Origin: Methylococcales bacterium
GTDB lineage: Bacteria; Pseudomonadota; Gammaproteobacteria; Methylococcales; Methylomonadaceae
DNA: 64,000 nt
Reading direction: 5' to 3'
NCBI GenBank assembly: GCA_026399095.1
Contig: JAPLRP010000076.1
Span: 1-64,000 of the forward strand
Made by a program: the position numbers and the translations under genes. The notes below the pieces were generated by a model. The model was not told where the DNA came from. It did no database searches and worked only from the letters and a program-made list of their open reading frames with translations. Shown here piece by piece: positions 1 to 64,000 of this stretch (within the stretch, counting starts at the first letter, position 1; every line of letters starts with the position of its first letter).

Positions 1-1159
1 TGGGATCAGAATGAGTGTTCAAGTTGGGCCAGAATATGCACCAGTTGGTAATTTCCATAAAAGTTACATTTTAAAAACATTGCATAATGTTGCTGCATAC
101 GGATGCTATATAACTCCAAATATAGAGCCAATTGAGGGATATTTTCCTCCATTAATTACTAAAGAAGAATTTGAGTTAAATCTTGCTTTGATGAAATCTA
201 GAGATAAACGAGGAGGTCGTATAGGAAAAGGATTTCCAAATATATTCACAGGAAAGCTTATTTTTTGTGCGAATTGCGAAGGAAGAATGGTTTATAGGTC
301 TAAAGGAGCTGGATTCAGAAACAGCAGATTCTTACATTGTAGTAATTCAGAAAGAAGTAATATTTCAGTATGTAGTTGTCCAATATTTAATTATATTGAA
401 TTTGAAACTTTTTTTATGAAATTCATAACAGAGCTTGATATTGATACACTGTTTAACAAAGATTCAATAGAACATAACCAAAAAGTAATAAATGAAATAA
501 CAGTTCTTGAGTTAGAAATACAAAAAATAGAGCATCAATATTCTAATATTATTGCTAGCCTTGATGATGCGCCCGAAGAAATAAGGCAGGACATATATAA
601 ATCAGCAATAAGTAAGAAAGCAGGTATAAAAACCATTAATGACAAGATTCTTAAACTAAGATATGAAATACATACTAGCAATAAAGAAAATGACTCTATT
701 GTATTGAGAGATAATATTCAAAAATACGATGAATACACAAAAAATAAGGCGTTAGATCAAATAACAGAAATCAGAAGAGATTTAAATAATCAGATATTTT
801 CTGTAATATCTAAGATAACTATATTCAATGACTTTAAATTCACAGACAACAATACAAATAATATTCCCAATACCATCTTAGATATAGCTCATAAAAGAGG
901 CTACAATACCGAAGAAAAAAAAGTAAAATATTTGCAATCTGCAAAAACAGGCAAGAAGTTATTTAATGAATATTATAGATTTTTCATTGTTGAATTTAAA
1001 AATGGACAAAAGAGACATGTGATTCCTTTCCTAGATTATTCAAAATCAACAAGTCAAGTATTACAAGCACAAATAGAAAGACAAGAACTTTTAGCAGAAA
1101 ATCTTAAAAAATTAAAAGAGAAATATGGAATAGATTTAGATAAGTTAGTTAATCTCTAA
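1..1159 (+). CDS. Large serine recombinase, C-terminal part (5' end outside window)
   Basis: The frame is open from the first bases, so the N-terminal catalytic domain lies upstream of the window. Visible from about position 11: a recombinase-domain segment with YGCYITPN and PPLITKEEFE, a zinc-ribbon with paired cysteines (IFCANCEGRMVY ... FLHCSN ... CSCPIF), then a long lysine/glutamate-rich coiled coil. This is the order seen in large serine integrases and transposases that cut and join att sites of mobile elements. It sits at the left edge of a block holding an AlpA-type regulator and a replication protein, which fits an integrated element. The active-site serine cannot be checked here. 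Family call is firm; whether it is intact is unknown. Confidence 0.85.
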   Translation, partial: GIRMSVQVGPEYAPVGNFHKSYILKTLHNVAAYGCYITPNIEPIEGYFPPLITKEEFELNLALMKSRDKRGGRIGKGFPNIFTGKLIFCANCEGRMVYRSKGAGFRNSRFLHCSNSERSNISVCSCPIFNYIEFETFFMKFITELDIDTLFNKDSIEHNQKVINEITVLELEIQKIEHQYSNIIASLDDAPEEIRQDIYKSAISKKAGIKTINDKILKLRYEIHTSNKENDSIVLRDNIQKYDEYTKNKALDQITEIRRDLNNQIFSVISKITIFNDFKFTDNNTNNIPNTILDIAHKRGYNTEEKKVKYLQSAKTGKKLFNEYYRFFIVEFKNGQKRHVIPFLDYSKSTSQVLQAQIERQELLAENLKKLKEKYGIDLDKLVNL

Positions 1160-1236
1160 GTATTTTTTTGATTCAATTATCAAGATCCCACAAAACTCCC
1201 CAAACCGTATATTTTGGCTCTCTCAATCTACTGTGA

Positions 1237-1506
1237 TCAATCTCCCATAATCACAGTAAATTCTTCAGCTCCAATTTTCTTCATAAATTTTTCAACACCA
1301 TTTAATCTAGCAAACTCTCTAACTTCACCACGTCTTGCATAAAGTTTGCTACTCATACTCTTCGAAAGAGATATCTCCACTTCCCATTTATTTCTGCTAT
1401 TCAATCTAGCAATGAAAGTATAACTCTTTGGTTCATTTTCATTATCTCCAGCTTCTATTAAAGAAACGCAGGTTTTTTCATCAACTATCATATTGATAAT
1501 ACTCAT
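1237..1506 (-). CDS. Small hypothetical protein of the mobile element
   Basis: An 89-residue soluble protein, lysine and glutamate rich, with no signal peptide or membrane segment. The C-terminal stretch (EFARLNGVEKFMKKIGAEEF) resembles the tail of small plasmid- and ICE-borne proteins of unknown function; that resemblance is from memory and weak. It is convergent with the serine recombinase and divergent from the AlpA gene, with its start about 130 bases from that gene. The length, clean start and mobile context suggest a real gene, but no function can be assigned. Confidence 0.5.
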   Translation of the reverse strand: MSIINMIVDEKTCVSLIEAGDNENEPKSYTFIARLNSRNKWEVEISLSKSMSSKLYARRGEVREFARLNGVEKFMKKIGAEEFTVIMGD

Positions 1507-1638
1507 ATATTTAAAATAAATGCAATTATTTTACCATTAAAGTCCAATAATGCATTATTGGATTTATAGGTTTATATAAATATAAGTAGGTTCCAAAAGA
1601 ACCTGTTGCAATTTAACTTTAACCAATGAGGATTACAA

Positions 1639-1824
1639 ATGAAGTTTTTAAAATTACAAGCTGTTATGTCAATTACAGGATTATCAAGAAGCTCTATTTA
1701 CCTAGCTATTAGTGAGGGGCGATTTCCTAAGCAAATCCCCTTAGGCGCAAGAAGTGTTGCTTGGCTCGAGGCGGAGATTGAGGGATGGGTTAAATCCCGA
1801 ATTGCTCAGCGGGGGGCAATTTAA
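1639..1824 (+). CDS. AlpA-family DNA-binding regulator
   Basis: A 61-residue helix-turn-helix protein of the AlpA/phage regulatory family. The family pattern is clear: a start with LKLQAVMSITGLSRSSIY, the recognition helix, then EGRFPKQIPLGARSVAWLEAEIEGWV. AlpA proteins activate integrase or excision genes of phages and integrative elements, and act as excisionase-like factors. It has a good ribosome site (AATGAGGA, 8 bases before ATG). The stop overlaps the next start by one base (TAATG), so the two genes are translationally coupled. A short hairpin (AGGTTC/GAACCT) lies about 40 bases upstream. Confidence 0.9.
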   Translation: MKFLKLQAVMSITGLSRSSIYLAISEGRFPKQIPLGARSVAWLEAEIEGWVKSRIAQRGAI

Positions 1825-2222
1825 TGAGGATGCCTACTCTAGAAAAATTAACTCACGTTTCAATTGAAAGTAATGAGTATCACAGTAACAGCAATATAAG
1901 TAAGCTTGAAGAACTTAACAAACTGAGACTCGATTTTAATACCAAAGTATTTGAGATTAGAGAAGACGACATTGAATATACACAACCCATTACCTTCAGC
2001 GAAATGATTTTCATGGGTGGTGAAAAATTAAGATCCATATTCATTGCTAAATGGGACAGTGCTTTTAAGGAAGGATTATTAAAAAGCTTAAATAATAATA
2101 AAATTGACGAAGAGGCTCTTCCAATTTCTTATGAAGATAAAGAGGAAATTTCATTTTACTTTTATTTGACGGAGCATGCAGACGATTGCTTATGCAATGA
2201 ATGCTTGTTAAAAGAGACGTGA
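1824..2222 (+). CDS. Hypothetical protein coupled to AlpA regulator
   Basis: A 132-residue acidic protein that begins in the stop codon of the AlpA gene (TAATG), so it is probably co-translated with it. I recognise no family. There are no membrane segments. The C-terminus has clustered cysteines (DDCLCNECLLKET) that might bind a metal. It precedes the replication protein, so it is likely an accessory factor of the same element. The following gap (2223-2431) has a short inverted repeat, CCAGAG/CTCTGG, near 2302-2330. Confidence 0.6.
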   Translation: MRMPTLEKLTHVSIESNEYHSNSNISKLEELNKLRLDFNTKVFEIREDDIEYTQPITFSEMIFMGGEKLRSIFIAKWDSAFKEGLLKSLNNNKIDEEALPISYEDKEEISFYFYLTEHADDCLCNECLLKET

Positions 2223-2431
2223 GAAATATGAAAAATTAAGACAAAAAAATATATATATTATGAGATTTCTGTGAGTGCAGATGCACAAAAAAAAGAAACC
2301 AGAGCAGTCTTTGCACGAAAACTCTGGCTTACATTAGTAATACGACATTACTATTTATACAAAAAATGTAAGTCTATTTGTACAAAAGCTGCTCTTGTTT
2401 TATTGAAAAAATAATGCACGGAGTTTATCTA

Positions 2432-5029
2432 ATGATTAGAAATAAAGAAGAAATAACAAATATCAGCTTCACAAAATTTATTGATGCTGATAAAAAAACT
2501 GCCAAAGTTTATAGCTTAGAGAATGGTGAATTAATCAAATCAATAGCAGGTAACTTTTGGAATGGGAATTTTAATACCATCAATATTCCTTATACGGAAC
2601 TGCCTGATTTTATACAATCTATGAAAGCAGGAGAATTTGTTGTCCAAGGTGTGCATCAGGATTTAGATTCTGGGAATTGTCCATCGGATGCGACAAGGGA
2701 GAAGGTATTATTTCCTTTTTCTAGTGAAGCGGGTCTTTTAATAGTAGATTCTGATTCTATTAATATGTTTGAAGGTATTACTACTTTAGATGATTTGGTT
2801 GCTACTCTTGATAAGATTGAACCAGCAATAAAATCTGTTATGAAGTATTGTTCTAGTTCTGCAAGCAGTTACGTTGAATATAATGGTGTTAATTCGGGTT
2901 TACGAGGGGTACATACCTACATTCCTATCAGTAGCGCAAAAGATAACAAAACTATTATTGAGACATTACATACACGGAGCGTGAATGCTGGGTTTGCTTA
3001 TCCAAAGATAACCAAGTCGGGTAATATAAAAATCAATTCCTTGGTAGATACCGCGCTAAAAACGTCTAACCAACCTGTATTTGAAGGTGGAGCAATACTT
3101 AATCATCCTGCCATTACTCAAGTTCCGGAATTTAAGTTATACGAAGGTGGCGTGTTGGATATTAGTAAAATCAAACCATTAACTGATACTGAAAGAACTA
3201 GTTATGCTAAGAATGTTGCTCGATTGAAAGCTTCTGTTGCAGAGGAAGCCAATGCAGTTAAAGCTTCTTACGTTACTAAAAGAGGTGCTCTTATTAAGAG
3301 TAAATCTCCTAATTTATCTAAAAAGCATTCTGAGATTATCATTAAGAAAGCTATTAATGATAACAATTTGTATGGGCAATTTATTATACGATTGGAAACA
3401 GGGGAAGAAGTAACCATACAATCTATTTTAGATGATCCGAAACAGTATCATCTTGCCGCGTGTTTTCATCCAATGGATGAGGAGATTGCAGGTAAAACGT
3501 TAATTTATTGTGATCAACCCAAACCAAAAATTTATACATTTGCACATGGGGAGGAAGTCTTTCAATTGTATCCAGATATCACCGTCTGGGAAATTGAACT
3601 GCTTATTCATGTGATTTTTTTCAACAAAACCCATACTCAAGTAATTATTGGTGGAAAACATAAAATTATGCGAGCCGTCGATGCAAGGATTCATCCTGAT
3701 AATCGTGTGACCTTTGAATTTATTGATATTGAGGAATTAAAAAAGCTCTATGCTAGTAAATCCATTCAAGTTTTTGCAAAGAAAAGGGGTAATGGCATTG
3801 AACCTGTTTTTAAAGATAAGATAACAGCATGGGCAACCCATCCTCAATGCTGTGTGTATACAGGTGGTGTTGCTTTTAAACCAGGCGAAATAACACCAGA
3901 GAATTATTATAATCTCTGGCAAGGTTTTGCAATTACGCCAAAATCAGGAACTTCAACTGCACTTATAAAGCAACATATAGAAACCGTTATCTGTAATAAA
4001 AATCCAGAACTTATCAAGTACTTTTATGACTGGGTTGCTTTTACCATACAACATCCTGAGGTTCCAGTTGGAGCAGCTTTAATACTGCGTGGTGAAAAGG
4101 GTTCTGGCAAGGGTATTATTGGTCACTTTCTTCGTAAAATATGGGGTTCTCACGGTATGCAGATCAGTAATCCTGTTCATCTTGTTGGGAAGTTTAATAG
4201 TCATTTGGCAGACTTGTGTTTCCTTTTTGCGGATGAAGCTTTTTATTCTGGCGATAAGCAGCACGAGGGCATATTAAAAGCATTGATTACAGAACCAACC
4301 ATAACGATAGAACGCAAGGGTATAGATTCTATTAGTCAACCTAATTTCTTGAAGATTTTTATGGCTACGAATAGTGATTTCGCTGTTCCTGCATCCAAAG
4401 ATGAAAGAAGATATGGAGTCTTTGATGTTTCAAGTGCTCGTATCAATGACAATACTTATTTTAGTGCTTTGGGTACTGCTTGTAAGGATAAGGATGTGCA
4501 AGCAGCTTTTTTAGATGAGATGTTAAATCGTGATATTAGTGATTTTCATGCAAATGCTATTCCAGAAACTCAAGGTTTGAAAGATCAGCGACTGCATTCT
4601 TTACCAGCACATGGGCAATGGATTGCTGATAGTTTAGTGCAAGGATATTTTGGTCTTCGATATCATTGTGAGTATCCTACTCAAGGCAGTTCTTGGCAGA
4701 CTGAAGTAGCAACTAATGTCCTATACGCAAGTTATACTGATTGGTGTAATGTCAACAAGAAGACCCAGTACGATATGGTAACGGTGACAGTTTTCGGTAA
4801 ATACTTGAGAGGCATTTTTGTCGGTAAGAAGCTAAGAGGTGATGTACGAGGCTATGTGTTCGGTGAACTAGATGCTGCGATTTTAACTTTCCAGAATTAC
4901 GAGAAAGTAGATCTTGGCATTGAAAAAGAATCAAAGACAGTACCTTTTCCTGATTGGTTTAATGACTATAACGTAGACGAGGTAGGAACTGCTTCTGTTC
5001 TTGATGCTACACACACCATGTCGCACTAA
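2432..5029 (+). CDS. PrimPol-helicase replication protein (DUF5906-type) of the mobile element
   Basis: The 865-residue reading begins at ATG 2432, chosen because GGAG lies 8 bases before it; an upstream in-frame ATG at 2378 has no such site. The N-terminal half carries the three motifs of archaeo-eukaryotic primases: LLIVDSDS (D106, D108), SGLRGVHTYIP (H161) and NSLVDTAL (D206). The C-terminal half is a D5/DUF5906-like SF3 helicase with a Walker A motif (GEKGSGKG, about residue 554), an acidic Walker B-like LFADEAF, and the sensor region IFMATNSD. Such fusions prime and unwind DNA for plasmids, phages and satellites, so this element probably replicates itself. Directly downstream lies a cluster of inverted repeats that could be its origin. 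Family assignment is from motifs only. Confidence 0.8.
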   Translation: MIRNKEEITNISFTKFIDADKKTAKVYSLENGELIKSIAGNFWNGNFNTINIPYTELPDFIQSMKAGEFVVQGVHQDLDSGNCPSDATREKVLFPFSSEAGLLIVDSDSINMFEGITTLDDLVATLDKIEPAIKSVMKYCSSSASSYVEYNGVNSGLRGVHTYIPISSAKDNKTIIETLHTRSVNAGFAYPKITKSGNIKINSLVDTALKTSNQPVFEGGAILNHPAITQVPEFKLYEGGVLDISKIKPLTDTERTSYAKNVARLKASVAEEANAVKASYVTKRGALIKSKSPNLSKKHSEIIIKKAINDNNLYGQFIIRLETGEEVTIQSILDDPKQYHLAACFHPMDEEIAGKTLIYCDQPKPKIYTFAHGEEVFQLYPDITVWEIELLIHVIFFNKTHTQVIIGGKHKIMRAVDARIHPDNRVTFEFIDIEELKKLYASKSIQVFAKKRGNGIEPVFKDKITAWATHPQCCVYTGGVAFKPGEITPENYYNLWQGFAITPKSGTSTALIKQHIETVICNKNPELIKYFYDWVAFTIQHPEVPVGAALILRGEKGSGKGIIGHFLRKIWGSHGMQISNPVHLVGKFNSHLADLCFLFADEAFYSGDKQHEGILKALITEPTITIERKGIDSISQPNFLKIFMATNSDFAVPASKDERRYGVFDVSSARINDNTYFSALGTACKDKDVQAAFLDEMLNRDISDFHANAIPETQGLKDQRLHSLPAHGQWIADSLVQGYFGLRYHCEYPTQGSSWQTEVATNVLYASYTDWCNVNKKTQYDMVTVTVFGKYLRGIFVGKKLRGDVRGYVFGELDAAILTFQNYEKVDLGIEKESKTVPFPDWFNDYNVDEVGTASVLDATHTMSH

Positions 5030-5033
5030 GATT

Positions 5034-5302
5034 TAGACAGCAAGACAGGAAGCTTATTTTTTATAATCTTCCTGTCTGGTCTACAAGCATTGATTTTACT
5101 GGGTTCTAGACAGCAAGACAGGATAGACAGCATATTTTATTAATTTGAAAAATAATAAAGTAAGAAGAGAGTGCGCATTGTATGTGTGCTAGCAAAAATG
5201 GGAAAACTGCTGTCTGTCCTGTCTTGCTGTCTATTATCAACATAATCAATACGTTATAAACGACAGGAGATTATTAAAAATTAAGTGTGCTGTCTTGCTG
5301 TC
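5034..5302. repeat. Cluster of inverted repeats (candidate origin or element end)
   Basis: A 17-base word beginning TAGACAGCAAGACAGG occurs at 5034-5050 and 5107-5123 on the plus strand, and inverted at 5217-5233; a shortened inverted copy is at 5290-5302. The copy at 5107 is extended by a second TAGACAGCA, and the whole 26 bases (5107-5132) match the reverse complement of 5208-5233 at 25 of 26 positions. The first copy also folds alone: AGACAGGAAG (5043-5052) pairs with CTTCCTGTCT (5068-5077), which may terminate the primase transcript. The cluster follows a replication gene directly. Iterons, an origin, or recombinase-bound ends are all possible; no assignment is proven. Confidence 0.6.
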
Positions 5303-5310
5303 GAGTTTTT

Positions 5311-5409
5311 GATGCTGCTTCTTCTGTCCCAGTTCCAGCAGCAGCTTGGTTATTCTTAAGTGGATTAGGTTTACTATCATTCACTCGCAAGAAAAGTCTT
5401 ACCCGCTAA
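5311..5409 (+). pseudogene. Remnant PEP-CTERM sorting tail
   Basis: The frame reads VPVPAAAWLFLSGLGLLSF followed by TRKK and a stop at 5407-5409. This is a textbook PEP-CTERM signal: the VP-x-P motif, a hydrophobic helix, then a basic tail, used for exosortase-dependent sorting. The frame is closed by a stop at 5275-5277 and contains no exported domain, so only the 3' end of a gene survives. The break falls right at the inverted-repeat cluster, suggesting that an insertion or recombination removed the rest. No exosortase gene is in the window. Confidence 0.75.
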
Positions 5410-5425
5410 TAGAAGCAACCAACTC

Positions 5426-5458
5426 AATGCTTAGAAATTTCTCTAGGCATTTTTTTTT
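5426..5458 (+). terminator. Rho-independent terminator after the PEP-CTERM remnant
   Basis: AATGCTTAGA (5426-5435) pairs with TCTAGGCATT (5442-5451), with one G-U pair and a six-base loop, followed by a run of T. It sits 16 bases after the PEP-CTERM stop, so it is probably the original terminator of that broken gene. Confidence 0.75.
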
Positions 5459-5530
5459 GATTCTAATATCAACAGCTCACATGCATTGATCCTAACTGAT
5501 AAGATCTAAGATAGTAGGACTAGAATCTTA

Positions 5531-6118
5531 TTAAGCATCCACAGTTGCCAATATCTTATAAATTAACGGTACTGATATTCCATACTGTAAAGCAATTGCT
5601 TTCTTATCATGCTTCTTAGTAGAGCACAATTTAATAACTTCTAGCTTATCTACTTCTGATATTTTAGAAGGAGCACCCAATCTAATCCCCTTAGCTTTAG
5701 CATTAGCGATGCCTTCCGCTTGTCTATTCTTAATCAGTGACCTCTCAAACTGAGCAAAAGCACCAAGTAATTGCAGGGTTAATGTCTGCATTGATGCTTT
5801 CATGTTATCCGCATCTTTATTAGCATTAAATTCAAGTTGTTCTTTATGAAATATTATTGATACACCTTTCGCATTTAACTGCTTAACAATATTCTGAAGA
5901 TCTAGTAGATTTCTAGCTAAACGGTCTATTGAGTGAACATGAAGAACATCACCTTCTCTTAAGTGATCTATACATGCTATTAGTTGAGGTCTATCAGCAT
6001 TCTGACCGCTGAGCTTATCAGTGAAGGTTTTATCTAGCTTTACGTCTAGTAATTGCCTTTCAGTATTCTGACCAAATGATGAGACGCGGATGTATCCGAC
6101 ATTTTGAAAACTAGCCAT
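5531..6118 (-). CDS. Small serine resolvase/invertase
   Basis: A 195-residue site-specific recombinase of the Tn3-resolvase/Pin-invertase family. The N-terminal catalytic domain has YIRVSSFGQNTERQ (nucleophile S13 by family pattern), DKLSGQNADRPQ, and the IDRLARNLLDL and FAQFERSLIKNRQAEGI signatures. A short C-terminal helix-turn-helix follows (HDKKAIALQYGISVPLIYKIL). It would resolve cointegrates or invert a segment. The gene stands alone on the minus strand, with an AT-rich, repeat-bearing region upstream that could be its target site. No transposase is adjacent, so it could be a remnant of a transposon or part of the larger element. Confidence 0.9.
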   Translation of the reverse strand: MASFQNVGYIRVSSFGQNTERQLLDVKLDKTFTDKLSGQNADRPQLIACIDHLREGDVLHVHSIDRLARNLLDLQNIVKQLNAKGVSIIFHKEQLEFNANKDADNMKASMQTLTLQLLGAFAQFERSLIKNRQAEGIANAKAKGIRLGAPSKISEVDKLEVIKLCSTKKHDKKAIALQYGISVPLIYKILATVDA

Positions 6119-6149
6119 TTAATTACCACCATAAAAGTTTATATTTAAT

Positions 6150-6300
6150 TCTTAAGATTTATTATAAACCAATAACGGTAAATTTAAATATTTAAATTTT
6201 AGACTTTATTATAATTATTATATTAATTACAAATTGACTTTATTATAAATTTTTATGAGTTGGATTTGCTGACTTTGTGTTTGAGTTCACTTTCTTATAA
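6150..6300. repeat. Repeated ACTTTATTATAA-like sites, candidate res region
   Basis: Upstream of the resolvase the word GACTTTATTATAA occurs at 6202-6214 and 6236-6248. Looser forms lie near 6154 (AGATTTATTATAA) and 6288 (CACTTTCTTATAATAAG). Resolvases normally bind several related subsites next to their own gene, so this is a reasonable res candidate, but AT-rich promoters give similar words. The rest of the gap (to 6441) has a CAGAGG/CCTCTG hairpin inside AAGAAC/GTTCTT arms near 6373-6431, possibly the terminator of the next minus-strand gene. Confidence 0.35.
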
Positions 6301-6441
6301 TAAGTATACATTTTTATAAAAATGCTTTTACCTCAAACTTAATGCGATACAGCTGTTATTTGATTGATAAATGCTCAAGAACAAATCTGACTACACCAGA
6401 GGTTAGAGCCTCTGATGGGGTTCTCGTTCTTAAGGCTGAAC

Positions 6442-7221
6442 TTATTCCTTACCAACAGTGAACGGGGTTGGGTATACACTTAAATCTTGTATTAAGATAA
6501 GATCTTCAAATAACTCTGCTTGAATTGTTCGAGGAGTAAAAATATTGTTTTGATTATAACAAGAGTTTAGATCAAGCATTGAATTGGCAGTAATGGATAC
6601 CGCTTTAGTGTGGTCAAATTCATATATTTTATTAGCCACCCATAAGTAATCATTTAACCCAAAGTCATTTGTGTTATAAACTTGAAATGAATAATAAGCA
6701 GTGCCAGTGCAATCATTTGTACTATAAAATGGGGTATTATGGTAAATATTCTCACCAAATCCATCAGAGGCAACAGCCAAAGAATAAGTTTTTCCATTTA
6801 TATCCATAAAGACTTGCCTATAAGCATCATGAAAGTCACCAATAACATTATGATTAGCATCAAATACTTTTAATACACCTGCTCCTGTTCCAGAAGCACC
6901 AGCTAATCCGGTATCACCTTTCAGTCCTTGAATACCCTGCGCCCCAATCGGTCCCTGTAATCCAGTAGCACCAACTCCCCCCAGCAATTGCCACAAAGCA
7001 GTATTTGTTTCTGGATTCTTGTTTAAATTTCTGGCAACTAAAGACAGGAAGGTCTTATTATTTAATGTTATTAAATCACCGGCAGCATAAGAAGTTTTTG
7101 CATTCCAAATGCCAACATAAGATCCAACCTTGACAGCAGCAGCTTGAACATTAGAAATTGATAGGGGGGCTACAGCTAACATTAAAGCAACTGCGATAGG
7201 TTTTAGGAAAGAGTTGCTCAT
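6442..7221 (-). CDS. Exported protein with CBM-like module and collagen-like repeat
   Basis: A 259-residue protein with a signal peptide (about residues 1-28, ending NVQA-AA). Residues about 30-77 look like a ChtBD3/CBM5-12-type carbohydrate-binding module (WNAKTSYAAGDLITLNNKTF ... NTALWQLLGG). Next is a short collagen-like stretch of Gly-X-Y triplets (GATGLQGPIGAQGIQG then LKGDTGLAG). The C-terminal 120 residues are unrecognised and contain two cysteines. Proteins of this layout are surface or secreted adhesin-like proteins in many proteobacteria. The collagen stretch is short (about 10 triplets). Binding target is unknown. Confidence is good for export and domains, low for role. Confidence 0.75.
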   Translation of the reverse strand: MSNSFLKPIAVALMLAVAPLSISNVQAAAVKVGSYVGIWNAKTSYAAGDLITLNNKTFLSLVARNLNKNPETNTALWQLLGGVGATGLQGPIGAQGIQGLKGDTGLAGASGTGAGVLKVFDANHNVIGDFHDAYRQVFMDINGKTYSLAVASDGFGENIYHNTPFYSTNDCTGTAYYSFQVYNTNDFGLNDYLWVANKIYEFDHTKAVSITANSMLDLNSCYNQNNIFTPRTIQAELFEDLILIQDLSVYPTPFTVGKE

Positions 7222-7424
7222 AATATTAAGTTAGGTTAATTTTAGGGGTATTGTGTTTGTTAGTTGATTTTATGAGCATGGAACAACTCAACATATTTTC
7301 TAGTTTAAAATAACACAATAGATGTAGATTGGTTTGCTTCTAATTGCTTCCAATTACCGTAAAATGTATCCTTTTAAATCAAAAGATATATCTATATGTT
7401 AATAATGCTTTGAAGATAAAATAT

Positions 7425-7934
7425 TTAAGAAGGCATATTGATAAGATACTGGCAGAAATCCTCCTGCTCTTCTTCTGTGACTGGTCTTGCATCAGACGCC
7501 TGATCTTCATCTTCAGAATCCTCATCATATTCCGGATCATACTCATCATAGGAGTTAGCACATTCCTCACGGAATTCTGTTCGAACTTCTTTGCTGAAAT
7601 CATCAGAACCAGAGCAGAGTTCTTCAAAAGATCCCCATGAATATAAGAAGATACCCGCATGCTCTTGCATATAAGCATTGATTTGAGACATCAGTTCATC
7701 ATCAAATTCTGCTGTTGGTAGCTGAGAATCAATGATGTTGGATAAATCGACCTTTGCTTGCTCTAATCCGTTTCCCCACTGCCAGAAGTCGCAATGCTCT
7801 TTTATAGAAAGCAATGATTGTGCAAGCGAATCAAACCAGAAGTAGCAACTAACATGAGTATTGCCATCCTCAATATAGATATAGTAATTGTCGCCAACAT
7901 TAAGTTGCGAATCTTCAAATGAGATACTGTTCAT
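7425..7934 (-). CDS. Hypothetical acidic cytoplasmic protein
   Basis: A 169-residue, very acidic protein (DEYDPEYDEDSEDEDQ near residue 140) with no signal peptide. Tryptophans and aromatics are frequent in the N-terminal half (YFWFDSL, FWQWGNG). I recognise no family. This frame is preferred over the two overlapping ones (7344-7640 plus, 7379-7678 minus) because its composition is protein-like while theirs are basic and low in complexity. Highly acidic small proteins can be DNA mimics or inhibitors, but nothing here shows that. It sits in a minus-strand run of exported-protein genes. Confidence 0.55.
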   Translation of the reverse strand: MNSISFEDSQLNVGDNYYIYIEDGNTHVSCYFWFDSLAQSLLSIKEHCDFWQWGNGLEQAKVDLSNIIDSQLPTAEFDDELMSQINAYMQEHAGIFLYSWGSFEELCSGSDDFSKEVRTEFREECANSYDEYDPEYDEDSEDEDQASDARPVTEEEQEDFCQYLINMPS

Positions 7935-7940
7935 AATTTC

Positions 7941-8031
7941 TTACTTATTGGAAAGGCAGTAATTTCCGCTGGCGTAGTATCCAGAAGGACAAGAGTTGAT
8001 TCGAGGGATCGCTAATTTACTATCGTCAGAA
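7941..8031 (-). pseudogene. Duplicated 3' tail of the CPSGYYSSG repeat gene
   Basis: On the minus strand this reads SDDSKLAIPRINSCPSGYYA then SGNYCLSNK and a stop. It matches the C-terminus of the intact gene at 8580-8894 at almost every position, with S to A and V to L changes. No start codon or upstream repeat belongs to it. It lies 3' of the gene at 8056-8580, so gene plus downstream tail look like the product of an unequal duplication. Similarity stops near 8031. Confidence 0.7.
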
Positions 8032-8055
8032 ATCACATCACTCGTGAGAATTACA

Positions 8056-8580
8056 TTAATATTCCCAATTACAATATTCAGGTGACTCTTGCAATTTACT
8101 AACAGCCTCTGGATCACCTTCCAAGGCTTGCTTTGCTAATATGCCACAAGGAGAAGATGGTTTTTCCGTATAGTATTGAGCGATATTATCTGCACAAGCA
8201 CTACATAATCCCATATTGATAAACTTTTCTTTCGAATAACCATAACTTTTACCGGTTTGTGACCGTGCTTTAACTTTATATGGTTTACCAAGTAACTTAG
8301 AAATAGCCTTTACTTCTTTAGCTTCAACAAATCCAGCATCTATTGAGTTATTAACATCCTCGGTCTTACCATTACATAACGCACTAACAACATCTTCATG
8401 GTATCTACTAAAATTACCATCGGGCGATACCCCCGCTTTTTTTGATAATTCTTCCATCTTATCTTGGTAGCTATCTGTTCCATATATGACATCTGAACAT
8501 TTAACACCAGCAAAGGTAGATGTTGAAGCAAATACTGCACTTAAAATAAAAAATTTAACGTTTAATTTTGTCATGTTCAT
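8056..8580 (-). CDS. Exported hypothetical protein
   Basis: A 174-residue protein with a signal peptide (MTKLNVKFFILSAVFASTSTFA) followed by a soluble domain with several cysteines (KCSDVIYG, NMGLCSACADN, SSPCGIL, EYCNWEY), probably disulphide bonded in the periplasm. No family recognised. Its start overlaps the stop of the repeat-protein gene upstream by one base (TAATG), so the two are co-translated and probably act together. It starts MNMTK; the second ATG, two codons on, is an equally good start. Confidence 0.65.
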   Translation of the reverse strand: MNMTKLNVKFFILSAVFASTSTFAGVKCSDVIYGTDSYQDKMEELSKKAGVSPDGNFSRYHEDVVSALCNGKTEDVNNSIDAGFVEAKEVKAISKLLGKPYKVKARSQTGKSYGYSKEKFINMGLCSACADNIAQYYTEKPSSPCGILAKQALEGDPEAVSKLQESPEYCNWEY

Positions 8581-8894
8581 TACTTATTGGAAACGCAGTA
8601 ATTTCCACTGGAATAGTATCCAGAGGGACATGAGTTGATACGAGGGATCGCTAATTTGCTATCGTCAGAAGAGGCTACACAGTAACTTCCACTGGAATAA
8701 TATCCTGAAGGACAAGATCCGTTTCGTTCAATAGCAAAATGTGCATCATTATTGGGAACACAGTAAGAACCACTGCTGTAGTAACCACTAGGACAAGAGC
8801 TTTCTCTAACCAATGGTTGAGGCGGTGGTGTAGCATTTACAGCAGAAGAAATTAATGCTGTTGCTATAAATGCTAATTTAAAAATGTTTTGCAT
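8580..8894 (-). CDS. Exported Cys-rich CPSGYYSSG repeat protein
   Basis: A 104-residue protein: a signal peptide (about residues 1-21, ending VNA), then three near-identical units of about 27 residues, each with SCPSGYYSSGxYCV and two cysteines, so probably three small disulphide loops. Such repeats appear as short exported proteins in aquatic proteobacteria, but I know no assigned function. It is coupled to the exported gene downstream. A decayed extra copy of its 3' end is at 7941-8031, showing local duplication. Confidence 0.7.
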   Translation of the reverse strand: MQNIFKLAFIATALISSAVNATPPPQPLVRESSCPSGYYSSGSYCVPNNDAHFAIERNGSCPSGYYSSGSYCVASSDDSKLAIPRINSCPSGYYSSGNYCVSNK

Positions 8895-8940
8895 AAACTT
8901 AGTAAGGATTATTTACAATAATCAATGAAAGCATATTTGT

Positions 8941-9153
8941 TCATATATTTGCTTTGGGTAATGCCCACCAAATAAATATAAGACCTACCCAGACACCTAT
9001 AATGAATAATCCCCAGAGCGTCCCGATGTTAGTTTCATCGTTAGCCTTTTTATTCTGAGCAATTGATCGCGAAAAAAGAGCATATCCAGATACAGATCCA
9101 AGAACTAGTAAACCGATCCCAACTAATAATAAAATGATAGAAAAAGCAGACAT
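8941..9153 (-). CDS. Small two-helix membrane protein
   Basis: A 70-residue protein with two hydrophobic spans (about residues 4-27 and 47-65) joined by a charged loop (RSIAQNKKANDETN). It begins inside the stop codon of the PH-domain protein upstream (TAATG), so the two are translationally coupled and may form a membrane complex. No family recognised. Confidence 0.6.
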   Translation of the reverse strand: MSAFSIILLLVGIGLLVLGSVSGYALFSRSIAQNKKANDETNIGTLWGLFIIGVWVGLIFIWWALPKANI

Positions 9154-9572
9154 TATAATTGGTCTATATCAAGTTCCTGAACACGTCTATTAGCTCTAAG
9201 AACTTCCACATAGCTTCTGATAGTATCTTTTAATTCAATGGAATTTGGGATAGCTCTTATAGTGATAAATTTATTAGATTTATCAGAAGTTTCTAGCCTC
9301 AAGTTACCAAGAGAAAATAATCTGAGAAATAATGGCTCTTGGATAATATAGTCCTTGACTCGATACAGCTCTAAATCATCTCTTCTTTTATTTAATACAC
9401 CTCTTGTAATTTTTAACCTTTGATTAGTTAACTCATATTTTGTATTTTTGATAACTAACCATTTCCAAAAAGCGATAGGTAATAAAATAACTGTCAGCGT
9501 ACAAAATATGAATGTACCAAGGTTCACGATCTGTGAAGGCGACCCTGACCATATTGTTTCTTCTTGATTCAA
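9153..9572 (-). CDS. Bacterial PH-domain (YdbS-like) membrane protein
   Basis: A 139-residue protein with one strongly hydrophobic hairpin (about residues 17-40, FIFCTLTVILLPIAFWKWLV) and then the bPH2 pattern: TKYELTNQRLKITRGVLNKR, DLELYRVKDYIIQEPLFLRLF, and GNLRLETSDKSN followed by IRAIPN. Members sit in the inner membrane; function is poorly known. Coupled to the small membrane protein downstream. An inverted repeat, AACCTA/TAGGTT with an inner CACTA/TAGTG, lies just upstream at 9611-9637. Confidence 0.85.
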   Translation of the reverse strand: MNQEETIWSGSPSQIVNLGTFIFCTLTVILLPIAFWKWLVIKNTKYELTNQRLKITRGVLNKRRDDLELYRVKDYIIQEPLFLRLFSLGNLRLETSDKSNKFITIRAIPNSIELKDTIRSYVEVLRANRRVQELDIDQL

Positions 9573-9684
9573 AGTAGATCCTTGTTAACAAATCGATTGA
9601 TGTAATGAAAGTAACCTATCACTAATAGTGATCTAGGTTGCTACAAGATTAAGCGCAGAAGATCTAAAAATATTCACTGATTTA

Positions 9685-10974
9685 TTATGGAGATGGATAA
9701 ACTCCAGCAATTTTTTCAGGAACCAAGTATTTTTTAGCTTGAGCATCATACTTTATGGTATATCCAGCTTTAGTGACCGCACCCTTTTTACACTCGTCTC
9801 CTTCTTGAACTGGGTCTTTTGAACTTGTTGTTTTTTCATTAACCATTAGATTGTTATAACCATCTGTTTTTGTATTCAAAATGGATATTGCCCTAGTTAC
9901 ATCTTGATTATCTTTACAACCTCCACCCATTCTATCGAAGGTATTAAATGCAGTTTCTATATTGGGTAAAATTGGTAATAAACTATTACCATCGGTTACA
10001 TATAAACTGAGTATTTCGTTTCCTGCCTCTTCCCCTCCACGATGGTAAGTAGATATTTTTACACCAAAGGCTCGATATTTTTCGTTAAGAACATAAGCGG
10101 CTGTGTCGATTTTTATACTTTCTATCTGCATTGCATTAGACTCTAAAGCCCTTTCTTTGTACAAATTACTAACAACTTCTCCTGAATTACTTTTAACTAC
10201 AAGTATATCTAAATCATAAACAGTAACTTCCGCATCTGTAGCAGAAGTTAATAATGGCAATACAACAATAGTCAATTCTGATTTCGATGGGATTTTTTTA
10301 CAGGCAACAAGGGAATCGTTATATTCTTTATTTGGATGGTTTGTTGAAACAATCTTTTGTAAAAATAGATTAGAACAATTCAATGGCAATTCTTTTTGAT
10401 TAATTTGACTAATCGGCAGAATAGAACTCACTGGAGCAGTTGAAACACTAGAGCCAGCGGCACTACAACGAGAATATTTTTCTACTCCACCAGTTGAGTC
10501 AGAAATAGACAATGAACTACTAGCACCATTTAACTCCCAAGTTTGTTTTGAAGTATCAGTGCTTTCATCACCATCAGAAGCAGTAGTGAAAACTACTTCA
10601 AGTTTTTTACCAAGAGACTTGGTGGATTTTATATCTGAACTCCATTCATACCCATAAAATCTGTTTTTCTCAATATCAACAACACCACTATCTGGATTGC
10701 CAACACAGTTATTTTGATTAGTAACCCATTTACCTTGGAACTCTTTCGGAACGCCAGTTCCTGTTGGTAATACTTTGGATGGAGCTACTGGTGTCGGAGC
10801 TGGAGACTTTTCTTTAGAAGCATCATTTACTGCTTTAGCAATCTCACCTGTAGACTTACTGACTTCACCAATAGCTTGTGAAAGATCACCCAGAAAATCT
10901 AATGCTTCAGCAGTATAGGAAGTTATTGCGATATTAATAAAAAGTAAGCAAGGGATAAAATTTCGTATTTTCAT
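9685..10974 (-). CDS. Large exported hypothetical protein
   Basis: A 429-residue protein with an N-terminal signal peptide (MKIRNFIPCLLFINIAITSY, cleaved near AEA). A short helical segment rich in K/S/E (IGEVSKSTGEIAKAVNDASK) and a proline stretch (SPAPTPVAPSK) follow, then a soluble domain. Residues about 75-170 (PKEFQGKWVTNQNNC ... ENRFYGYEW) resemble lipocalin-like exported domains that sense or bind ligands, but I cannot name the family. Residues 200-380 look like a second beta-rich domain. Monocistronic, on the minus strand in the exported-gene run. Confidence 0.6.
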   Translation of the reverse strand: MKIRNFIPCLLFINIAITSYTAEALDFLGDLSQAIGEVSKSTGEIAKAVNDASKEKSPAPTPVAPSKVLPTGTGVPKEFQGKWVTNQNNCVGNPDSGVVDIEKNRFYGYEWSSDIKSTKSLGKKLEVVFTTASDGDESTDTSKQTWELNGASSSLSISDSTGGVEKYSRCSAAGSSVSTAPVSSILPISQINQKELPLNCSNLFLQKIVSTNHPNKEYNDSLVACKKIPSKSELTIVVLPLLTSATDAEVTVYDLDILVVKSNSGEVVSNLYKERALESNAMQIESIKIDTAAYVLNEKYRAFGVKISTYHRGGEEAGNEILSLYVTDGNSLLPILPNIETAFNTFDRMGGGCKDNQDVTRAISILNTKTDGYNNLMVNEKTTSSKDPVQEGDECKKGAVTKAGYTIKYDAQAKKYLVPEKIAGVYPSP

Positions 10975-11043
10975 AGCTATAAAGATCTCTATATTGTTTA
11001 TAAGGCAATGGGCGCATCAAAGACACGCCCAATGATTTTTCAA

Positions 11044-11325
11044 CTACTTAGTTCCGTAAACAATTGTTTTTTCTTTTAACACTATAAAGTAATTAGTAAT
11101 TTGACTGTCGGTATGATGAACAGTTGTTATGTTGCCGTTATGTTTTGCTGCTTCATAACTACAATCACCCAAACGTGCTAAGAAAAATATTTTCGTACAA
11201 GAAGCTTCTCCAACAAGGTTGGTTGGACCATTGTTTGAAGTTACTTCTAAAGGACCTGTTGAAACACAACCAGACAGCCAGATAACTAAACTAGAAATAA
11301 TTAGAGCGTACATTGTTCTTTTCAT
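11044..11325 (-). CDS. TRL-like lipoprotein
   Basis: A 93-residue lipoprotein: signal with lipobox LSGCVS (lipidated Cys about residue 20), then a compact domain following the TRL family pattern: GEASCTKIFFLARLGDCSYEAAKHNGNI then a VHHTDSQITNYF and VYGTK ending. Family members are found as small lipoproteins near mobile or tRNA-linked loci; no biochemical role is known to me. A ribosome site (AGGAG) is about 6 bases upstream. Confidence 0.75.
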   Translation of the reverse strand: MKRTMYALIISSLVIWLSGCVSTGPLEVTSNNGPTNLVGEASCTKIFFLARLGDCSYEAAKHNGNITTVHHTDSQITNYFIVLKEKTIVYGTK

Positions 11326-11625
11326 TTTAACTCCTGTGTATTGATTTACTTTTTGTAAGATTATTTGTTATACGCCTACTGGGAGTATTAGCAATTTTAT
11401 TATAGAAAATATGGAAATTAATGACTAGCAATTTAGATGAGTGGTATTTACTGCAATGTTTTTACAGATGTTTTTGAAAATGTTCGGAAATAAAAAAATA
11501 ATTAGTTAACGGCATGTGCTGCTTATCTATTGAGAGACCATTTAAGAATGATAACTGCTCTAACATTTGGAAAATACCGACTTGAAATGATTCTGAAAAA
11601 TTTTAATAAGTAACTACACTAAGTA

Positions 11626-11699
11626 TTGCAGACTGTATTGGTTGGCACCCCTCTAAACCATAATTGAGGTGTCATTCATAGTTCCAGTACAGTCTGCAA
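11626..11699. repeat. Long hairpin in the 11.3-11.8 kb gap
   Basis: Arms 11626-11641 (TTGCAGACTGTATTGG) and 11684-11699 pair at 15 of 16 positions. The 42-base loop itself contains a weaker GCACCCCTC/GAGGTGTC pairing, so 74 bases fold as one rod. There is no T-run, so it is not a standard terminator. The rest of the 486-base gap between the divergent lipoprotein genes is AT-rich with no convincing gene. The hairpin may be a small RNA, a recombination site or a MITE-like relic. Confidence 0.45.
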
Positions 11700-11811
11700 C
11701 TTCATGAATCTCTGCCTCAGATACTCTAGTAAACATCAACCCTTGATATAATATGTAAATGTCCGCTAACTACAGACTATACTTTTCTTTATTAAAGAGA
11801 GGGAGATTTAA

Positions 11812-12177
11812 TTGATGAAAAAATTATCACTATCATTTTTCTACATCACTTTACTGGTGGGATGTTCCAATAACAACGCAGTGAAGCAAAATAACGTAGA
11901 TGCTACTTCCGACTATTTTTCAGATTCCTCAGAATGTAGCAAGGTAACTCTTCGTAACAACCAGAGAATTAACGTACTACCAATGGGCAAAAATCCAAAT
12001 GTCTATATGAGTTGTATGAAACAAAAAGGTTGGACAGTACCTACTGCAGACACCTCTGATTATCGGGCTGTATCGACTGCATGCCAAGAAGAAGCGAAAG
12101 GCAAGGCAAATGTAGATGCGAGTTACGCAGACTGCGTAAAGCGTGGGCAAGAAGTTGGAGGTATAACTGGCAAATAA
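11812..12177 (+). CDS. Small lipoprotein
   Basis: A 121-residue protein with a lipoprotein signal (MKKLSLSFFYITLLVGCSNN, Cys at about residue 19). The mature part is soluble and has three more cysteines (SSECSKV, YMSCMKQKGW, STACQEE, ADCVKRG), a pattern seen in small exported proteobacterial lipoproteins of unknown role. A strong ribosome site (GAGGGAG) precedes the ATG pair. It is the only plus-strand gene in this exported-gene block. Confidence 0.75.
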   Translation: MMKKLSLSFFYITLLVGCSNNNAVKQNNVDATSDYFSDSSECSKVTLRNNQRINVLPMGKNPNVYMSCMKQKGWTVPTADTSDYRAVSTACQEEAKGKANVDASYADCVKRGQEVGGITGK

Positions 12178-12521
12178 TTATTTAGTCGGAAGCGAGATTA
12201 AATCTAGCAGGTTGAGTATTTTGACAAAAATAGCCTAAACATTCATTTTTAGTGAATTTCGTTATTTTTTATTGTTATTAATCAATTGGTTGCAAAGGTG
12301 TTTTTCGTGTTTTTTACATAATACCTACGAATGTACCTCTAGAAAATAGAAATGCACTTTAAATGACTTTTATTTCTTATTTTATGATATAAATCATAGT
12401 GTTATATTAAAATAAGAAAGATTCTTATTTGCAAATTAACTGAGCTCAATTGAGTTCATTACACCAAGTTTACTTGATAATATTGCACTTGCCATGAGAT
12501 GCACAAGACCCCAACTGAACA
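12178..12521. other. AT-rich intergenic stretch
   Basis: No gene seen. One near-palindrome, TGAGCTCAATTGAGTTCA at 12441-12458 (17 of 18 symmetric apart from one mismatched pair), could be a regulator site. No terminator with a T-run is obvious for the converging genes. Confidence 0.4.
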
Positions 12522-13460
12522 TCATCCCTCATTACACCCAACCGGAATCTGCCAAGACGTATTCAACTTCTCATGTTTGGCATAATCTGCAACAGGTATC
12601 TTCTCCCCTGTTATTTTCTCTATATCCTCAACAGATACCAAGTATTGATCCAATCGTTTACCAGTAGCATCTTGAGAGTTAGGAACAATCCAAGCAATAG
12701 CTCGTTCATCTGCACCAGTACCACGCACAATCACTTTCCAGTATGCATCCGGTGTTCTAACACCATGACTCTCTAGAAAATAGTCATCAGTAGAATTATT
12801 CCCCCAAATGACACCGCCAATAACCAATAGCTCTGCAATATCCCGATAGCATTCTGTAATCTTCTCTGTCTGAAGCCATGCACCACGATTCATGTTTGCA
12901 GCTTGTGGCAGAATATTGGTCATGTAATTGGTTTGTCGAATGGATACTGCAGAATTGTCCATATGGTTTGCTGGAACTTGATGTCCACGATCGTATTTCA
13001 TGCCATATGCTTTGGCAGAATATTGCTGACATTCCTTTGGAACATTAGGATCTAAAGAGAACTTGTCGTAGCGCTTGAAACTTCCTGTATCTCGTTGTGC
13101 TACATATTGGAACTTAATTGGAGCACGTTTAGAGCAATCCAACCACACTGTAAATCCAGAATAATCTAACTTTAAGATGTTGTCAGAAACTTTACTGATT
13201 TCCGAGTTATCTTGAGCAATGGGAGCAACAGTTGGTTCAATGGATTCTGGAGCTGTAGCAACAGGAGCTGCTTTCTGGGTAGTGTTACCACTAATATAGC
13301 TAGAGCAGTCTTTGGTAGACTTACTGGAACTGCCATCATTACAGACAAATTGTGTGCCTTCACAATGCGATATTCCACCTTTCTTACCTGAGCAAGGTTT
13401 TCCTCCAGCTATAGTGGATAGGGGGAGTAGTAATAGGGCAAATAATAGGATTTTGTTCAT
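12522..13460 (-). CDS. Exported NUC1-family DNA/RNA non-specific endonuclease
   Basis: I take the start at 13460, where a normal signal peptide begins (MNKILLFALLLLPLSTIAGG); the reading frame runs further upstream but without a signal. The 312-residue protein has a Cys-rich spacer with CEGTQFVCNDGS (about 33-44), a Pro/Ala linker, then the endonuclease domain: YDRGHQVPANH (catalytic H160) and ANMNRGAW (metal-binding N191). These are the diagnostic NUC1/Serratia nuclease motifs. It should act outside the cytoplasm, degrading DNA and RNA for nutrients, competence or competition. Its ATG overlaps the stop of the metallophosphoesterase gene (TAATG). Confidence 0.9.
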   Translation of the reverse strand: MNKILLFALLLLPLSTIAGGKPCSGKKGGISHCEGTQFVCNDGSSSKSTKDCSSYISGNTTQKAAPVATAPESIEPTVAPIAQDNSEISKVSDNILKLDYSGFTVWLDCSKRAPIKFQYVAQRDTGSFKRYDKFSLDPNVPKECQQYSAKAYGMKYDRGHQVPANHMDNSAVSIRQTNYMTNILPQAANMNRGAWLQTEKITECYRDIAELLVIGGVIWGNNSTDDYFLESHGVRTPDAYWKVIVRGTGADERAIAWIVPNSQDATGKRLDQYLVSVEDIEKITGEKIPVADYAKHEKLNTSWQIPVGCNEG

Positions 13461-14011
13461 TATAAATCCAAGATGAAGTTCTTTTCTCCATAAACCCCCA
13501 TAATACAGGTATTCCCTCGATAGGAAACTTCTCGGCAATGTTGGTGACCGTGCAGGAAATACGCTGGCTGTGCTCTATCAATATACTCAATAAATGCATC
13601 AAATCCCTGATGGATTCCTGTATCCCTTTCATGGATCCCCCTTGGTGAGTTATGGGCAATGAATACATCTACAGCAGGAAAGTTCTGTAATAGCTGATGT
13701 GCTTCATCCTGTGTATACATATGATTCCCAACTTTCTTGTATTGCCAGCTACCAGCAAATCCTGCAAATGTTAGACCAAATCGTTCTATGGTTTGAAGAT
13801 GAAGATCTATAGTAGGAGCAGGAAATATTTGATCTACGCAATGATTGCCTCTTACAGCAATAACATGTTCTGGTGCATAGAGATCTATTGCCTTCTGCAA
13901 AGTCACATCATAAAGGTCTCCAAGAGAGATCAGAATATCTACTTCTGCCTCTGGTTCAATACGACCAACAAGGAAATCATCATCTGCAATGGCAATTATG
14001 TTTAGCATCAC
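13460..14011 (-). CDS. Metallophosphoesterase
   Basis: A 183-residue cytoplasmic calcineurin-like phosphoesterase with the ordered motifs IIAIADDDFLVG, ISLGDLYDV, AVRGNHC, IAHNSPRG and FLHGHQHC, which supply the Asp/His/Asn ligands of a two-metal centre. The usual first motif DxH reads DDD here, which may affect metal binding. The start is GTG 14011 or the ATG immediately after. Translationally coupled to the exported nuclease downstream. Relatives act on nucleotides, cyclic nucleotides or phosphodiesters, so a nucleic-acid breakdown pair is plausible but inferred. Confidence 0.8.
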   Translation of the reverse strand: MMLNIIAIADDDFLVGRIEPEAEVDILISLGDLYDVTLQKAIDLYAPEHVIAVRGNHCVDQIFPAPTIDLHLQTIERFGLTFAGFAGSWQYKKVGNHMYTQDEAHQLLQNFPAVDVFIAHNSPRGIHERDTGIHQGFDAFIEYIDRAQPAYFLHGHQHCREVSYRGNTCIMGVYGEKNFILDL

Positions 14012-14292
14012 TTTTCTTGAAATTAGATGGAGTTAGTTGGAATTACTTCCAGAATAACATCAAATTTACCTTGACATTAGAGAAAGCAAACAATGTGTCA
14101 TCATACTTACACACATATCAATATCTTCTAATATGATGTGAGAAAAAATTATCAACTCGATCATAAGTAAACAGAAAAAATATTGTAACCCATTGATTCT
14201 TAATTAAGTAAAGGCATTGTGTAAATATTGGACATTCTAACTAATTTCAATAAAAATTATGCGGTTAGCGAGTTACGCCAACAGTAATCCAC

Positions 14293-14323
14293 AGACTTAT
14301 CCACAGCTTTTGGGGATAAGTCT
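14293..14323. repeat. Hairpin containing a perfect DnaA-box sequence
   Basis: AGACTTATCC (14293-14302) and GGATAAGTCT (14314-14323) are perfect 10-base inverted arms. The consensus DnaA box TTATCCACA lies at 14297-14305, and a second ATCCACAG is just before it. Only one strong box is seen, so this is not an origin by itself. The rest of the 14,012-14,620 gap holds no gene I can support. Confidence 0.4.
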
Positions 14324-14620
14324 ATAAAGCACGGTCTGTCAAATAGTTAGGAAAAATACTTCATGTAATATTTGCAGTAGTGCTGTAACTGGTTGAAACA
14401 TTGAATTACCTGTCCGAATTCATCCTAATATAAATGACGTTAGTTTTTTGGTATTAAAAAAGTATTTACTTAGGAGATATAGGTTAGAATCAAACAAGAT
14501 GCAGTAAATTTAACTAAAAAATTGAAGATAAGGTAGGTGAGGAGTATTGCTTGATATCTTGTTTCTTTTAGCTTTACAAAGTTGAATATGCAAGAAACGA
14601 CATGTAAATATTTACAGCAA

Positions 14621-14735
14621 TAAAAAGCCCCCTTAAGTTTTAACTTTGCGAGGGCTATGGTCGCTTGAAAGCGTTGCCTACGAAAAACAATTTCATTGGT
14701 ATGAAAAGCAAGTAGGCTATAGTTGGTTACACTAT
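14621..14735 (-). ncRNA. tracrRNA of the type II-C CRISPR system
   Basis: Read on the minus strand, 14733 to about 14698 is an anti-repeat. Its first 21 bases (AGUGUAACCAACUAUAGCC...) are perfectly complementary to the 3' part of the crRNA repeat, and the rest pairs with the 5' part around a UUU/UUU internal loop. A tracr tail follows with hairpin CGCUUUCAAGCG, then an AAGU/ACUU stem closed by GCCC/GGGC and a run of U (14626-14622), a Rho-independent end. The RNA is about 110-115 nt. It is antisense to the cas9 leader: its gene occupies the 5' leader region of cas9 on the opposite strand. Structure was derived by eye; an RNA-seq profile would fix the ends. Confidence 0.88.
14696..14723 (+). 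promoter_or_regulatory. Candidate cas9 promoter inside the tracrRNA gene
   Basis: On the plus strand TTGGTA (14696-14701), a 16-base spacer and TATAGT (14718-14723) make a plausible promoter, with a start near 14731 and a cas9 leader of about 32 bases. TATAGT is part of the repeat-like (sense) sequence of the anti-repeat, so cas9 and tracrRNA would fire face to face. Other promoters further upstream are not excluded. Confidence 0.35.
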
Positions 14736-14741
14736 GAATAT

Positions 14742-14770
14742 AGAATATACATAAGGATGCAAATGAGCAA
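14742..14770 (-). promoter_or_regulatory. tracrRNA promoter overlapping the cas9 start codon
   Basis: On the minus strand TTGCTC (14770-14765), a 17-base spacer and TATTCT (14747-14742) form a sigma70-like promoter. The predicted start is near 14735, two bases before the anti-repeat. The -35 box lies on the first codons of cas9 (ATG at 14763), so the two genes share these bases. Confidence 0.55.
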
Positions 14771-17700
14771 GGTAATTTTAGGTCTCGATTTAGGCAGTAA
14801 CTCAATTGGCTGGGCATTACTAAAAGAAAAAGACGGTAAACCCAATGAAATCATAAACATTGGCAGTCGCATCTTTACCAAAGCAGTTGAAGAAAAGACA
14901 CCTACTCCCAAAAACGTTAAACGTAGAAACGCTAGATTATCGAGGCGAGTAACTCAGCGTAGAGCAAGACGTAAATTGAAAATGCTCAATTACCTCATCA
15001 AACTAAATCTACTACCTCAAGAACTGACAAACAATCCAACACCAGAAATATTACTTAATGAATTGGGTAGTCCTTATTTATTGCGTGCCAAAGCACTTGA
15101 TAGTCAATTAACCAAATTTGAACTAGGTCGAGTATTACTGCATCTTGTGCAAAGACGCGGTTTTTTGAGCAATAGAAAAACTCTTCTAGGTGATATGGCA
15201 GATGACCCCGATGTGTTAGATGTATTGTCCGAACTTGAAGGTGAAGATGATAATAGTTCAGACCGAGCAAAAGAAGAAACTGCATTTAAAGCAGATATTA
15301 GTAAATTAAAAAAGACGATTAGTGACATAGGTTTTCGTACACTGGGTGAATATCTTGCATCACTTGATCATCATGATTGCAAACGTAACCGATCAAGAGA
15401 TGGCGGGCATTTACGCACAGATCGACAAATGTATCGTGACGAACTCAATCTGATTTGGGAGCAACAAAAGCAATACCATGATACGTTAACTGACACAGTA
15501 AAAATTCAAATAGAAGAGATTATATTTAAGCAACGCCCATTAAAACTAAATCCTGATCGCATTGGTAAATGCTCGTTGGAAACCACTCGGAAACGAGCAA
15601 AAATTGCACGATTAGAATGTCAGAGGTTCCGCTATCTTCAGGATATTAACAACCTACAATATTTTGATTATTACACTGAAAAATCAACCAGTCTTGATGA
15701 TGCTGCTAAACAAAAGCTGGTACATTTGTTTGAAACAACAGCGAATATCAGTTTTGCAGGGATAAGAAAAGCTTTAGGTTTTGATAAAACGACAGAATTT
15801 AATCTGGAAAATGGTAACAAAAAATTAAAAGGCAATATAACTGCGTGTGAGATCCGTAAGCAACTCCCAGATTGGGATTCGTTGGATGACAGTAATCAGC
15901 ATGCATTAGTTGAAGATTTACTCACCATCAATAAGAAGTCTGCTTTAAAAAACCGACTGACTGGACATTGGGGATTTTCTGCAAACACAGCAGTGCAACT
16001 CTGTTTACTAGAGTTTGAGCCAGGTCATAGCAACCATTCAACTAAAGCTATTGGTAAAATGCTACCTTTCTTACAGCAAGGACAGATTTATTCTGATGCT
16101 CGTGTCAGTGCAAATTACGGCTATGAAGTAGCTAAAATAAATGTTGCTGATAAATTAGGCACTCCCCCTGAAACGTCCAATCCTATAGTTAACAAAGCAC
16201 TTCACGAGTTACGAAGACTAATTAATGCCATCATTGCTGAATATGGCAAACCGGACGCTATTAGGATAGAAATGGCGCGTGATTTGGAAATGAACACAAA
16301 GCGCTACCAAGACTTTATTAAGCAACAATCCAAAAACACAAAAGCAAACGATGAGGCAATTAGTTCTTATCAAGAAATGGGACAGAAAAATCCTCACCTT
16401 GCCTTATCAAAATATCCGAGCAAAACAGATAAACTTAAATATCGTTTATGGCAGGATCAAAAACAATGCTGTGCTTACAGTGGCAATCCCATCACTAAGT
16501 CGGAATTATTTAGTAGCGCTATAGAAATTGATCATATCTTACCCTACAGCGAATCACTGGATGATTCATACATGAATAAAGTGATTTGCTACACCAGCGA
16601 GAATCGTTTTAAAGGTCAGAAAACTCCGATAGATGCTTTTGGTGGTAATACAGATAAGTGGAATCAAATTACTCATAGCATCAATAAGTGGGACAGATCA
16701 TTAAAATCTAAGAAAGCTCGATTCTTTACTACCTTTGCTGAGTTACAAAAACGTGATTTTATCAGTACACAATTAAATGATACTCGCTATATAGGGCAAG
16801 TTGCACAAGGCTATCTAATTGAATTGGGTGCTGATATCTCTGTTAGTAAAGGGATTACGACTGCTTGGATGCGTCATCAGTGGGGATTGAATAGTTTGAT
16901 TGGTGAAACCGATAAAAAGGAACGCACTGATCATCGGCATCATGCTATTGATGCTTTAGTTGTCGCCTGTGTTGATAGACGTTTATATCAAGCATTAGTC
17001 AATACAGCAAAAGAATTAGAACGCTCTCAAACAGAACTCAATATGAAGGATATTTATATTGATCCACCTTGGCATAATTTACGTGATGAGTTAGAGCAAG
17101 CACTTGATAATGTCATTATTGCCCATGTTCCGCAGCTAAAATTAACAGGAGAATTACACGAAACCACAGGTGCAGGATTTATTAACGGTATTGGTAATGT
17201 TAATCGTAAAAATTTAGACGGTAGTTTCACTCAATTTAAAAAAATTATTGATCCTATCGTTAGAGAGTTAGTTGAGCAGCATTTAGTAAATCATAATAAT
17301 AATCCTAAAAATGCTTTTGCAGAAGGCGTAACCGTTTACCATAAAGATGGAAAAACCCCGATAAAACGTGTGCGTGTCTTACAATCTAAAACTACTCTGG
17401 ATAAGCTTGGAAAATCCAAATTTGGTGCAAAAGATAAGCAAGGTAACATATTTAAATGGCTTGCTTATGGCAACATGCATCACGTAGAGATCATTAAACA
17501 CAAAGAATCGGGCAAGTATTCTGGACAATTTGTAACCACGATGGAAGCTACACATCGAGCGAAAGGTATCAATATTCCTAAGCAGAAAATCATCAAAATA
17601 GATCACGGTGAAGATCATGAGTTCATTCTAGCATTGCATATTAACGATTTGGTAAGTATGGAAAAAGATGGTCAGACATTGTTTTATCGTGTTCAAGTTT

Positions 17701-17858
17701 TAGATTCTGGCGGTAATAGGATTGTATTACGTCTACATACAACAACAGTATTAAATAATAAAAGTGAGGAAATATATTTTAGTATCAATGAAAGTTCATT
17801 TACTATGTGGCAATTAAAAAAACATTCAGTAAATGCAATTGGAAAACTAATTGAGTGA
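14763..17858 (+). CDS. cas9: Cas9, type II-C RNA-guided endonuclease
   Basis: The start at ATG 14763 gives 1031 residues, with AAGG six bases upstream; the frame runs further 5' only through the tracrRNA antisense region. Domain order is standard: RuvC-I (VILGLDLGSNSIGW, D9), arginine-rich bridge helix (about 55-85, RRNARLSRRVTQRRARRKLK), REC lobe, RuvC-II (IRIEMARDLEM, E503), HNH (IEIDHILPYS, D590 H591, and the ENRFKGQ end), RuvC-III (DHRHHAIDALVVACVD, H727 and D730), then the WED/PAM-interacting part. All catalytic residues are present. The size lies between the Campylobacter jejuni and Neisseria meningitidis enzymes, so this is a compact II-C Cas9. The last four bases overlap cas1. The PAM cannot be read from the sequence. 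Confidence 0.97.
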   Translation: MSKVILGLDLGSNSIGWALLKEKDGKPNEIINIGSRIFTKAVEEKTPTPKNVKRRNARLSRRVTQRRARRKLKMLNYLIKLNLLPQELTNNPTPEILLNELGSPYLLRAKALDSQLTKFELGRVLLHLVQRRGFLSNRKTLLGDMADDPDVLDVLSELEGEDDNSSDRAKEETAFKADISKLKKTISDIGFRTLGEYLASLDHHDCKRNRSRDGGHLRTDRQMYRDELNLIWEQQKQYHDTLTDTVKIQIEEIIFKQRPLKLNPDRIGKCSLETTRKRAKIARLECQRFRYLQDINNLQYFDYYTEKSTSLDDAAKQKLVHLFETTANISFAGIRKALGFDKTTEFNLENGNKKLKGNITACEIRKQLPDWDSLDDSNQHALVEDLLTINKKSALKNRLTGHWGFSANTAVQLCLLEFEPGHSNHSTKAIGKMLPFLQQGQIYSDARVSANYGYEVAKINVADKLGTPPETSNPIVNKALHELRRLINAIIAEYGKPDAIRIEMARDLEMNTKRYQDFIKQQSKNTKANDEAISSYQEMGQKNPHLALSKYPSKTDKLKYRLWQDQKQCCAYSGNPITKSELFSSAIEIDHILPYSESLDDSYMNKVICYTSENRFKGQKTPIDAFGGNTDKWNQITHSINKWDRSLKSKKARFFTTFAELQKRDFISTQLNDTRYIGQVAQGYLIELGADISVSKGITTAWMRHQWGLNSLIGETDKKERTDHRHHAIDALVVACVDRRLYQALVNTAKELERSQTELNMKDIYIDPPWHNLRDELEQALDNVIIAHVPQLKLTGELHETTGAGFINGIGNVNRKNLDGSFTQFKKIIDPIVRELVEQHLVNHNNNPKNAFAEGVTVYHKDGKTPIKRVRVLQSKTTLDKLGKSKFGAKDKQGNIFKWLAYGNMHHVEIIKHKESGKYSGQFVTTMEATHRAKGINIPKQKIIKIDHGEDHEFILALHINDLVSMEKDGQTLFYRVQVLDSGGNRIVLRLHTTTVLNNKSEEIYFSINESSFTMWQLKKHSVNAIGKLIE

Positions 17859-18685
17859 TTAAGCGTACTATAGATATTAGTGAGCCAGCTTATCTTTATC
17901 TAAAGTATCAGCAATTGTTGATTGATAAGCAAGGCGAAACCATTGCACAAATACCAATTGAAGATTTAGGTGTAGTGATCTTGCAGAATTCTGCAATAGT
18001 GATTACTCAAGCAGTTATCATTGCTTGCCAGAAAAATAATGTGGTCATGGTTTTCTGTGATGAAAGACATTTACCCTACTCAGTTTTGTTACCCATCAGT
18101 GAGGGTAATAATCTGCATAGTAAAATTTTACAACAACAGTTATTGTTGACGTTACCTACCAAAAAACGTTTATGGCAGCAGATTGTTACGCAGAAAATTA
18201 AAGGACAAGTAAATACTTTAAAAGCACTGGATAAAATGTATGCTCCACTCGAACGATTATCCGAGAATGTTAAAGCAGGTGATCCAGAGAATTTAGAGGC
18301 ACAAGCTGCTCAACTTTACTGGAAGTTGCTTTTTGGTAATGAGTTTAGACGAGATGTAGAATTAGATGGCATCAATAGTTTGTTAAATTACGGTTATTCG
18401 ATTATGCGTGCTATGGTTGCAAGAGCAATTGTCTGTAGTGGATTACATCCAACTATTGGATTAAACCATCATAATCAATATAACAGTCTATGTCTTGCTG
18501 ATGACTTGATGGAGCCATTTAGACCTTGGGTGGATCTAAAGGTCTATCAAATGATTAAAAGTAATCCAGAGCTGCAAGTTACTAAAGAAACAAAAGTACC
18601 ACTGTTAAATTTATTGTCGGAAACAGTAACATGGGAGCATCAAGAAATGCCGTTAATGGTTGCTTGTCATTATTTAATGGCATAA
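17855..18685 (+). CDS. cas1: Cas1 integrase of CRISPR adaptation
   Basis: A 276-residue Cas1, starting at a GTG that overlaps the cas9 stop (GTGA), so it is translated by coupling. Family residues are visible: E148 (ENLEAQAAQLYWKLLFG), H205 in TIGLNHHNQYNSLCLADD, and the D216/D217-E220 stretch of LADDLMEPFRPW. Cas1 with Cas2 inserts new spacers at the leader end of the array. Length is slightly under the usual 290-310 but no motif is missing. Confidence 0.95.
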   Translation: MIKRTIDISEPAYLYLKYQQLLIDKQGETIAQIPIEDLGVVILQNSAIVITQAVIIACQKNNVVMVFCDERHLPYSVLLPISEGNNLHSKILQQQLLLTLPTKKRLWQQIVTQKIKGQVNTLKALDKMYAPLERLSENVKAGDPENLEAQAAQLYWKLLFGNEFRRDVELDGINSLLNYGYSIMRAMVARAIVCSGLHPTIGLNHHNQYNSLCLADDLMEPFRPWVDLKVYQMIKSNPELQVTKETKVPLLNLLSETVTWEHQEMPLMVACHYLMA

Positions 18686-18753
18686 CTGAAGCGTGCTTAT
18701 GAAGATAGCTCTGTCGTATTGATCTATCCGAAAATAGTCATTCAGCATCAAAC

Positions 18754-19083
18754 ATGAATTTTGGTGGATTAAACACTGTGTGGGTAATCGTGATGTTTGA
18801 TCTACCAACCGATACTCGGCAAGCAAGAAAACAATATACTATTTTCAGAAAGCATCTATTAAATGATGGATTTGTTATGATGCAATACTCAGTTTATATG
18901 CGCCATAGTGCCAGCGATGAAAACGCACAAGCGCATGCAAAACGAATAAAATGTCATTTACCACCTGATGGTGAAGTTCGAATTATTAAGATAACCGACA
19001 AGCAATTTGGAAGGATAGAGGTTTTTTATGGCGAAAAACACAAGAAAATTGAGCAGCCACCAGAGCAGTTGTCACTTTTTTAA
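18754..19083 (+). CDS. cas2: Cas2 adaptation protein
   Basis: A 109-residue Cas2 with the ferredoxin-like start VWVIVMFDLPTDTRQARKQY, whose Asp is the family's conserved metal residue, then FRKHLLNDGFVMMQYSVYMRH and the end IKITDKQFGRIEVFYGE. It bridges two Cas1 dimers in the spacer-integration complex. It starts 68 bases after cas1 and ends 51 bases before the first repeat. No csn2 or cas4 follows, which makes the locus type II-C. Confidence 0.95.
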   Translation: MNFGGLNTVWVIVMFDLPTDTRQARKQYTIFRKHLLNDGFVMMQYSVYMRHSASDENAQAHAKRIKCHLPPDGEVRIIKITDKQFGRIEVFYGEKHKKIEQPPEQLSLF

Positions 19084-19134
19084 ATATAAAAGTGACAACT
19101 TAAGTTATACAAAACAATTAATTAACTAAAGGCT

Positions 19135-21126
19135 AGTGTAACCAACTATAGCCTAACTGCAAATCACAACAGACGCGCACTGGCGGAGTGGATAGCTTTA
19201 AGTGTAACCAACTATAGCCTAACTGCAAATCACAACGAGGGACTGCATTTATAGTTTACCGCGCAGAGTGTAACCAACTATAGCCTAACTGCAAATCACA
19301 ACTCCACTAAATCCCGCGATTGTAAAATTATTAGTGTAACCAACTATAGCCTAACTGCAAATCACAACTGCATGGCAAGATCACAAAGAAAATACATTAG
19401 TGTAACCAACTATAGCCTAACTGCAAATCACAACTGCCGCTTAATTCTGTTGCGCGATCAATCGAGTGTAACCAACTATAGCCTAACTGCAAATCACAAC
19501 ACTACATAGATAGTTATTATTTTACTATTAAGTGTAACCAACTATAGCCTAACTGCAAATCACAACCTTTGTACCATGATATAAAACTATTCCACTAGTG
19601 TAACCAACTATAGCCTAACTGCAAATCACAACCTCGCTGCTCAAATACCAACAGCTCGGTGAAGTGTAACCAACTATAGCCTAACTGCAAATCACAACGA
19701 ATGGCAAGCAATAATGGTGCAAGAAAATAGTGTAACCAACTATAGCCTAACTGCAAATCACAACCGTCCGTATAAATTGCCATTACACGTTTATAGTGTA
19801 ACCAACTATAGCCTAACTGCAAATCACAACTTGATATTAAATTCAGGCGTGGTTGTTCTGAGTGTAACCAACTATAGCCTAACTGCAAATCACAACGTAA
19901 ACCTAACTTGGACTCTGCGCAACGTGAGTGTAACCAACTATAGCCTAACTGCAAATCACAACTTGCCTTTTAACATTATCCCATCATCTGCGAGTGTAAC
20001 CAACTATAGCCTAACTGCAAATCACAACATACGGCTGGGCATTGATTTAACCGGTTCTAGTGTAACCAACTATAGCCTAACTGCAAATCACAACCTCCGA
20101 TGCAAAACCGGCGAAGCCCTCCTAAGTGTAACCAACTATAGCCTAACTGCAAATCACAACACTGTCATCTAGGCCAGCATGACGTAAACTAGTGTAACCA
20201 ACTATAGCCTAACTGCAAATCACAACGTCTATGAGTGAGTCGAGTTCTGATTTTTAGTGTAACCAACTATAGCCTAACTGCAAATCACAACCGAAATGCT
20301 CTTTGTAAAATGGAATAATTGAGTGTAACCAACTATAGCCTAACTGCAAATCACAACGACGACAGACAGTGTAACCAACTATAGCCTAACTGCAAATCAC
20401 AACGTGGATGTAGACACCAACAAACAGACAGGTAGTGTAACCAACTATAGCCTAACTGCAAATCACAACGCTGGGGTTCCCTTCTCAAAGTCTGCCCTAG
20501 TGTAACCAACTATAGCCTAACTGCAAATCACAACTTCTTCTTCGAGAATCAATTGGGTAATGCGAGTGTAACCAACTATAGCCTAACTGCAAATCACAAC
20601 GTAGGGCAGATATTAGAACTTATCATCCACAGTGTAACCAACTATAGCCTAACTGCAAATCACAACTGACATACTGCGTGGCTGTAAAACGGGTGAGTGT
20701 AACCAACTATAGCCTAACTGCAAATCACACCTCTCGATCTGATGCTGTCAGCAGACCCTATAGTGTAACCAACTATAGCCTAACTGCAAATCACAACTCT
20801 TTTCTACGGTGGTCTAATTATGCCTTTAGTGTAACCAACTATAGCCTAACTGCAAATCACAACAGCAAGGACAATCAATGTTTGATCAAGGATAGTGTAA
20901 CCAACTATAGCCTAACTGCAAATCACAACAGCAAGGACAATCAATGTTTGATCAAGGATAGTGTAACCAACTATAGCCTAACTGCAAATCACAACTGTTC
21001 TGTTCTGTTCTGCTCGCGAGCTGGGAGTGTAACCAACTATAGCCTAACTGCAAATCACAACAGTGGACTCTTCACCCAATCGACAAATGTAGTGTAACCA
21101 ACTATAGCCTTACTGCAAATCCCACC
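19135..21126 (-). CRISPR. CRISPR array, 31 repeats of 36 bp, 30 spacers
   Basis: Counted repeat by repeat. The repeat on the plus strand starts AGTGTAACCAACTATAGCC and ends CAAATCACAAC. The canonical type II orientation (GTTGTG at the 5' end) is on the minus strand, so crRNAs are read toward cas2. Spacers are 30 bp, a few 29 bp. Exceptions: a 10-bp spacer at 20358-20367 and a duplicated spacer at 20864-20893 and 20930-20959. Repeat 25 (20696-20731) has one substitution. The last repeat (21091-21126) has three, all in the 5' half of the crRNA-sense repeat. On the minus strand each repeat holds TTTGCA, 17 bases, TACACT, a promoter-like arrangement as in Neisseria II-C arrays. Plus-strand reading frames across the array are artefacts of the 66-bp period. 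Confidence 0.98.
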
Positions 21127-21377
21127 TCACGAACTATCTGGTAGTTTCACTAGCTATAATCCGACGTTAGATAGTAACAGAAATTTATTTCACACATATC
21201 TATTTGCATTATCTGAACATTGTTAGGTAATCAGAAATACCAGTTAATTATGAAACGTCAGAATATTTGTAACAGAAGGATATGTGGAAGAGATTGAGAA
21301 ATCTTGCTTGAGGTTTTATAACACGAGGATGTGGGGTGATTTGGAACTAAGAGGAAGTAATATGAATAAAGTATCTC

Positions 21378-21485
21378 TTACATCTTCATTGATACTCCAG
21401 TTACTGATTGGAGAACTATCCATACCAGTACACAAGCAATAACCAATATTGCGGTTTTAATGCTGGTTGAGGAGTCTTTTTTCAT
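21378..21485 (-). CDS. Possible tiny single-span membrane protein
   Basis: A 35-codon minus-strand frame: ATG at 21485, start MKKDSSTSIKT, then a hydrophobic span AILVIACVLVWIVLQSVTGV and a short basic end. AAAGGG lies just upstream but only three bases from the ATG, which is closer than usual. It is downstream of the FtsK-gamma gene on the same strand. The charge and hydrophobic pattern look like a real small membrane protein, but there is no other support. Confidence 0.35.
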   Translation of the reverse strand: MKKDSSTSIKTAILVIACVLVWIVLQSVTGVSMKM

Positions 21486-21520
21486 AATCCCTTTAATTGA
21501 ATGCTGGTGGTATGAACTAG

Positions 21521-21560
21521 ATTGATTGGATTGATGGGCTAAGATACCAATCCAATCAAT
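21521..21560. repeat. 13-bp perfect inverted repeat
   Basis: ATTGATTGGATTG (21521-21533) pairs perfectly with 21548-21560 around a 14-base loop. It has no T-run of more than three, so it is a weak terminator at best. It lies between the FtsK-gamma gene and the tiny membrane ORF. Nothing else is seen between the array end (21126) and 21378. Confidence 0.5.
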
Positions 21561-21634
21561 TTTCCTGCTTGTAACACTATCTCCAAAATTAGATTTAACC
21601 GATTTCTGAAATAAAGCAAATTAATGAAATTGAA

Positions 21635-21925
21635 TCAAGGCAGAACAGGGGGAGGAGCTAATACAAACCTTCTACCATGTGGTTCAGCACAACTCACAAT
21701 GCCTTCAGCTTCCATCGCTTCAAGTATTCTAGAAGATCTGTTGTAACCAATCTTGAATCTTCGTTGTACAGCAGATACAGAAGCAATACGGGATTCTGTT
21801 ACGAATCTAACAGCCTCAGCATATAAGTCATCAAGCTCAGGATTATTGTAGCTATCACTGCTTATAGCAGAAACTTCAATAGAGTCAGGAATTGGAGTAG
21901 TCAGAAATGTTTCGTGTTCTTGCAT
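21635..21925 (-). CDS. Stand-alone FtsK gamma-domain protein
   Basis: A 96-residue protein. Residues about 32-88 match the winged-helix gamma domain of the DNA translocase FtsK: DDLYAEAVRFVTESRIASVS, then AVQRRFKIGYNRSSRILEAM and EAEGIVS. In FtsK this domain reads KOPS sequences and activates XerD. Here there is no motor or membrane domain. Single-domain versions occur in plasmids and integrative elements, where they are probably regulators or recruit host segregation factors. It sits just past the CRISPR array, with no coupling to the cas genes. Domain call is strong; role is unknown. Confidence 0.8.
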   Translation of the reverse strand: MQEHETFLTTPIPDSIEVSAISSDSYNNPELDDLYAEAVRFVTESRIASVSAVQRRFKIGYNRSSRILEAMEAEGIVSCAEPHGRRFVLAPPPVLP

Positions 21926-22029
21926 ATTGCTTTTACCTATTGTTTTATTGAGTGTGTAGCAATATTTATAGAGCTAATGGAACTTAGTAAACTAAAGATA
22001 AAATTTAAAAAAGATTTAATGGGTCATCA

Positions 22030-22134
22030 ATTGATAACGTAATGACTACAGGCTCTACAGTACATGAATTAGCCAACTTATTAAAAAAAGCAGGTGTCAA
22101 TCGTGTAGATGTTTGGGCCTGCGCTAGAGCTTAA
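22030..22134 (+). pseudogene. comF: 3' remnant of comF
   Basis: The frame reads IDNVMTTGSTVHELANLLKK then AGVNRVDVWACARA and a stop at 22132-22134. This is the C-terminal end of ComF-type phosphoribosyltransferases: the MTTGST phosphoribosyl-binding loop and the final WACARA. The preceding in-frame codons (22009-22029) do not continue the family and a stop lies at 22006-22008. About 80 percent of the gene is missing. The break marks the right-hand junction of the accessory block. Confidence 0.8.
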
Positions 22135-22192
22135 GTTAGATTGCATTATCTTCCTTAGCGGGTAAAATAATTTATTCAACCGGAGCCATATT

Positions 22193-24346
22193 ATGAAACT
22201 ATCAAGATTATTTCTGTTATTAATCATTGCGATGTTGGTAGCGATTTTTTTTATATTTGATCTCCAGCAGTACCTGACTTTAGATGCCTTAAAAGTAAAA
22301 CAAGCTACCATTGAAAACTACCGCAACAACAATTATGGTTTGAGTGTTTTAATTTACGGATTGATTTATATCGCCGTAACTGGTTTATCTCTACCCGGAG
22401 CTACTGTTTTGACGTTGGCAGGCGGCGCTATATTTGGCTTGTTATGGGGCACTGTTATTGTTTCTTTTGCCTCTACAATCGGTGCAACACTGGCATTTTT
22501 AGCGGCGCGTTTTTTGTTTAGGGATGCTGTTAAGTCCCGTTTTGGTTATCGTATTCAAGAAATCGATGAGGGCATTAATCGCGACGGGGCTTTTTATTTG
22601 CTGACTTTACGACTGATTCCATTATTTCCTTTTTTCATGATCAACTTGGCACTTGGATTAACGGCGTTAAAAACACGAACTTATTTCTGGGTCAGTCAAT
22701 TTGGCATGTTAGCCGGCACCATCGTTTATGTTAATGCGGGCACTCAGTTAGCTAAAATTGAATCCCTATCTGGGATAATGTCTCCAACTTTACTGGGTTC
22801 ATTTGTTTTGCTGGGGCTTTTTCCATTACTGGCTAAAATAATAGTCAAAAACTTACAACAGCATAAAATATACGAGCACTGGCCAAAACCCAAGCATTTT
22901 GACAAAAATATCGTTGTAATTGGTGCGGGTGCCGGCGGTCTGGTTTCCGCTTATATCGCAGGGACAGTAAAAGCCAAGGTTACTTTAATTGAAAAAAATA
23001 AAATGGGGGGTGATTGCCTAAATACCGGCTGTGTTCCCTCAAAAGCTCTGATACGATCGGCCAAATGGTTTGCCTTGTTCAAACGATCACAAGAATTTGG
23101 CTTTAACAATGCACAGGCTGATTTTAATTTTTCCGAGGCTATGAATAGAGTTCATTCGATAATCAAAACAATCGAGCCTCATGATTCCATCGAGCGTTAT
23201 ACACAACTGGGTGTAGAAGTAATAACGGGCGAAGCCAAAATAATATCGCCCTGGGAAGTTGAAGTTAAAACAGATGATACTGTTAAAACAATAACCACTC
23301 GTTCCATCATTATCGCAACGGGCGCGCACCCTTTTTTACCAACAATACCCGGTATTAATGAGATCAAAGCGCTTACCTCGGATACCATCTGGCAACTAAA
23401 AGAATTACCTAAACGCTTGCTGGTATTGGGGGGGGGACCAATAGGCTGCGAACTGGCCCAATGCTTTGCCCGTTTAGGCAGTAAAGTAACCCTTGTAGAA
23501 CAGACCAGCCAACTTTTAAGTCGTGAAGACCCTGAAGTATCAGAAGCCGTTATCAAACGTTTTAAACTAGAGGGCATCGATATACGACTTGAGCATACTG
23601 CAAAGGCGTTTCACTTTGAAAATGATGAAAAATCACTCCTTACAGAACACAAAGGATCGGCAGTAAAAATAACTTTTGACCAAGTACTCATTGCACTAGG
23701 TCGTGAAGCATCAATTAAAGGCTTTGGTGCAGAAGAATTAGGCATTATTTTATCTACCAAAAAGACCATCGCAATCAATGCGTTTCAAGAAACCAACTAC
23801 CCCAACATTTATGCCTGTGGAGATGTCTCAGGGCCTTATCAATTTACTCATGTTGCCGCGCATCAGGCATGGTATGCGACTGTTAATGCCTTATTCGGGC
23901 AGTTTAAGCGATTTCGTACCGATTATTCAGTCATACCTTGGGCAACCTTTACCGATCCGGAAGTAGCAAGGGTTGGTTTAAATGAAGTAGATGCAAAAGT
24001 ACAGGGTATCGGATACGAAATATCGACTTATAGCCTGGACGATCTTGATCGAGCGATCGCTGATGGTGAGGCACATGGTTTTGTTAAAGTGTTAACTCAA
24101 CCCGGCAAAGATAAAATTCTGGGCGTCACTATCGTAGGAGAAGATGCTGGCAACTTGATTGCGGAGTTTGTTTTGGCAATGAAACACGGCATAGGCTTAA
24201 ATAAAATCTTGGGTACTATTCATATCTACCCCACCTTGGCGGAGGCTAACAAATATGTTGCCGGCATCTGGAAACGAGAGCATGTGCCTAAAATGTTACT
24301 GACTTGTTTGGAACGTTTACATGCCTGGCGTAGAAACTACGCATAA
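22193..24346 (+). CDS. TVP38/DedA-like membrane domain fused to FAD disulphide oxidoreductase
   Basis: A 717-residue fusion. Residues 1-220 are a SNARE-associated/VTT (TVP38) membrane domain with several hydrophobic spans (VTGLSLPGATVLTLAGGAIF and LTLRLIPLFPFFMINLALG). From about 238 comes a class I pyridine nucleotide-disulphide oxidoreductase: FAD-binding VVIGAGAGGLVSAY, the redox disulphide in GGDCLNTGCVPSKAL (C275, C280), NAD-binding LLVLGGGPIGCELAQ, ACGDVSG, and a mercuric-reductase-like dimerisation domain. This fused form is found in several proteobacteria; substrate not known to me. Preceded by GGAG 8 bases before ATG. Probably a membrane-tethered thiol or quinone oxidoreductase (inference). 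Confidence 0.9.
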   Translation: MKLSRLFLLLIIAMLVAIFFIFDLQQYLTLDALKVKQATIENYRNNNYGLSVLIYGLIYIAVTGLSLPGATVLTLAGGAIFGLLWGTVIVSFASTIGATLAFLAARFLFRDAVKSRFGYRIQEIDEGINRDGAFYLLTLRLIPLFPFFMINLALGLTALKTRTYFWVSQFGMLAGTIVYVNAGTQLAKIESLSGIMSPTLLGSFVLLGLFPLLAKIIVKNLQQHKIYEHWPKPKHFDKNIVVIGAGAGGLVSAYIAGTVKAKVTLIEKNKMGGDCLNTGCVPSKALIRSAKWFALFKRSQEFGFNNAQADFNFSEAMNRVHSIIKTIEPHDSIERYTQLGVEVITGEAKIISPWEVEVKTDDTVKTITTRSIIIATGAHPFLPTIPGINEIKALTSDTIWQLKELPKRLLVLGGGPIGCELAQCFARLGSKVTLVEQTSQLLSREDPEVSEAVIKRFKLEGIDIRLEHTAKAFHFENDEKSLLTEHKGSAVKITFDQVLIALGREASIKGFGAEELGIILSTKKTIAINAFQETNYPNIYACGDVSGPYQFTHVAAHQAWYATVNALFGQFKRFRTDYSVIPWATFTDPEVARVGLNEVDAKVQGIGYEISTYSLDDLDRAIADGEAHGFVKVLTQPGKDKILGVTIVGEDAGNLIAEFVLAMKHGIGLNKILGTIHIYPTLAEANKYVAGIWKREHVPKMLLTCLERLHAWRRNYA

Positions 24347-24376
24347 ACAATGTTGGTTATTAGACGCAATAACTGT

Positions 24377-25327
24377 TTACTCCAAGAATGCCCTAATTGC
24401 TGAAATCCCTTGAGCTCCAGCCGTTCTGGCACTATTTAATTCAGCTTCAGAAAGACCACCCAACGCATAAACCGGTAAATTAACTTGAGAAACCAGTTTA
24501 GCAAACTGCTCCCAGCCTAAGGACTTGGTTTCCGGATGTGTTTTTGTATTTAAAACAGGGGCTAATACAACAAAGTCGACGCCTATGGCTTGCGCATGTT
24601 GTAATTCCTGAAGATTATGGCAAGAAGCAGCAACCCAGCAGGCCAGTTTTGTGGAAGATAATGTGAAATCAGGTCGTTTGGTAGCGGCCATTAAATCATG
24701 GCTGGTCAAATGAATACCGTTAACCGCAATGATTGCTGCATTTTTAACGGCAGAATTTATCAGTAACAAGGCATCTTCTTGTTTACATAAAAACAAAGCC
24801 TCTTCAATAAACTGTTTTATGGTTTCGGAAGATGTAGTCTTTAAGCGAAGTTGAATGAGCTTAACGCCACGGCTTAATATTTTCTGTAAATTAACCCATA
24901 ATAACGACTCATCTGCATCATCTAAAATGGCATAAAAAGCAGGCAAGCAAGCTGCTGTGATAATGGTTTTATTGGCGGCCGGAAAATCATAGTCTTTTAA
25001 GTCAGTTGGCTTAACCCATTTAAAAGCCTGTCCCTCACAACTTTTAGTATCACCGGTATAGTCTTCCACAAGAAAAACGTTTAATTGGACTGCAATATCA
25101 GGGTATTGATGATTAAGAGTCATCAAGTGGGTTGCGGCTGTTACCTTTATTGCAAGCTCTTCTTTGAGCTCACGCACCAAAGCCTGTTCGGCTGTTTCAT
25201 TCGTTTCAATTTTACCCCCGGGAAATTCCCATAAACCCCCTTGATGCAACGATTCATCTCGCAGAGAGATTAATACCTGTCCTTTGGTGTTTTTTACTAC
25301 ACCTACGGCAACTTGCAGTACTTTCAT
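24377..25327 (-). CDS. Nudix hydrolase fused to ThiE-like domain (MutT type)
   Basis: Starting at ATG 25327 (MKVLQVAVGVVKN) the protein aligns with the normal MutT N-terminus; the frame extends to ATG 25453, adding 42 residues and overlapping argJ by 20 bases, which is less likely. The Nudix box is intact: GGKIETNETAEQALVRELKE then EL, with EFPGG before it. This cleans oxidised dGTP. From about residue 140 comes a thiamine-phosphate-synthase-like TIM barrel (KLIQLRLKTTS ... GIHLTSHDLMA ... VDFVVLAPVLNTKTHP ... VYALGGLS). Such fusions are common in gammaproteobacteria; thiamine activity is doubtful. Last gene of the argJ operon. Confidence 0.88.
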   Translation of the reverse strand: MKVLQVAVGVVKNTKGQVLISLRDESLHQGGLWEFPGGKIETNETAEQALVRELKEELAIKVTAATHLMTLNHQYPDIAVQLNVFLVEDYTGDTKSCEGQAFKWVKPTDLKDYDFPAANKTIITAACLPAFYAILDDADESLLWVNLQKILSRGVKLIQLRLKTTSSETIKQFIEEALFLCKQEDALLLINSAVKNAAIIAVNGIHLTSHDLMAATKRPDFTLSSTKLACWVAASCHNLQELQHAQAIGVDFVVLAPVLNTKTHPETKSLGWEQFAKLVSQVNLPVYALGGLSEAELNSARTAGAQGISAIRAFLE

Positions 25328-25433
25328 ATCCGGGTCATAAAATGGAGTTACATCTAAGGGAATAAGGACTTTTTGTGAAATCTGCCCTAAACCCTTTTTT
25401 TTAAAAGAGGGTAATAAATTCTTTAACCTGCTT

Positions 25434-26648
25434 TCAAGTTCTGTATTCGGCATTAATCTTTACATAATCATAAGAAAGGTCGCAGGTTAAGACTTCTTGA
25501 ACAGCGACTCCACGACCCAATTTAACAGTGACAGTAATTTCTTCTCTATTCATGACTTGCTGTCCCGCTTCTTCGGTGTAATCATCTGCACGCCCACCAT
25601 TTTTGACGATGCACACGTTATCCAAAAATATCTGAACATTTTCCAACACCATGTTTTCAATGCCTGAGCGTCCGACCGCGGCAAGTATTCTTCCCCAATT
25701 AGGATCGCTGGCAAAAAATGCAGTTTTTACGAGCGGTGAATGGGCGATAGTTTTACCAACTCTTACTGCTTCTTCATCATGAAGTGCCTCTTTCACAACA
25801 ATTCGAATTAATTTAGTCGCACCTTCACCGTCTCTAACAATGGCTTCTGCAAGTTGTTTGCAAACAGTCATAATAGCATCAGCAAAAATAAGATAATTAT
25901 CAGTCTCTGCAATTATTTCCGGAGCGGCTGAACAACCACTTGCCATCAATACACAAGCATCATTAGTTGAAGTATCGCCATCAACCGTTATACGATTAAA
26001 TGACTGCTCAACGGCCAAAGCCAAACAATTCTGCAATAGGGCTTGATTGATTCTCGCATCGGTGGCAATAAAACTCAACATTGTGGCCATATTAGGCTGA
26101 ATCATGCCTGCACCTTTAGAAATCCCATTAATAGTAATAGACTCCCCAGCGATAGTAATCAACTTAGAGACACCTTTAGGAAAGGTATCTGTGGTCATAA
26201 TTGCATACGCCGCTTTATCCCAATTATCCAGTGACAGATTATTGATAGCCTTTGGCAAAGCGGTTGTAATTTTATTGACCGGCAATGGTTGTCCAATAAC
26301 GCCTGTGGAAAAAGGTAGTACTTGATTAGAATGACCTCCGGTGACTTTTGCGAGTTCATCACATGACAGCAAAGCATCCTGCATGCCCTGCTCTCCGGTT
26401 CCGGCGTTGGCATTACCCGAATTAATCAATAACCAGCGTGGCTCATGAGCCAGATTAGCTTTTGCAACATGAACAGGGGCTGCACAAAATGCATTTTGGG
26501 TAAAAACGGCTGCACAACTTGAGTTCTCAGCCATTTGTATCACCAAAATATCATCTTTGATGGTTTGCTTAATTCCAGCACAAGTTGTACCTAGCGTTAT
26601 TCCGGCCACCTTAAGCATATTTGGAAAATCGCACTGTCCTACGGCCAT
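25434..26648 (-). CDS. argJ: Bifunctional ornithine acetyltransferase/N-acetylglutamate synthase
   Basis: A 404-residue ArgJ. It recycles the acetyl group of N-acetylornithine onto glutamate in the arginine pathway. The autocleavage site is visible as GISKGAGMIQPNMATMLSF, where the Thr of ATML is the nucleophile freed on splitting into alpha and beta chains. Other hallmarks: LLINSGNANAGTG near the N-terminus, STGVIG, and the C-terminal DPNWGRILAAVGRSG. Full length. It follows the CDF transporter by three bases and precedes the Nudix-ThiE gene, so it is inside an operon of mixed functions. Confidence 0.96.
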   Translation of the reverse strand: MAVGQCDFPNMLKVAGITLGTTCAGIKQTIKDDILVIQMAENSSCAAVFTQNAFCAAPVHVAKANLAHEPRWLLINSGNANAGTGEQGMQDALLSCDELAKVTGGHSNQVLPFSTGVIGQPLPVNKITTALPKAINNLSLDNWDKAAYAIMTTDTFPKGVSKLITIAGESITINGISKGAGMIQPNMATMLSFIATDARINQALLQNCLALAVEQSFNRITVDGDTSTNDACVLMASGCSAAPEIIAETDNYLIFADAIMTVCKQLAEAIVRDGEGATKLIRIVVKEALHDEEAVRVGKTIAHSPLVKTAFFASDPNWGRILAAVGRSGIENMVLENVQIFLDNVCIVKNGGRADDYTEEAGQQVMNREEITVTVKLGRGVAVQEVLTCDLSYDYVKINAEYRT

Positions 26649-26651
26649 TTG

Positions 26652-27806
26652 TTATTCCTCGTCTTGTTTGAAAAACAATATGATATTGTTAATTTTTTGT
26701 ACTTTAAGCGTCATTCGCTTACATTGCTTTCTTAATTTATCTATTAAGACCGGTTGCTCACTGAGAGAAAAAGGCAAAATAAGTTCTACTTCAATTTGTC
26801 CATTTAAATAATGAATTCTAAAATCATCTATTGATACTTTAAATTCTGCTAAATATTTATCTAATAAAACATTAACATCCCGACGCATTAATGGTTTACC
26901 AGTCTCGAACAAAGCCTCATCATCCTCAGGATCAACATGAACCAAAACATCCATAATGTCATCGAAACGGCTAATTAACTCATCTCTGACGGTATCACCT
27001 ATACTGTGTCCTTCAGAAACCGTTATCCGGGGGTCAACAATTATATGGGCATCAATTAATGCATCTTCACCCATTTGTCGGGTTCGCAATAAATGAATAC
27101 CTTCTACACCATCTATACTCATAATGGCTTTTCGGATTTCAGCAACCAGTTTAGGTGGTAATGACGTATCAACAAGCTCTTTAACACTCTCAAGAACCAG
27201 GTTTAACCCAATTTTTGCGACCATTAATGCCACTACAATTGCAGCAATTGCATCTGCCAAGGGATAACCTAATATAACTGCTCCAATGCCGAATAAAACA
27301 ACTATCGAAGAGATGGCATCACTTCGCTGATGCCAGGCATTGGCCAGTAATAATTTAGATCGGGTTTTTCTAGCAATACGCTTTGTGTATTGATATAACC
27401 CTTCATTAATAAAAATTGAAAGCGCAGCAATACCCATACCTATTAAATTTGGCACGGGTAAATGTTCGGGATGAGCCATGCGATTCATCACCGACCAGGT
27501 AATTCCCCCACCAATAACTACCAAGCTGACACCCAATATAACTGTTGCAATCGTTTCAAAACGACGATGTCCATAAGGATGCTCATAATCAGCTTCGCGA
27601 CTGCCTAATTTAACGGCAATAATAACTAAAAGATCGCTTAATAAATCAGATAATGAATGAATTCCGTCAGCAATTAAGGCTGCGGATTGCCCTAATATTC
27701 CAAAACTTATTTTGATTACAGTCTGAAAAACGTTTATCGCCGCTCCAACATAACTAGCCCTGGCTTTTAGCTTACTTATGCTCGCTTTATCGAGGAGTTC
27801 AGTCAT
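26652..27806 (-). CDS. Cation diffusion facilitator (CDF) transporter
   Basis: A 384-residue CDF-family metal/proton antiporter. Six hydrophobic spans in the first 220 residues; the metal-site motifs are ALIADGIHSLSDLLSD (helix 2) and AWHQRSDAISS (helix 5). The EHPYGHRRFETIATV loop is typical of the FieF/Mam subgroup. The cytosolic C-terminal domain (IVDPRITVSEGHSIGDTVRD) is followed by an extra segment of about 85 residues, longer than FieF. Likely exports Fe2+, Zn2+ or Mn2+. Its ATG overlaps the TusA stop (TAATG). Confidence 0.92.
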   Translation of the reverse strand: MTELLDKASISKLKARASYVGAAINVFQTVIKISFGILGQSAALIADGIHSLSDLLSDLLVIIAVKLGSREADYEHPYGHRRFETIATVILGVSLVVIGGGITWSVMNRMAHPEHLPVPNLIGMGIAALSIFINEGLYQYTKRIARKTRSKLLLANAWHQRSDAISSIVVLFGIGAVILGYPLADAIAAIVVALMVAKIGLNLVLESVKELVDTSLPPKLVAEIRKAIMSIDGVEGIHLLRTRQMGEDALIDAHIIVDPRITVSEGHSIGDTVRDELISRFDDIMDVLVHVDPEDDEALFETGKPLMRRDVNVLLDKYLAEFKVSIDDFRIHYLNGQIEVELILPFSLSEQPVLIDKLRKQCKRMTLKVQKINNIILFFKQDEE

Positions 27807-28033
27807 TACAAACCTACTTCAAGAATGATAATATATTCATGGTTTCCTGATTTTGTTTCCAAAACTTTATGGCCATTGATACGACACCACATTGGAATAT
27901 CCTGCATAACACCCGGGTCTGTGCAAATAACCTCCAAATGATCGCCAGTTTTAAGCTGTTTAACTTTATCTTGGGTACGAATGACAGGCAATGGACAGAG
28001 TAAACGCCGCGCATTTAAAGTTTCTTTAATCAT
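27806..28033 (-). CDS. TusA-family sulphur carrier protein
   Basis: A 75-residue protein of the TusA/SirA fold. The CPxP motif is clear (ARRLLCPLPVIRTQDKVKQL, Cys about residue 13), where the Cys carries persulphide. The rest (LKTGDHLEVICTDPGVMQDIPMWC) is typical. It lies just downstream of a PP-loop enzyme on the same strand, so the pair probably moves sulphur to a tRNA or cofactor. Whether it is the cell's main TusA cannot be told here. Confidence 0.92.
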   Translation of the reverse strand: MIKETLNARRLLCPLPVIRTQDKVKQLKTGDHLEVICTDPGVMQDIPMWCRINGHKVLETKSGNHEYIIILEVGL

Positions 28034-28039
28034 AACAAA

Positions 28040-28117
28040 TCAGGTTAAAGGAATTGCAATCATTGGCACCGCTAATAGTAATAAAAATTCGATTGTTAAA
28101 CCTTTTTTCTCACACAT
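28040..28117 (-). CDS. Possible 25-residue hydrophobic peptide
   Basis: A minus-strand frame starts at ATG 28117, overlapping the end of the PP-loop gene by eight bases, and ends six bases before the TusA start. It reads MCEKKGLTIEF followed by LLLLAVPMIAIPLT. It fills almost the whole gap between two coupled genes, which favours translation, and the sequence looks like a single membrane span. No homologue is known to me. Confidence 0.35.
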   Translation of the reverse strand: MCEKKGLTIEFLLLLAVPMIAIPLT

Positions 28118-29153
28118 GCCATTCCTTTAGTACTTCTTTTTCTGATAATGGCTTTACCTGAAGTGTCCGCTCAGAACCATCTTTATCAGTAACGCAAATA
28201 TCTACCTGTTCAGCGTGCCGACCTTGACCGTAACGAGCAACTATTCCGGCTGCAAAATAGACATCCTCAGCTGAAAGCGGACCATCAATCAAAGCTAAAG
28301 GTCCTGTATGGCTTTGACACTGCATACTGATATAATCTTTTTTGTAGCCCTGCAAAAAGCGTCCTTCGCCTTCTTCTCTTGCGATAATGAGTTTAAAATT
28401 GGCTTTCGGCCTGATATGCCGACCTACCTTTAACAACATCACATCATCCAGCTCATAATCTTTACTACCCTGCGCTTTCCATAAATCAACCAATTTTGCA
28501 GAATAATACTTATCAGTCAGAAAACAACAACCACCAGCAGGCTGAGAATAATCATCGATACCGAATCGCTTTGCCATCTCAATTTGCGGCTTACGCGAGC
28601 GCCCGGTTATATCATGCAGCTTTTCCCTATCGACCCAACCCTCAATCTCAGGTAGGGTTGCAGGTAGGTTTTTAGCACACATCGGTCTTATTAATAAATC
28701 ATCAGCTCCCGATTGTTTGGAAACGATAGGCATTTTTGATTTAGTTTGAGACATGGGTCTTTGTCCAATAACTTCACCGGTAATAATAAAGTCAAATTCA
28801 TTTTCGACGATCCATTGCTTGGCTTTATTCACCATGAATATTTTACAATCCAAACAAGGGTTCATGTGTGCTCCATAGCCATGCTTAGGATTAATCAGCA
28901 CTTTTTTATACTCTTCAATCACATCGACTATATGAAGTTTTATACCTAATTGTTCAGCAACCCATAAGGCATTATTTCGATTAGGTTTAACTTTGTCGTG
29001 TTCACGAATAGCATGAGTATGACCTTCTACACAAAAACCTGTAAAAAAATTAATACCTTCTACATGAATACCTTGTTCCATTATTATTTTTGCTGCCAAC
29101 ATTGAGTCCAGACCACCGGAAATCAATGCCACTGCTTTTCTTTGCTTACTCAT
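28110..29153 (-). CDS. PP-loop ATPase, MnmA-like tRNA thiolation family
   Basis: A 347-residue enzyme starting with the PP-loop VALISGGLDSMLAAK that adenylates a substrate before sulphur transfer. Cys pairs (NPCLDCKIF and GGCCFLTDK) could be catalytic. The region from about 215 (VGRHIRPKANFKLIIAREEGE) resembles the NFACT-R-like domain found in this MnmA-related group. It is often annotated as a tRNA 2-thiouridylase, but it is not canonical MnmA, so the target is uncertain. With TusA downstream it fits a sulphur-relay pair. Confidence 0.85.
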   Translation of the reverse strand: MSKQRKAVALISGGLDSMLAAKIIMEQGIHVEGINFFTGFCVEGHTHAIREHDKVKPNRNNALWVAEQLGIKLHIVDVIEEYKKVLINPKHGYGAHMNPCLDCKIFMVNKAKQWIVENEFDFIITGEVIGQRPMSQTKSKMPIVSKQSGADDLLIRPMCAKNLPATLPEIEGWVDREKLHDITGRSRKPQIEMAKRFGIDDYSQPAGGCCFLTDKYYSAKLVDLWKAQGSKDYELDDVMLLKVGRHIRPKANFKLIIAREEGEGRFLQGYKKDYISMQCQSHTGPLALIDGPLSAEDVYFAAGIVARYGQGRHAEQVDICVTDKDGSERTLQVKPLSEKEVLKEWHV

Positions 29154-29240
29154 AACACCTTTGTGTTTTAAAAATCAGGAATGTATTTAATTTTAGATAT
29201 AACCAAACTAAGTGGCTACCCAGTTATTGGATGAAAAAAA

Positions 29241-30506
29241 TCAAATGAACTGTTCCAGCATTTTATAGATTCTAGTCATTGCGCCCTGATTAATCTGAAC
29301 AAATGCTTTACCCTTTTCGGCTAATGCATTTCTAAAATTTGGTTGTTCATATAACGCAAGTATTGAATCAATAACGTCCTGTTTATTTTGACACTGAATG
29401 GCTGCATTATCGCTTAACACTCTGCGAGCTATTTCCTTAAAGTTTGCCATATAAGGGCCAAACATTACCGGAAGACCCACTGCGGCAGCCTCCAATATAT
29501 TATGCCCACCGGTAGGCACCATACTGCCACCGACAAAGGCAACATCTGATGCGGCGTAGAGCGCTTTTAACTCACCCATGGTATCAACCAAATAAACATC
29601 TGTTTGTTTGCAAACTGCTTCACTTGCCGTGCGTGAAACTACAGTATATTGAAGCTTTTCACACAGCTTTCTAACCTCAGCAAAGCGCTCTGGATGCCTT
29701 GGAACTAGGACTAATAATAATTGAGGGATTTTTTGTTTTATTTGTTTATAGATTTCAAGAAAGATTATTTCTTCATCTTTGTGAGTACTGGCTATCAACC
29801 ATACAAACCGACCCTCAAATAAATTTGTTTTTATCTGTAATCCCTGCGCAATGATTGATTGAGGAATTTGAACATCAAATTTTATATTACCCAACGTTTT
29901 TAGTTTCTCACTATTAGCGCCAATAGCCAAAAAACGATTTGTATCTTCTTGAGTTTGAGTCGCTATACCGTATATATTTCCTAACGCCGGATGAACCAAT
30001 GAAGGAATTTTTTGATAACCCAGTGATGACTTTTCAGATAACCTGGCATTAATTATATATAAAGGAATTTTGTTTTTTCCGCAGCAAGAATATAGATTAG
30101 GCCATATTTCTGTTTCTATAATGACAGCAAGCTTGGGCTTAAAACAGTGCATAAAGCGATTGACTGCACCCGGAATATCATACGGTAGATAAACATGAGT
30201 AACGGTTTCCAACATTACCGCATTAACTCGGGCAGATCCGGTAGGTGTAGTGGTGGTAATTAATAGTTTTGCGTCAGTATGATGCTTTTGTATGTGTCGA
30301 AGAAGAGGAAATAAAGCCTCTGCCTCACCAACGGAGACAGCATGAAACCAGATAACACCTTCAGGAAATGATTTGGCTTTATTATAAAAACCTAAACGTT
30401 CTCGCCAACGATGTCGATAAGCAGGTGCTTTAATACTGCGCCAAAGCAAGCGCGAAAGTATAAAAGGTATTAACAGATAAAAAATAGAGGAATAAATAAC
30501 TCGCAT
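29241..30506 (-). CDS. waaA: Kdo transferase
   Basis: About 421 residues from ATG 30506; an earlier TTG (30521) is possible. WaaA adds Kdo sugars to lipid IVA at the cytoplasmic face of the inner membrane. Visible: an N-terminal anchor (IYSSIFYLLIPFILSRLLW), WFHAVSVGEAEAL, TTTTPTGSARV, a donor-site region IETEIWPNL, and the C-terminal MGELKALYAASDVAFVGGS plus GGHNILEAAAVGLPV. Full length. It lies apart from the ribosomal operon, 61 bases downstream of rplI on the same strand. Confidence 0.95.
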   Translation of the reverse strand: MRVIYSSIFYLLIPFILSRLLWRSIKAPAYRHRWRERLGFYNKAKSFPEGVIWFHAVSVGEAEALFPLLRHIQKHHTDAKLLITTTTPTGSARVNAVMLETVTHVYLPYDIPGAVNRFMHCFKPKLAVIIETEIWPNLYSCCGKNKIPLYIINARLSEKSSLGYQKIPSLVHPALGNIYGIATQTQEDTNRFLAIGANSEKLKTLGNIKFDVQIPQSIIAQGLQIKTNLFEGRFVWLIASTHKDEEIIFLEIYKQIKQKIPQLLLVLVPRHPERFAEVRKLCEKLQYTVVSRTASEAVCKQTDVYLVDTMGELKALYAASDVAFVGGSMVPTGGHNILEAAAVGLPVMFGPYMANFKEIARRVLSDNAAIQCQNKQDVIDSILALYEQPNFRNALAEKGKAFVQINQGAMTRIYKMLEQFI

Positions 30507-30582
30507 AGTATAAAGTCGCAAGGTAAAAAGAGTAAGGTTTAAAAAGTTAACGCTTACTCCCTTCGCCTTGCGCTTTTATAAA

Positions 30583-31032
30583 TTATGCTTCAGCAGCAAC
30601 TTTTATAGTCAATTTTACTATAACATCAGAATGTAAATTGATGTCGATGGCGTATTCACCAATATGGCGAATTGTTCCATGCGGTAAACGAATCTGATGT
30701 TTTTCAATTGCAATACCTGCTGCTGTAATTGCTTCAGCAATATTATGGGTACCAATTGAACCAAACAGTCTACCTTCATCACCCGCTTTATGAGTAATTT
30801 CAATCTGTAATTTGCCAAGTTCGACGCCCAACTTTTGAGCAGCACTCAATTTCTCATGAGCTGCTTTTTCAAGTTCGGCACGACGTGCTTCAAATTCAGC
30901 AATTTTAGTAGCCGTTGCAGGAACTGCTTTACCTTGTGGAACAAGATAGTTTCTTCCGTAACCAGACTTAATGATGACTTTGTCACCCAAGTTACCCAAA
31001 TTTGCTATCTTTTCAAGAAGAATGACTTCCAT
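30583..31032 (-). CDS. rplI: 50S ribosomal protein L9
   Basis: A 149-residue L9 with the conserved start MEVILLEKIANLGNLGDKV then IKSGYGRNYLVPQGKAVPAT, the long central helix, and the C-terminal domain ending VIVKLTIKV. It binds 23S rRNA domain V near the L1 stalk. Last gene of the rpsF operon. Ribosome site AGGATTAAAAG precedes it. Confidence 0.98.
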   Translation of the reverse strand: MEVILLEKIANLGNLGDKVIIKSGYGRNYLVPQGKAVPATATKIAEFEARRAELEKAAHEKLSAAQKLGVELGKLQIEITHKAGDEGRLFGSIGTHNIAEAITAAGIAIEKHQIRLPHGTIRHIGEYAIDINLHSDVIVKLTIKVAAEA

Positions 31033-31068
31033 CTTTTAATCCTCACCTTTCGGTTTTTGACCGATTAT

Positions 31069-31971
31069 TTATACGCCATCAGGCGTCTGTTGATTCGATT
31101 TTTTGTTTCGTAAATTAAGCCACGGATCACTCAAGCCAATAATAGCTACAAGTAACATCGAATGGGGTATCAAAAACAAGGTTATATAAAGCATGGGTAC
31201 CATATAACGGCCTAGTTTCATTCCAGAGAATACAGTATGAAATACTGCAGTACCGGTCACTGTGAATAAAACAAAAAGCAAGATACTGATGTTCCATGTT
31301 ATTTCAGAGATTAATCCAGAGCTAGCCAAGGCAATAGCTACAACCACAACACTGCCAATTGACAATCTTGGCTTGGTAACCAATGACAAAAACTCTTGCT
31401 TAAAACCACCCGGATTATAAAGGTTTGCCTGCCACCATCGACCCAAAAACAAGCCGAAAAGTAAGCCAAATACCGATCCAGCTGCAACAACCCCAGTCAT
31501 ATAATGCACTAGGATATCAAGGGTTGGCTGGATCTCTGCAACAGGTGCGTCTGCTGGAATCATTTGCGAAAGAACTGCTTTCCACATTGCGGCAGGATCT
31601 GCAGCAAAAATATAGAAAACAACAACGCCAATTATCCCAAGTAGTATAGCAATTTCAACTGCGAGAGATAAATGTTGCCCTTCTCTTAACACAATTGAAA
31701 TCAACCAGACTGGCAACCACAAAACCATTACATAAAGTAAGGCAAACTGGTAATTACCTGTAACAAGAAACCCTAATATTCCGGCTGCCAAACTGGAACA
31801 AACTAAAACATATAATCCTTCAAAACCACCACGCCTTAAGGTAACAAGAGCAACGGTAGCTGAACTTACGACACTTACAGGGGGCATCATTAGAGACAAT
31901 AATGCGAGAGATGAAGCCACTATCATGGCTTGCATTCTCCCCCGCATAATGTATGTCGCTAAAAAATTCAT
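31069..31971 (-). CDS. DUF2232-type membrane protein of the rpsF operon
   Basis: I take ATG 31971 (MNFLATYIMRGRMQAM), directly after GGAGGGG; the frame continues upstream across rpsR but without a start site of this quality. The 300-residue protein has about eight hydrophobic spans. Many gammaproteobacteria carry a DUF2232/YybS-like membrane protein of unknown function between rpsR and rplI, and position plus topology match. Confidence 0.88.
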   Translation of the reverse strand: MNFLATYIMRGRMQAMIVASSLALLSLMMPPVSVVSSATVALVTLRRGGFEGLYVLVCSSLAAGILGFLVTGNYQFALLYVMVLWLPVWLISIVLREGQHLSLAVEIAILLGIIGVVVFYIFAADPAAMWKAVLSQMIPADAPVAEIQPTLDILVHYMTGVVAAGSVFGLLFGLFLGRWWQANLYNPGGFKQEFLSLVTKPRLSIGSVVVVAIALASSGLISEITWNISILLFVLFTVTGTAVFHTVFSGMKLGRYMVPMLYITLFLIPHSMLLVAIIGLSDPWLNLRNKKSNQQTPDGV

Positions 31972-31987
31972 AGCCCCTCCGCCTATG

Positions 31988-32215
31988 TTATTTGTGTGCG
32001 TCGCAGAAAGGTAGTAATGCAACAAAACGTGCCCGTTTAATTGCAACACATAACTGTCTTTGATACTTGGCACTGGTTCCTGTGATTCGGCTAGGAACAA
32101 TTTTGCCAGTTTCAGTAATATAATCACTTAATAAGTCCAGATCTTTATAGTCGATCTGTGTGCCGCTTTCTGAACTAAATCGGCAGAATTTTTTGCGTCT
32201 AATGTTACGTGCCAT
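31988..32215 (-). CDS. rpsR: 30S ribosomal protein S18
   Basis: A 75-residue S18 with the conserved [40 protein letters not shown] and [20 protein letters not shown]. It pairs with S6 on 16S rRNA. It starts 32 bases after the rpsF stop. Translation of the pair may be controlled by the structured rpsF leader. Confidence 0.98.
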
Positions 32216-32247
32216 AATAATTTCCGTAAATCCAATAAGTTAAAGTG

Positions 32248-32709
32248 TTATTCAGCAACGATTTCGTCAGCATCAAAATCGACATCGTCTAATTCAAGAT
32301 CGTCATCAATATCACCTGTTGCCGGTACTACAACCGCTTCTCTTGCTGCCGCATCTTTAGCTCTGGATTCAGCTGCTTTATTTTCTTCTGCTGTTGAAGT
32401 AGCAATGATAGAGGGTTCAGTGATTGCCACTTTTTGCAATAAAGTCATACTACGCAAAATTGCATCATTGAAACGAAAACCACTTTCTAATTCTTCTAAT
32501 GTAGCCTGGTCACACTCAACATTCATTAACACATAATGTGCTTTATGAATTTTTCTAATTGGATAAGCCAAGTGCCTACGACCCCAGTCTTCCAAACGGT
32601 GAATAGTTCCTGAGGCTGCTTCAATGGTTGATTTGTAGCGTTCAATCATTGCTGGAACCTGTGCAGTTTGGTCCGGATGGACTAAAAAGACAATTTCATA
32701 ATGTCGCAT
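32248..32709 (-). CDS. rpsF: 30S ribosomal protein S6
   Basis: A 153-residue S6 starting [20 protein letters not shown]. The core domain ends near residue 100 ([15 protein letters not shown]) and is followed by about 50 residues of acidic, alanine-rich tail ([17 protein letters not shown]), longer than in E. coli. First gene of the rpsF-rpsR-DUF2232-rplI operon. AAGGA lies just before the start, at the 3' foot of a stem in the leader. Confidence 0.97.
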
Positions 32710-32718
32710 TATTTTTCC

Positions 32719-32793
32719 TTTCGGTTAAGCCTCCCTTCTCTGTCTTAAAAAGAAGGTAAAGCAAGGAGGAGCGATATGCCCCGTAGAACCGAA
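32719..32793 (-). promoter_or_regulatory. Structured rpsF leader, candidate S6:S18 autoregulatory RNA
   Basis: In the mRNA sense TTCGGTT (32793-32787) pairs with AACCGAA (32726-32720). Inside this, CCTCC (32769-32765) pairs with GGAGG (32734-32730) and CCTTCT (32756-32751) pairs with AGAAGG (32739-32734). The nested stems end just before the rpsF ribosome site. A leader bound by S6:S18 is known in many bacteria; that this is such a motif is inferred from place and structure, not from a motif match. Confidence 0.45.
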
Positions 32794-32880
32794 CATTATA
32801 AAGGTTTTTTTAGTTATTGGAAAACACTATTATCTAAACATGCAAACCAAGCTACTCATTACGAAGATTAAAAAACAAAA

Positions 32881-33609
32881 TCACATATAAATTGAAGTCA
32901 TGCGACGCCAGTAATGCCCACTATGAGCCCTACTATCCCAAATAGCAAACTGATGATCTATATTTTTTTGCCGCAATATAAAACTCAATTGTTCATTATT
33001 TTGCAAAAACGGATCATCTCTACCAATAACAAACGTTATGTCCATTTCCCTTAGCTTGCTTAAGCGCCAAGAGCAGTCAAGATTAGGCAAAAAATGGCTA
33101 GGGGTATGAAAATAGATATTCTCATTGTAAAACCCATCAAATAAATCGTTAAAAAACTCTACATTTAAAGTGAGATCATATCTACCCGAAAATGCCACCA
33201 ATTTTTTAAACAAATGAGGATAACGAAATGCAATATTTGCGGCATGAAAAGCACCCAAGCTTAATCCATGAGAAATAACACATTCATGTGTATTAATGCG
33301 ATTCATTAAGGGCAATACTTCGTTCAAAATATATTCTTCATATTCAATATGTCGCTGGATACGCCCCGATGGGTGCACCCATCCACAATAGAGGCTCTCA
33401 ATATCAATACCGTCTACACAAAAAAGCTGCAAATAGCCTTGTTCAATTTTGTGACTTAATGTCGCGACTAATCCTAATTTCTCATACTCGTAAAATCGCC
33501 CAAAACGCGAAGGGAAAACCAATACTTTTGCCCCCGCATGTCCAAAAACCAGCAACTCCATATCGCGCTGTAATCGATCACTCCACCATTTGTGATATTC
33601 GCGATTCAT
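32881..33609 (-). CDS. Alpha/beta-hydrolase esterase
   Basis: A 242-residue cytoplasmic esterase-D-like hydrolase. The nucleophile elbow is SHGLSLGAFHAANIAFRYP (Ser in GLSLG, about residue 114); the likely Asp is in FVIGRDDPF and the His in RAHSGHYW. The N-terminal half fits the esterase superfamily used on polyester or acyl substrates. It is last in a minus-strand run after a second hydrolase and the ornithine-lipid genes, so lipid or acyl cleavage is plausible but unproven. Substrate unknown. Confidence 0.8.
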   Translation of the reverse strand: MNREYHKWWSDRLQRDMELLVFGHAGAKVLVFPSRFGRFYEYEKLGLVATLSHKIEQGYLQLFCVDGIDIESLYCGWVHPSGRIQRHIEYEEYILNEVLPLMNRINTHECVISHGLSLGAFHAANIAFRYPHLFKKLVAFSGRYDLTLNVEFFNDLFDGFYNENIYFHTPSHFLPNLDCSWRLSKLREMDITFVIGRDDPFLQNNEQLSFILRQKNIDHQFAIWDSRAHSGHYWRRMTSIYM

Positions 33610-33638
33610 TTAAATTTCCTGCCTTTAAATCAGTAAAA

Positions 33639-34622
33639 CTATTCGCTAATTGATCTAAAAAAAACATCAAGCTGAATCATTAATTCATTATCTTGCTGCG
33701 CTTGATTTAAGTAATCGTGATGACCGGCATCTAGAATGAACAGTTGTTTTTCACTAGCTATTGCATTGTATATTGCAAACTGCCCGGGCGGTGCGACGCA
33801 GGGGTCAAATTTTGCACAAGCACAATGCATGGGCATGTCAATATGTTTGGCAGCCAAGGCTGCGTCATAATAGCGCAACACTTTAAGGGCCTGCTTTTTA
33901 TGTGTCAGATAATATTGTTGAACACTTTTTGCACTACCGTTGCTGGCAAGCTGTAAACGTAAGAGATAATGCCCAAAAGTCGGTACATTTAGATGGCCTT
34001 TGCTAATACGCGATTCCCAAGCCAATGCCAAAGCACCTATACCACCACCAAAACTAATACCCATATAACCCAAGTGTCCAGCAAGACCGGGAAACAATGA
34101 CAACATCGCACTGACTGCAAGCCATATATCCTCGACACAACCACCCAAGATATAACGCTCTTTTTGATTTATATCATGAAGAACATGCCAGCAAGGTTCT
34201 GCTGAAATACCCGGTTGAGCACTAAGAGCCAAACCACGAAAACATAAAAATAATAACGCCGCGTCTTTAAAGGGAAAATGATAATCAGGCTCGTCACCCC
34301 CCCCATAACCATGCCCAATAACGAAGCCACGCTTAATGACACCGGACTTTGGCAACAACAACCAACCCCGAATAGGGAAGTTATCAGTTGATGAATAAGC
34401 TATCTCAAATACCCGCCAGCCTAACTTATCTTCAGTAACTAGCCGAGTGCTCGGCTTTGCATCAACGGCCAATGCTTTTTGATAACGATTAATCCAAAAA
34501 TCTTCAAAATCCTTCGGCTCTTTTGGTGTCTTTACAGCAAGCAATTGATTAAGCGTATAACCAAACGTTGGATCAAAATTATAATTGGTAGCATCTATGA
34601 CGCCTTCATGATTGCTTGTCAT
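33639..34622 (-). CDS. Acetyl xylan esterase-like alpha/beta hydrolase
   Basis: A 327-residue protein resembling the AXE1/cephalosporin-C deacetylase family: the N-terminal region (PKEPKDFEDFWINRYQKAL), the PIRGWLLLPKSG strand, the oxyanion region VIGHGYGGG, and the nucleophile in YMGISFGGGIGALALAW. The C-terminal His is in DAGHHDYLNQ. No signal peptide. It removes acyl groups from a substrate I cannot name. It ends 29 bases before the second esterase, and olsA ends 70 bases upstream, so olsB-olsA-hydrolase-esterase may be one unit. Confidence 0.8.
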   Translation of the reverse strand: MTSNHEGVIDATNYNFDPTFGYTLNQLLAVKTPKEPKDFEDFWINRYQKALAVDAKPSTRLVTEDKLGWRVFEIAYSSTDNFPIRGWLLLPKSGVIKRGFVIGHGYGGGDEPDYHFPFKDAALLFLCFRGLALSAQPGISAEPCWHVLHDINQKERYILGGCVEDIWLAVSAMLSLFPGLAGHLGYMGISFGGGIGALALAWESRISKGHLNVPTFGHYLLRLQLASNGSAKSVQQYYLTHKKQALKVLRYYDAALAAKHIDMPMHCACAKFDPCVAPPGQFAIYNAIASEKQLFILDAGHHDYLNQAQQDNELMIQLDVFFRSISE

Positions 34623-34692
34623 TATCAGTATTTAAAATAAAAAAACTGCTTGTAACACGAAACCAATTATTGAAAGCACCTAAAATTAAATA

Positions 34693-35505
34693 TTACTGGC
34701 ATTTAATCGCTTTACGACTTAATTCGCATTGATTAATGTCGTTTTCAGTAAATAGACATTTTTCAAGCCCCTCCGAGATCATCTCTCTTGCTTCAAAACT
34801 AACTGAATGCCTGTCTCTACCAAAACAACTAATGAGGGGCAAAAAACAAACTCGAACTTCAATTTTATCTAAACTCAACATTTTAATTAAATGCGGAATA
34901 AACTCATCATCACCAATAAACGGAGCTTGTTGCATGGCAATGCCTTCATATTTAAGCACTACCGGTTGAACGGCCGAGCGATTCAATATTGCAGGCTGAA
35001 ACAATGATGAATGAAAGTCCAAAACCTCTTCACCAAGAGTTGTTGTTCCTTCAGGAAAGGCAATTATGTGACTGTTTTGTTTTAAAACCCAGACCATTTT
35101 TTCAGCCGTTAGCTTGATTTGCTTTTTATCCCCTCTTCGGATGAAAATAGTTCCCGCCTGCATGGATAAGTAACCAATGACAGGCCAACTTAGAATATCA
35201 CTCTTGGCGACAAAATAAGCAGGCAATAACTGACCAAGAACAATAATATCGAGCCATGAAATATGATTACTAACTAAAAGTACAGCTTCTACAGGCAACT
35301 CACCGACTTTTGTTATCGACAGATTCATAATTGTACTGAATATTTTTAGCCAATGAGTTTTTAGTGTATTTCGTTTAACTTTTGAATAATTAACAGAACA
35401 AAAAAGATTAAGTATTGGGAAAATTGCTGCCGTAATGATCAATCCATAAGCAAACAGTAAGATAATAAGGGTAAGCTTTTTAAGCAACCGCAGTTTCAAT
35501 TTCAT
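34693..35505 (-). CDS. olsA: Lysophospholipid-type acyltransferase, probable OlsA
   Basis: A 270-residue PlsC-family acyltransferase. A membrane span is near the N-terminus (LTLIILLFAYGLIITAAIFP); motif I is NHISWLDIIVLGQ, then SDILSWPVIGYL, motif II GTIFIRRGD, and motif III AFPEGTTT. In ornithine-lipid synthesis OlsA adds the second fatty acid to lyso-ornithine lipid. The OlsA call rests on its overlap of 26 bases with the olsB gene; by motif alone it could be another PlsC protein. Confidence 0.85.
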   Translation of the reverse strand: MKLKLRLLKKLTLIILLFAYGLIITAAIFPILNLFCSVNYSKVKRNTLKTHWLKIFSTIMNLSITKVGELPVEAVLLVSNHISWLDIIVLGQLLPAYFVAKSDILSWPVIGYLSMQAGTIFIRRGDKKQIKLTAEKMVWVLKQNSHIIAFPEGTTTLGEEVLDFHSSLFQPAILNRSAVQPVVLKYEGIAMQQAPFIGDDEFIPHLIKMLSLDKIEVRVCFLPLISCFGRDRHSVSFEAREMISEGLEKCLFTENDINQCELSRKAIKCQ

Positions 35506-36268
35506 TAGTTGCCTGATAACCTCTCATATAGTGTTTGCTGTAGCGATCTTTTAAATGATCCAGCGGTAATAATACAAATAAATCCATGCAATTAAAATCT
35601 TCATCCCAATAAGGTTCCCCACAAACTAATGCTCCAAAGCGCAAATAAGCTTTAAGTAATGGAGGAATACCCGACTCATCGCGAGTACATCTTAAACCAT
35701 TCGGTACTGGAATACTGGGCTTAACTTGAATGGATACGGGTGCAATATTTTTGGCATCTATATTTCGAAAAACAGCATCAACTGCAAACCCGCTAGGGCC
35801 TGGTGTAATACTCGCACAACCCAATAAATAATTAAACTCACCTTCCAAAGCGTATTGCACTAAGGCAGACCAAAGGGTAGTTAATACTGCACCACCACGA
35901 TAATCCGGGTCAACACAGGTTCTGCCTATTTCCAGAAAACGGCCTGGTAATGCGAGAATTTTATCCAGATTAAATTCATCCTGGGAATAATAACGCCCCA
36001 ATCGCTGAGCCTGATTCTGATTAAGCAATCGCGTGTAACCCACTATTTTATTTTGGGTATTGTCGTATACTACTAAATGGTCGCAATAACTATCAACTTC
36101 ATCATAATCGAGACCTTCAGATTCGGTTTTTAATTTGGCGCCCATTTCCTTGGCAAAAACACGATATCGTAAAGCTTGAGCTTCTTTAATCAAAACATCA
36201 GAGTCCGCCAAAAAACAATCAAGTTTTTTTGACGCATTTACAAGCTTATCTGTATCTTTCAATTTCAT
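35480..36268 (-). CDS. olsB: Ornithine N-acyltransferase, probable OlsB
   Basis: A 262-residue GNAT-fold protein of the OlsB/PEP-CTERM acyltransferase-like group: YRVFAKEMGAKL, DYDEVDSYCDHLVVYDNT, the LEIGRTCVDPDYRGG motif, and LLGCASITPG. OlsB transfers a 3-hydroxy fatty acid to ornithine, the first step to phosphorus-free ornithine lipids. These lipids replace phospholipids when phosphate is low. The promoter region has four PhoB-like repeats in exact 11-base phase, which fits that role. AGGTGA precedes the ATG. Confidence 0.88.
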   Translation of the reverse strand: MKLKDTDKLVNASKKLDCFLADSDVLIKEAQALRYRVFAKEMGAKLKTESEGLDYDEVDSYCDHLVVYDNTQNKIVGYTRLLNQNQAQRLGRYYSQDEFNLDKILALPGRFLEIGRTCVDPDYRGGAVLTTLWSALVQYALEGEFNYLLGCASITPGPSGFAVDAVFRNIDAKNIAPVSIQVKPSIPVPNGLRCTRDESGIPPLLKAYLRFGALVCGEPYWDEDFNCMDLFVLLPLDHLKDRYSKHYMRGYQATNEIETAVA

Positions 36269-36317
36269 GACTAATCACCTGGATCAAATAAATATCCGGT
36301 TAGATTAATCAACAAAA

Positions 36318-36357
36318 GTGTCAATTTCATGTCAAATTGATGAAAATCGAATGACAG
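36318..36357 (-). promoter_or_regulatory. Four-unit Pho-box-like array upstream of olsB
   Basis: On the minus strand CTGTCAT (36357-36351), TTTTCAT (36346-36340), TTGACAT (36335-36329) and TTGACAC (36324-36318) are each separated by four bases, a strict 11-base period. The PhoB site is two CTGTCAT-like 7-mers four bases apart, so this reads as two adjacent boxes ending 50 bases before the olsB start. Confidence 0.6.
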
Positions 36358-36359
36358 TC

Positions 36360-36377
36360 CTGTTAAGGTTTTGTTAC
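36360..36377 (+). promoter_or_regulatory. Weaker plus-strand Pho-box-like site
   Basis: CTGTTAA (36360-36366), four bases, TTGTTAC (36371-36377). Each half matches the CTGTCAY consensus at about five of seven bases. It faces the beta-propeller lipoprotein gene starting at 36517. The distance (about 140 bases) is long, so an intervening promoter would be needed. Confidence 0.3.
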
Positions 36378-36516
36378 ATTCGAAGGTCGGACAACAAACT
36401 TAATAAGCATATTCCTGCGTTTATTTACAAAATAAAATCTTTTCACACACTTTCATCTATTCGTAATACTTCAACTATAAAATCTTATGATTTTTCTTTA
36501 ACCCTTTGAGTAACGT

Positions 36517-38277
36517 TTGAACCCAAATATCCTGAAATATTGTTTTTTTTCTGTAGTTGCTCTAACTAGCTCCATTATTTTAAGTAGCTGTGCATCCCTT
36601 AAAAGCACTTCGTTACAGCAACCGGAAAACTATACATTAACAAGACTTTTTCCTACCGATACCAATCCTTCTGTTAGCTTCGATGAAAGCATCATAGCAT
36701 CTCCACTATTGGACTATTCACAAGGAAAACCAATGGTCTTGGTTTCGGCATCTAATGGGATCATTGCTGCATTAAATGGCGATACGGGGAGATTGGAATG
36801 GCAAATTAATGCGCCTGCTCCAATAGGCCAATCAACTCAACTCATTTCAACACCGGTCATTATTGAGAATAAATTAGTTATTCTTTACCAATGCCTGGAT
36901 AAGGGAGTACGAACCAGTCATCGTTTAGCGGTAATTGATCTTGCTTTAAAACAGTTGGACCCAACATTCCCAATACTCATATTAACCGCTGAAAAACCCG
37001 CAATTGACGGCATTAACACAGTAAAATTTAACCCGCCCACTGCCTTTTCACATTCTGCTCTTAAGCACGCACCAAAACCGGATTCAAAATTGGGTTATGT
37101 TTATGCTGCTTTTGGTAATTCGGGTGACGAACAACCTTATCATGGTTGGCTTTTTGAAATTGATATGGATGCATGGCGCATTAACAACAGCCAAACCAAA
37201 CAACAACCGAATAAGAGAGTCATAAGCAATGTTCTTTTAACAACACCGGAGTCAAAGTGTCCTGTAACTAAAGCATACGGCAATCAAGAAATGATCTGTG
37301 GCGGCGGGATTTGGACACCTGCCGGCCCTCAAATTTATCCTTCTGATGGTGAGTTTGAAATATTTGTCCCTACGGGTAACGGACAAATCAATCTTGGACG
37401 TCATGATTATGCCAATACCATTATGCGTTTAAAACCTGGATTAAATTTTGATGCTGGCTGCGATACTCATTTATGCGTAAACTTTGACCCCTTGAATCCT
37501 GACAGAGCCTGCATGGCTTCCTGCAAGAATTTATTTATTCCACGCTTACTTGAAAACGATACCCTATTAAAACCCGCTACAGGAGAGTGTGATAACAAAT
37601 CTTACGGTGAATGTCTGGCTTGGATGGATTATGACTTGGGTGGAAGTGCGCCCGTTAAAATACAAATGGAAAACGGACTTTCTGTACTGGTTCAACCTAG
37701 CAAGGATGGAGGTGTCTTTTTAATCGACGCAAAACATATTGGAACTCAATATGATCGCCTGCAAATTGTTGATATTTGTGGCACAAAAACCGATGAGTGT
37801 AAACTGAGTTGGATGGGCATGATTGTTACCCAACCCGTGCATACTACTTACAATAAAGAAACAATTGTTGTTATCCCTACTTTTGTTCCTGATAAAACTC
37901 ATCCTGCCGGAATGGTGGCTTTAAAGATTGTAGTTGAGAATGGCCGACCACAATTTAAACGCTTTTGGCAATTCCCTCAAGTTTCAAGCCCTGATGCTTT
38001 ACTAATATTCAGAAGTCACCCCTCTTTGCCAACCATCAATACGCAGTCCGGAAACTCAAACGAAACCGTATGGATTGTCGATATTAACCAAAACGGTACA
38101 ATTTACGGTGTTCGAATAAGAGATGGAGCTTTGGTAGCCAAACAAACGCTAAAAGGAGCCGGCCGCCCTCTCTCTACGCCATTGATTTTCGGTGATAAAA
38201 TATACATAGCATCAATAATGCCGGGTACTAACAAAGCAATGATAGAAGCTTACCGTATCGAAACTCACAAAAATTGA
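36517..38277 (+). CDS. Outer-membrane-type lipoprotein with PQQ-like beta propeller
   Basis: A 586-residue protein starting at TTG 36517. A lipoprotein signal ends in LSSCAS. The rest is a beta propeller of PQQ-dehydrogenase-like blades: LVSASNGIIAALNGDTGRLEW is the classic blade, repeated loosely at VFLIDAKHIG and TIYGVRIRDGALVAK. About 12 cysteines in the middle part suggest disulphides. There are no catalytic PQQ-ligand motifs that I can confirm, so it may be a scaffold or an enzyme. It is divergent from olsB and shares the Pho-like region, so phosphate-responsive expression is possible. Confidence 0.75.
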   Translation: MNPNILKYCFFSVVALTSSIILSSCASLKSTSLQQPENYTLTRLFPTDTNPSVSFDESIIASPLLDYSQGKPMVLVSASNGIIAALNGDTGRLEWQINAPAPIGQSTQLISTPVIIENKLVILYQCLDKGVRTSHRLAVIDLALKQLDPTFPILILTAEKPAIDGINTVKFNPPTAFSHSALKHAPKPDSKLGYVYAAFGNSGDEQPYHGWLFEIDMDAWRINNSQTKQQPNKRVISNVLLTTPESKCPVTKAYGNQEMICGGGIWTPAGPQIYPSDGEFEIFVPTGNGQINLGRHDYANTIMRLKPGLNFDAGCDTHLCVNFDPLNPDRACMASCKNLFIPRLLENDTLLKPATGECDNKSYGECLAWMDYDLGGSAPVKIQMENGLSVLVQPSKDGGVFLIDAKHIGTQYDRLQIVDICGTKTDECKLSWMGMIVTQPVHTTYNKETIVVIPTFVPDKTHPAGMVALKIVVENGRPQFKRFWQFPQVSSPDALLIFRSHPSLPTINTQSGNSNETVWIVDINQNGTIYGVRIRDGALVAKQTLKGAGRPLSTPLIFGDKIYIASIMPGTNKAMIEAYRIETHKN

Positions 38278-38292
38278 TAATGTTCCATAAAA

Positions 38293-38334
38293 TGATCATG
38301 AAAATGTCATAGTTACGTCATCATACCTTAATAT
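38293..38334 (+). promoter_or_regulatory. Pho-box-like array and -10 box before a small ORF
   Basis: TGATCAT (38293-38299), ATGTCAT (38304-38310) and ACGTCAT (38315-38321) are separated by four bases each. TAATAT follows at 38329-38334, at about the spacing used by PhoB-activated promoters. The last two units match the 18-base Pho box at about 12 positions. Confidence 0.5.
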
Positions 38335-38380
38335 TGTTTATCCAAAATATACCTAAATCCTTTTAAACAGGCTAGGTACA

Positions 38381-38518
38381 ATGATTAGGCAAATATTTAA
38401 AAATCAAGGGATAAAACGCTCCACCATCATTAATACATCACTAACAATGATTCTTTTTAGTTTCCTAGCAACATGGGTAGTTGAAACGTTGATTAAAGAA
38501 TTATTCAGACTTAGATAA
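38381..38518 (+). CDS. Possible 45-residue membrane protein
   Basis: ATG 38381, frame MIRQIFKNQGIKRSTIINTS followed by a hydrophobic stretch LTMILFSFLATWVVETLI and a short basic end. AGG lies seven bases upstream, and a Pho-box-like promoter ends about 47 bases before the start. It fits a positive-inside single-span protein. No homologue known to me. The rest of the gap to pepA (38519-38834) holds no gene I can support; a TATAAT lies near 38738. Confidence 0.45.
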   Translation: MIRQIFKNQGIKRSTIINTSLTMILFSFLATWVVETLIKELFRLR

Positions 38519-38834
38519 AATCATCCAATCCTTGTAAGTTTTACGGAAGTAAATTTGCCCTCCAACGTTATAAGACGTAACGCCATCATAAGCTCTTTAA
38601 AAATCATTATTCTTTTAGCCTCTTAATTTCATTCCAAGATATCGTTCCAACACATTTAAAAACACAACATCAAGCATAATACCTGCTGATTTATTCAAAA
38701 TTAATGCAACCACTGTAGCTGTATAGCATAGCTATTGGTTGTATAATCTTGGGTTAACAGCTCATCTTGATAGGACGAACCTCCCTGCCCTGTCACGATA
38801 AGATTTTTAATCAGCACCTATTATGAGTTAAGTT

Positions 38835-40322
38835 ATGGATTATGCTATAGAAACCGCACCATTAGAAACCTTGCAATGTGATTGTCTTATTGTCGGTGTT
38901 TACCAGGATCAGCAGCTCAGTGCGTCAGCAACCACAATCAACCAAAGCACCCAAGGACTGATTAGTAAAATACTGGGCCGTGGTGATATTAGCGGTAAAA
39001 ATGGCGAAACCGTATTAATAAACGCCATACCGGATAGTTCTATTGAACGTATTTTGTTAGTCGGATTAGGTGAAAACAAACCTTTAACCGCTAAAAATTA
39101 CAAAAAAGCACTCCTTGCCGCTATTAACAGCCTGAAAAAAACGCCAATAAAATCTGTAGCCTGTAGCTTGGCAGACGCTGACGTTATTGGCGCTGACAGA
39201 CAATGGAAAAACCGTCAAATCATTGAAGTGTTTAGCGATGCGGTTTATCAATTTACGGCCTACAAATCGAATAAAGAAACGGATAATAAAGTTGAAAAAG
39301 TTCGCATTACCGCGCCTTTAACAGAACAGGCGCTTGCCCAAGCAGGCCTCATTCAAGGAAAAGCCATTGCTGACGGCATTAACCTAACCAAGCTGTTAAG
39401 CGATTTACCCGGTAATATTTGCACTCCAACTTATCTTGCAGAACAAGCGCTGGAACTGGGCAAACAATACCCCAGCCTTGACATCAGCATACTTGAAGAA
39501 GCTGACATGGAAAAGCTGGGTATGGGCGCCTTGTTATCGGTTTCACGCGGCAGCCGTCAACCCGCTAAAATGATTACTTTAGAGTATCGTAACGGTGAAA
39601 AAAACGGCAAGCCTATCGTCTTAATAGGCAAAGGCCTTACCTTTGATGCCGGTGGTATTTCCTTAAAACAAGCCCCCGGCATGGATGAAATGAAATACGA
39701 TATGTGCGGAGGAGCAACGGTTCTGGGAACCTTGCTGGCCGCAGCGCAAATGCAACTGCCGCTGAATATTATCGGCCTGATTCCTTCCTCTGAAAATATG
39801 CCGGATGGCGACGCAAATAAACCGGGTGACATTTTAACCAGCATGTCCGGTAAAACCATCGAAGTGCTAAACACCGATGCAGAAGGTCGCTTACTGCTTT
39901 GCGACACATTAACCTATGCAGAAAGATTCAACCCCGATGTTGTGATTGACATGGCCACCTTAACCGGTGCTTGCCTGGTGGCCTTAGGTCGAGTGCCCAG
40001 TGGCTTGCTTGGTAATAATGACGCATTATGCAATGACTTACTGGCCGCCAGTGAAACTGCTATTGATAGCTTGTGGCGTTTGCCGTTGTGGGATGAATTT
40101 CAAGAACAACTTAAATCCAATTTTGCCGACCTCGCCAATGTCGGTGGCAAAGATGCCGGTACCATTACTGCGGCCTGTTTTTTGTCACAATTTGCCGAAA
40201 ACTTCCACTGGGCGCATCTCGACATTGCCGGTACAGCATGGCGCACGGGTCAAAATAAAGGCGCAACCGGTCGCCCGGTTCCGTTATTAAGCCAATACCT
40301 AATAAATCGGGCGCATGGCTGA
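38835..40322 (+). CDS. pepA: Leucyl aminopeptidase (PepA)
   Basis: A 495-residue M17 aminopeptidase. Two-zinc and catalytic motifs: IGKGLTFDAGGISLKQA, KYDMCGGATVLGT and VLNTDAEGRLLLCD, and the ALGRVPSGLLGNN region. It cleaves N-terminal residues from peptides and in E. coli also binds DNA in Xer recombination. Its end overlaps holC by eight bases, the usual gammaproteobacterial order pepA-holC-valS. Confidence 0.97.
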   Translation: MDYAIETAPLETLQCDCLIVGVYQDQQLSASATTINQSTQGLISKILGRGDISGKNGETVLINAIPDSSIERILLVGLGENKPLTAKNYKKALLAAINSLKKTPIKSVACSLADADVIGADRQWKNRQIIEVFSDAVYQFTAYKSNKETDNKVEKVRITAPLTEQALAQAGLIQGKAIADGINLTKLLSDLPGNICTPTYLAEQALELGKQYPSLDISILEEADMEKLGMGALLSVSRGSRQPAKMITLEYRNGEKNGKPIVLIGKGLTFDAGGISLKQAPGMDEMKYDMCGGATVLGTLLAAAQMQLPLNIIGLIPSSENMPDGDANKPGDILTSMSGKTIEVLNTDAEGRLLLCDTLTYAERFNPDVVIDMATLTGACLVALGRVPSGLLGNNDALCNDLLAASETAIDSLWRLPLWDEFQEQLKSNFADLANVGGKDAGTITAACFLSQFAENFHWAHLDIAGTAWRTGQNKGATGRPVPLLSQYLINRAHG

Positions 40323-40743
40323 AATCAGCTTTTATATCCTACCGTCAGAATTGACACAGGAACGTGATGAATTTGCCTGCAAACTCATTGAGAAAGCCTA
40401 TCGTAGCGGTTGCTTTTGTTACGTGCTCACTGACAATGCAGCACAAAGCCAAAAAATAGACGACCTGCTCTGGACTTTCAGGGCAGGGAGTTTTATTCCG
40501 CACCAAATTTATACAGGCGAACTGCCCGCCCTTGAAAAAGTCATCTTGATTGGCTCACTGGATGTACCTGAACTCTGGCAAAAAACCGTCATCAACCTGT
40601 CGTCATATTGCCCCAAACAATTCGATAACATTGAGCGCATCCTTGAGATACTGGATAATAGCGAAGCAACCAAAGAACTCGGCAGAAATCGCTATCGGCA
40701 GTATCAACAGTACGATATCACCATAACGACTCATAAAATATGA
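40315..40743 (+). CDS. holC: DNA polymerase III chi subunit
   Basis: A 142-residue HolC: start AEISFYILPSELTQERDEFA, centre LIEKAYRSGCFCYVLTDN and DDLLWTFRAGSFIPHQIYTG. It links the clamp loader to SSB at the replication fork. Starts eight bases inside pepA. The last 30 residues are less conserved. Confidence 0.93.
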   Translation: MAEISFYILPSELTQERDEFACKLIEKAYRSGCFCYVLTDNAAQSQKIDDLLWTFRAGSFIPHQIYTGELPALEKVILIGSLDVPELWQKTVINLSSYCPKQFDNIERILEILDNSEATKELGRNRYRQYQQYDITITTHKI

Positions 40744-40861
40744 ATTATTATGTTAATCAGGCGTAAGCCTCCAGCTTAATAACTACAAAACCAACAATCA
40801 AATTCACACGCCTTAATCCTGTTAAAATACCTAAACTTTCACAAAAACATTAAGCCCCACC

Positions 40862-43672
40862 ATGGAAAAAACATACACCCCGCATTCAATTGAACAACGC
40901 TGGTATCAAACCTGGGAAGAAAAAGGCTACTTTGCAGCCAATTCAGAGGGTGAGTCCTACTGCATTATGATTCCCCCGCCCAATGTCACCGGCAGTTTAC
41001 ACATGGGGCATGCGTTTCAGGATACCATTATGGACGCACTGACACGCTACCATCGCATGAAAGGTTACAGCACACTCTGGCAACCCGGTACTGACCATGC
41101 AGGCATTGCAACGCAAATGGTGGTTGAAAGACTATGTAATGCTGAAGGTAAAACCCGCCATGAATTAGGACGCGAAAAATTTCTTGAAAAAGTTTGGCAG
41201 TGGAAAGAAGAATCCGGCGGTACCATTACCCGTCAACTGCGGCGTATGGGCTCTTCCCTGGATTGGGATCGGGAACGCTTTACCATGGATGACGGCATGT
41301 CTGATGCAGTACAGGCAGTGTTTATACAACTTTATGAAGAAGGCCTGATTTATCGAGGCAAGCGCCTGGTTAACTGGGACCCTGTTTTACATACTGCTGT
41401 ATCGGATCTGGAAGTGCTTTCTGAAGAAGAAAACGGTTTTATGTGGCATCTGCGTTATCCCTTGTCGAATGGCCAAGGCCATTTGGTGGTGGCAACCACA
41501 CGCCCTGAAACACTGCTGGGTGATGCGGCAGTAGCGATACATCCCAACGATGACCGTTACAAACATTTGCTAGGCGAATTTGTAGAACTACCATTAACCG
41601 GTCGTCGCATTCCGATTATTGCCGATGACTATGTTGATCCTGAATTTGGTACCGGTTGTGTCAAAATCACACCCGCCCATGACTTTAATGATTACGAAGT
41701 CTGGACGCGTCACCGTCATACCTCGGTTATTCAAGATTTACCGCATGGCGGTTTGATTAACTTGTTTACCGTTGATGCCGCCATACGCAGTAATGCCGAG
41801 GATGAAAATGAGCTGATTCCGCAAAAATATTGCGGCCTTGATCGTTTTGAAGCCCGTAAAGTCATGGTTGCTGATCTGGAAGCACTCGGTTTGCTGGAAA
41901 AAATCGCCGACCATAAATTGATGGTGCCGCGCGGCGACCGCACCAACAGCGTTATCGAACCCTTTTTAACGGATCAGTGGTACGTTAAGGTAGGACCGTT
42001 GGCAGAACCTGCCATTGCTGCGGTTGAAAACGGCGACATCAAATTTGTGCCTAACAACTGGAAAAACACCTATTTTGACTGGATGCGCAATATTCAGGAC
42101 TGGTGTATTTCACGGCAAATCTGGTGGGGTCATCGTATCCCGGCCTGGTATGACGAACTGGGCAATATTTACGTCGGTAACTCTGAGCAGGACATTCGCG
42201 ACAAACACAACTTGCCTTCCGACTACGCGCTTAGACAAGATGAAGATGTGCTGGATACCTGGTTTTCCTCTGCCTTATGGCCGTTTTCTACACTGGGCTG
42301 GCCTGAAAATACCGAAGAATTGGCTAAACATTACCCAACCAGTGTATTGGTAACGGGTTTTGACATTATTTTCTTCTGGGTGGCGCGGATGATTATGATG
42401 GGCTTAAAATTTCAGGGTACCGTGCCGTTTAAAGAAGTCTACATACACGGCTTGGTGCGTGATGCAGAAGGCCAAAAAATGTCCAAATCCAAAGGCAACG
42501 TCCTTGACCCGATTGATATCATCGATGGTATAGAACTGGAAACATTGGTAGCAAAACGCACAGCAGGCATGATGCAACCGCATTTGGCCAAAAAGATCGA
42601 ACAAGATACGCGCAAGCATTTTCCGGATGGCATTCAGTCTTACGGCACCGATGCCTTGCGTTTTACCTTTGCCTCTTTGGCATCAACGGGACGGGATATT
42701 CGTTTTGACCTGGCCCGGACTGAAGGCTATCGCAACTTTTGCAATAAACTTTGGAATGCCGCACGCTTTGTGTTGATGAATACCGAAGAACAGGATAACG
42801 GCTTGTCTGATGCACCGAACACCTTTACGCAAGTAGATCACTGGATTATTTCAAGACTAAATCAAGTAACAGCGACCACCAGTCATGCGATTGATAATTA
42901 TCGTTTTGACTTGGCAGCCCAAGCTATTTATGAATTTACCTGGAATGAATACTGCGACTGGTATTTGGAGCTCGCAAAAATATCGCTACAATCCGATGAT
43001 GTCGCTGTTCAACGCGGCACCCGTAAAACGCTGCTGACCGTTTTAGAGTCCATCTTACGCTTGGCGCATCCCATCATGCCGTTTATCACCGAAGAAATCT
43101 GGCAACGTGTGGCACCGTTAGCGGGAATTAACGCTGAATCCATCATGCTACAACCCTACCCTGTCGCCGATGAAACACGCGTTGATAATAACGCGACTGC
43201 AGAAATAAATTGGGTTATGAGCTTTATTTTAGGGGTTCGCCGTATTCGTGGCGAGATTAATATTGCCCCCGGCAAGCCTTTGCCGGTATTGCTACAAAAT
43301 GGCTCAGTGACTGACCAAGACTACTTAACCAACAACTCCGCTTATTTAAAAAGACTGGGTCGATTGGAGTCTATAACCTGGTTAAATAGCGATGAGATAA
43401 CCCCGGAATCTGCGATTACCTTGGTCGGTGAACTGAAAATTTTGATCCCTATGGCCGGCCTGATAGACAAAGAGGCTGAACTGGCGCGATTGGACAAAGA
43501 AATTCAAAAAATTAAAAATGATCTGCCAAGAATTGAAGGCAAGCTAAGCAACCCCACCTTTATTAATAAAGCACCACCTGAAGTTATTGATAAAGAAAAA
43601 ACCAAACTGGCGGATTTGCTTTCTAACTTAAACAACCTTGAGCAGCAACAAAACAAGATTCAATCTTTATAA
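40862..43672 (+). CDS. valS: Valyl-tRNA synthetase
   Basis: A 936-residue class I synthetase. The HIGH motif is in [25 protein letters not shown] in [17 protein letters not shown], the editing-domain region around [16 protein letters not shown], and a C-terminal coiled coil ([20 protein letters not shown]). It charges tRNA-Val and edits threonine. Full length. It follows holC by about 118 bases, so it may have its own promoter. Confidence 0.98.
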
Positions 43673-43725
43673 TTCTATTTATAATTGGGCTATACTGGAT
43701 ACCTTTAAACAAACTATGAAACTTT

Positions 43726-43757
43726 ATGGTTGGGTTAGCTTGCACTAACCCAACCAT
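43726..43757 (+). terminator. Hairpin after valS
   Basis: ATGGTTGGGTTAG (43726-43738) and CTAACCCAACCAT (43745-43757) pair perfectly around a six-base loop. There is no T-run, so it may be a weak or Rho-aided terminator, or a structured element between valS and pilB. Confidence 0.5.
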
Positions 43758-43814
43758 TGCATCTGTTGTGAATCTATTTCATGCCGTTAAACATTTAAAT
43801 TTAATTATCATTAT

Positions 43815-45530
43815 ATGTCACCAACCGCACCAACAGATCTCCAATTAAGTGGTTTCACAAAGTACTTAATTGCAGAAGGACTACTTACTGAAAATGAAGC
43901 AAACCTTCATAACCAGGAAGCGCAAAAAAAGAAAATTCCGATCTTGAGTTATCTTGTTGCTAACAAGTTTATTGACAGCAAAGTTGTGGCAGCAAAAGCC
44001 TCGATTGAATATGGCGTTCCATTTTTTGATCTTAATGCTATTGATCTTCGTACCCTCCCTATACATTTGATCAATGAAAAATTGATCCGTAAACATAAAG
44101 CGCTACCTCTTTTTATTAGAGGTAAAACATTATTTATTGCCCTGTCTGATCCAACTAATTTAATAGCGTTGGATGAAATCAAGTTTCAAAGTCAATTTAA
44201 TACTGAAACCATTCTGGTTGAAGAGGACAAACTAATCAATGCCATTGAAGTTTCAATGGAAGCCGTTGATACCACAATGACGGATCTTCTCGATGAAGAT
44301 CTTGAGAATCTGGACATTACCGGTGGTGATGAGAATATCACCAAAACCGATATTGACACTGATATTGACGATGCGCCAATTGTCAGATTCGTGAATAAAA
44401 TATTGTTGGACGCGATTAAAAAAGGGGCATCAGACATACACATGGAGCCTTATGAGAAAAACTTCCGAATTCGCTTTAGAGCTGATGGAATGCTCTACCA
44501 GATAGCCAGTCCACCGCCCAACATCGCCAACAGAATTATTTCCAGAATTAAAGTAATGGCTAAAATGGACATCGCCGAGCGTCGTGTACCTCAGGATGGC
44601 CGTATAAAAATGAGTTTATCTAAACAACGGGCAATTGATTTTCGGGTAAATACCTGTCCGACCCTGTTTGGAGAAAAAGTTGTTTTACGTATTTTAGACC
44701 CTACCAGTGCTCAAATTGGCATTGAAAAACTAGGTTTCGAGCCTGATCAAGAAAAGCTATTTCTTAATGCTATTAACAAACCTTACGGGATGGTTTTGGT
44801 TACCGGACCCACGGGTAGCGGTAAAACAGTAACTCTATACACAGGTTTAAATTTACTAAATAGTATTGAACGTAATATTTGTACTGCAGAAGACCCCGTT
44901 GAAATTACCGTAGATGGTATCAATCAGGTTAATATGAATGTTAAAGCCGGATTAACATTTGCTAATGCCTTAAGGGCATTCTTGCGCCAAGACCCCGACA
45001 TTATTATGGTGGGTGAAATACGTGACTTGGAAACGGCGGAAATTGCCGTTAAGGCGGCCCAAACAGGTCATTTGGTATTATCAACACTTCATACCAATGA
45101 TGCACCACAGACTTTAAATCGACTTATGCAAATGGGCATTGAGCCTTTTAACATCGTCTCGGCAGTTATTCTGATTATGGCTCAGCGTTTGGCGAGACGT
45201 TTATGCGAACATTGCAAAACTCCCTCAAATTTCCCTGACAATATTCTTAACTCGGCTGGATTTAAACAAGAAGAGTTAAGATCGCTTAAAATCTTCAGTC
45301 CCGTTGGCTGTGATCTCTGTACTAATGGCTATAAGGGACGAGTTGGAATATACCAAGTAATGACGCTAAGTGAAAAAATGCGCGAAATTATCCTTGAAGG
45401 CGGTAATGCAATGCAATTGGCAGAACAGTCCAAGTTAGAGGGTATCAATGACTTACGGGCCTCGGGTCTGAACAAAATTCGCATGGGCATTACCAGTTTG
45501 GAAGAGATTGACAGAGTCACCAAGGAGTAA
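43815..45530 (+). CDS. pilB: Type IV pilus extension ATPase PilB
   Basis: A 571-residue GspE/PilB ATPase. The N-terminal MshEN-like domain comes first; then the core: VTGPTGSGKTVTLYTGL (Walker A), the Asp box near VRFVNKILLDAIKKGASDIH, IMVGEIRDLETAEIAVKAAQ (Walker B), LSTLHTNDAP (His box), and a zinc site of CEHC ... CDLC. It powers pilus growth. Followed by pilC after three bases, so co-transcribed. Confidence 0.96.
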   Translation: MSPTAPTDLQLSGFTKYLIAEGLLTENEANLHNQEAQKKKIPILSYLVANKFIDSKVVAAKASIEYGVPFFDLNAIDLRTLPIHLINEKLIRKHKALPLFIRGKTLFIALSDPTNLIALDEIKFQSQFNTETILVEEDKLINAIEVSMEAVDTTMTDLLDEDLENLDITGGDENITKTDIDTDIDDAPIVRFVNKILLDAIKKGASDIHMEPYEKNFRIRFRADGMLYQIASPPPNIANRIISRIKVMAKMDIAERRVPQDGRIKMSLSKQRAIDFRVNTCPTLFGEKVVLRILDPTSAQIGIEKLGFEPDQEKLFLNAINKPYGMVLVTGPTGSGKTVTLYTGLNLLNSIERNICTAEDPVEITVDGINQVNMNVKAGLTFANALRAFLRQDPDIIMVGEIRDLETAEIAVKAAQTGHLVLSTLHTNDAPQTLNRLMQMGIEPFNIVSAVILIMAQRLARRLCEHCKTPSNFPDNILNSAGFKQEELRSLKIFSPVGCDLCTNGYKGRVGIYQVMTLSEKMREIILEGGNAMQLAEQSKLEGINDLRASGLNKIRMGITSLEEIDRVTKE

Positions 45531-45533
45531 AAT

Positions 45534-46754
45534 ATGGCAGAGCCAACTGAACAAATTGATTTCCTATGGGAAGGCATTGATAAAAACAGGAAGAAATCCA
45601 ATGGCGTTATCTCTGCTAAAACTGATCTCATAGCAAAAACAGAATTAAGGCGACAAGGTTATCTCGTAACCAAAATTAAAAAAAAACCAAAACCCTTCTT
45701 TAGCCCTAGGGTAAAAGCAATCACACCGGGTGACATAGCTATTTTTTCCAGACAATTGGCTACAATGCTGGCTGCTGGAATTCCGCTAGTACAATCATTT
45801 GATATTATTGGCAAAGGACATGAAAATCCGAGCATGCAGGCTCTGCTGCTAAGTATAAAAGCAAATGTTGAAAGTGGTGACACTCTGGCCGAAGCACTGA
45901 AAAAAAATCCTCTTTATTTTGATGAGCTATTCTGTAATCTGGTTGATGCAGGAGAACACGCAGGGATACTGGAAACACTCTTGGACAAAGTTGCGACTTA
46001 TAAAGAGAAAACCGAAACCATGAAGAAAAAAATCAAAAAAGCGCTGACTTATCCTTTGGCTGTTATTGTAGTAGCCTTCGTTGTAACTGCCATACTCTTA
46101 CTTTTTGTAGTACCTGTATTTGAAGACATGTTCAAAAGTTTTGGCGCAGATTTGCCAGCATTTACACGAATGGTAGTCACTATGTCTGAATGGCTGAAAG
46201 AATGGTGGTGGATCGTTCTTGGCATCATTATTTTTGCAATCTACCTGTTTGGTTATTTTAAAAAGCGCTCACAACCTTTTAATCATTTTCTGGATAAAAT
46301 ATTGCTTCAAATGCCGGTAGTCGGAATGATTTTGAATAAATCAGCCATTGCCCGATTTTCAAGAACATTATCGACTATGTCTGCTGCAGGAGTTCCTCTT
46401 GTAGATGCATTAGAATCCGTCGCAGGGGCTTGTGACAACATTATCTATTCAGAAGCTGTTTTCAAAATGCGTGAAGAAGTCGCTACCGGACAAAGGCTTA
46501 AGTATGCCATGCAGCAAACCAATCTTTTTCCACACATGGTGCAACAAATGGTTGCTATTGGAGAAGAATCCGGTTCAATGGATGCCATGTTGGCAAAGGT
46601 TGCTGATTTCTATGAAGAGGAAGTTGACAACCTAGTTGATAACTTAAGTAGTTTAATGGAGCCCATTATTATGGTCATATTAGGTATTTTGATTGGAGGC
46701 TTAATCGTTGCCATGTACTTACCTATTTTCAAAATGGGCGCAGCTGTCAGTTAA
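45534..46754 (+). CDS. pilC: Type IV pilus inner-membrane platform PilC
   Basis: A 406-residue GspF/PilC protein. The two cytoplasmic repeats show as FSRQLATMLAAGIPLVQSFD and FSRTLSTMSAAGVPLVDALE, each followed by hydrophobic segments (ALTYPLAVIVVAFVVTAILL; IIMVILGILIGGLIVAMYLP). It is the assembly platform on which PilB acts. AAGGAGT ribosome site. Same operon as pilB. Confidence 0.96.
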   Translation: MAEPTEQIDFLWEGIDKNRKKSNGVISAKTDLIAKTELRRQGYLVTKIKKKPKPFFSPRVKAITPGDIAIFSRQLATMLAAGIPLVQSFDIIGKGHENPSMQALLLSIKANVESGDTLAEALKKNPLYFDELFCNLVDAGEHAGILETLLDKVATYKEKTETMKKKIKKALTYPLAVIVVAFVVTAILLLFVVPVFEDMFKSFGADLPAFTRMVVTMSEWLKEWWWIVLGIIIFAIYLFGYFKKRSQPFNHFLDKILLQMPVVGMILNKSAIARFSRTLSTMSAAGVPLVDALESVAGACDNIIYSEAVFKMREEVATGQRLKYAMQQTNLFPHMVQQMVAIGEESGSMDAMLAKVADFYEEEVDNLVDNLSSLMEPIIMVILGILIGGLIVAMYLPIFKMGAAVS

Positions 46755-46829
46755 TAATGACCTTTATTTAAAACTCTACTAATATTGACTTATGCAGCTT
46801 TTAAATCTGCAAAACATTTTCTGAAAATT

Positions 46830-47711
46830 ATGATATATGAGCTGAATTATCTATTAACAAACCCCTATTTGTTGACTACTTTGGTATTGATTATTGGTTT
46901 AATGGTAGGTAGCTTTCTTAATGTGGTTATTTATAGATTACCACTTATGATGCAACGCAACTGGCGTAAAGAATGTTCTGAATATTTGCAACTAGACGGA
47001 ACAGAAACAACGCACTTGGAAGATCCATTTAATTTGGCCTTACCTCTGTCGCGATGCCCTGATTGTCATTCACCCATCAAACCCCACCAGAACATTCCTG
47101 TTATTAGTTATTTATTTTTAAAAGGTCAGTGTTCTGTCTGTAAAAACCAAATATCTCTTCGTTATCCCGTTATAGAAGCATTTACCGGGATAACCTCAGC
47201 AATAGTTGCTTGGCATTTTGGCTATACACCAGAAATGGCTTTTGCATTAGCACTAACTTGGTCGCTGATTGCTCTTAGCTTTATCGATATAGATCATCAT
47301 TTATTACCTGATACTATCATTCTGCCCATGCTATGGGTTGGCTTGTTTTTAAGCTTGTTTAGTTATCTTACCGATACCCATTCCAGTATTATTGGAGCTA
47401 TTGCCGGCTATATTATCTTATGGCTCGTCTATCAATTATTTAAATTAGCCACCGGAAAAGAGGGAATGGGCTACGGTGATTTTAAATTATTAGCTTTATT
47501 GGGTGCTTGGCTAGGCTGGCAATATTTGCCCCTTATTATTTTATTATCCTCATTAGTTGGAACTGTCATTGGACTCACGATGATATCTTTTACTCAGCGT
47601 GATCGTAATACGCCAATACCCTTCGGCCCCTATTTAGCCGCTGCCGGATGGCTAGCCTTATTATGGGGCAAAGATCTTAATCAATTTTATTTCAGTGCGG
47701 CCGGTTTATAA
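46830..47711 (+). CDS. pilD: Prepilin peptidase/N-methyltransferase PilD
   Basis: Start taken at ATG 46830 (MIYELNYLLTNPY), because it places the first membrane span (LVLIIGLMVGSFLNVVIYRLP) as in other PilD proteins; a TTG at 46785 would add 15 residues. 293 residues. A zinc-ribbon with CPDC ... CSVC, the first catalytic Asp in FIDIDHHLLPDTI, and the second in GMGYGDFKLLALLGAW. It cleaves and methylates prepilins. Third gene of the pilus operon. Confidence 0.93.
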   Translation: MIYELNYLLTNPYLLTTLVLIIGLMVGSFLNVVIYRLPLMMQRNWRKECSEYLQLDGTETTHLEDPFNLALPLSRCPDCHSPIKPHQNIPVISYLFLKGQCSVCKNQISLRYPVIEAFTGITSAIVAWHFGYTPEMAFALALTWSLIALSFIDIDHHLLPDTIILPMLWVGLFLSLFSYLTDTHSSIIGAIAGYIILWLVYQLFKLATGKEGMGYGDFKLLALLGAWLGWQYLPLIILLSSLVGTVIGLTMISFTQRDRNTPIPFGPYLAAAGWLALLWGKDLNQFYFSAAGL

Positions 47712-47715
47712 AGCG

Positions 47716-48333
47716 ATGTTAAAAATCGGACTCACTGGCGGCATAGGATGCGGAAAAACGACTGTTTCCAAAATCTTTGATCAATTACATATACCCATCA
47801 TAGATGCCGACGAAATAGCCCATCAGTTGGTTGCTGTTGGGCAACCCGCACTTTTAGAAATAGAACAAGCCTATGGATCAGGGATGCTTAGCTCTGATGG
47901 ATCGTTAAATAGAAAAAAACTCCGAGAGCTAATTTTTTCAGAACCATAACAAAAACAAAAGCTTGAAAATCTACTTCATCCTTTAGTTTATCTATCCATA
48001 AAAACAGAAGTTGAACGTTTAAATACACCTTATTGCATTATTTGTATTCCGCTACTGTTCGAAACCCACATGAGCCATCTTGTTGATCGTATACTGGTTG
48101 TGGACTGTTCTGTTCAAACTCAAATAAAGCGGTTAAAAAAAAGAGATAATATGACTTTAGAAAGCATACAATCGATAATTAACAGCCAAGTATCACAAGC
48201 TTTTCGAAAAGCCCATACCAATGACCTTATCGATAATTCCGAAACTAACGATAGACTTGCAGAACAAATCAAAAAACTGCACAATTTCTATCTTTCATTA
48301 AGCACTTGCCAGGATAAACGTGTCTGTGAATAA
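47716..48333 (+). pseudogene. coaE: coaE (dephospho-CoA kinase) interrupted by one in-frame stop
   Basis: The frame starts at ATG 47716 with the P-loop LKIGLTGGIGCGKTTVSKIF and DADEIAHQLV. It reaches FSEP and a TAA at 47947-47949, then goes on in the same frame with QKQKLENLLHPLVYLSIKTE, IPLLFETHMSHLVDRILVVD, and ends at 48333. Total 205 codons, normal for CoaE. The stop falls where a Glu is usual, so a single G to T change (GAA to TAA) explains it. No frameshift is present. CoaE makes the last step to CoA and is normally essential, so a sequence error, readthrough, restart at ATG 48070, or a second gene elsewhere must explain it. Confidence 0.85.
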
Positions 48334-49096
48334 CACTATTACTTACGAATTTCCACTTAATGAACGAATCCGCGTTTTCATAAGACTCGAACAACTATTT
48401 CAACAATTCATCCATTTCTCTGAAGGCGGATCAATTGCTGACAAACGTGCGGCTGTCCATGTTCTACTCGATATCATGTCAATTTTTAAACGTAATGATC
48501 TAAAGCTTGAGATTCTTAAAGAACTCGATCGCCAGGCATTAATACTTAATAAAATTGCTAACAGTGAAGGCGTTGATAAAGAAAAACTGGATGCCATCCT
48601 TGAGCAGCTCAAACTAATCACCCAAAAACTAAATACAGTTCCTGGAAAAATTGGAGGGACTATTTTGGAAAATGATCTATTTAAAAGCATAGCACAACGT
48701 AGCTCTATTCCGGGAGGCACCTGCTCCTTTGACTTGCCTGAATATCATTATTGGCTGTCACAGGATGACGCCATTTGCTTAAGCGATCTGCAGCACTGGA
48801 GCAGTCCTTTTATAGGCATTCATACTGCAATAGATTTTATCCTTAACTTTATACGTAATAGCCGCTCAGGCAAACAAGAAATAGCGGTTGCCGGTTTTTT
48901 TCAGGTTTCGTTGAATCAAAACCAACCGTTTCAAATTGTCAAAGTAACTCTCGATAAGTCTTTACTTTGCTTTGCAGAGATTAGTGGTGGTAAACACCGT
49001 TGCAATATCCGGTTTATGGAACCCTCTGCGGAGAACAAACGCCCGACTCAAAGTACTAGTGACATCCCCTTTACTTTAACCTGCTGTTTATTCTAA
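48320..49096 (+). CDS. zapD: Cell division protein ZapD
   Basis: A 258-residue ZapD starting at GTG 48320, inside the coaE end. Hallmarks: [72 protein letters not shown]. It crosslinks FtsZ filaments at the division ring. Gene order coaE-zapD-yacG after pilD is standard for gammaproteobacteria. It overlaps yacG by one base (TAATG). Confidence 0.95.
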
Positions 49097-49302
49097 TGTC
49101 ATCGTTTACCAAGCCAATAACCGTAAAATGTCCAACCTGCAGGCACCCGGTTCCGTGGACAGCTGAACAACTATTTAAACCTTTTTGTTGCGAACGCTGC
49201 AGGTTAATAGATTTAGGTGAATGGGTCATGGAAGAAAAAAAAATACCCGGCGAATCACTCGAATTGGAAAGTGATGAGGGAGAGGATTCTTTTTTTCAAT
49301 AA
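49096..49302 (+). CDS. yacG: DNA gyrase inhibitor YacG
   Basis: A 68-residue zinc protein with [14 protein letters not shown] and [20 protein letters not shown]; four cysteines hold one zinc. In E. coli it binds GyrB and blocks DNA binding. It is translationally coupled to zapD. Acidic tail ([13 protein letters not shown]). Confidence 0.94.
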
Positions 49303-49404
49303 AGCCCCTCACCCGCAATCACTATAATAAATTTCACATTTCCTGTAGTTAGTTTTCGTGCCAATAAAATGCCTGATCCCACCATAAAAAATGGTGTAAC
49401 AGGA

Positions 49405-50973
49405 CTATTTATTAGCAGAGGGTTTTATTCCTGCGGCAAGTAATAAAATTAAAGCACCCCAGAGTAAACCAGGTACTAGCCAAAACCAGTTTTGATAAAA
49501 TGTAGCTGGTGGATTTTTAAGATAGGAAACATCGTATATCCCTGCCCAAGGCTTATGAACCGGTGATCGTTCAAGAATTTCCCCAGAAGCCAGGGATACG
49601 GTTGAAATACCGGTATTGGTGACACGCAACACAGGTCTTCGAAATTCTATGCCCCGTGCCAAGGTCATGTACATGTGTTGATAAGGTTCTTGCCAATTAC
49701 CATACCAAGAATCATTAGTTACATTGACAATAAACTGTGCACCCAACTCAGCTAACGAACGTGAAAATCCGGGGAACAAACTTTCGTAGCATATTTGCGC
49801 ACCCATTTTATAGCCATTCCAATTCAAAAGATTGGTAGGGCCTTTTCCTCTTGCAAAATGACCTGTTTCTGGAAGCCAAGCCCTGATTTGAGGAAAAAAC
49901 TGCTCACCAGGGATATATTCCCCAAAGGCCAGTAAAATAGTTTTGCTGTAATGAGGTGGCACAATTTCGCCGTCTTGATTTAATACAAACAAAGAATTGG
50001 TTATCAGCCTTGTTTGTTCTTCAACACTATAAGCACCCGTAATAAGTGGGAGTTGTCTTTCATGAAGAAACTCAGCCAACGCGATTGGTAATTTATTAAG
50101 TTTAAACTGATCGCCCAACAAAGCCGGAAATGCTGTTTCTGGCCATAAAACAAAATCGATTTTTTTATCTTTATGGCTGTTAAGCGCGTTATCCGTTAAG
50201 GCCGTATAGCGGTTAAGTATTTCCTGACTATATCCTTTGCCTAGTTCAGCCGCCATTTTCTCGGCGTTTTCTGTACTCGCCTGAACTAACAATGTTGTAA
50301 ATGATGCATCCGGTTTCGGTAGTCTTGCTTGTAGCCACAACCCACTAATATTTAATATAATAAAGCCGCTGATAACCACAGCCATTAAAACTTTACCCGA
50401 GTTTTGCTTCCGTTTTTGCCAAGCAACATAAAGGGGTATATTGCACAGTAATGTTGCTGCACTCAGCCCACTAAATCCGATAAATTCTGCCCATTGATAA
50501 ATCGGCAGATTAGCGCCATACCAAGAATAACCAAAATTCCAGTCAAAAAGTGTGAATGAATAAGCTTCACATAATACAGTGATGATAGCCATCAATCCCA
50601 ATGAGAGTCGTTTTGACCATTCAAATTTACGCTGCCCTGTAAACCAAAGTATTCCTGCTAAAGGAACATATAAGTGTGCTATCAATGCATAAAATAAAAG
50701 ACCAATAACCGCTATAGGCCAGTCCAGATGTGCAAACTCATGCAACAAATGAGCAACCCAATTAAAACCAATCAATGTAAAAACAAAAGCCGTTAGCAAA
50801 CCACCCAAAAGCACATCCCTCAAGCGGGTTTGTTGATTCCAAAACAACCATAAGGGTACAAAGCAAAACAAAGAAGCCCATGGAGGAAAAGGAATATAAC
50901 TGGTGCCGATCAAAATTCCGGACAAAACCGGAAGCAACCAACGCTTGGGACTGCTAGGTAAATGATCGTTCAT
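49405..50973 (-). CDS. lnt: Apolipoprotein N-acyltransferase
   Basis: A 522-residue enzyme that adds the third acyl chain to lipoproteins in the periplasmic leaflet. Several membrane spans occupy residues 15-215. The nitrilase-like periplasmic domain has the catalytic triad region: WPETAFPALLGD (Glu), FGEYIPGEQFFP, and GAQICYESLFPGFSRSL (Cys). A final span is near the C-terminus. Full length; convergent with yacG. A CACCAT/ATGGTG hairpin lies at 49380-49396 between the two. Confidence 0.96.
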   Translation of the reverse strand: MNDHLPSSPKRWLLPVLSGILIGTSYIPFPPWASLFCFVPLWLFWNQQTRLRDVLLGGLLTAFVFTLIGFNWVAHLLHEFAHLDWPIAVIGLLFYALIAHLYVPLAGILWFTGQRKFEWSKRLSLGLMAIITVLCEAYSFTLFDWNFGYSWYGANLPIYQWAEFIGFSGLSAATLLCNIPLYVAWQKRKQNSGKVLMAVVISGFIILNISGLWLQARLPKPDASFTTLLVQASTENAEKMAAELGKGYSQEILNRYTALTDNALNSHKDKKIDFVLWPETAFPALLGDQFKLNKLPIALAEFLHERQLPLITGAYSVEEQTRLITNSLFVLNQDGEIVPPHYSKTILLAFGEYIPGEQFFPQIRAWLPETGHFARGKGPTNLLNWNGYKMGAQICYESLFPGFSRSLAELGAQFIVNVTNDSWYGNWQEPYQHMYMTLARGIEFRRPVLRVTNTGISTVSLASGEILERSPVHKPWAGIYDVSYLKNPPATFYQNWFWLVPGLLWGALILLLAAGIKPSANK

Positions 50974-51095
50974 AGATAATCACTAAATATTCAGGGATAG
51001 GATAGATTGGATTAGAATGGCATTCCTTATCAACTTGATAAGCCCAGTTTTATAACCATTTTAAACGCACGTAAAAACGTGTGAATAGGTCTAAT

Positions 51096-51120
51096 GGTGA
51101 GCATTCAATCGTTGCTCACC
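51096..51120. repeat. GGTGAGCA/TGCTCACC inverted repeat
   Basis: Perfect 8-base arms (51096-51103 and 51113-51120) with a nine-base loop, between lnt and the ParA gene. No T-run. It might be a transcription end for the ParA gene or a bound site; only one copy is seen. Confidence 0.3.
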
Positions 51121-51188
51121 CTACCCTATCAAAGGTTATGTCAGGTAATTTTAAGCCTGATCGCAGGCACTGATGAAATGATTAGTGC

Positions 51189-51968
51189 TTAATCGTTATG
51201 AATTTCGGCATAGAGTGCACGGTATTCATCACTTAGCTTATGATTAGGAACATAATGTATTAAAGGTTGTGAAGCCGTGTGAGATTCTCTTACTTTAATG
51301 GAAGGTGAAATCATTGCGGCAAGTACCGGCAATCCTTCAGCGATAAGTTCATCAACTAATTGACGCGGTAAATTAGCCTGTTTTTGAAATTGATTAACAA
51401 TAATGCCTTCAATTTCCAAATTTTGATTATGATCCGCTTTAACCTCGGTTACCGATTGCATCAAGGTATATAGAGCTTCTCTGGCAAAGGTATCGCAATC
51501 AAAAGGTATCAGGCATTTATGGGCAGCGATTAATGCGGATTGACTATAAAAGTTTAAAACGGGGGGCGTGTCCATGTAAATGGCATCAAAACCCTCTAAC
51601 TTTTCTAATGCCTCTTTTAATTTGAAAATCTTAAACCGTGATTCCAACCGACCTTGCAATGGCTCCAAGTCGGGGTGTGAAGGCGCAACAAACAAATTTG
51701 GAAACGGCGTTTCGTGGATAATACTTTCCAATCCAGAGCCGTTATTACCGCCAAATAGGGACAGACTCAGGCAATCCTTAAAGAAAAGGGCAATAGTTTT
51801 GTCGCTTTCAGTGACTTTATGGCCTAACAGATATTGTGTAGAGTTACCCTGTACATCCAAATCAATTACTAGGGTGCGCTTGCCCTCCATCGCACTGATA
51901 GCAGCCAAATTACAGGTAATCGTTGATTTACCGACACCGCCCTTCTGATTAAAGATGACTCTGCGCAT
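51189..51968 (-). CDS. ParA-family ATPase
   Basis: A 259-residue Walker-type ATPase: RRVIFNQKGGVGKSTITCNL (deviant Walker A), LVIDLDVQGNSTQYLLG, and IYMDTPPVLN. There is no ParB gene beside it, so it is probably a chromosome-encoded orphan ParA of the type used for positioning proteins or polar complexes, not plasmid segregation. The final third (VNQFQKQANLPRQLVDELIA) is typical. It precedes lnt on the same strand with a gap of over 200 bases, and is 59 bases from the zinc-ribbon gene. Confidence 0.88.
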   Translation of the reverse strand: MRRVIFNQKGGVGKSTITCNLAAISAMEGKRTLVIDLDVQGNSTQYLLGHKVTESDKTIALFFKDCLSLSLFGGNNGSGLESIIHETPFPNLFVAPSHPDLEPLQGRLESRFKIFKLKEALEKLEGFDAIYMDTPPVLNFYSQSALIAAHKCLIPFDCDTFAREALYTLMQSVTEVKADHNQNLEIEGIIVNQFQKQANLPRQLVDELIAEGLPVLAAMISPSIKVRESHTASQPLIHYVPNHKLSDEYRALYAEIHND

Positions 51969-52027
51969 ATTATTCCCCGTAATATCAATTAGATAAAAAC
52001 CACATTATAAGCCCTGAAACCTTAATA

Positions 52028-52513
52028 TCAAATGCGTATAAAGGTTTTAGCGTGGCAGGCAGGACATTCAGGAATTTCACTGGGTGTTTTAAAAGCGATT
52101 TCTTTACCACAAGCATCACAAATAAAAGTACCCGGCACGGTAATATCACCACTATGATAGGTATGAGCGACTGCAAGCTGCTCAATTTTTGCCAATTCCA
52201 AACGAGTTTTATCAGCGACACTCAAGAAAGCATCCAATGTGAAGTTTTCAATTAATTCAATATCAAACTTAAACCACTCTGATAACGAATCTTTATCTTC
52301 TTTAGCTGATAAACCATGAGCAGCATGTTCAACATCACGCTTGATGTAAGCAGTTATTTTATCAAGCTCATCAGTCGTCAAGTCACTACTTTTACTGGTT
52401 TTTTCTTTTGAAATCTCTAAAGCATCAGCAAAAGAATGTAGGGTATCTTCCATGGTTTCATGAAGATGTTTCATGAAATCGGAATAGGCAGCAATAAGTT
52501 TATTTTTGTTCAT
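52028..52513 (-). CDS. Zinc-ribbon protein (DUF1451/YbeL-like)
   Basis: A 161-residue cytoplasmic protein: a helical N-terminal two thirds and a C-terminal zinc ribbon FICDACGKEIAFKTPSEIPE then CPACHAKTF. This is the DUF1451 layout; in E. coli the relative YbeL is near leuS, and here it is likewise next to, and divergent from, leuS. Function unknown. Good ribosome site (AGGAG). Confidence 0.88.
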   Translation of the reverse strand: MNKNKLIAAYSDFMKHLHETMEDTLHSFADALEISKEKTSKSSDLTTDELDKITAYIKRDVEHAAHGLSAKEDKDSLSEWFKFDIELIENFTLDAFLSVADKTRLELAKIEQLAVAHTYHSGDITVPGTFICDACGKEIAFKTPSEIPECPACHAKTFIRI

Positions 52514-52596
52514 GGTTCAACTCCTGAAAAATGACGCTTTAGATTTAAGCAACTGTGAGGTATTCTAACGCTTTTGACTGGTAAAAGACGAGAAGG

Positions 52597-55059
52597 ATGC
52601 AAGAAAATTATCAACCGCTCGAAATTGAGCAAGATGTTCAAGCTGCCTGGGAAGCTTCAGGGGTATTTAATGTCTCAGAATCTTCTACAAATAATACGCA
52701 AGAAAAGTATTATTGCTTATCCATGTTTCCTTATCCCAGCGGGAAATTACACATGGGCCATGTCCGCAATTATACCATTGGCGATGTAATCAGCCGTTAC
52801 CAACGTATGCTTGGGAAAAATGTTTTGCAACCCATGGGTTGGGATGCCTTTGGTTTGCCCGCAGAAAATGCTGCCATGCAGCATGGTGTTCATCCGGCGG
52901 ACTGGACCTATCAAAACATAGACTACATGCGCGACCAGCTCAAACAGCTGGGTTTTGGTTATGATTGGAACCGTGAATTAGCAACATGTGATCCTGATTA
53001 TTATAAGTGGGAGCAATGGTTTTTTCTCAAATTGCTGGCTAAAGGTTTGGTTTACAAAAAAACGGCACCCGTCAATTGGTGCCCCAATGATATGACCGTG
53101 CTGGCTAATGAACAAGTTATAGATGGTTGCTGCTGGCGCTGTGACACTAAAGTTGAACGCAAGGAAATTGCGCAATGGTTTTTAAAGATTACAGCCTACG
53201 CGGATGAATTACTGGCTTCTTTAGAATCGCTGGAGGGTTGGCCAGAACAAGTTAAGACCATGCAAGCCAATTGGATTGGACGCTCTGAAGGTGTCGAAAT
53301 GGATTTTCCTGTGCCTGAAATGGCCCTACCCTTAAGAATTTATACCACGCGGCCTGATACCTTAATGGGTGTGACTTATTTAGCAGTTGCTGCTGAACAT
53401 CCATTGGCATTAAAAGCAGCTGAAGATAATTCAGCCATTGCAACATTTATTAATGATTGCAAAATGATGGAAACGTCGGAAGCCGCCATGGAAACCATGG
53501 AAAAACGCGGTATAGATTCCGGCATTAAAGCGCTACACCCGATTACAGGTGAACTAGTTCCCGTGTGGATTGCCAATTTTGTTTTAATGGGTTACGGCAC
53601 CGGCGCTGTAATGGCGGTTCCAGCTCATGATCAACGTGATTATGAATTCGCAAAAAAATACGGCATTGCCATCAAACAAGTCATCTTTTCTAAAGATCCT
53701 GACGAACACGCTGATTGTTCAGATCAAGCTTACACCTTAAAAGGTGTGCTAAAAGATTCTGGTGCGTTTAACGATTTAAGTTCGGAAGAGGCCTTTGTAG
53801 CCATTTCGGAAACGTTGGAAAAAGATCAAAAAGGACTGCGTAAAGTTAATTTCCGTTTGCGCGATTGGGGTGTTTCCCGGCAACGCTATTGGGGCGCACC
53901 CATTCCCGTTATCTATTGTGATGCTTGCGGCACCGTCCCCGTTCCAGAAAAAGACTTACCCGTTACCTTGCCACGCGATGTTGTGCTTGATGGTTCACAA
54001 TCACCGCTAGTTGCTCATCCGACGTTCTCGCATGTTGCCTGCCCGACGTGTGGTAAAGATGCGCGCCGTGAAACGGATACCTTTGATACCTTTATGGAAT
54101 CCTCTTGGTATTTTGCAAGATTTGCCAGTAGCAAAGCCGATAGTATGTTAGATGCCAGTGCCAAATACTGGTTACCCGTTGACCATTATATCGGTGGTAT
54201 TGAACATGCCATATTACATTTACTATATGCACGTTTTTATACCAAATTATTGCGTGATGAAGGTTTACTGGTTTGTGACGAGCCGTTTAAAAAGCTATTA
54301 ACGCAAGGGATGGTATTAAAAGATGGCAGTAAAATGTCCAAGTCCAAAGGCAATACAGTCGATCCACAAGGTTTGATTGCCCAGTACGGCGCTGATACAG
54401 TTCGTTTGTTTATTATGTTTGCTGCGCCACCAGAACAATCTCTAGAATGGTCAGACAGTGGTGTTGAAGGCGCTTTCAGATTTTTAAAACGGCTTTGGAA
54501 ACAAGCCTATTTACATAATCAAACGGGGGGCGCTTCAATAGCTCTTGATAAAGCTGCGCTAACCGAAGAACAGCAGACGGTTCGTCGACAAGTCCATCAA
54601 ACCATTCAAAAAGTCACACATGATATGGGCGAGCGTATTATCTTTAATACGGCCATTGCCGCCAACATGGAATTGGTCAACACCTTGGCTAAATTTACCG
54701 ACAATTCCGATAATGGCAAAGCTGTTCGTCAAGAAGCGCTTGAAGCCATTGTTCTCATGCTGGCTCCGATGGTTCCCCATATCTGCCATCAACTTTGGCA
54801 TGATTTAGGCCACGAACAAGCGGTAGTAAGTGCTTCATGGCCACAAGTTGATAGCTCTGCCTTGGAGCAAGACACCATAGAACTGGTGATACAAGTCAAC
54901 GGTAAACTGCGTAGTAAAATTTCTGTGTCTGCAACAGCAACAACTGATGAAGTTCAAACAATGGCTTTATATGATGAGCAGGCTCTAAGGTTTATTGACG
55001 GGAAACCAATCCGAAAAGTAATTGTTGTACCCAAAAAACTGGTTAATATTGTTGTTTAA
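52597..55059 (+). CDS. leuS: Leucyl-tRNA synthetase
   Basis: An 820-residue class I synthetase: [20 protein letters not shown] (HIGH), the CP1 editing domain with [16 protein letters not shown], the zinc or Cys-rich insert [12 protein letters not shown], and [18 protein letters not shown]. The C-terminal [15 protein letters not shown] domain is present. Charges tRNA-Leu. First gene of the leuS-lptE-holA group. Confidence 0.98.
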
Positions 55060-55135
55060 CCCTTAGAATCCTTTAGGAAACGTCAAAAAAACGGCTACAG
55101 ATTTATCAATCTATCACATGATACTTTGAGAATCT

Positions 55136-55237
55136 GTGGCGATATTTATACTAGCACTGTTAATTTTGGCAGGAATGTTCTGGTACTACTCATCCCTTAT
55201 CATTGACAGTTTTAATGGAGTAATGCGTGCAAATTAA
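55136..55237 (+). CDS. Possible 33-residue membrane protein before lptE
   Basis: GTG 55136 opens a frame reading MAIFILALLILAGMFWYYSS then LIIDSFNGVMRAN and stop. Its last 11 bases overlap the lptE start, so translation of the two would be coupled. The hydrophobic span is unmistakable and GAGA lies about seven bases upstream. No homologue known to me. An ACAGATT/AATCTGT inverted repeat lies across its start. Confidence 0.45.
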   Translation: MAIFILALLILAGMFWYYSSLIIDSFNGVMRAN

Positions 55238-55724
55238 AAATTCATTAATCTTTACATTGGCCTTATTGTTAAGCGCCTGCGGCTATCATTTGCGCGGTGC
55301 AATAAATCTACCTGTGGGACTTAAAGACGTCTATTTAGAGGGTGGCTCTCCACAACTCAACCAACAGTTTAGTAAAGCAATGGAAATATCTTCCATTGCT
55401 ATAGCCACATCCCCCGATAAAGCCGGGATGATCGTGAGAATTTTTAATGAAAATAGTCAACGTCGGGTTTTATCACTCAACTCAGGTGGAGCGGCTAACG
55501 ATTTTGAGCTCGATTACGGGTTTGATTACGAAATTACTGATTCAAAAAATGCGGTAATAATAGCGCGCCAACCACTCACCATTAAGCGTGAATACTTTAA
55601 TAACCAACAAGCTATTATTGCAAAGGATAATGAAGAAATGGTGATACGTAACGAAATGTATCAACAAGCCGTGCGTGCTGTTATAAGCCGCGCTCAAGTT
55701 GCGCTGGAAACCAATAACAAATAA
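55227..55724 (+). CDS. lptE: LPS-assembly lipoprotein LptE
   Basis: A 165-residue lipoprotein starting at GTG 55227. Signal LIFTLALLLSACGYHLRGA with the lipidated Cys at about residue 17, directly followed by the GYHLRG motif of LptE. The plug partner of LptD in the outer membrane. Residues IVRIFNENSQRRVLSLNSGG and EYFNNQQAIIAKDNEEM are family-like. It sits between leuS and holA as in most gammaproteobacteria. Confidence 0.95.
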   Translation: MQIKNSLIFTLALLLSACGYHLRGAINLPVGLKDVYLEGGSPQLNQQFSKAMEISSIAIATSPDKAGMIVRIFNENSQRRVLSLNSGGAANDFELDYGFDYEITDSKNAVIIARQPLTIKREYFNNQQAIIAKDNEEMVIRNEMYQQAVRAVISRAQVALETNNK

Positions 55725-55726
55725 CC

Positions 55727-56737
55727 ATGCGCATTAAGCCGGATCAGCTCAATGCAACCCTGCAAAAAGGCTTGCTGCCGATTTATTTTATATCGGGTGA
55801 CGAGCCTTTACAGTTAGGTGAACTTGCTGATGCTATCAGAAAAGCAGCAAAACAAGCCGGCTTTGAAAATCGGGAAATTCTTTCAGCCGAAACAGGCTTT
55901 GAATGGCGTCAGCTAGCCTTTGCCGCTGATTCAATGTCTATTTTTGCAGATAAAAAAATTATTGATTTACGCATACCGTCCGGCACGCCCGGAGCTGAGG
56001 GCGCCAAAGCCTTAAGCAACTATTGCGACCGTTTACCAGAAGATACTTTATTACTCATTACCGCCGGTAAAGTTGCCGGCAGTTCATTAAAATCCAAATG
56101 GCTTGAAGCCTTGGATAAAAAAGGAGTGGTTATTCAAGTTTGGCCGTTGGAAGGTCAAGATTTACTGCGCTGGTTAGAACAGAGAATGCATCAACGTGGC
56201 TTAAGCACCGATACAGAAGGCTTACGGATTTTAGCGTCAAGAATTGAAGGTAATTTACTGGCGGCCGCCCAAGAAATAGAAAAACTTTATGCCCTCTATG
56301 GAACAGGAAAGCTAAGCAGTCAGCAGATTTTTGATGTAGTGGCTGATAGCTCAAGATATGATGTATTTAAACTGATGGATTGCGTGTTGGCGGCTAATGT
56401 AAGTCGTATCTTAAAAGTGTTATCGGGTTTGCGTTCTGAAGGCATCGCCCCTCCAATAGTATTATGGGCTTTGACCCGAGATGCGAGATTATTGATAAAG
56501 ATTAAACTCGCACTCTCTCAAGGTCAAAACAAAGATTTGGTCTTTAAGAATAACCAAATCTGGGATAAACGCAAACAACTGGTCAGTAACGCCTTAAACA
56601 AGCTTAGCGATCATGATTTAAATGAAGTACTGGTACTCAGTGCCAAAGCAGATCGACAGATAAAAGGACAAGAACAAGGCGATGTCTGGGAAATATTGCT
56701 GGCAATTTGTTTAAAGTTTGCTTCGACACAAATTTAA
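55727..56737 (+). CDS. holA: DNA polymerase III delta subunit
   Basis: A 336-residue HolA, starting two bases after lptE. Family points: IKPDQLNATLQKGLLPIYFI, SGDEPLQLGELADAIRKAA, LLLITAGKVAGSSLKSKWLE, and ASRIEGNLLAAAQEIEKLYA. It opens the beta clamp in the clamp loader. Its last 90 bases are duplicated in decayed form 600 bases downstream. The open frame at 56707-57018 that overlaps its end is probably not a gene. Confidence 0.96.
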   Translation: MRIKPDQLNATLQKGLLPIYFISGDEPLQLGELADAIRKAAKQAGFENREILSAETGFEWRQLAFAADSMSIFADKKIIDLRIPSGTPGAEGAKALSNYCDRLPEDTLLLITAGKVAGSSLKSKWLEALDKKGVVIQVWPLEGQDLLRWLEQRMHQRGLSTDTEGLRILASRIEGNLLAAAQEIEKLYALYGTGKLSSQQIFDVVADSSRYDVFKLMDCVLAANVSRILKVLSGLRSEGIAPPIVLWALTRDARLLIKIKLALSQGQNKDLVFKNNQIWDKRKQLVSNALNKLSDHDLNEVLVLSAKADRQIKGQEQGDVWEILLAICLKFASTQI

Positions 56738-56989
56738 ACCAAAACCCAGCCGATTGGGTTCAGATAACTGTTAATGTGGGCATTTCCAACCAATCGTCGC
56801 TAACCATGCCACCGTCACGCAATACATTGTTAGCGTTGATACATGATTGCGAGGAAGTTTGCGTAATCCCCATGACTTGCAATGAATGCCAAACGAATAA
56901 TAAGCCGACTTATGCATTGACGGAACAATACGCCGCAGCTATTAAGCCGCATTGTGCAATAGCAAATCAAAACTATCCAGTAGTTGAGG

Positions 56990-57121
56990 AGTGCTACTTC
57001 GTAACTAAGGAGTACTGAATGACTGTCAAGGATTACTCCGCCACCTGAGTGGAAAGCTCCACTGCTGGTAAGAAGTAATCCTTAGACACTGGTCAGTACT
57101 CCGTGGTAATTGAGTAGCACT
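56990..57121. repeat. Large imperfect palindrome downstream of holA
   Basis: The left arm starts AGTGCTACT (56990) and the right arm ends AGTAGCACT (57121). Matching blocks nest inward: GGAGTACTGA with TCAGTACTCC, TGTC/GACA, AAGGATTACT with AGTAATCCTT, and a centre AGTGGA-AAGC-TCCACT. The whole 132 bases would fold as one long hairpin. Likely a MITE or other palindromic mobile repeat, or a structured RNA; only one copy is in the window. Confidence 0.6.
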
Positions 57122-57287
57122 GCTTAATGATGGCTCTTTGCTTTACGTGCTTTATGTGGCCACATTAATTGCGGTAACCCGTTAATTCGTATTTATTTTT
57201 TACGTATAAACAGGTACTTATTTTTAACAATCATCATAATTTCCAAAACAGCAAACCAAACAGTCGCAAAATTTTTCAATCATTAAA

Positions 57288-57370
57288 ATGCAGATCTGCA
57301 GATAAAAGGACAAGAACGAGGAACTGTCGGGGAAATATTGTTGGCAATTTGCTTCGACACAAGTTGTAAA
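57288..57370 (+). pseudogene. Decayed copy of the holA 3' end
   Basis: The segment GCAGATAAAAGGACAAGAAC through CTTCGACACAAG matches holA near 56648-56737 with a handful of substitutions and a small deletion. It has no upstream holA sequence. The two copies flank the palindrome, so a tandem duplication or an insertion with local duplication took place here. Confidence 0.7.
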
Positions 57371-57404
57371 TAAGACACTTTGATAATTGCTTATTAGACA
57401 ATTA

Positions 57405-57449
57405 GGCATAAAAAAAACCAGATGACAAAACAACTGGTTTTTTTATGCC
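57405..57449. terminator. Bidirectional terminator hairpin
   Basis: GGCATAAAAAAAACCAG (57405-57421) and CTGGTTTTTTTATGCC (57434-57449) pair with A-run and T-run arms. The hairpin can stop transcription from both sides. Confidence 0.7.
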
Positions 57450-57459
57450 TGAGATTTAA

Positions 57460-57496
57460 TGATTAAGTGGGTACAGGATTTGTACCCACTTAATCA
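57460..57496. terminator. Perfect 16-bp hairpin before the cytochrome cluster end
   Basis: TGATTAAGTGGGTACA (57460-57475) and its exact reverse complement (57481-57496) with a five-base loop. It lies 13 bases past the stop of the minus-strand gene at 57510, so it is probably that gene's terminator, though without a T-run. Confidence 0.6.
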
Positions 57497-57509
57497 CCAA
57501 GCAAATAAT

Positions 57510-58247
57510 TTAATTGTTTATAACAACAGCCGGTTTGGTATTAAGTGTTTTAACACCGTTGGCATTTTGACAAGCATATACTGCATTGTATTTCTCTGCC
57601 GTCTTATTGGTTGCAGGACCTGTAGCTATAGTTTTATTAACAAGCACGTTGTAAATACCAGGACCTTTAACTAATTTAGCAACTGGACTGTATAATTTAT
57701 CACCGTCTATAGGATCATATTGTTGCTTTGTCGGCTTACTACCTACTCTAGTAATCTGTATACCTACTCTTGGAGTGTAAACTTTCGGCATATCTTGAAC
57801 TGCTGCAGATAGATAAGAAGTTCCAGTTCCACAATTAATGGTGTAACTATCAAAAGCTGCTTTTCCTGTTGTATTACCAACAGTATTAACACCTGTACCT
57901 AGCTTAGGTGCTGCCACACAAGTTGTGCCATTACTAACTAAAGGCAGAGCACAAACTTTTGCAACTGGAGTTACTGGAGTTAAACAGGTTTTAAGAGCAT
58001 TGTAGTCATGGTTAGAACTAAAAGCGGCAGTACAAGCATCTGTTTTAACATTAGTTCTATTTGCATTCTGTGAGCTATCTGTAGTGTGACAAGTTAAACA
58101 TCCTGCTGTACCAAGTATTTTAATGCCCGCAACTTGCGCTATTGGGACATAATATGGCTGTGAATAAGCATTTGTATATATCACTTGGGATAAGGCCAAT
58201 AAAATCAAGCCAGTTAAAAATCGTTTTAGCGTATTTGTATTAAGCAT
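57510..58247 (-). CDS. Exported mono-haem c-type protein with shared C-terminal domain
   Basis: A 245-residue protein: signal peptide (about 1-29), one haem-c motif AGCLTCHTT (C50, C53, H54), a Cys-rich middle (CALPLVSNGTTCVAA), then a C-terminal domain of about 110 residues starting at INCGTGTSYLSAAVQDMPKV. That domain recurs in the next two genes upstream (58383 and 58994), with pattern C-GTG, V-I-I, D-x-D-x-Y-S-x-L, VLVNK, NK-x-x-E-x-Y-A-x-F/Y-x-C. I do not recognise the domain. Probably periplasmic electron transfer or binding; substrate unknown. Confidence 0.7.
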   Translation of the reverse strand: MLNTNTLKRFLTGLILLALSQVIYTNAYSQPYYVPIAQVAGIKILGTAGCLTCHTTDSSQNANRTNVKTDACTAAFSSNHDYNALKTCLTPVTPVAKVCALPLVSNGTTCVAAPKLGTGVNTVGNTTGKAAFDSYTINCGTGTSYLSAAVQDMPKVYTPRVGIQITRVGSKPTKQQYDPIDGDKLYSPVAKLVKGPGIYNVLVNKTIATGPATNKTAEKYNAVYACQNANGVKTLNTKPAVVINN

Positions 58248-58382
58248 AAAGGGTGTGTCCTTAAAAGTTTATATTGAAGTTGATAATAATAGAATTTTAT
58301 TAATGCAAGCTGAATAAAGAAGAAATCAAATAACTCTAGCCTGTTTTTTATGTTCTTAAATAAATATTGTCAGCAGGTGCTG

Positions 58383-58910
58383 TTACTGGGTTGTAATAAC
58401 AGAAGTTCCCAGTTGTCTATTTGCTGTGCTTCGACAAGAAAATAAGGCAATGTAGTTTTCTGCACCTTTATTGGCCAATTCAGTACCTACATAACTTAGT
58501 TTATTGACTAATACGGAATACAAGCCAGCCGCTCCGTTAAGCTTTACCAGCGCACTGTATTTTGCATCGTCTGTATAGTCAGTTACTTGACTAGAAGCTG
58601 AACTTCCCGGTTTTATAATTTGAATACTCAAATTGGTTGATCTTTTCGGAACGGCTTTATCCAAGACACCAACAGTAAGAAATTTTGTACCCGTTTCACA
58701 GGTAACTGCAAACACATCTGTTTTTGCAACCCCTGAACCCGCAAGACCAATGGTCCCCGCTTGAGTGTTGGCTTTAACACAGGCTTTGGTCAACGAGTCT
58801 TTTATTTTAGGCAGCGCGCATGATGCAGCGAACACAGGGTTTGTTATAAACAAAATAGTGATCAGTAGCAGACAACTGTTTAGTTTGGTTAGTGATATTG
58901 AATTTGTCAT
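58383..58910 (-). CDS. Exported protein with shared C-terminal domain, no haem
   Basis: A 175-residue protein: signal peptide (MTNSISLTKLNSCLLLITIL, cut near VFA), a short CALPKIKDSLTKACV segment, then the same C-terminal domain as its neighbours (VTCETGTKFLTVGVLDKAVP, DYTDDAKYSALVKLNG, YSVLVNKLSYVGTELANKGA, LFSCR). No CxxCH. It looks like the domain cut free from a cytochrome. Same strand and orientation as the two flanking genes, with gaps of about 80 to 135 bases. Confidence 0.7.
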   Translation of the reverse strand: MTNSISLTKLNSCLLLITILFITNPVFAASCALPKIKDSLTKACVKANTQAGTIGLAGSGVAKTDVFAVTCETGTKFLTVGVLDKAVPKRSTNLSIQIIKPGSSASSQVTDYTDDAKYSALVKLNGAAGLYSVLVNKLSYVGTELANKGAENYIALFSCRSTANRQLGTSVITTQ

Positions 58911-58993
58911 TTATAACTCTTCTTTAAAAGCATTCTTATCATTTCAAGGTTGATTTTAAGCATTTAACTGCCGTGCTCCAGGAAAAGGATTAA

Positions 58994-61051
58994 TTACTGC
59001 ATTAACTTTATTGTGGTCGCTGTTTGGCTCGTTTTATTTCGACAAGAAAACAAGGCTGTGTAATCTTCTATACCCTTATTTAACAAATCAGTACCAATAT
59101 ACTGCTCTTTATTGACAGTTACCGTATAAGGCCCAAGACCACCCGCAAGTCTAATCAAAGAACTGTAATTAGAGTCTTCAACAGAATCAATAGCCGGGAT
59201 CGACGCATGAGGATGTTTAATAATTTGAACATTAACTGTTGGTAATCTAGTAAATTTAATATTGTCTTGTATGGCCGCTAAAAGCGATAAAGTACCCGTA
59301 CCGCAGGTAACTTTGTAAACATCGGTGCCCGCTGCAGCAGACCCAACGACTCCAACAAGGCCAGCCTTAATAACTGCAGCCTCACATTTATTGGTTAAGG
59401 TATTTCGGATATCCGGTAATTTACAAATAACCGACTGTGCACCACAGATACTTCCATTTGCATCCCATGTTTTGGGTGCTGCGCAAGCTGAAGCAGCACC
59501 AAGTTGTATGGCAATATCGTCAATTTGTGCAGGAGTTAGTGAAGTAAGGGATGGTGTATTCATATAAGTAGCTTTGATCGCTGCTTGGATATTTTCTGCA
59601 GTTCTTCCTTTCTTTTGCGTATCCGACAAGCTAGTGCCGTGATCTGCAATATGGCAACTAACACAGAAAACATTATAATCACCAACCGCTCTGATACAAG
59701 CGGTATTATCAGCATTTGGAACTTGTGGAACAATACAGATTAATTTTGGTGGTGCACTACACGAATGAGTAACAGGATTAAGCAAGGTTGTTCCAGGACA
59801 CGCTAATTGTTTCGCTATATCTGTTATCTGAGCTTGAGTCAGTGTGGAAAGACTATACATTTGAGGTGTACTAGCAATAGCCGCTTGAATTTGCGCTGTC
59901 GTTCTTCCTGGTTTATTGGTGCTAGCCAATGGACCATGACATGAAGCCGATGCGCAACTTAGATTGTAATCACCAGGCGGTAATGTTGCTACACAACTAT
60001 TTGTTGTTGAATCAAAAAATGTTGAACCAGAACAACTAATTGTTAATAAACCAACTATATCGTTTAACTGTTGCGCGGTTAAAGTATTTAAATACCCCAT
60101 ACCATAGCTACTTGTTTGAATGGCCGTTTGAATTTTAGCGACAGAGGTATTGCTAATATTAACCCCTGTTTGATTAGGAATGCCATAACCATGACAAGAA
60201 GCACAGTTAGTAGTAAATAAATCAGATTTTATGCTAATACAAGCAGATCCATCTACATTTGGTATTTGTGATGCCGTACATAAAAGAGTATTTGATACTG
60301 TGCACACTCGACTGGTTGGATCCCACATTTTTGGCGAAGCACAAACGGAATCACTTCCCAATTGCATAGCAATGTCATCAATTTGTGCAGGGGTTAAAAT
60401 AAGTCCCCCCATAACACCGCCAGCATTGCTATTTATTGCACCCTGTATCTGAGTGATAGTTGATTTACTAATATTAACACCAGATCTAGTTGGATTTGTA
60501 ATAGAACCATGACAGCCTGAACAGCTATTATCATAACTGCCAATTGCTGTACTGTCATAACTGCCCTTTGATAACGCTGTTACTGTTACTCTTGAGTTAA
60601 TACAAGGCGTTATAGCTTCATTATTAAAATATTGTGAAAAATTACAAGTAAAGTCTGGAGTAACACAGCTAGTTTTATCGGCACTGAGTATTTGAGAAGA
60701 AGTACAAACAGGAATCGATTGACAAACTGTACCTGCTGGATTCCAAACTTGAGAAGACGAACAACTTGAGGTTCTGCCTAATTGTACAGCAATATCGTCG
60801 ATTTGAGCATTGGTTAAGAAACCAAGAAAACGCATTGATCCGTTATTATTGATGGCTCTTTGAATAGATGCTGCTGACACATTTCTATTCAGATCATTAA
60901 TTGGATTTTGGGCTGTTCCATGGCAACTTGAACAATTAAGCGTAAAATCACCTACCGCCCTACCCGCCATTGCCCTTTCTGGCAATATACCCGCCATTAA
61001 TACGAATACTAATAAAGAGATAAAGTATTTACAGTGACCTGCTATTTGCAT
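58994..61051 (-). CDS. Exported five-haem c-type cytochrome with shared C-terminal domain
   Basis: A 685-residue protein: signal peptide (about 1-29), then five repeats of about 100 residues. Each repeat has a haem motif, IQxAIxxx, LTxAQIDDIAxQLG and Cys-rich links. Haem motifs: CSSCH (C40), CSGCH (C177), CASCH (C283), CASASCH (C366) and CVSCH (C463). The fourth is CX4CH, an uncommon spacing. The C-terminal domain (about 571-683, VTCGTGTLSLLAAIQD) is shared with the two downstream genes. A periplasmic or surface electron carrier is likely; no catalytic motif is seen. AAGGGTAAGGA precedes the start. Confidence 0.78.
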   Translation of the reverse strand: MQIAGHCKYFISLLVFVLMAGILPERAMAGRAVGDFTLNCSSCHGTAQNPINDLNRNVSAASIQRAINNNGSMRFLGFLTNAQIDDIAVQLGRTSSCSSSQVWNPAGTVCQSIPVCTSSQILSADKTSCVTPDFTCNFSQYFNNEAITPCINSRVTVTALSKGSYDSTAIGSYDNSCSGCHGSITNPTRSGVNISKSTITQIQGAINSNAGGVMGGLILTPAQIDDIAMQLGSDSVCASPKMWDPTSRVCTVSNTLLCTASQIPNVDGSACISIKSDLFTTNCASCHGYGIPNQTGVNISNTSVAKIQTAIQTSSYGMGYLNTLTAQQLNDIVGLLTISCSGSTFFDSTTNSCVATLPPGDYNLSCASASCHGPLASTNKPGRTTAQIQAAIASTPQMYSLSTLTQAQITDIAKQLACPGTTLLNPVTHSCSAPPKLICIVPQVPNADNTACIRAVGDYNVFCVSCHIADHGTSLSDTQKKGRTAENIQAAIKATYMNTPSLTSLTPAQIDDIAIQLGAASACAAPKTWDANGSICGAQSVICKLPDIRNTLTNKCEAAVIKAGLVGVVGSAAAGTDVYKVTCGTGTLSLLAAIQDNIKFTRLPTVNVQIIKHPHASIPAIDSVEDSNYSSLIRLAGGLGPYTVTVNKEQYIGTDLLNKGIEDYTALFSCRNKTSQTATTIKLMQ

Positions 61052-61424
61052 TATTTTTTTTCCTTACCCTTCTTGAAATCGTTTTGTTGATGCTTATTAG
61101 CAACCAATACTCAACCTTTATTAATGCTATTTACTATTAATTCAATTTAAATAAAGAAAAAAAACAGGCTGTAATATTAACTAATTATAATTTTGTTTTG
61201 TTAATTATAACCAGTGAAACCTTAACCAAACCTTAACAGAGCAAAAAAATAAATATTCATAACCTCTTGTATTATATGTAAAATATAAATACAATATAAC
61301 TGTGGATTGCTTTTTAATCACGGCAATCACTCTCTTTTTTGCAGATCGCTTTACAATCTTACACTATTTCTATTACAGTTTTAGCAGTCTGGTTTTATTA
61401 ATTTATTTTTTAAAATGGTGCTCT
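61052..61424. other. Divergent intergenic region
   Basis: AT-rich, between the five-haem cytochrome (minus) and the TlpA-like gene (plus). It must hold both promoters; I do not see a clear operator or hairpin. The reading frame from 61302 is an upstream extension of the TlpA gene and hydrophobic, but the exported start at 61425 is the better one. Confidence 0.4.
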
Positions 61425-61931
61425 ATGAAGGCAATTAAATTAAATACTATCGCATTTATGTTATTAACCAGCGCTTCTTGCTTTACTGCTAATGCAACTG
61501 AAGTGGGCCAAGCGGCTCCCCAATTTACTTTACCGACCTTGTTACAAGATAAGCCAACAACCTTAAAACAATTTGCCGGCAAAGTGGTTTATGTGGATTT
61601 TTGGGCGTCTTGGTGTGCGCCTTGCCGTACTTCTTTCCCTTTATTAAATAAGTTACATGAAAAACTAAAAGCACAAGGCTTTGAAGTCGTCGCTATTAAT
61701 TTAGATGAAGAAAAAGCCAACGCAGAAAAATTTTTACAAGAATATCCCGTCAGCTTTACTGTTTTACGTGATGCAAAAGGTGAATGGGCTGACCAGTTTG
61801 TAGTTGAATCAATGCCCACTTCTTTTATTATCGACAAACAAGGTGTTGTGCAAAATATACATCACGGCTTTACTACTGATGATATCAAAGATCTTGAAGA
61901 AAAAATCACCAAATTATTGGCTCAAAAATAA
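61425..61931 (+). CDS. TlpA/ResA-like exported thioredoxin
   Basis: Start at ATG 61425 gives 168 residues with a proper signal peptide (MKAIKLNTIAFMLLTSASCF, cut near ANA). AhpC/TSA-thioredoxin fold: VYVDFWASWCAPCRTSFPLL with the redox pair C64-C67, VAINLDEEK, and ESMPTSFIIDKQG (cis-Pro). A membrane- or periplasm-facing disulphide reductase, often feeding cytochrome c maturation. First gene of a four-gene module with DUF4266, DUF3570 and a DsbD-like protein. Confidence 0.93.
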   Translation: MKAIKLNTIAFMLLTSASCFTANATEVGQAAPQFTLPTLLQDKPTTLKQFAGKVVYVDFWASWCAPCRTSFPLLNKLHEKLKAQGFEVVAINLDEEKANAEKFLQEYPVSFTVLRDAKGEWADQFVVESMPTSFIIDKQGVVQNIHHGFTTDDIKDLEEKITKLLAQK

Positions 61932-61940
61932 GCACAGCCT

Positions 61941-62156
61941 ATGAAATTCATTAATCAATGTTTATTACTAGCCCTCATATTGTCAAGTATTGCCTGCACT
62001 GAAGTCATGCCCAGACAACGAGGTAATTTAGCGCTTCCGCAAATGGCTTTCACTACTGATGCCTTAGAATTTGGCTTACGTCAGCATACTGCATTTAGTA
62101 AAGAAGCGGCGGCCGGTGGTTATGGCGGCGGCGGCGGTGGTTGTGGTTGTAATTAA
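61941..62156 (+). CDS. DUF4266 lipoprotein
   Basis: A 71-residue lipoprotein: signal with lipobox SSIACTE (Cys about 19), then VMPRQRGNLALPQMAF, the family motif, and a Gly-rich end GGYGGGGGGCGCN. DUF4266 proteins occur together with DUF3570 and a TlpA-like protein in many proteobacteria. Nine bases after the thioredoxin gene, so co-transcribed. Role unknown. Confidence 0.9.
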   Translation: MKFINQCLLLALILSSIACTEVMPRQRGNLALPQMAFTTDALEFGLRQHTAFSKEAAAGGYGGGGGGCGCN

Positions 62157-62197
62157 ACCTCGACACCTTACACTAAAACTAAACAGTAAATTCTGAT

Positions 62198-63493
62198 ATG
62201 AAAAAAACTAACAAACCAGATATTGTCGCTAAATTAACCTTTGCAGCTCTTGCTTTACCGGGCCTGTTGCAAACCGCCTCTGCCGGTCGGGTCGAAGAAA
62301 CCTATAACTCTGAATTTCAATATGGCCACTATTCCGAGAGTAATGGTCGTATGCAGGTCAATATTTATGATGGCGCAATCTCTGCACCTATTGGCAAATC
62401 CATGACGGCTTCTGTCAGCTTGGTTAGAGATATTATAGCCGGCGCATCGCCAGTCTATAACTCAAGAGACGCACAAGGAAACATTTCACAAGTACTTAGT
62501 GGAGCATCACCTACAAGTTATTGTGAAAAGTCAATTTGTGAGCAACGTGACGGCATTAGTGGCAACTTAACCAAGTTTTTGGATATGGGCTCATTAAGTT
62601 TTGGCGGTGGTTATTCAAGAGAACACGACTATGCTTCAAAATATTTCAATACTGGTGGTAGCCTTGATTTAAACAAGAAGCTAACTACCTTAAATTTTGC
62701 TGCTTCCGTTGCCTTTGATGACATCCAGCCATCACCTTCTGGTTACACTGGCTTAAAATATATTGATCCTGATTTTAAAGCCCACAAAACCAGTCAACAA
62801 TATTTGTTAGGTGTGTCTCAAATTATCAATAAAGACTCCCTCATGCAAAGTAATATGACGTTTGGTTACCATAGCGGGTACCTAACTGATCCTTATAAGC
62901 AAGTTAATGTTTTTGGAAAATATGACAGTAACGGTACTTTATTTGATATCTCTCCCAACTCAGGAATTATCCAAGAGGTAAGGCCTGGAGACCGCTTTGA
63001 ATGGGCTTGGCTTAACCAATACATTCGTAATTTTGATCAATTTAATCATGCCGCGTTACATACCGACTATCGCTTTAGCACGAATACATGGGGAATTAAT
63101 GCCCATACCTTTGAAACAAGTTGGTATCAACCCATTAAAGATGGATGGATGGTCATTCCACGCTTTAGATATTATTCGCAGGATCAGGCCGACTTTTATC
63201 AACCCGTCTTTGATGGTGTGGTCAATATTTCTAATCCTAATGTACTTTCTACGTTGGAAGGTGTTAGCGCTTATTCAAGTGACTACCGTTTGGCTGGCTT
63301 TGGCACGCTGTCTGGTGGCATAAAATTCAGTAAAGAGTTTACCGAAATAAAACATGTAACCGAACTTAAATTTCAAACTGGCATTGAGTACTACGCCCAT
63401 AACTCATCATTTCAGTTAGGGGGTAACAATAACAGTAGCTTTGCCAATTTTGATTACTATCTGTTAACCGCCGCTGTCAACATGAAGTTTTAA
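62198..63493 (+). CDS. DUF3570 exported protein, probable outer-membrane barrel
   Basis: A 431-residue protein with a signal peptide (cut near TASA-GR) and an alternating beta pattern ending in the aromatic LTAAVNMKF, as outer-membrane barrels do. Matches DUF3570: YSESNGRMQVNIYDGAISAP, RDIIAGASPVYNSRD, EQRDGIS. It is normally encoded next to DUF4266. It may export or bind a small molecule; function not established. Confidence 0.88.
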   Translation: MKKTNKPDIVAKLTFAALALPGLLQTASAGRVEETYNSEFQYGHYSESNGRMQVNIYDGAISAPIGKSMTASVSLVRDIIAGASPVYNSRDAQGNISQVLSGASPTSYCEKSICEQRDGISGNLTKFLDMGSLSFGGGYSREHDYASKYFNTGGSLDLNKKLTTLNFAASVAFDDIQPSPSGYTGLKYIDPDFKAHKTSQQYLLGVSQIINKDSLMQSNMTFGYHSGYLTDPYKQVNVFGKYDSNGTLFDISPNSGIIQEVRPGDRFEWAWLNQYIRNFDQFNHAALHTDYRFSTNTWGINAHTFETSWYQPIKDGWMVIPRFRYYSQDQADFYQPVFDGVVNISNPNVLSTLEGVSAYSSDYRLAGFGTLSGGIKFSKEFTEIKHVTELKFQTGIEYYAHNSSFQLGGNNNSSFANFDYYLLTAAVNMKF

Positions 63494-63606
63494 TTTTTAG
63501 ATTTTTAATCTTTTTTAATCGCTAAATAATCCAAAACCCATCAATTTGGTTTTGGATTACAGAAACTACCTCTAATTATCTATAACCACTAGTTGGACAA
63601 TTTACC

Positions 63607-64000
63607 ATGAAAAACATATTATCGATTTTGCTACTATGGATGTTAAGTGTCAGTTTAACCTACGCAGAAGTACCAAAAGCAGCAGTTACTGTTAAACCGC
63701 TTAATTCAGAACAGTGGCCTGCTCAATTTGAATTATCTTTAACTGTTCCTGTAGGCCATCATGCTTATCTGGATACCGGTGATGAACACATATATATACC
63801 CGTTACCCTTGACCCTAACGCTAAATTGGCGATATCAGGCCTTACTATCAGCAAGTTGGAAAAACCTGCCGGGGTACATGACAGCTTGGTTAAGGCCAAT
63901 GTGCTTCGAGATAAAGGCGATTTTATACTCGAACTATCACAAGCGAACCCCAAGACTGAAAGCCCTAAAGCCGCCAGTTTGGAGTTAACCTATCAATTGT
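63607..64000 (+). CDS. DsbD N-terminal-domain-like exported protein (3' end outside window)
   Basis: An open frame from ATG 63607 to the window end. Signal peptide (MKNILSILLLWMLSVSLTYA), then a soluble domain (QFELSLTVPVGHHAYLDTGD, IYIPVTLDPNAKL) resembling the N-terminal immunoglobulin-like domain of thiol:disulphide interchange protein DsbD. The membrane and thioredoxin parts would lie beyond the window. Fits the TlpA module as the electron source, but this is inferred from the first 131 residues only. Confidence 0.65.
   Translation, partial: MKNILSILLLWMLSVSLTYAEVPKAAVTVKPLNSEQWPAQFELSLTVPVGHHAYLDTGDEHIYIPVTLDPNAKLAISGLTISKLEKPAGVHDSLVKANVLRDKGDFILELSQANPKTESPKAASLELTYQL

What the first reader, a model, noticed from the sequence alone, without database searches (positions are those of the whole stretch)
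14696..14770. Face-to-face cas9 and tracrRNA promoters over a shared anti-repeat
The tracrRNA is on the minus strand and its -35 box covers the cas9 start codon; a TTGGTA/TATAGT promoter candidate for cas9 lies inside the tracrRNA gene. The two promoters would interfere, and the cas9 leader would carry a crRNA-repeat-like sequence able to pair with tracrRNA. This could make a built-in feedback on Cas9 level.
Basis: partly seen in the sequence, partly recalled or inferred. Interest (0 to 1): 0.7.

Follow-up and report, generated by a model that had tools for sequence, protein, structure and literature searches.

The report
tracrRNA promoter inside the cas9 start

Summary
The window holds a type II-C CRISPR locus (cas9-cas1-cas2, 36-nt repeats) from a Methylococcaceae-like genome. 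The tracrRNA on the minus strand (about 14735 to 14622) is real: its anti-repeat tracks each locus's own repeat, its helices covary, and it ends in a terminator. Its promoter does overlap the cas9 start: -35 TTGCTC at 14770-14765, -10 within 14749-14742. In 36 loci with this layout, cas9 codon 2 ends in C 33 times (12.8 expected), against 0 of 9 loci where tracrRNA lies elsewhere or cas9 is displaced: selection on DNA, not protein.

The proposed cas9 promoter (TTGGTA/TATAGT) is present but at chance level. TATAGT is the repeat's own sequence, and the pair has usable spacing in only 7 of 36 loci. It would start transcription near 14730, so the leader would not carry the repeat-like sequence and feedback by pairing fails. 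No array unit in the window has a seed match to the cas9 upstream region.

Unexpectedly, four relatives with tracrRNA away from cas9 each carry a crRNA-like unit whose 10-nt seed matches a site upstream of their own cas9 (at the promoter -35 in three): a CreR/tracr-L-like loop in type II-C, not found in the window's layout.

The parts
14622..14735 (-). tracrRNA, predicted start about 14735, end in the T-run at 14626-14622
   Evidence: anti-repeat matches own repeat; covarying helices; fold z -3.66; start inferred from the promoter position, not measured
14708..14733 (-). anti-repeat; its + strand reads like the crRNA repeat
14622..14656 (-). intrinsic terminator of tracrRNA (hairpin plus T-run)
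   Evidence: sequence, fold, conserved stem with varying loop
14742..14749 (-). tracrRNA -10: TATATT (14749-14744, 15-nt spacer) or TATTCT (14747-14742, 17-nt spacer as in close relatives)
   Evidence: hexamer conserved at this place: 30 of 36 loci have 5 or 6 of 6 matches to TATAAT; the window's own is among the weaker
14765..14770 (-). tracrRNA -35 TTGCTC, overlapping the G of the cas9 start codon and codons 2-3
   Evidence: codon-2 wobble C in 33 of 36 loci against 12.8 expected, 0 of 9 controls; top of 64 codon positions
   Evidence: chance level; 7 of 36 loci
14728..14733 (+). TACACT, repeat-type -10 element at the end of the anti-repeat; possible cas9 promoter element, unproven
   Evidence: matches the type II-C repeat -10 described in PMC4607530; lost in L056, L119, L120
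14753..14757 (+). cas9 ribosome-binding site AAGGA
   Evidence: sequence; purine-rich stretch in the leaders
14763..17858 (+). cas9, type II-C, 1031 aa
   Evidence: TIGR01865 632 bits; start by homology
17855..18685 (+). cas1
   Evidence: TIGR03639
18754..19083 (+). cas2
   Evidence: TIGR01573
19135..21124 (-). CRISPR array, crRNA sense on the minus strand, about 31 repeats of 36 nt, last one degenerate

Best explanation
A type II-C CRISPR locus in which tracrRNA is transcribed away from cas9, from a promoter lying wholly inside the cas9 leader and first codons. RNA polymerase at this promoter covers the DNA of the cas9 ribosome-binding site and start codon and starts tracrRNA at about 14735. 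[quoted passage not shown] The likely effect is local competition: tracrRNA initiation limits cas9 and helps set their ratio. Shown: tracrRNA identity, DNA-level selection on its -35 inside cas9, no conserved sequence upstream of tracrRNA. Inferred: start sites, the competition, and that cas9 starts at or just after the anti-repeat (for example from TACACT 14728-14733). No sign of RNA-guided feedback in this layout.
For: tracrRNA. Promoter conserved: -10 and -35 at fixed places in 36 loci, score above shuffles z 1.38 +/- 0.17. Selection: codon 2 ends in C in 33 of 36 against 12.8 expected while the amino acid varies; 0 of 9 control loci; top of 64 codon positions; five further loci keep TTG at the start. 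L037, with cas9 130 nt away, has a TTGCAA...TATTAT pair near the anti-repeat instead (sequence, read by eye). No conserved upstream promoter or operon: no similarity upstream and mixed gene orientation.
Against: The competition is not shown: no expression data exist here, and no + strand promoter is enriched over the anti-repeat (z -0.13 +/- 0.16), so cas9 might start elsewhere. The window's own tracrRNA -10 is weaker than most. Loci are related by descent, so counts overstate independence. The promoter matrix is an approximate E. coli one typed from general knowledge.
Confidence: 0.6

Rival explanations
1. One reading: cas9 is driven by TTGGTA/TATAGT inside the tracrRNA gene, its leader carries a repeat-like sequence that pairs with tracrRNA, and tracrRNA with Cas9 represses cas9 (feedback).
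For: The hexamers are present with 16-nt spacing, and in six other loci.
Against: Chance-level frequency; spacing broken in close relatives L009, L011, L043, L048, L124 and hexamer absent in the rest; TATAGT follows the repeat; the start near 14730 leaves about 4 nt of repeat-like sequence in the leader.
Confidence: 0.07
2. cas9 is transcribed by read-through or from a promoter upstream of tracrRNA. The long leader is then fully antisense to tracrRNA, and pairing with RNase III cleavage would link the two RNAs.
For: No enriched + promoter near cas9; in 19 of 29 loci the nearest long ORF upstream points the same way; + strand sites of ordinary strength exist upstream in some loci.
Against: No similarity upstream between the window and any fetched locus, and the nearest upstream gene is on the opposite strand in the window and nine others; upstream + promoter scores do not exceed shuffles (z -0.23 +/- 0.18); such a transcript would consume tracrRNA.
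Confidence: 0.25
3. The overlap is mere compaction: the tracrRNA promoter happens to reach into cas9 and is kept for tracrRNA only, with no effect on cas9.
For: Selection is shown only for the tracrRNA promoter; loci with displaced cas9 exist (L027, L028, L030, L037).
Against: The 25-34 nt spacing is held in 36 loci across distant hosts; polymerase bound there would cover the cas9 start DNA (established footprint size, not tested here).
Confidence: 0.3

Closest known systems
Type II-C loci with tracrRNA upstream of cas9 (EHCas9, PMC10281378; C. cellulolyticum, PMC7038990)
   Same: tracrRNA gene upstream of cas9 with its own promoter and terminator; array transcribed against the cas genes; repeat 3' ends resembling a -10 element
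   Different: Here the tracrRNA promoter overlaps the cas9 start codon and is shown to be under DNA-level selection; the passages read in those papers do not mention such an overlap
Type II-C repeat-embedded promoters (C. jejuni, PMC3656092; survey PMC4607530)
   Same: Repeats end in a -10-like TACACT/TACAAT, carried also on the + strand of the anti-repeat
   Different: Here the element lies in the anti-repeat and would point at cas9; the extended TGn is mostly missing; activity unknown
tracr-L natural single guide of S. pyogenes type II-A (PMC11417352)
   Same: A proposed link between tracrRNA and cas9 expression
   Different: The window's tracrRNA starts at the anti-repeat with no guide, and no seed match to the cas9 upstream region was found
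CreR crRNA-like autoregulators of types I and V-A (PMC12737573)
   Same: Relatives L042, L044, L047 and L059 carry a crRNA-like unit whose seed matches their own cas9 upstream region
   Different: Those relatives are type II-C with Cas9; the window has no such unit

Membership tests
Type II-C CRISPR-Cas | cas9-cas1-cas2 with no csn2 or cas4 | tested here: met
Type II-C CRISPR-Cas | array convergent to the cas genes, repeats with a 3' -10-like end | tested here: met
   crRNA sense on the minus strand, deduced from the anti-repeat; repeats end in TACACT (gnTAnaaT-like, PMC4607530)
tracrRNA | anti-repeat complementary to the local repeat, co-varying with it | tested here: met
   19.5 of 20 within locus, 16.9 across loci
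tracrRNA | conserved hairpins and a terminator | tested here: met
tracrRNA | expression and crRNA maturation | not testable with these tools
   no RNA data
RNA-guided cas9 autoregulation (tracr-L or CreR type) | guide with a seed match of about 10 nt to the cas9 promoter region next to a PAM | tested here: not met
   window: 32 units, none with 9 nt or more; no 8-nt spacer seed in 14601-14800. Four relatives meet it
Mutually exclusive overlapping promoters | two active promoters with close start sites and overlapping footprints | tested here: inconclusive
   only the minus promoter is supported by sequence; activity of either is not testable here

The most novel reading that the evidence does not exclude
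Type II-C loci of this Cas9 family use one of two exclusive ways to hold Cas9 down: a tracrRNA promoter built into the cas9 start codon that competes with cas9 transcription (the window and about 40 related loci), or a crRNA-like guide that sends Cas9 to its own promoter region (L042, L044, L047, L059).
Probability: 0.3. Interest if true: 0.7.

Novelty: new variant of a known kind. Interest (0 to 1): 0.42.

Why it matters
How Cas9 is kept in check outside type II-A is little known. Here a promoter element of another gene is written into the first codons of cas9 and kept by selection across many species, so one synonymous change gives a clean test of tracrRNA-cas9 coupling. It also warns that recoding or moving cas9 in such loci would damage tracrRNA expression. 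The guide-based alternative in sister loci makes a direct comparison possible.

Tried and rejected
Rfam scan of the window: no hits. TACACT as a universal cas9 promoter: not settled; lost in L056, L119 and L120, and kept in L042, L044, L047 and L059 where cas9 has, or appears to have, another promoter. Retention of TACACT with cas9 distance as a natural test: mixed (L037 and L061 lost it; L062, L027 and L030 keep TACACT or TACAAT). A + strand -10 overlapping the near-palindromic tracrRNA -10: rejected, since transcripts would start in the ribosome-binding site. A degenerate half repeat at 14370-14394 (+) as a crRNA-like guide: it beats 200 shuffles locally, but similar scores occur elsewhere in the 64 kb, and the seed search found nothing for the window. 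More members of the guide-bearing group: a family-wide search gave no new ones. Arrays of L119 and L120, to compare repeat ends: none found in the fetched stretches. Measured cas9 start sites in Neisseria: none found in held papers.

Full report
What is there. The window carries cas9 (14763-17858), cas1, cas2 and a CRISPR array at 19135-21124. It lies in a 2.77 Mb genome. A genome of the same genus (G529) gives locus L110, whose sequence upstream of cas9 agrees with that of the uncultured Methylococcaceae locus L010. The repeat in crRNA sense is GTTGTGATTTGCAGTTAGGCTATAGTTGGTTACACT. A predicted minus-strand RNA from about 14735 to 14622 begins with an anti-repeat to this sequence and ends in a hairpin and T-run.

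tracrRNA is real. Among 20 loci with a readable array and an upstream tracrRNA, the last 20 nt of repeat and anti-repeat agree at 19.5 positions within a locus and 16.9 between loci. In 29 distinct homologues, three helices keep 95.3% of cells paired, with five pairs changed on both sides, a number never reached in 500 shuffles. The window RNA folds 3.66 sd below shuffles.

Its promoter sits in cas9. Of 48 cas9 relatives, 35 have the tracrRNA 25-34 nt before the cas9 ATG, as the window does; start codons of the window and L009 were taken at the homologous ATG. On the minus strand, 30 of these 36 loci have a hexamer with 5 or 6 of 6 matches to TATAAT ending 7-12 nt from the anti-repeat, and most have TTGCTC or TTGCCC over the ATG at 16-18 nt spacing. 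Promoter scores there exceed shuffled segments (z 1.38 +/- 0.17), while the + strand over the anti-repeat does not (z -0.13 +/- 0.16), and neither strand further upstream does. The scoring matrix is an approximate E. coli one, typed from general knowledge, and these shuffles were mononucleotide.

Selection test. The free letter in this -35 is the third base of codon 2. It is C in 33 of 36 loci, although the same cas9 genes' own codon use predicts 12.8; none of 200,000 simulations reached this. Codon 2 is the most C-enriched of 64 codon positions tested (z 7.3; the next is codon 75 at 6.3, then 2.9). The amino acid varies (Ser, Gly, Val, Phe) while C stays, and where it is not C another TTG appears (ACA in L026 and L056, CAA in L039). 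L055 is the one locus without TTG there. In nine loci where tracrRNA lies elsewhere or is not seen before the contig ends, or cas9 is displaced by 58-130 nt, codon 2 never ends in C. Five further loci of the same layout (L115, L119, L120, L123, L124) keep TTG at the start, four with NNC in codon 2. The loci are related by descent, so the figures overstate independence, but the controls belong to the same family.

The proposed cas9 promoter. TTGGTA-16-TATAGT exists, but such sites occur at the shuffled rate. Seven of 36 loci have it with 16-17 nt spacing. The close relatives L009, L011, L043, L048 and L124 have TATAGT at 19-20 nt, and most others have CTTAGT, CTTGGT or similar. TATAGT is present because the repeat has it; TTGGTA belongs to a stretch conserved in the aligned tracrRNAs. 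The promoter would start transcription near 14730, so the leader would hold about 4 nt of the repeat-like stretch. A promoter here and a repeat in the leader exclude each other.

Where cas9 starts is open. The 610 bp upstream of the window's tracrRNA show no similarity to any fetched locus, and in 29 loci the nearest long ORF points either way, 19 + and 10 -. A shared promoter, if any, must therefore lie over the tracrRNA gene. The conserved candidate compatible with a ribosome-binding site in the leader is TACACT (14728-14733), the counterpart of the -10 element that type II-C repeats carry at their 3' end (PMC4607530; C. jejuni, PMC3656092). It is lost in L056 and in L119 and L120, so this stays a guess. 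If right, the two starts lie about 5 nt apart and diverge, and polymerases exclude each other.

Feedback. None of the window's 32 repeat-bearing units has a 9-nt or longer seed match in the 600 bp upstream of cas9, and none of the 28 extracted spacers has an 8-nt seed in 14601-14800. The predicted tracrRNA begins at its anti-repeat, so it carries no guide. Competition between promoters is a plausible coupling, not a feedback.

A loop in sister loci. In L042, L044, L047 and L059 tracrRNA lies a few hundred bp from cas9, and a crRNA-like unit stands between them. Its last ten guide bases match a site 174-220 bp upstream of cas9, followed by GAAAA or TAAAA. In L042, L044 and L047 the match runs into the -35 of a TTGAAA-16/17-TATAAT promoter; in L059 the promoter is less clear. 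The seeds differ between loci: each matches its own site over 10 nt and other loci over 0-7 nt, and shuffled guides reach 10 nt in 9 of 4000 trials. In L044 the unit is followed by a terminator-like hairpin, so it is probably a separate RNA (read by eye). This resembles CreR, described for types I and V-A (PMC12737573), and tracr-L of type II-A (PMC11417352). Among loci of the window's layout, four short matches appeared (L013, L019, L024, L049), all from array spacers and at unrelated positions, as chance would give. That contrast is the basis of the most novel reading.

Verdict. The finding is a sound observation of an overlapping tracrRNA promoter, now backed by comparative evidence. The cas9 promoter and feedback attached to it are not supported.

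Noticed in passing
L042:7560-8000, L044:7570-7995, L047:1590-2038, L059:1150-1500: A crRNA-like unit between tracrRNA and cas9 has a 10-nt seed matching a site upstream of the same locus's cas9, with GAAAA or TAAAA after it; seeds differ between loci and each matches only its own. Candidate RNA-guided Cas9 autoregulation in type II-C.
   Followed up: partly
L044, L047, L059: between the targeted promoter region and cas9 (ORF starts at -136, -140, -131 in the 240-nt stretches): A small open reading frame of about 40 aa, 54% identical between pairs, with a hydrophobic second half (MNFESLKDLLQFIV...), no Pfam match. Possible unannotated small membrane protein of the cas operon.
   Followed up: partly
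window 20864-20893 and 20930-20959: Two adjacent spacers are identical (ATCCTTGATCAAACATTGATTGTCCTTGCT), a spacer duplication within the array.
   Followed up: no
window 20322-20368: Two repeats start only 46 nt apart, so the spacer between them is about 10 nt: a truncated spacer.
   Followed up: no
window 14370-14394, + strand: A stretch resembling half a CRISPR repeat (ATTTGCAGTAGTGCTGTAACTGGTT), above 200 local shuffles, though similar scores occur elsewhere in the window.
   Followed up: partly
L014:7831-7971: The Methylovulum miyakonense tracrRNA has an insertion of about 30 nt that duplicates the TTGGTAT stretch after the anti-repeat.
   Followed up: no
window 12525-14008, minus strand: A DNA/RNA non-specific endonuclease (PF01223) and a calcineurin-like phosphoesterase lie upstream on the opposite strand, about 600 bp from the tracrRNA end.
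   Followed up: no
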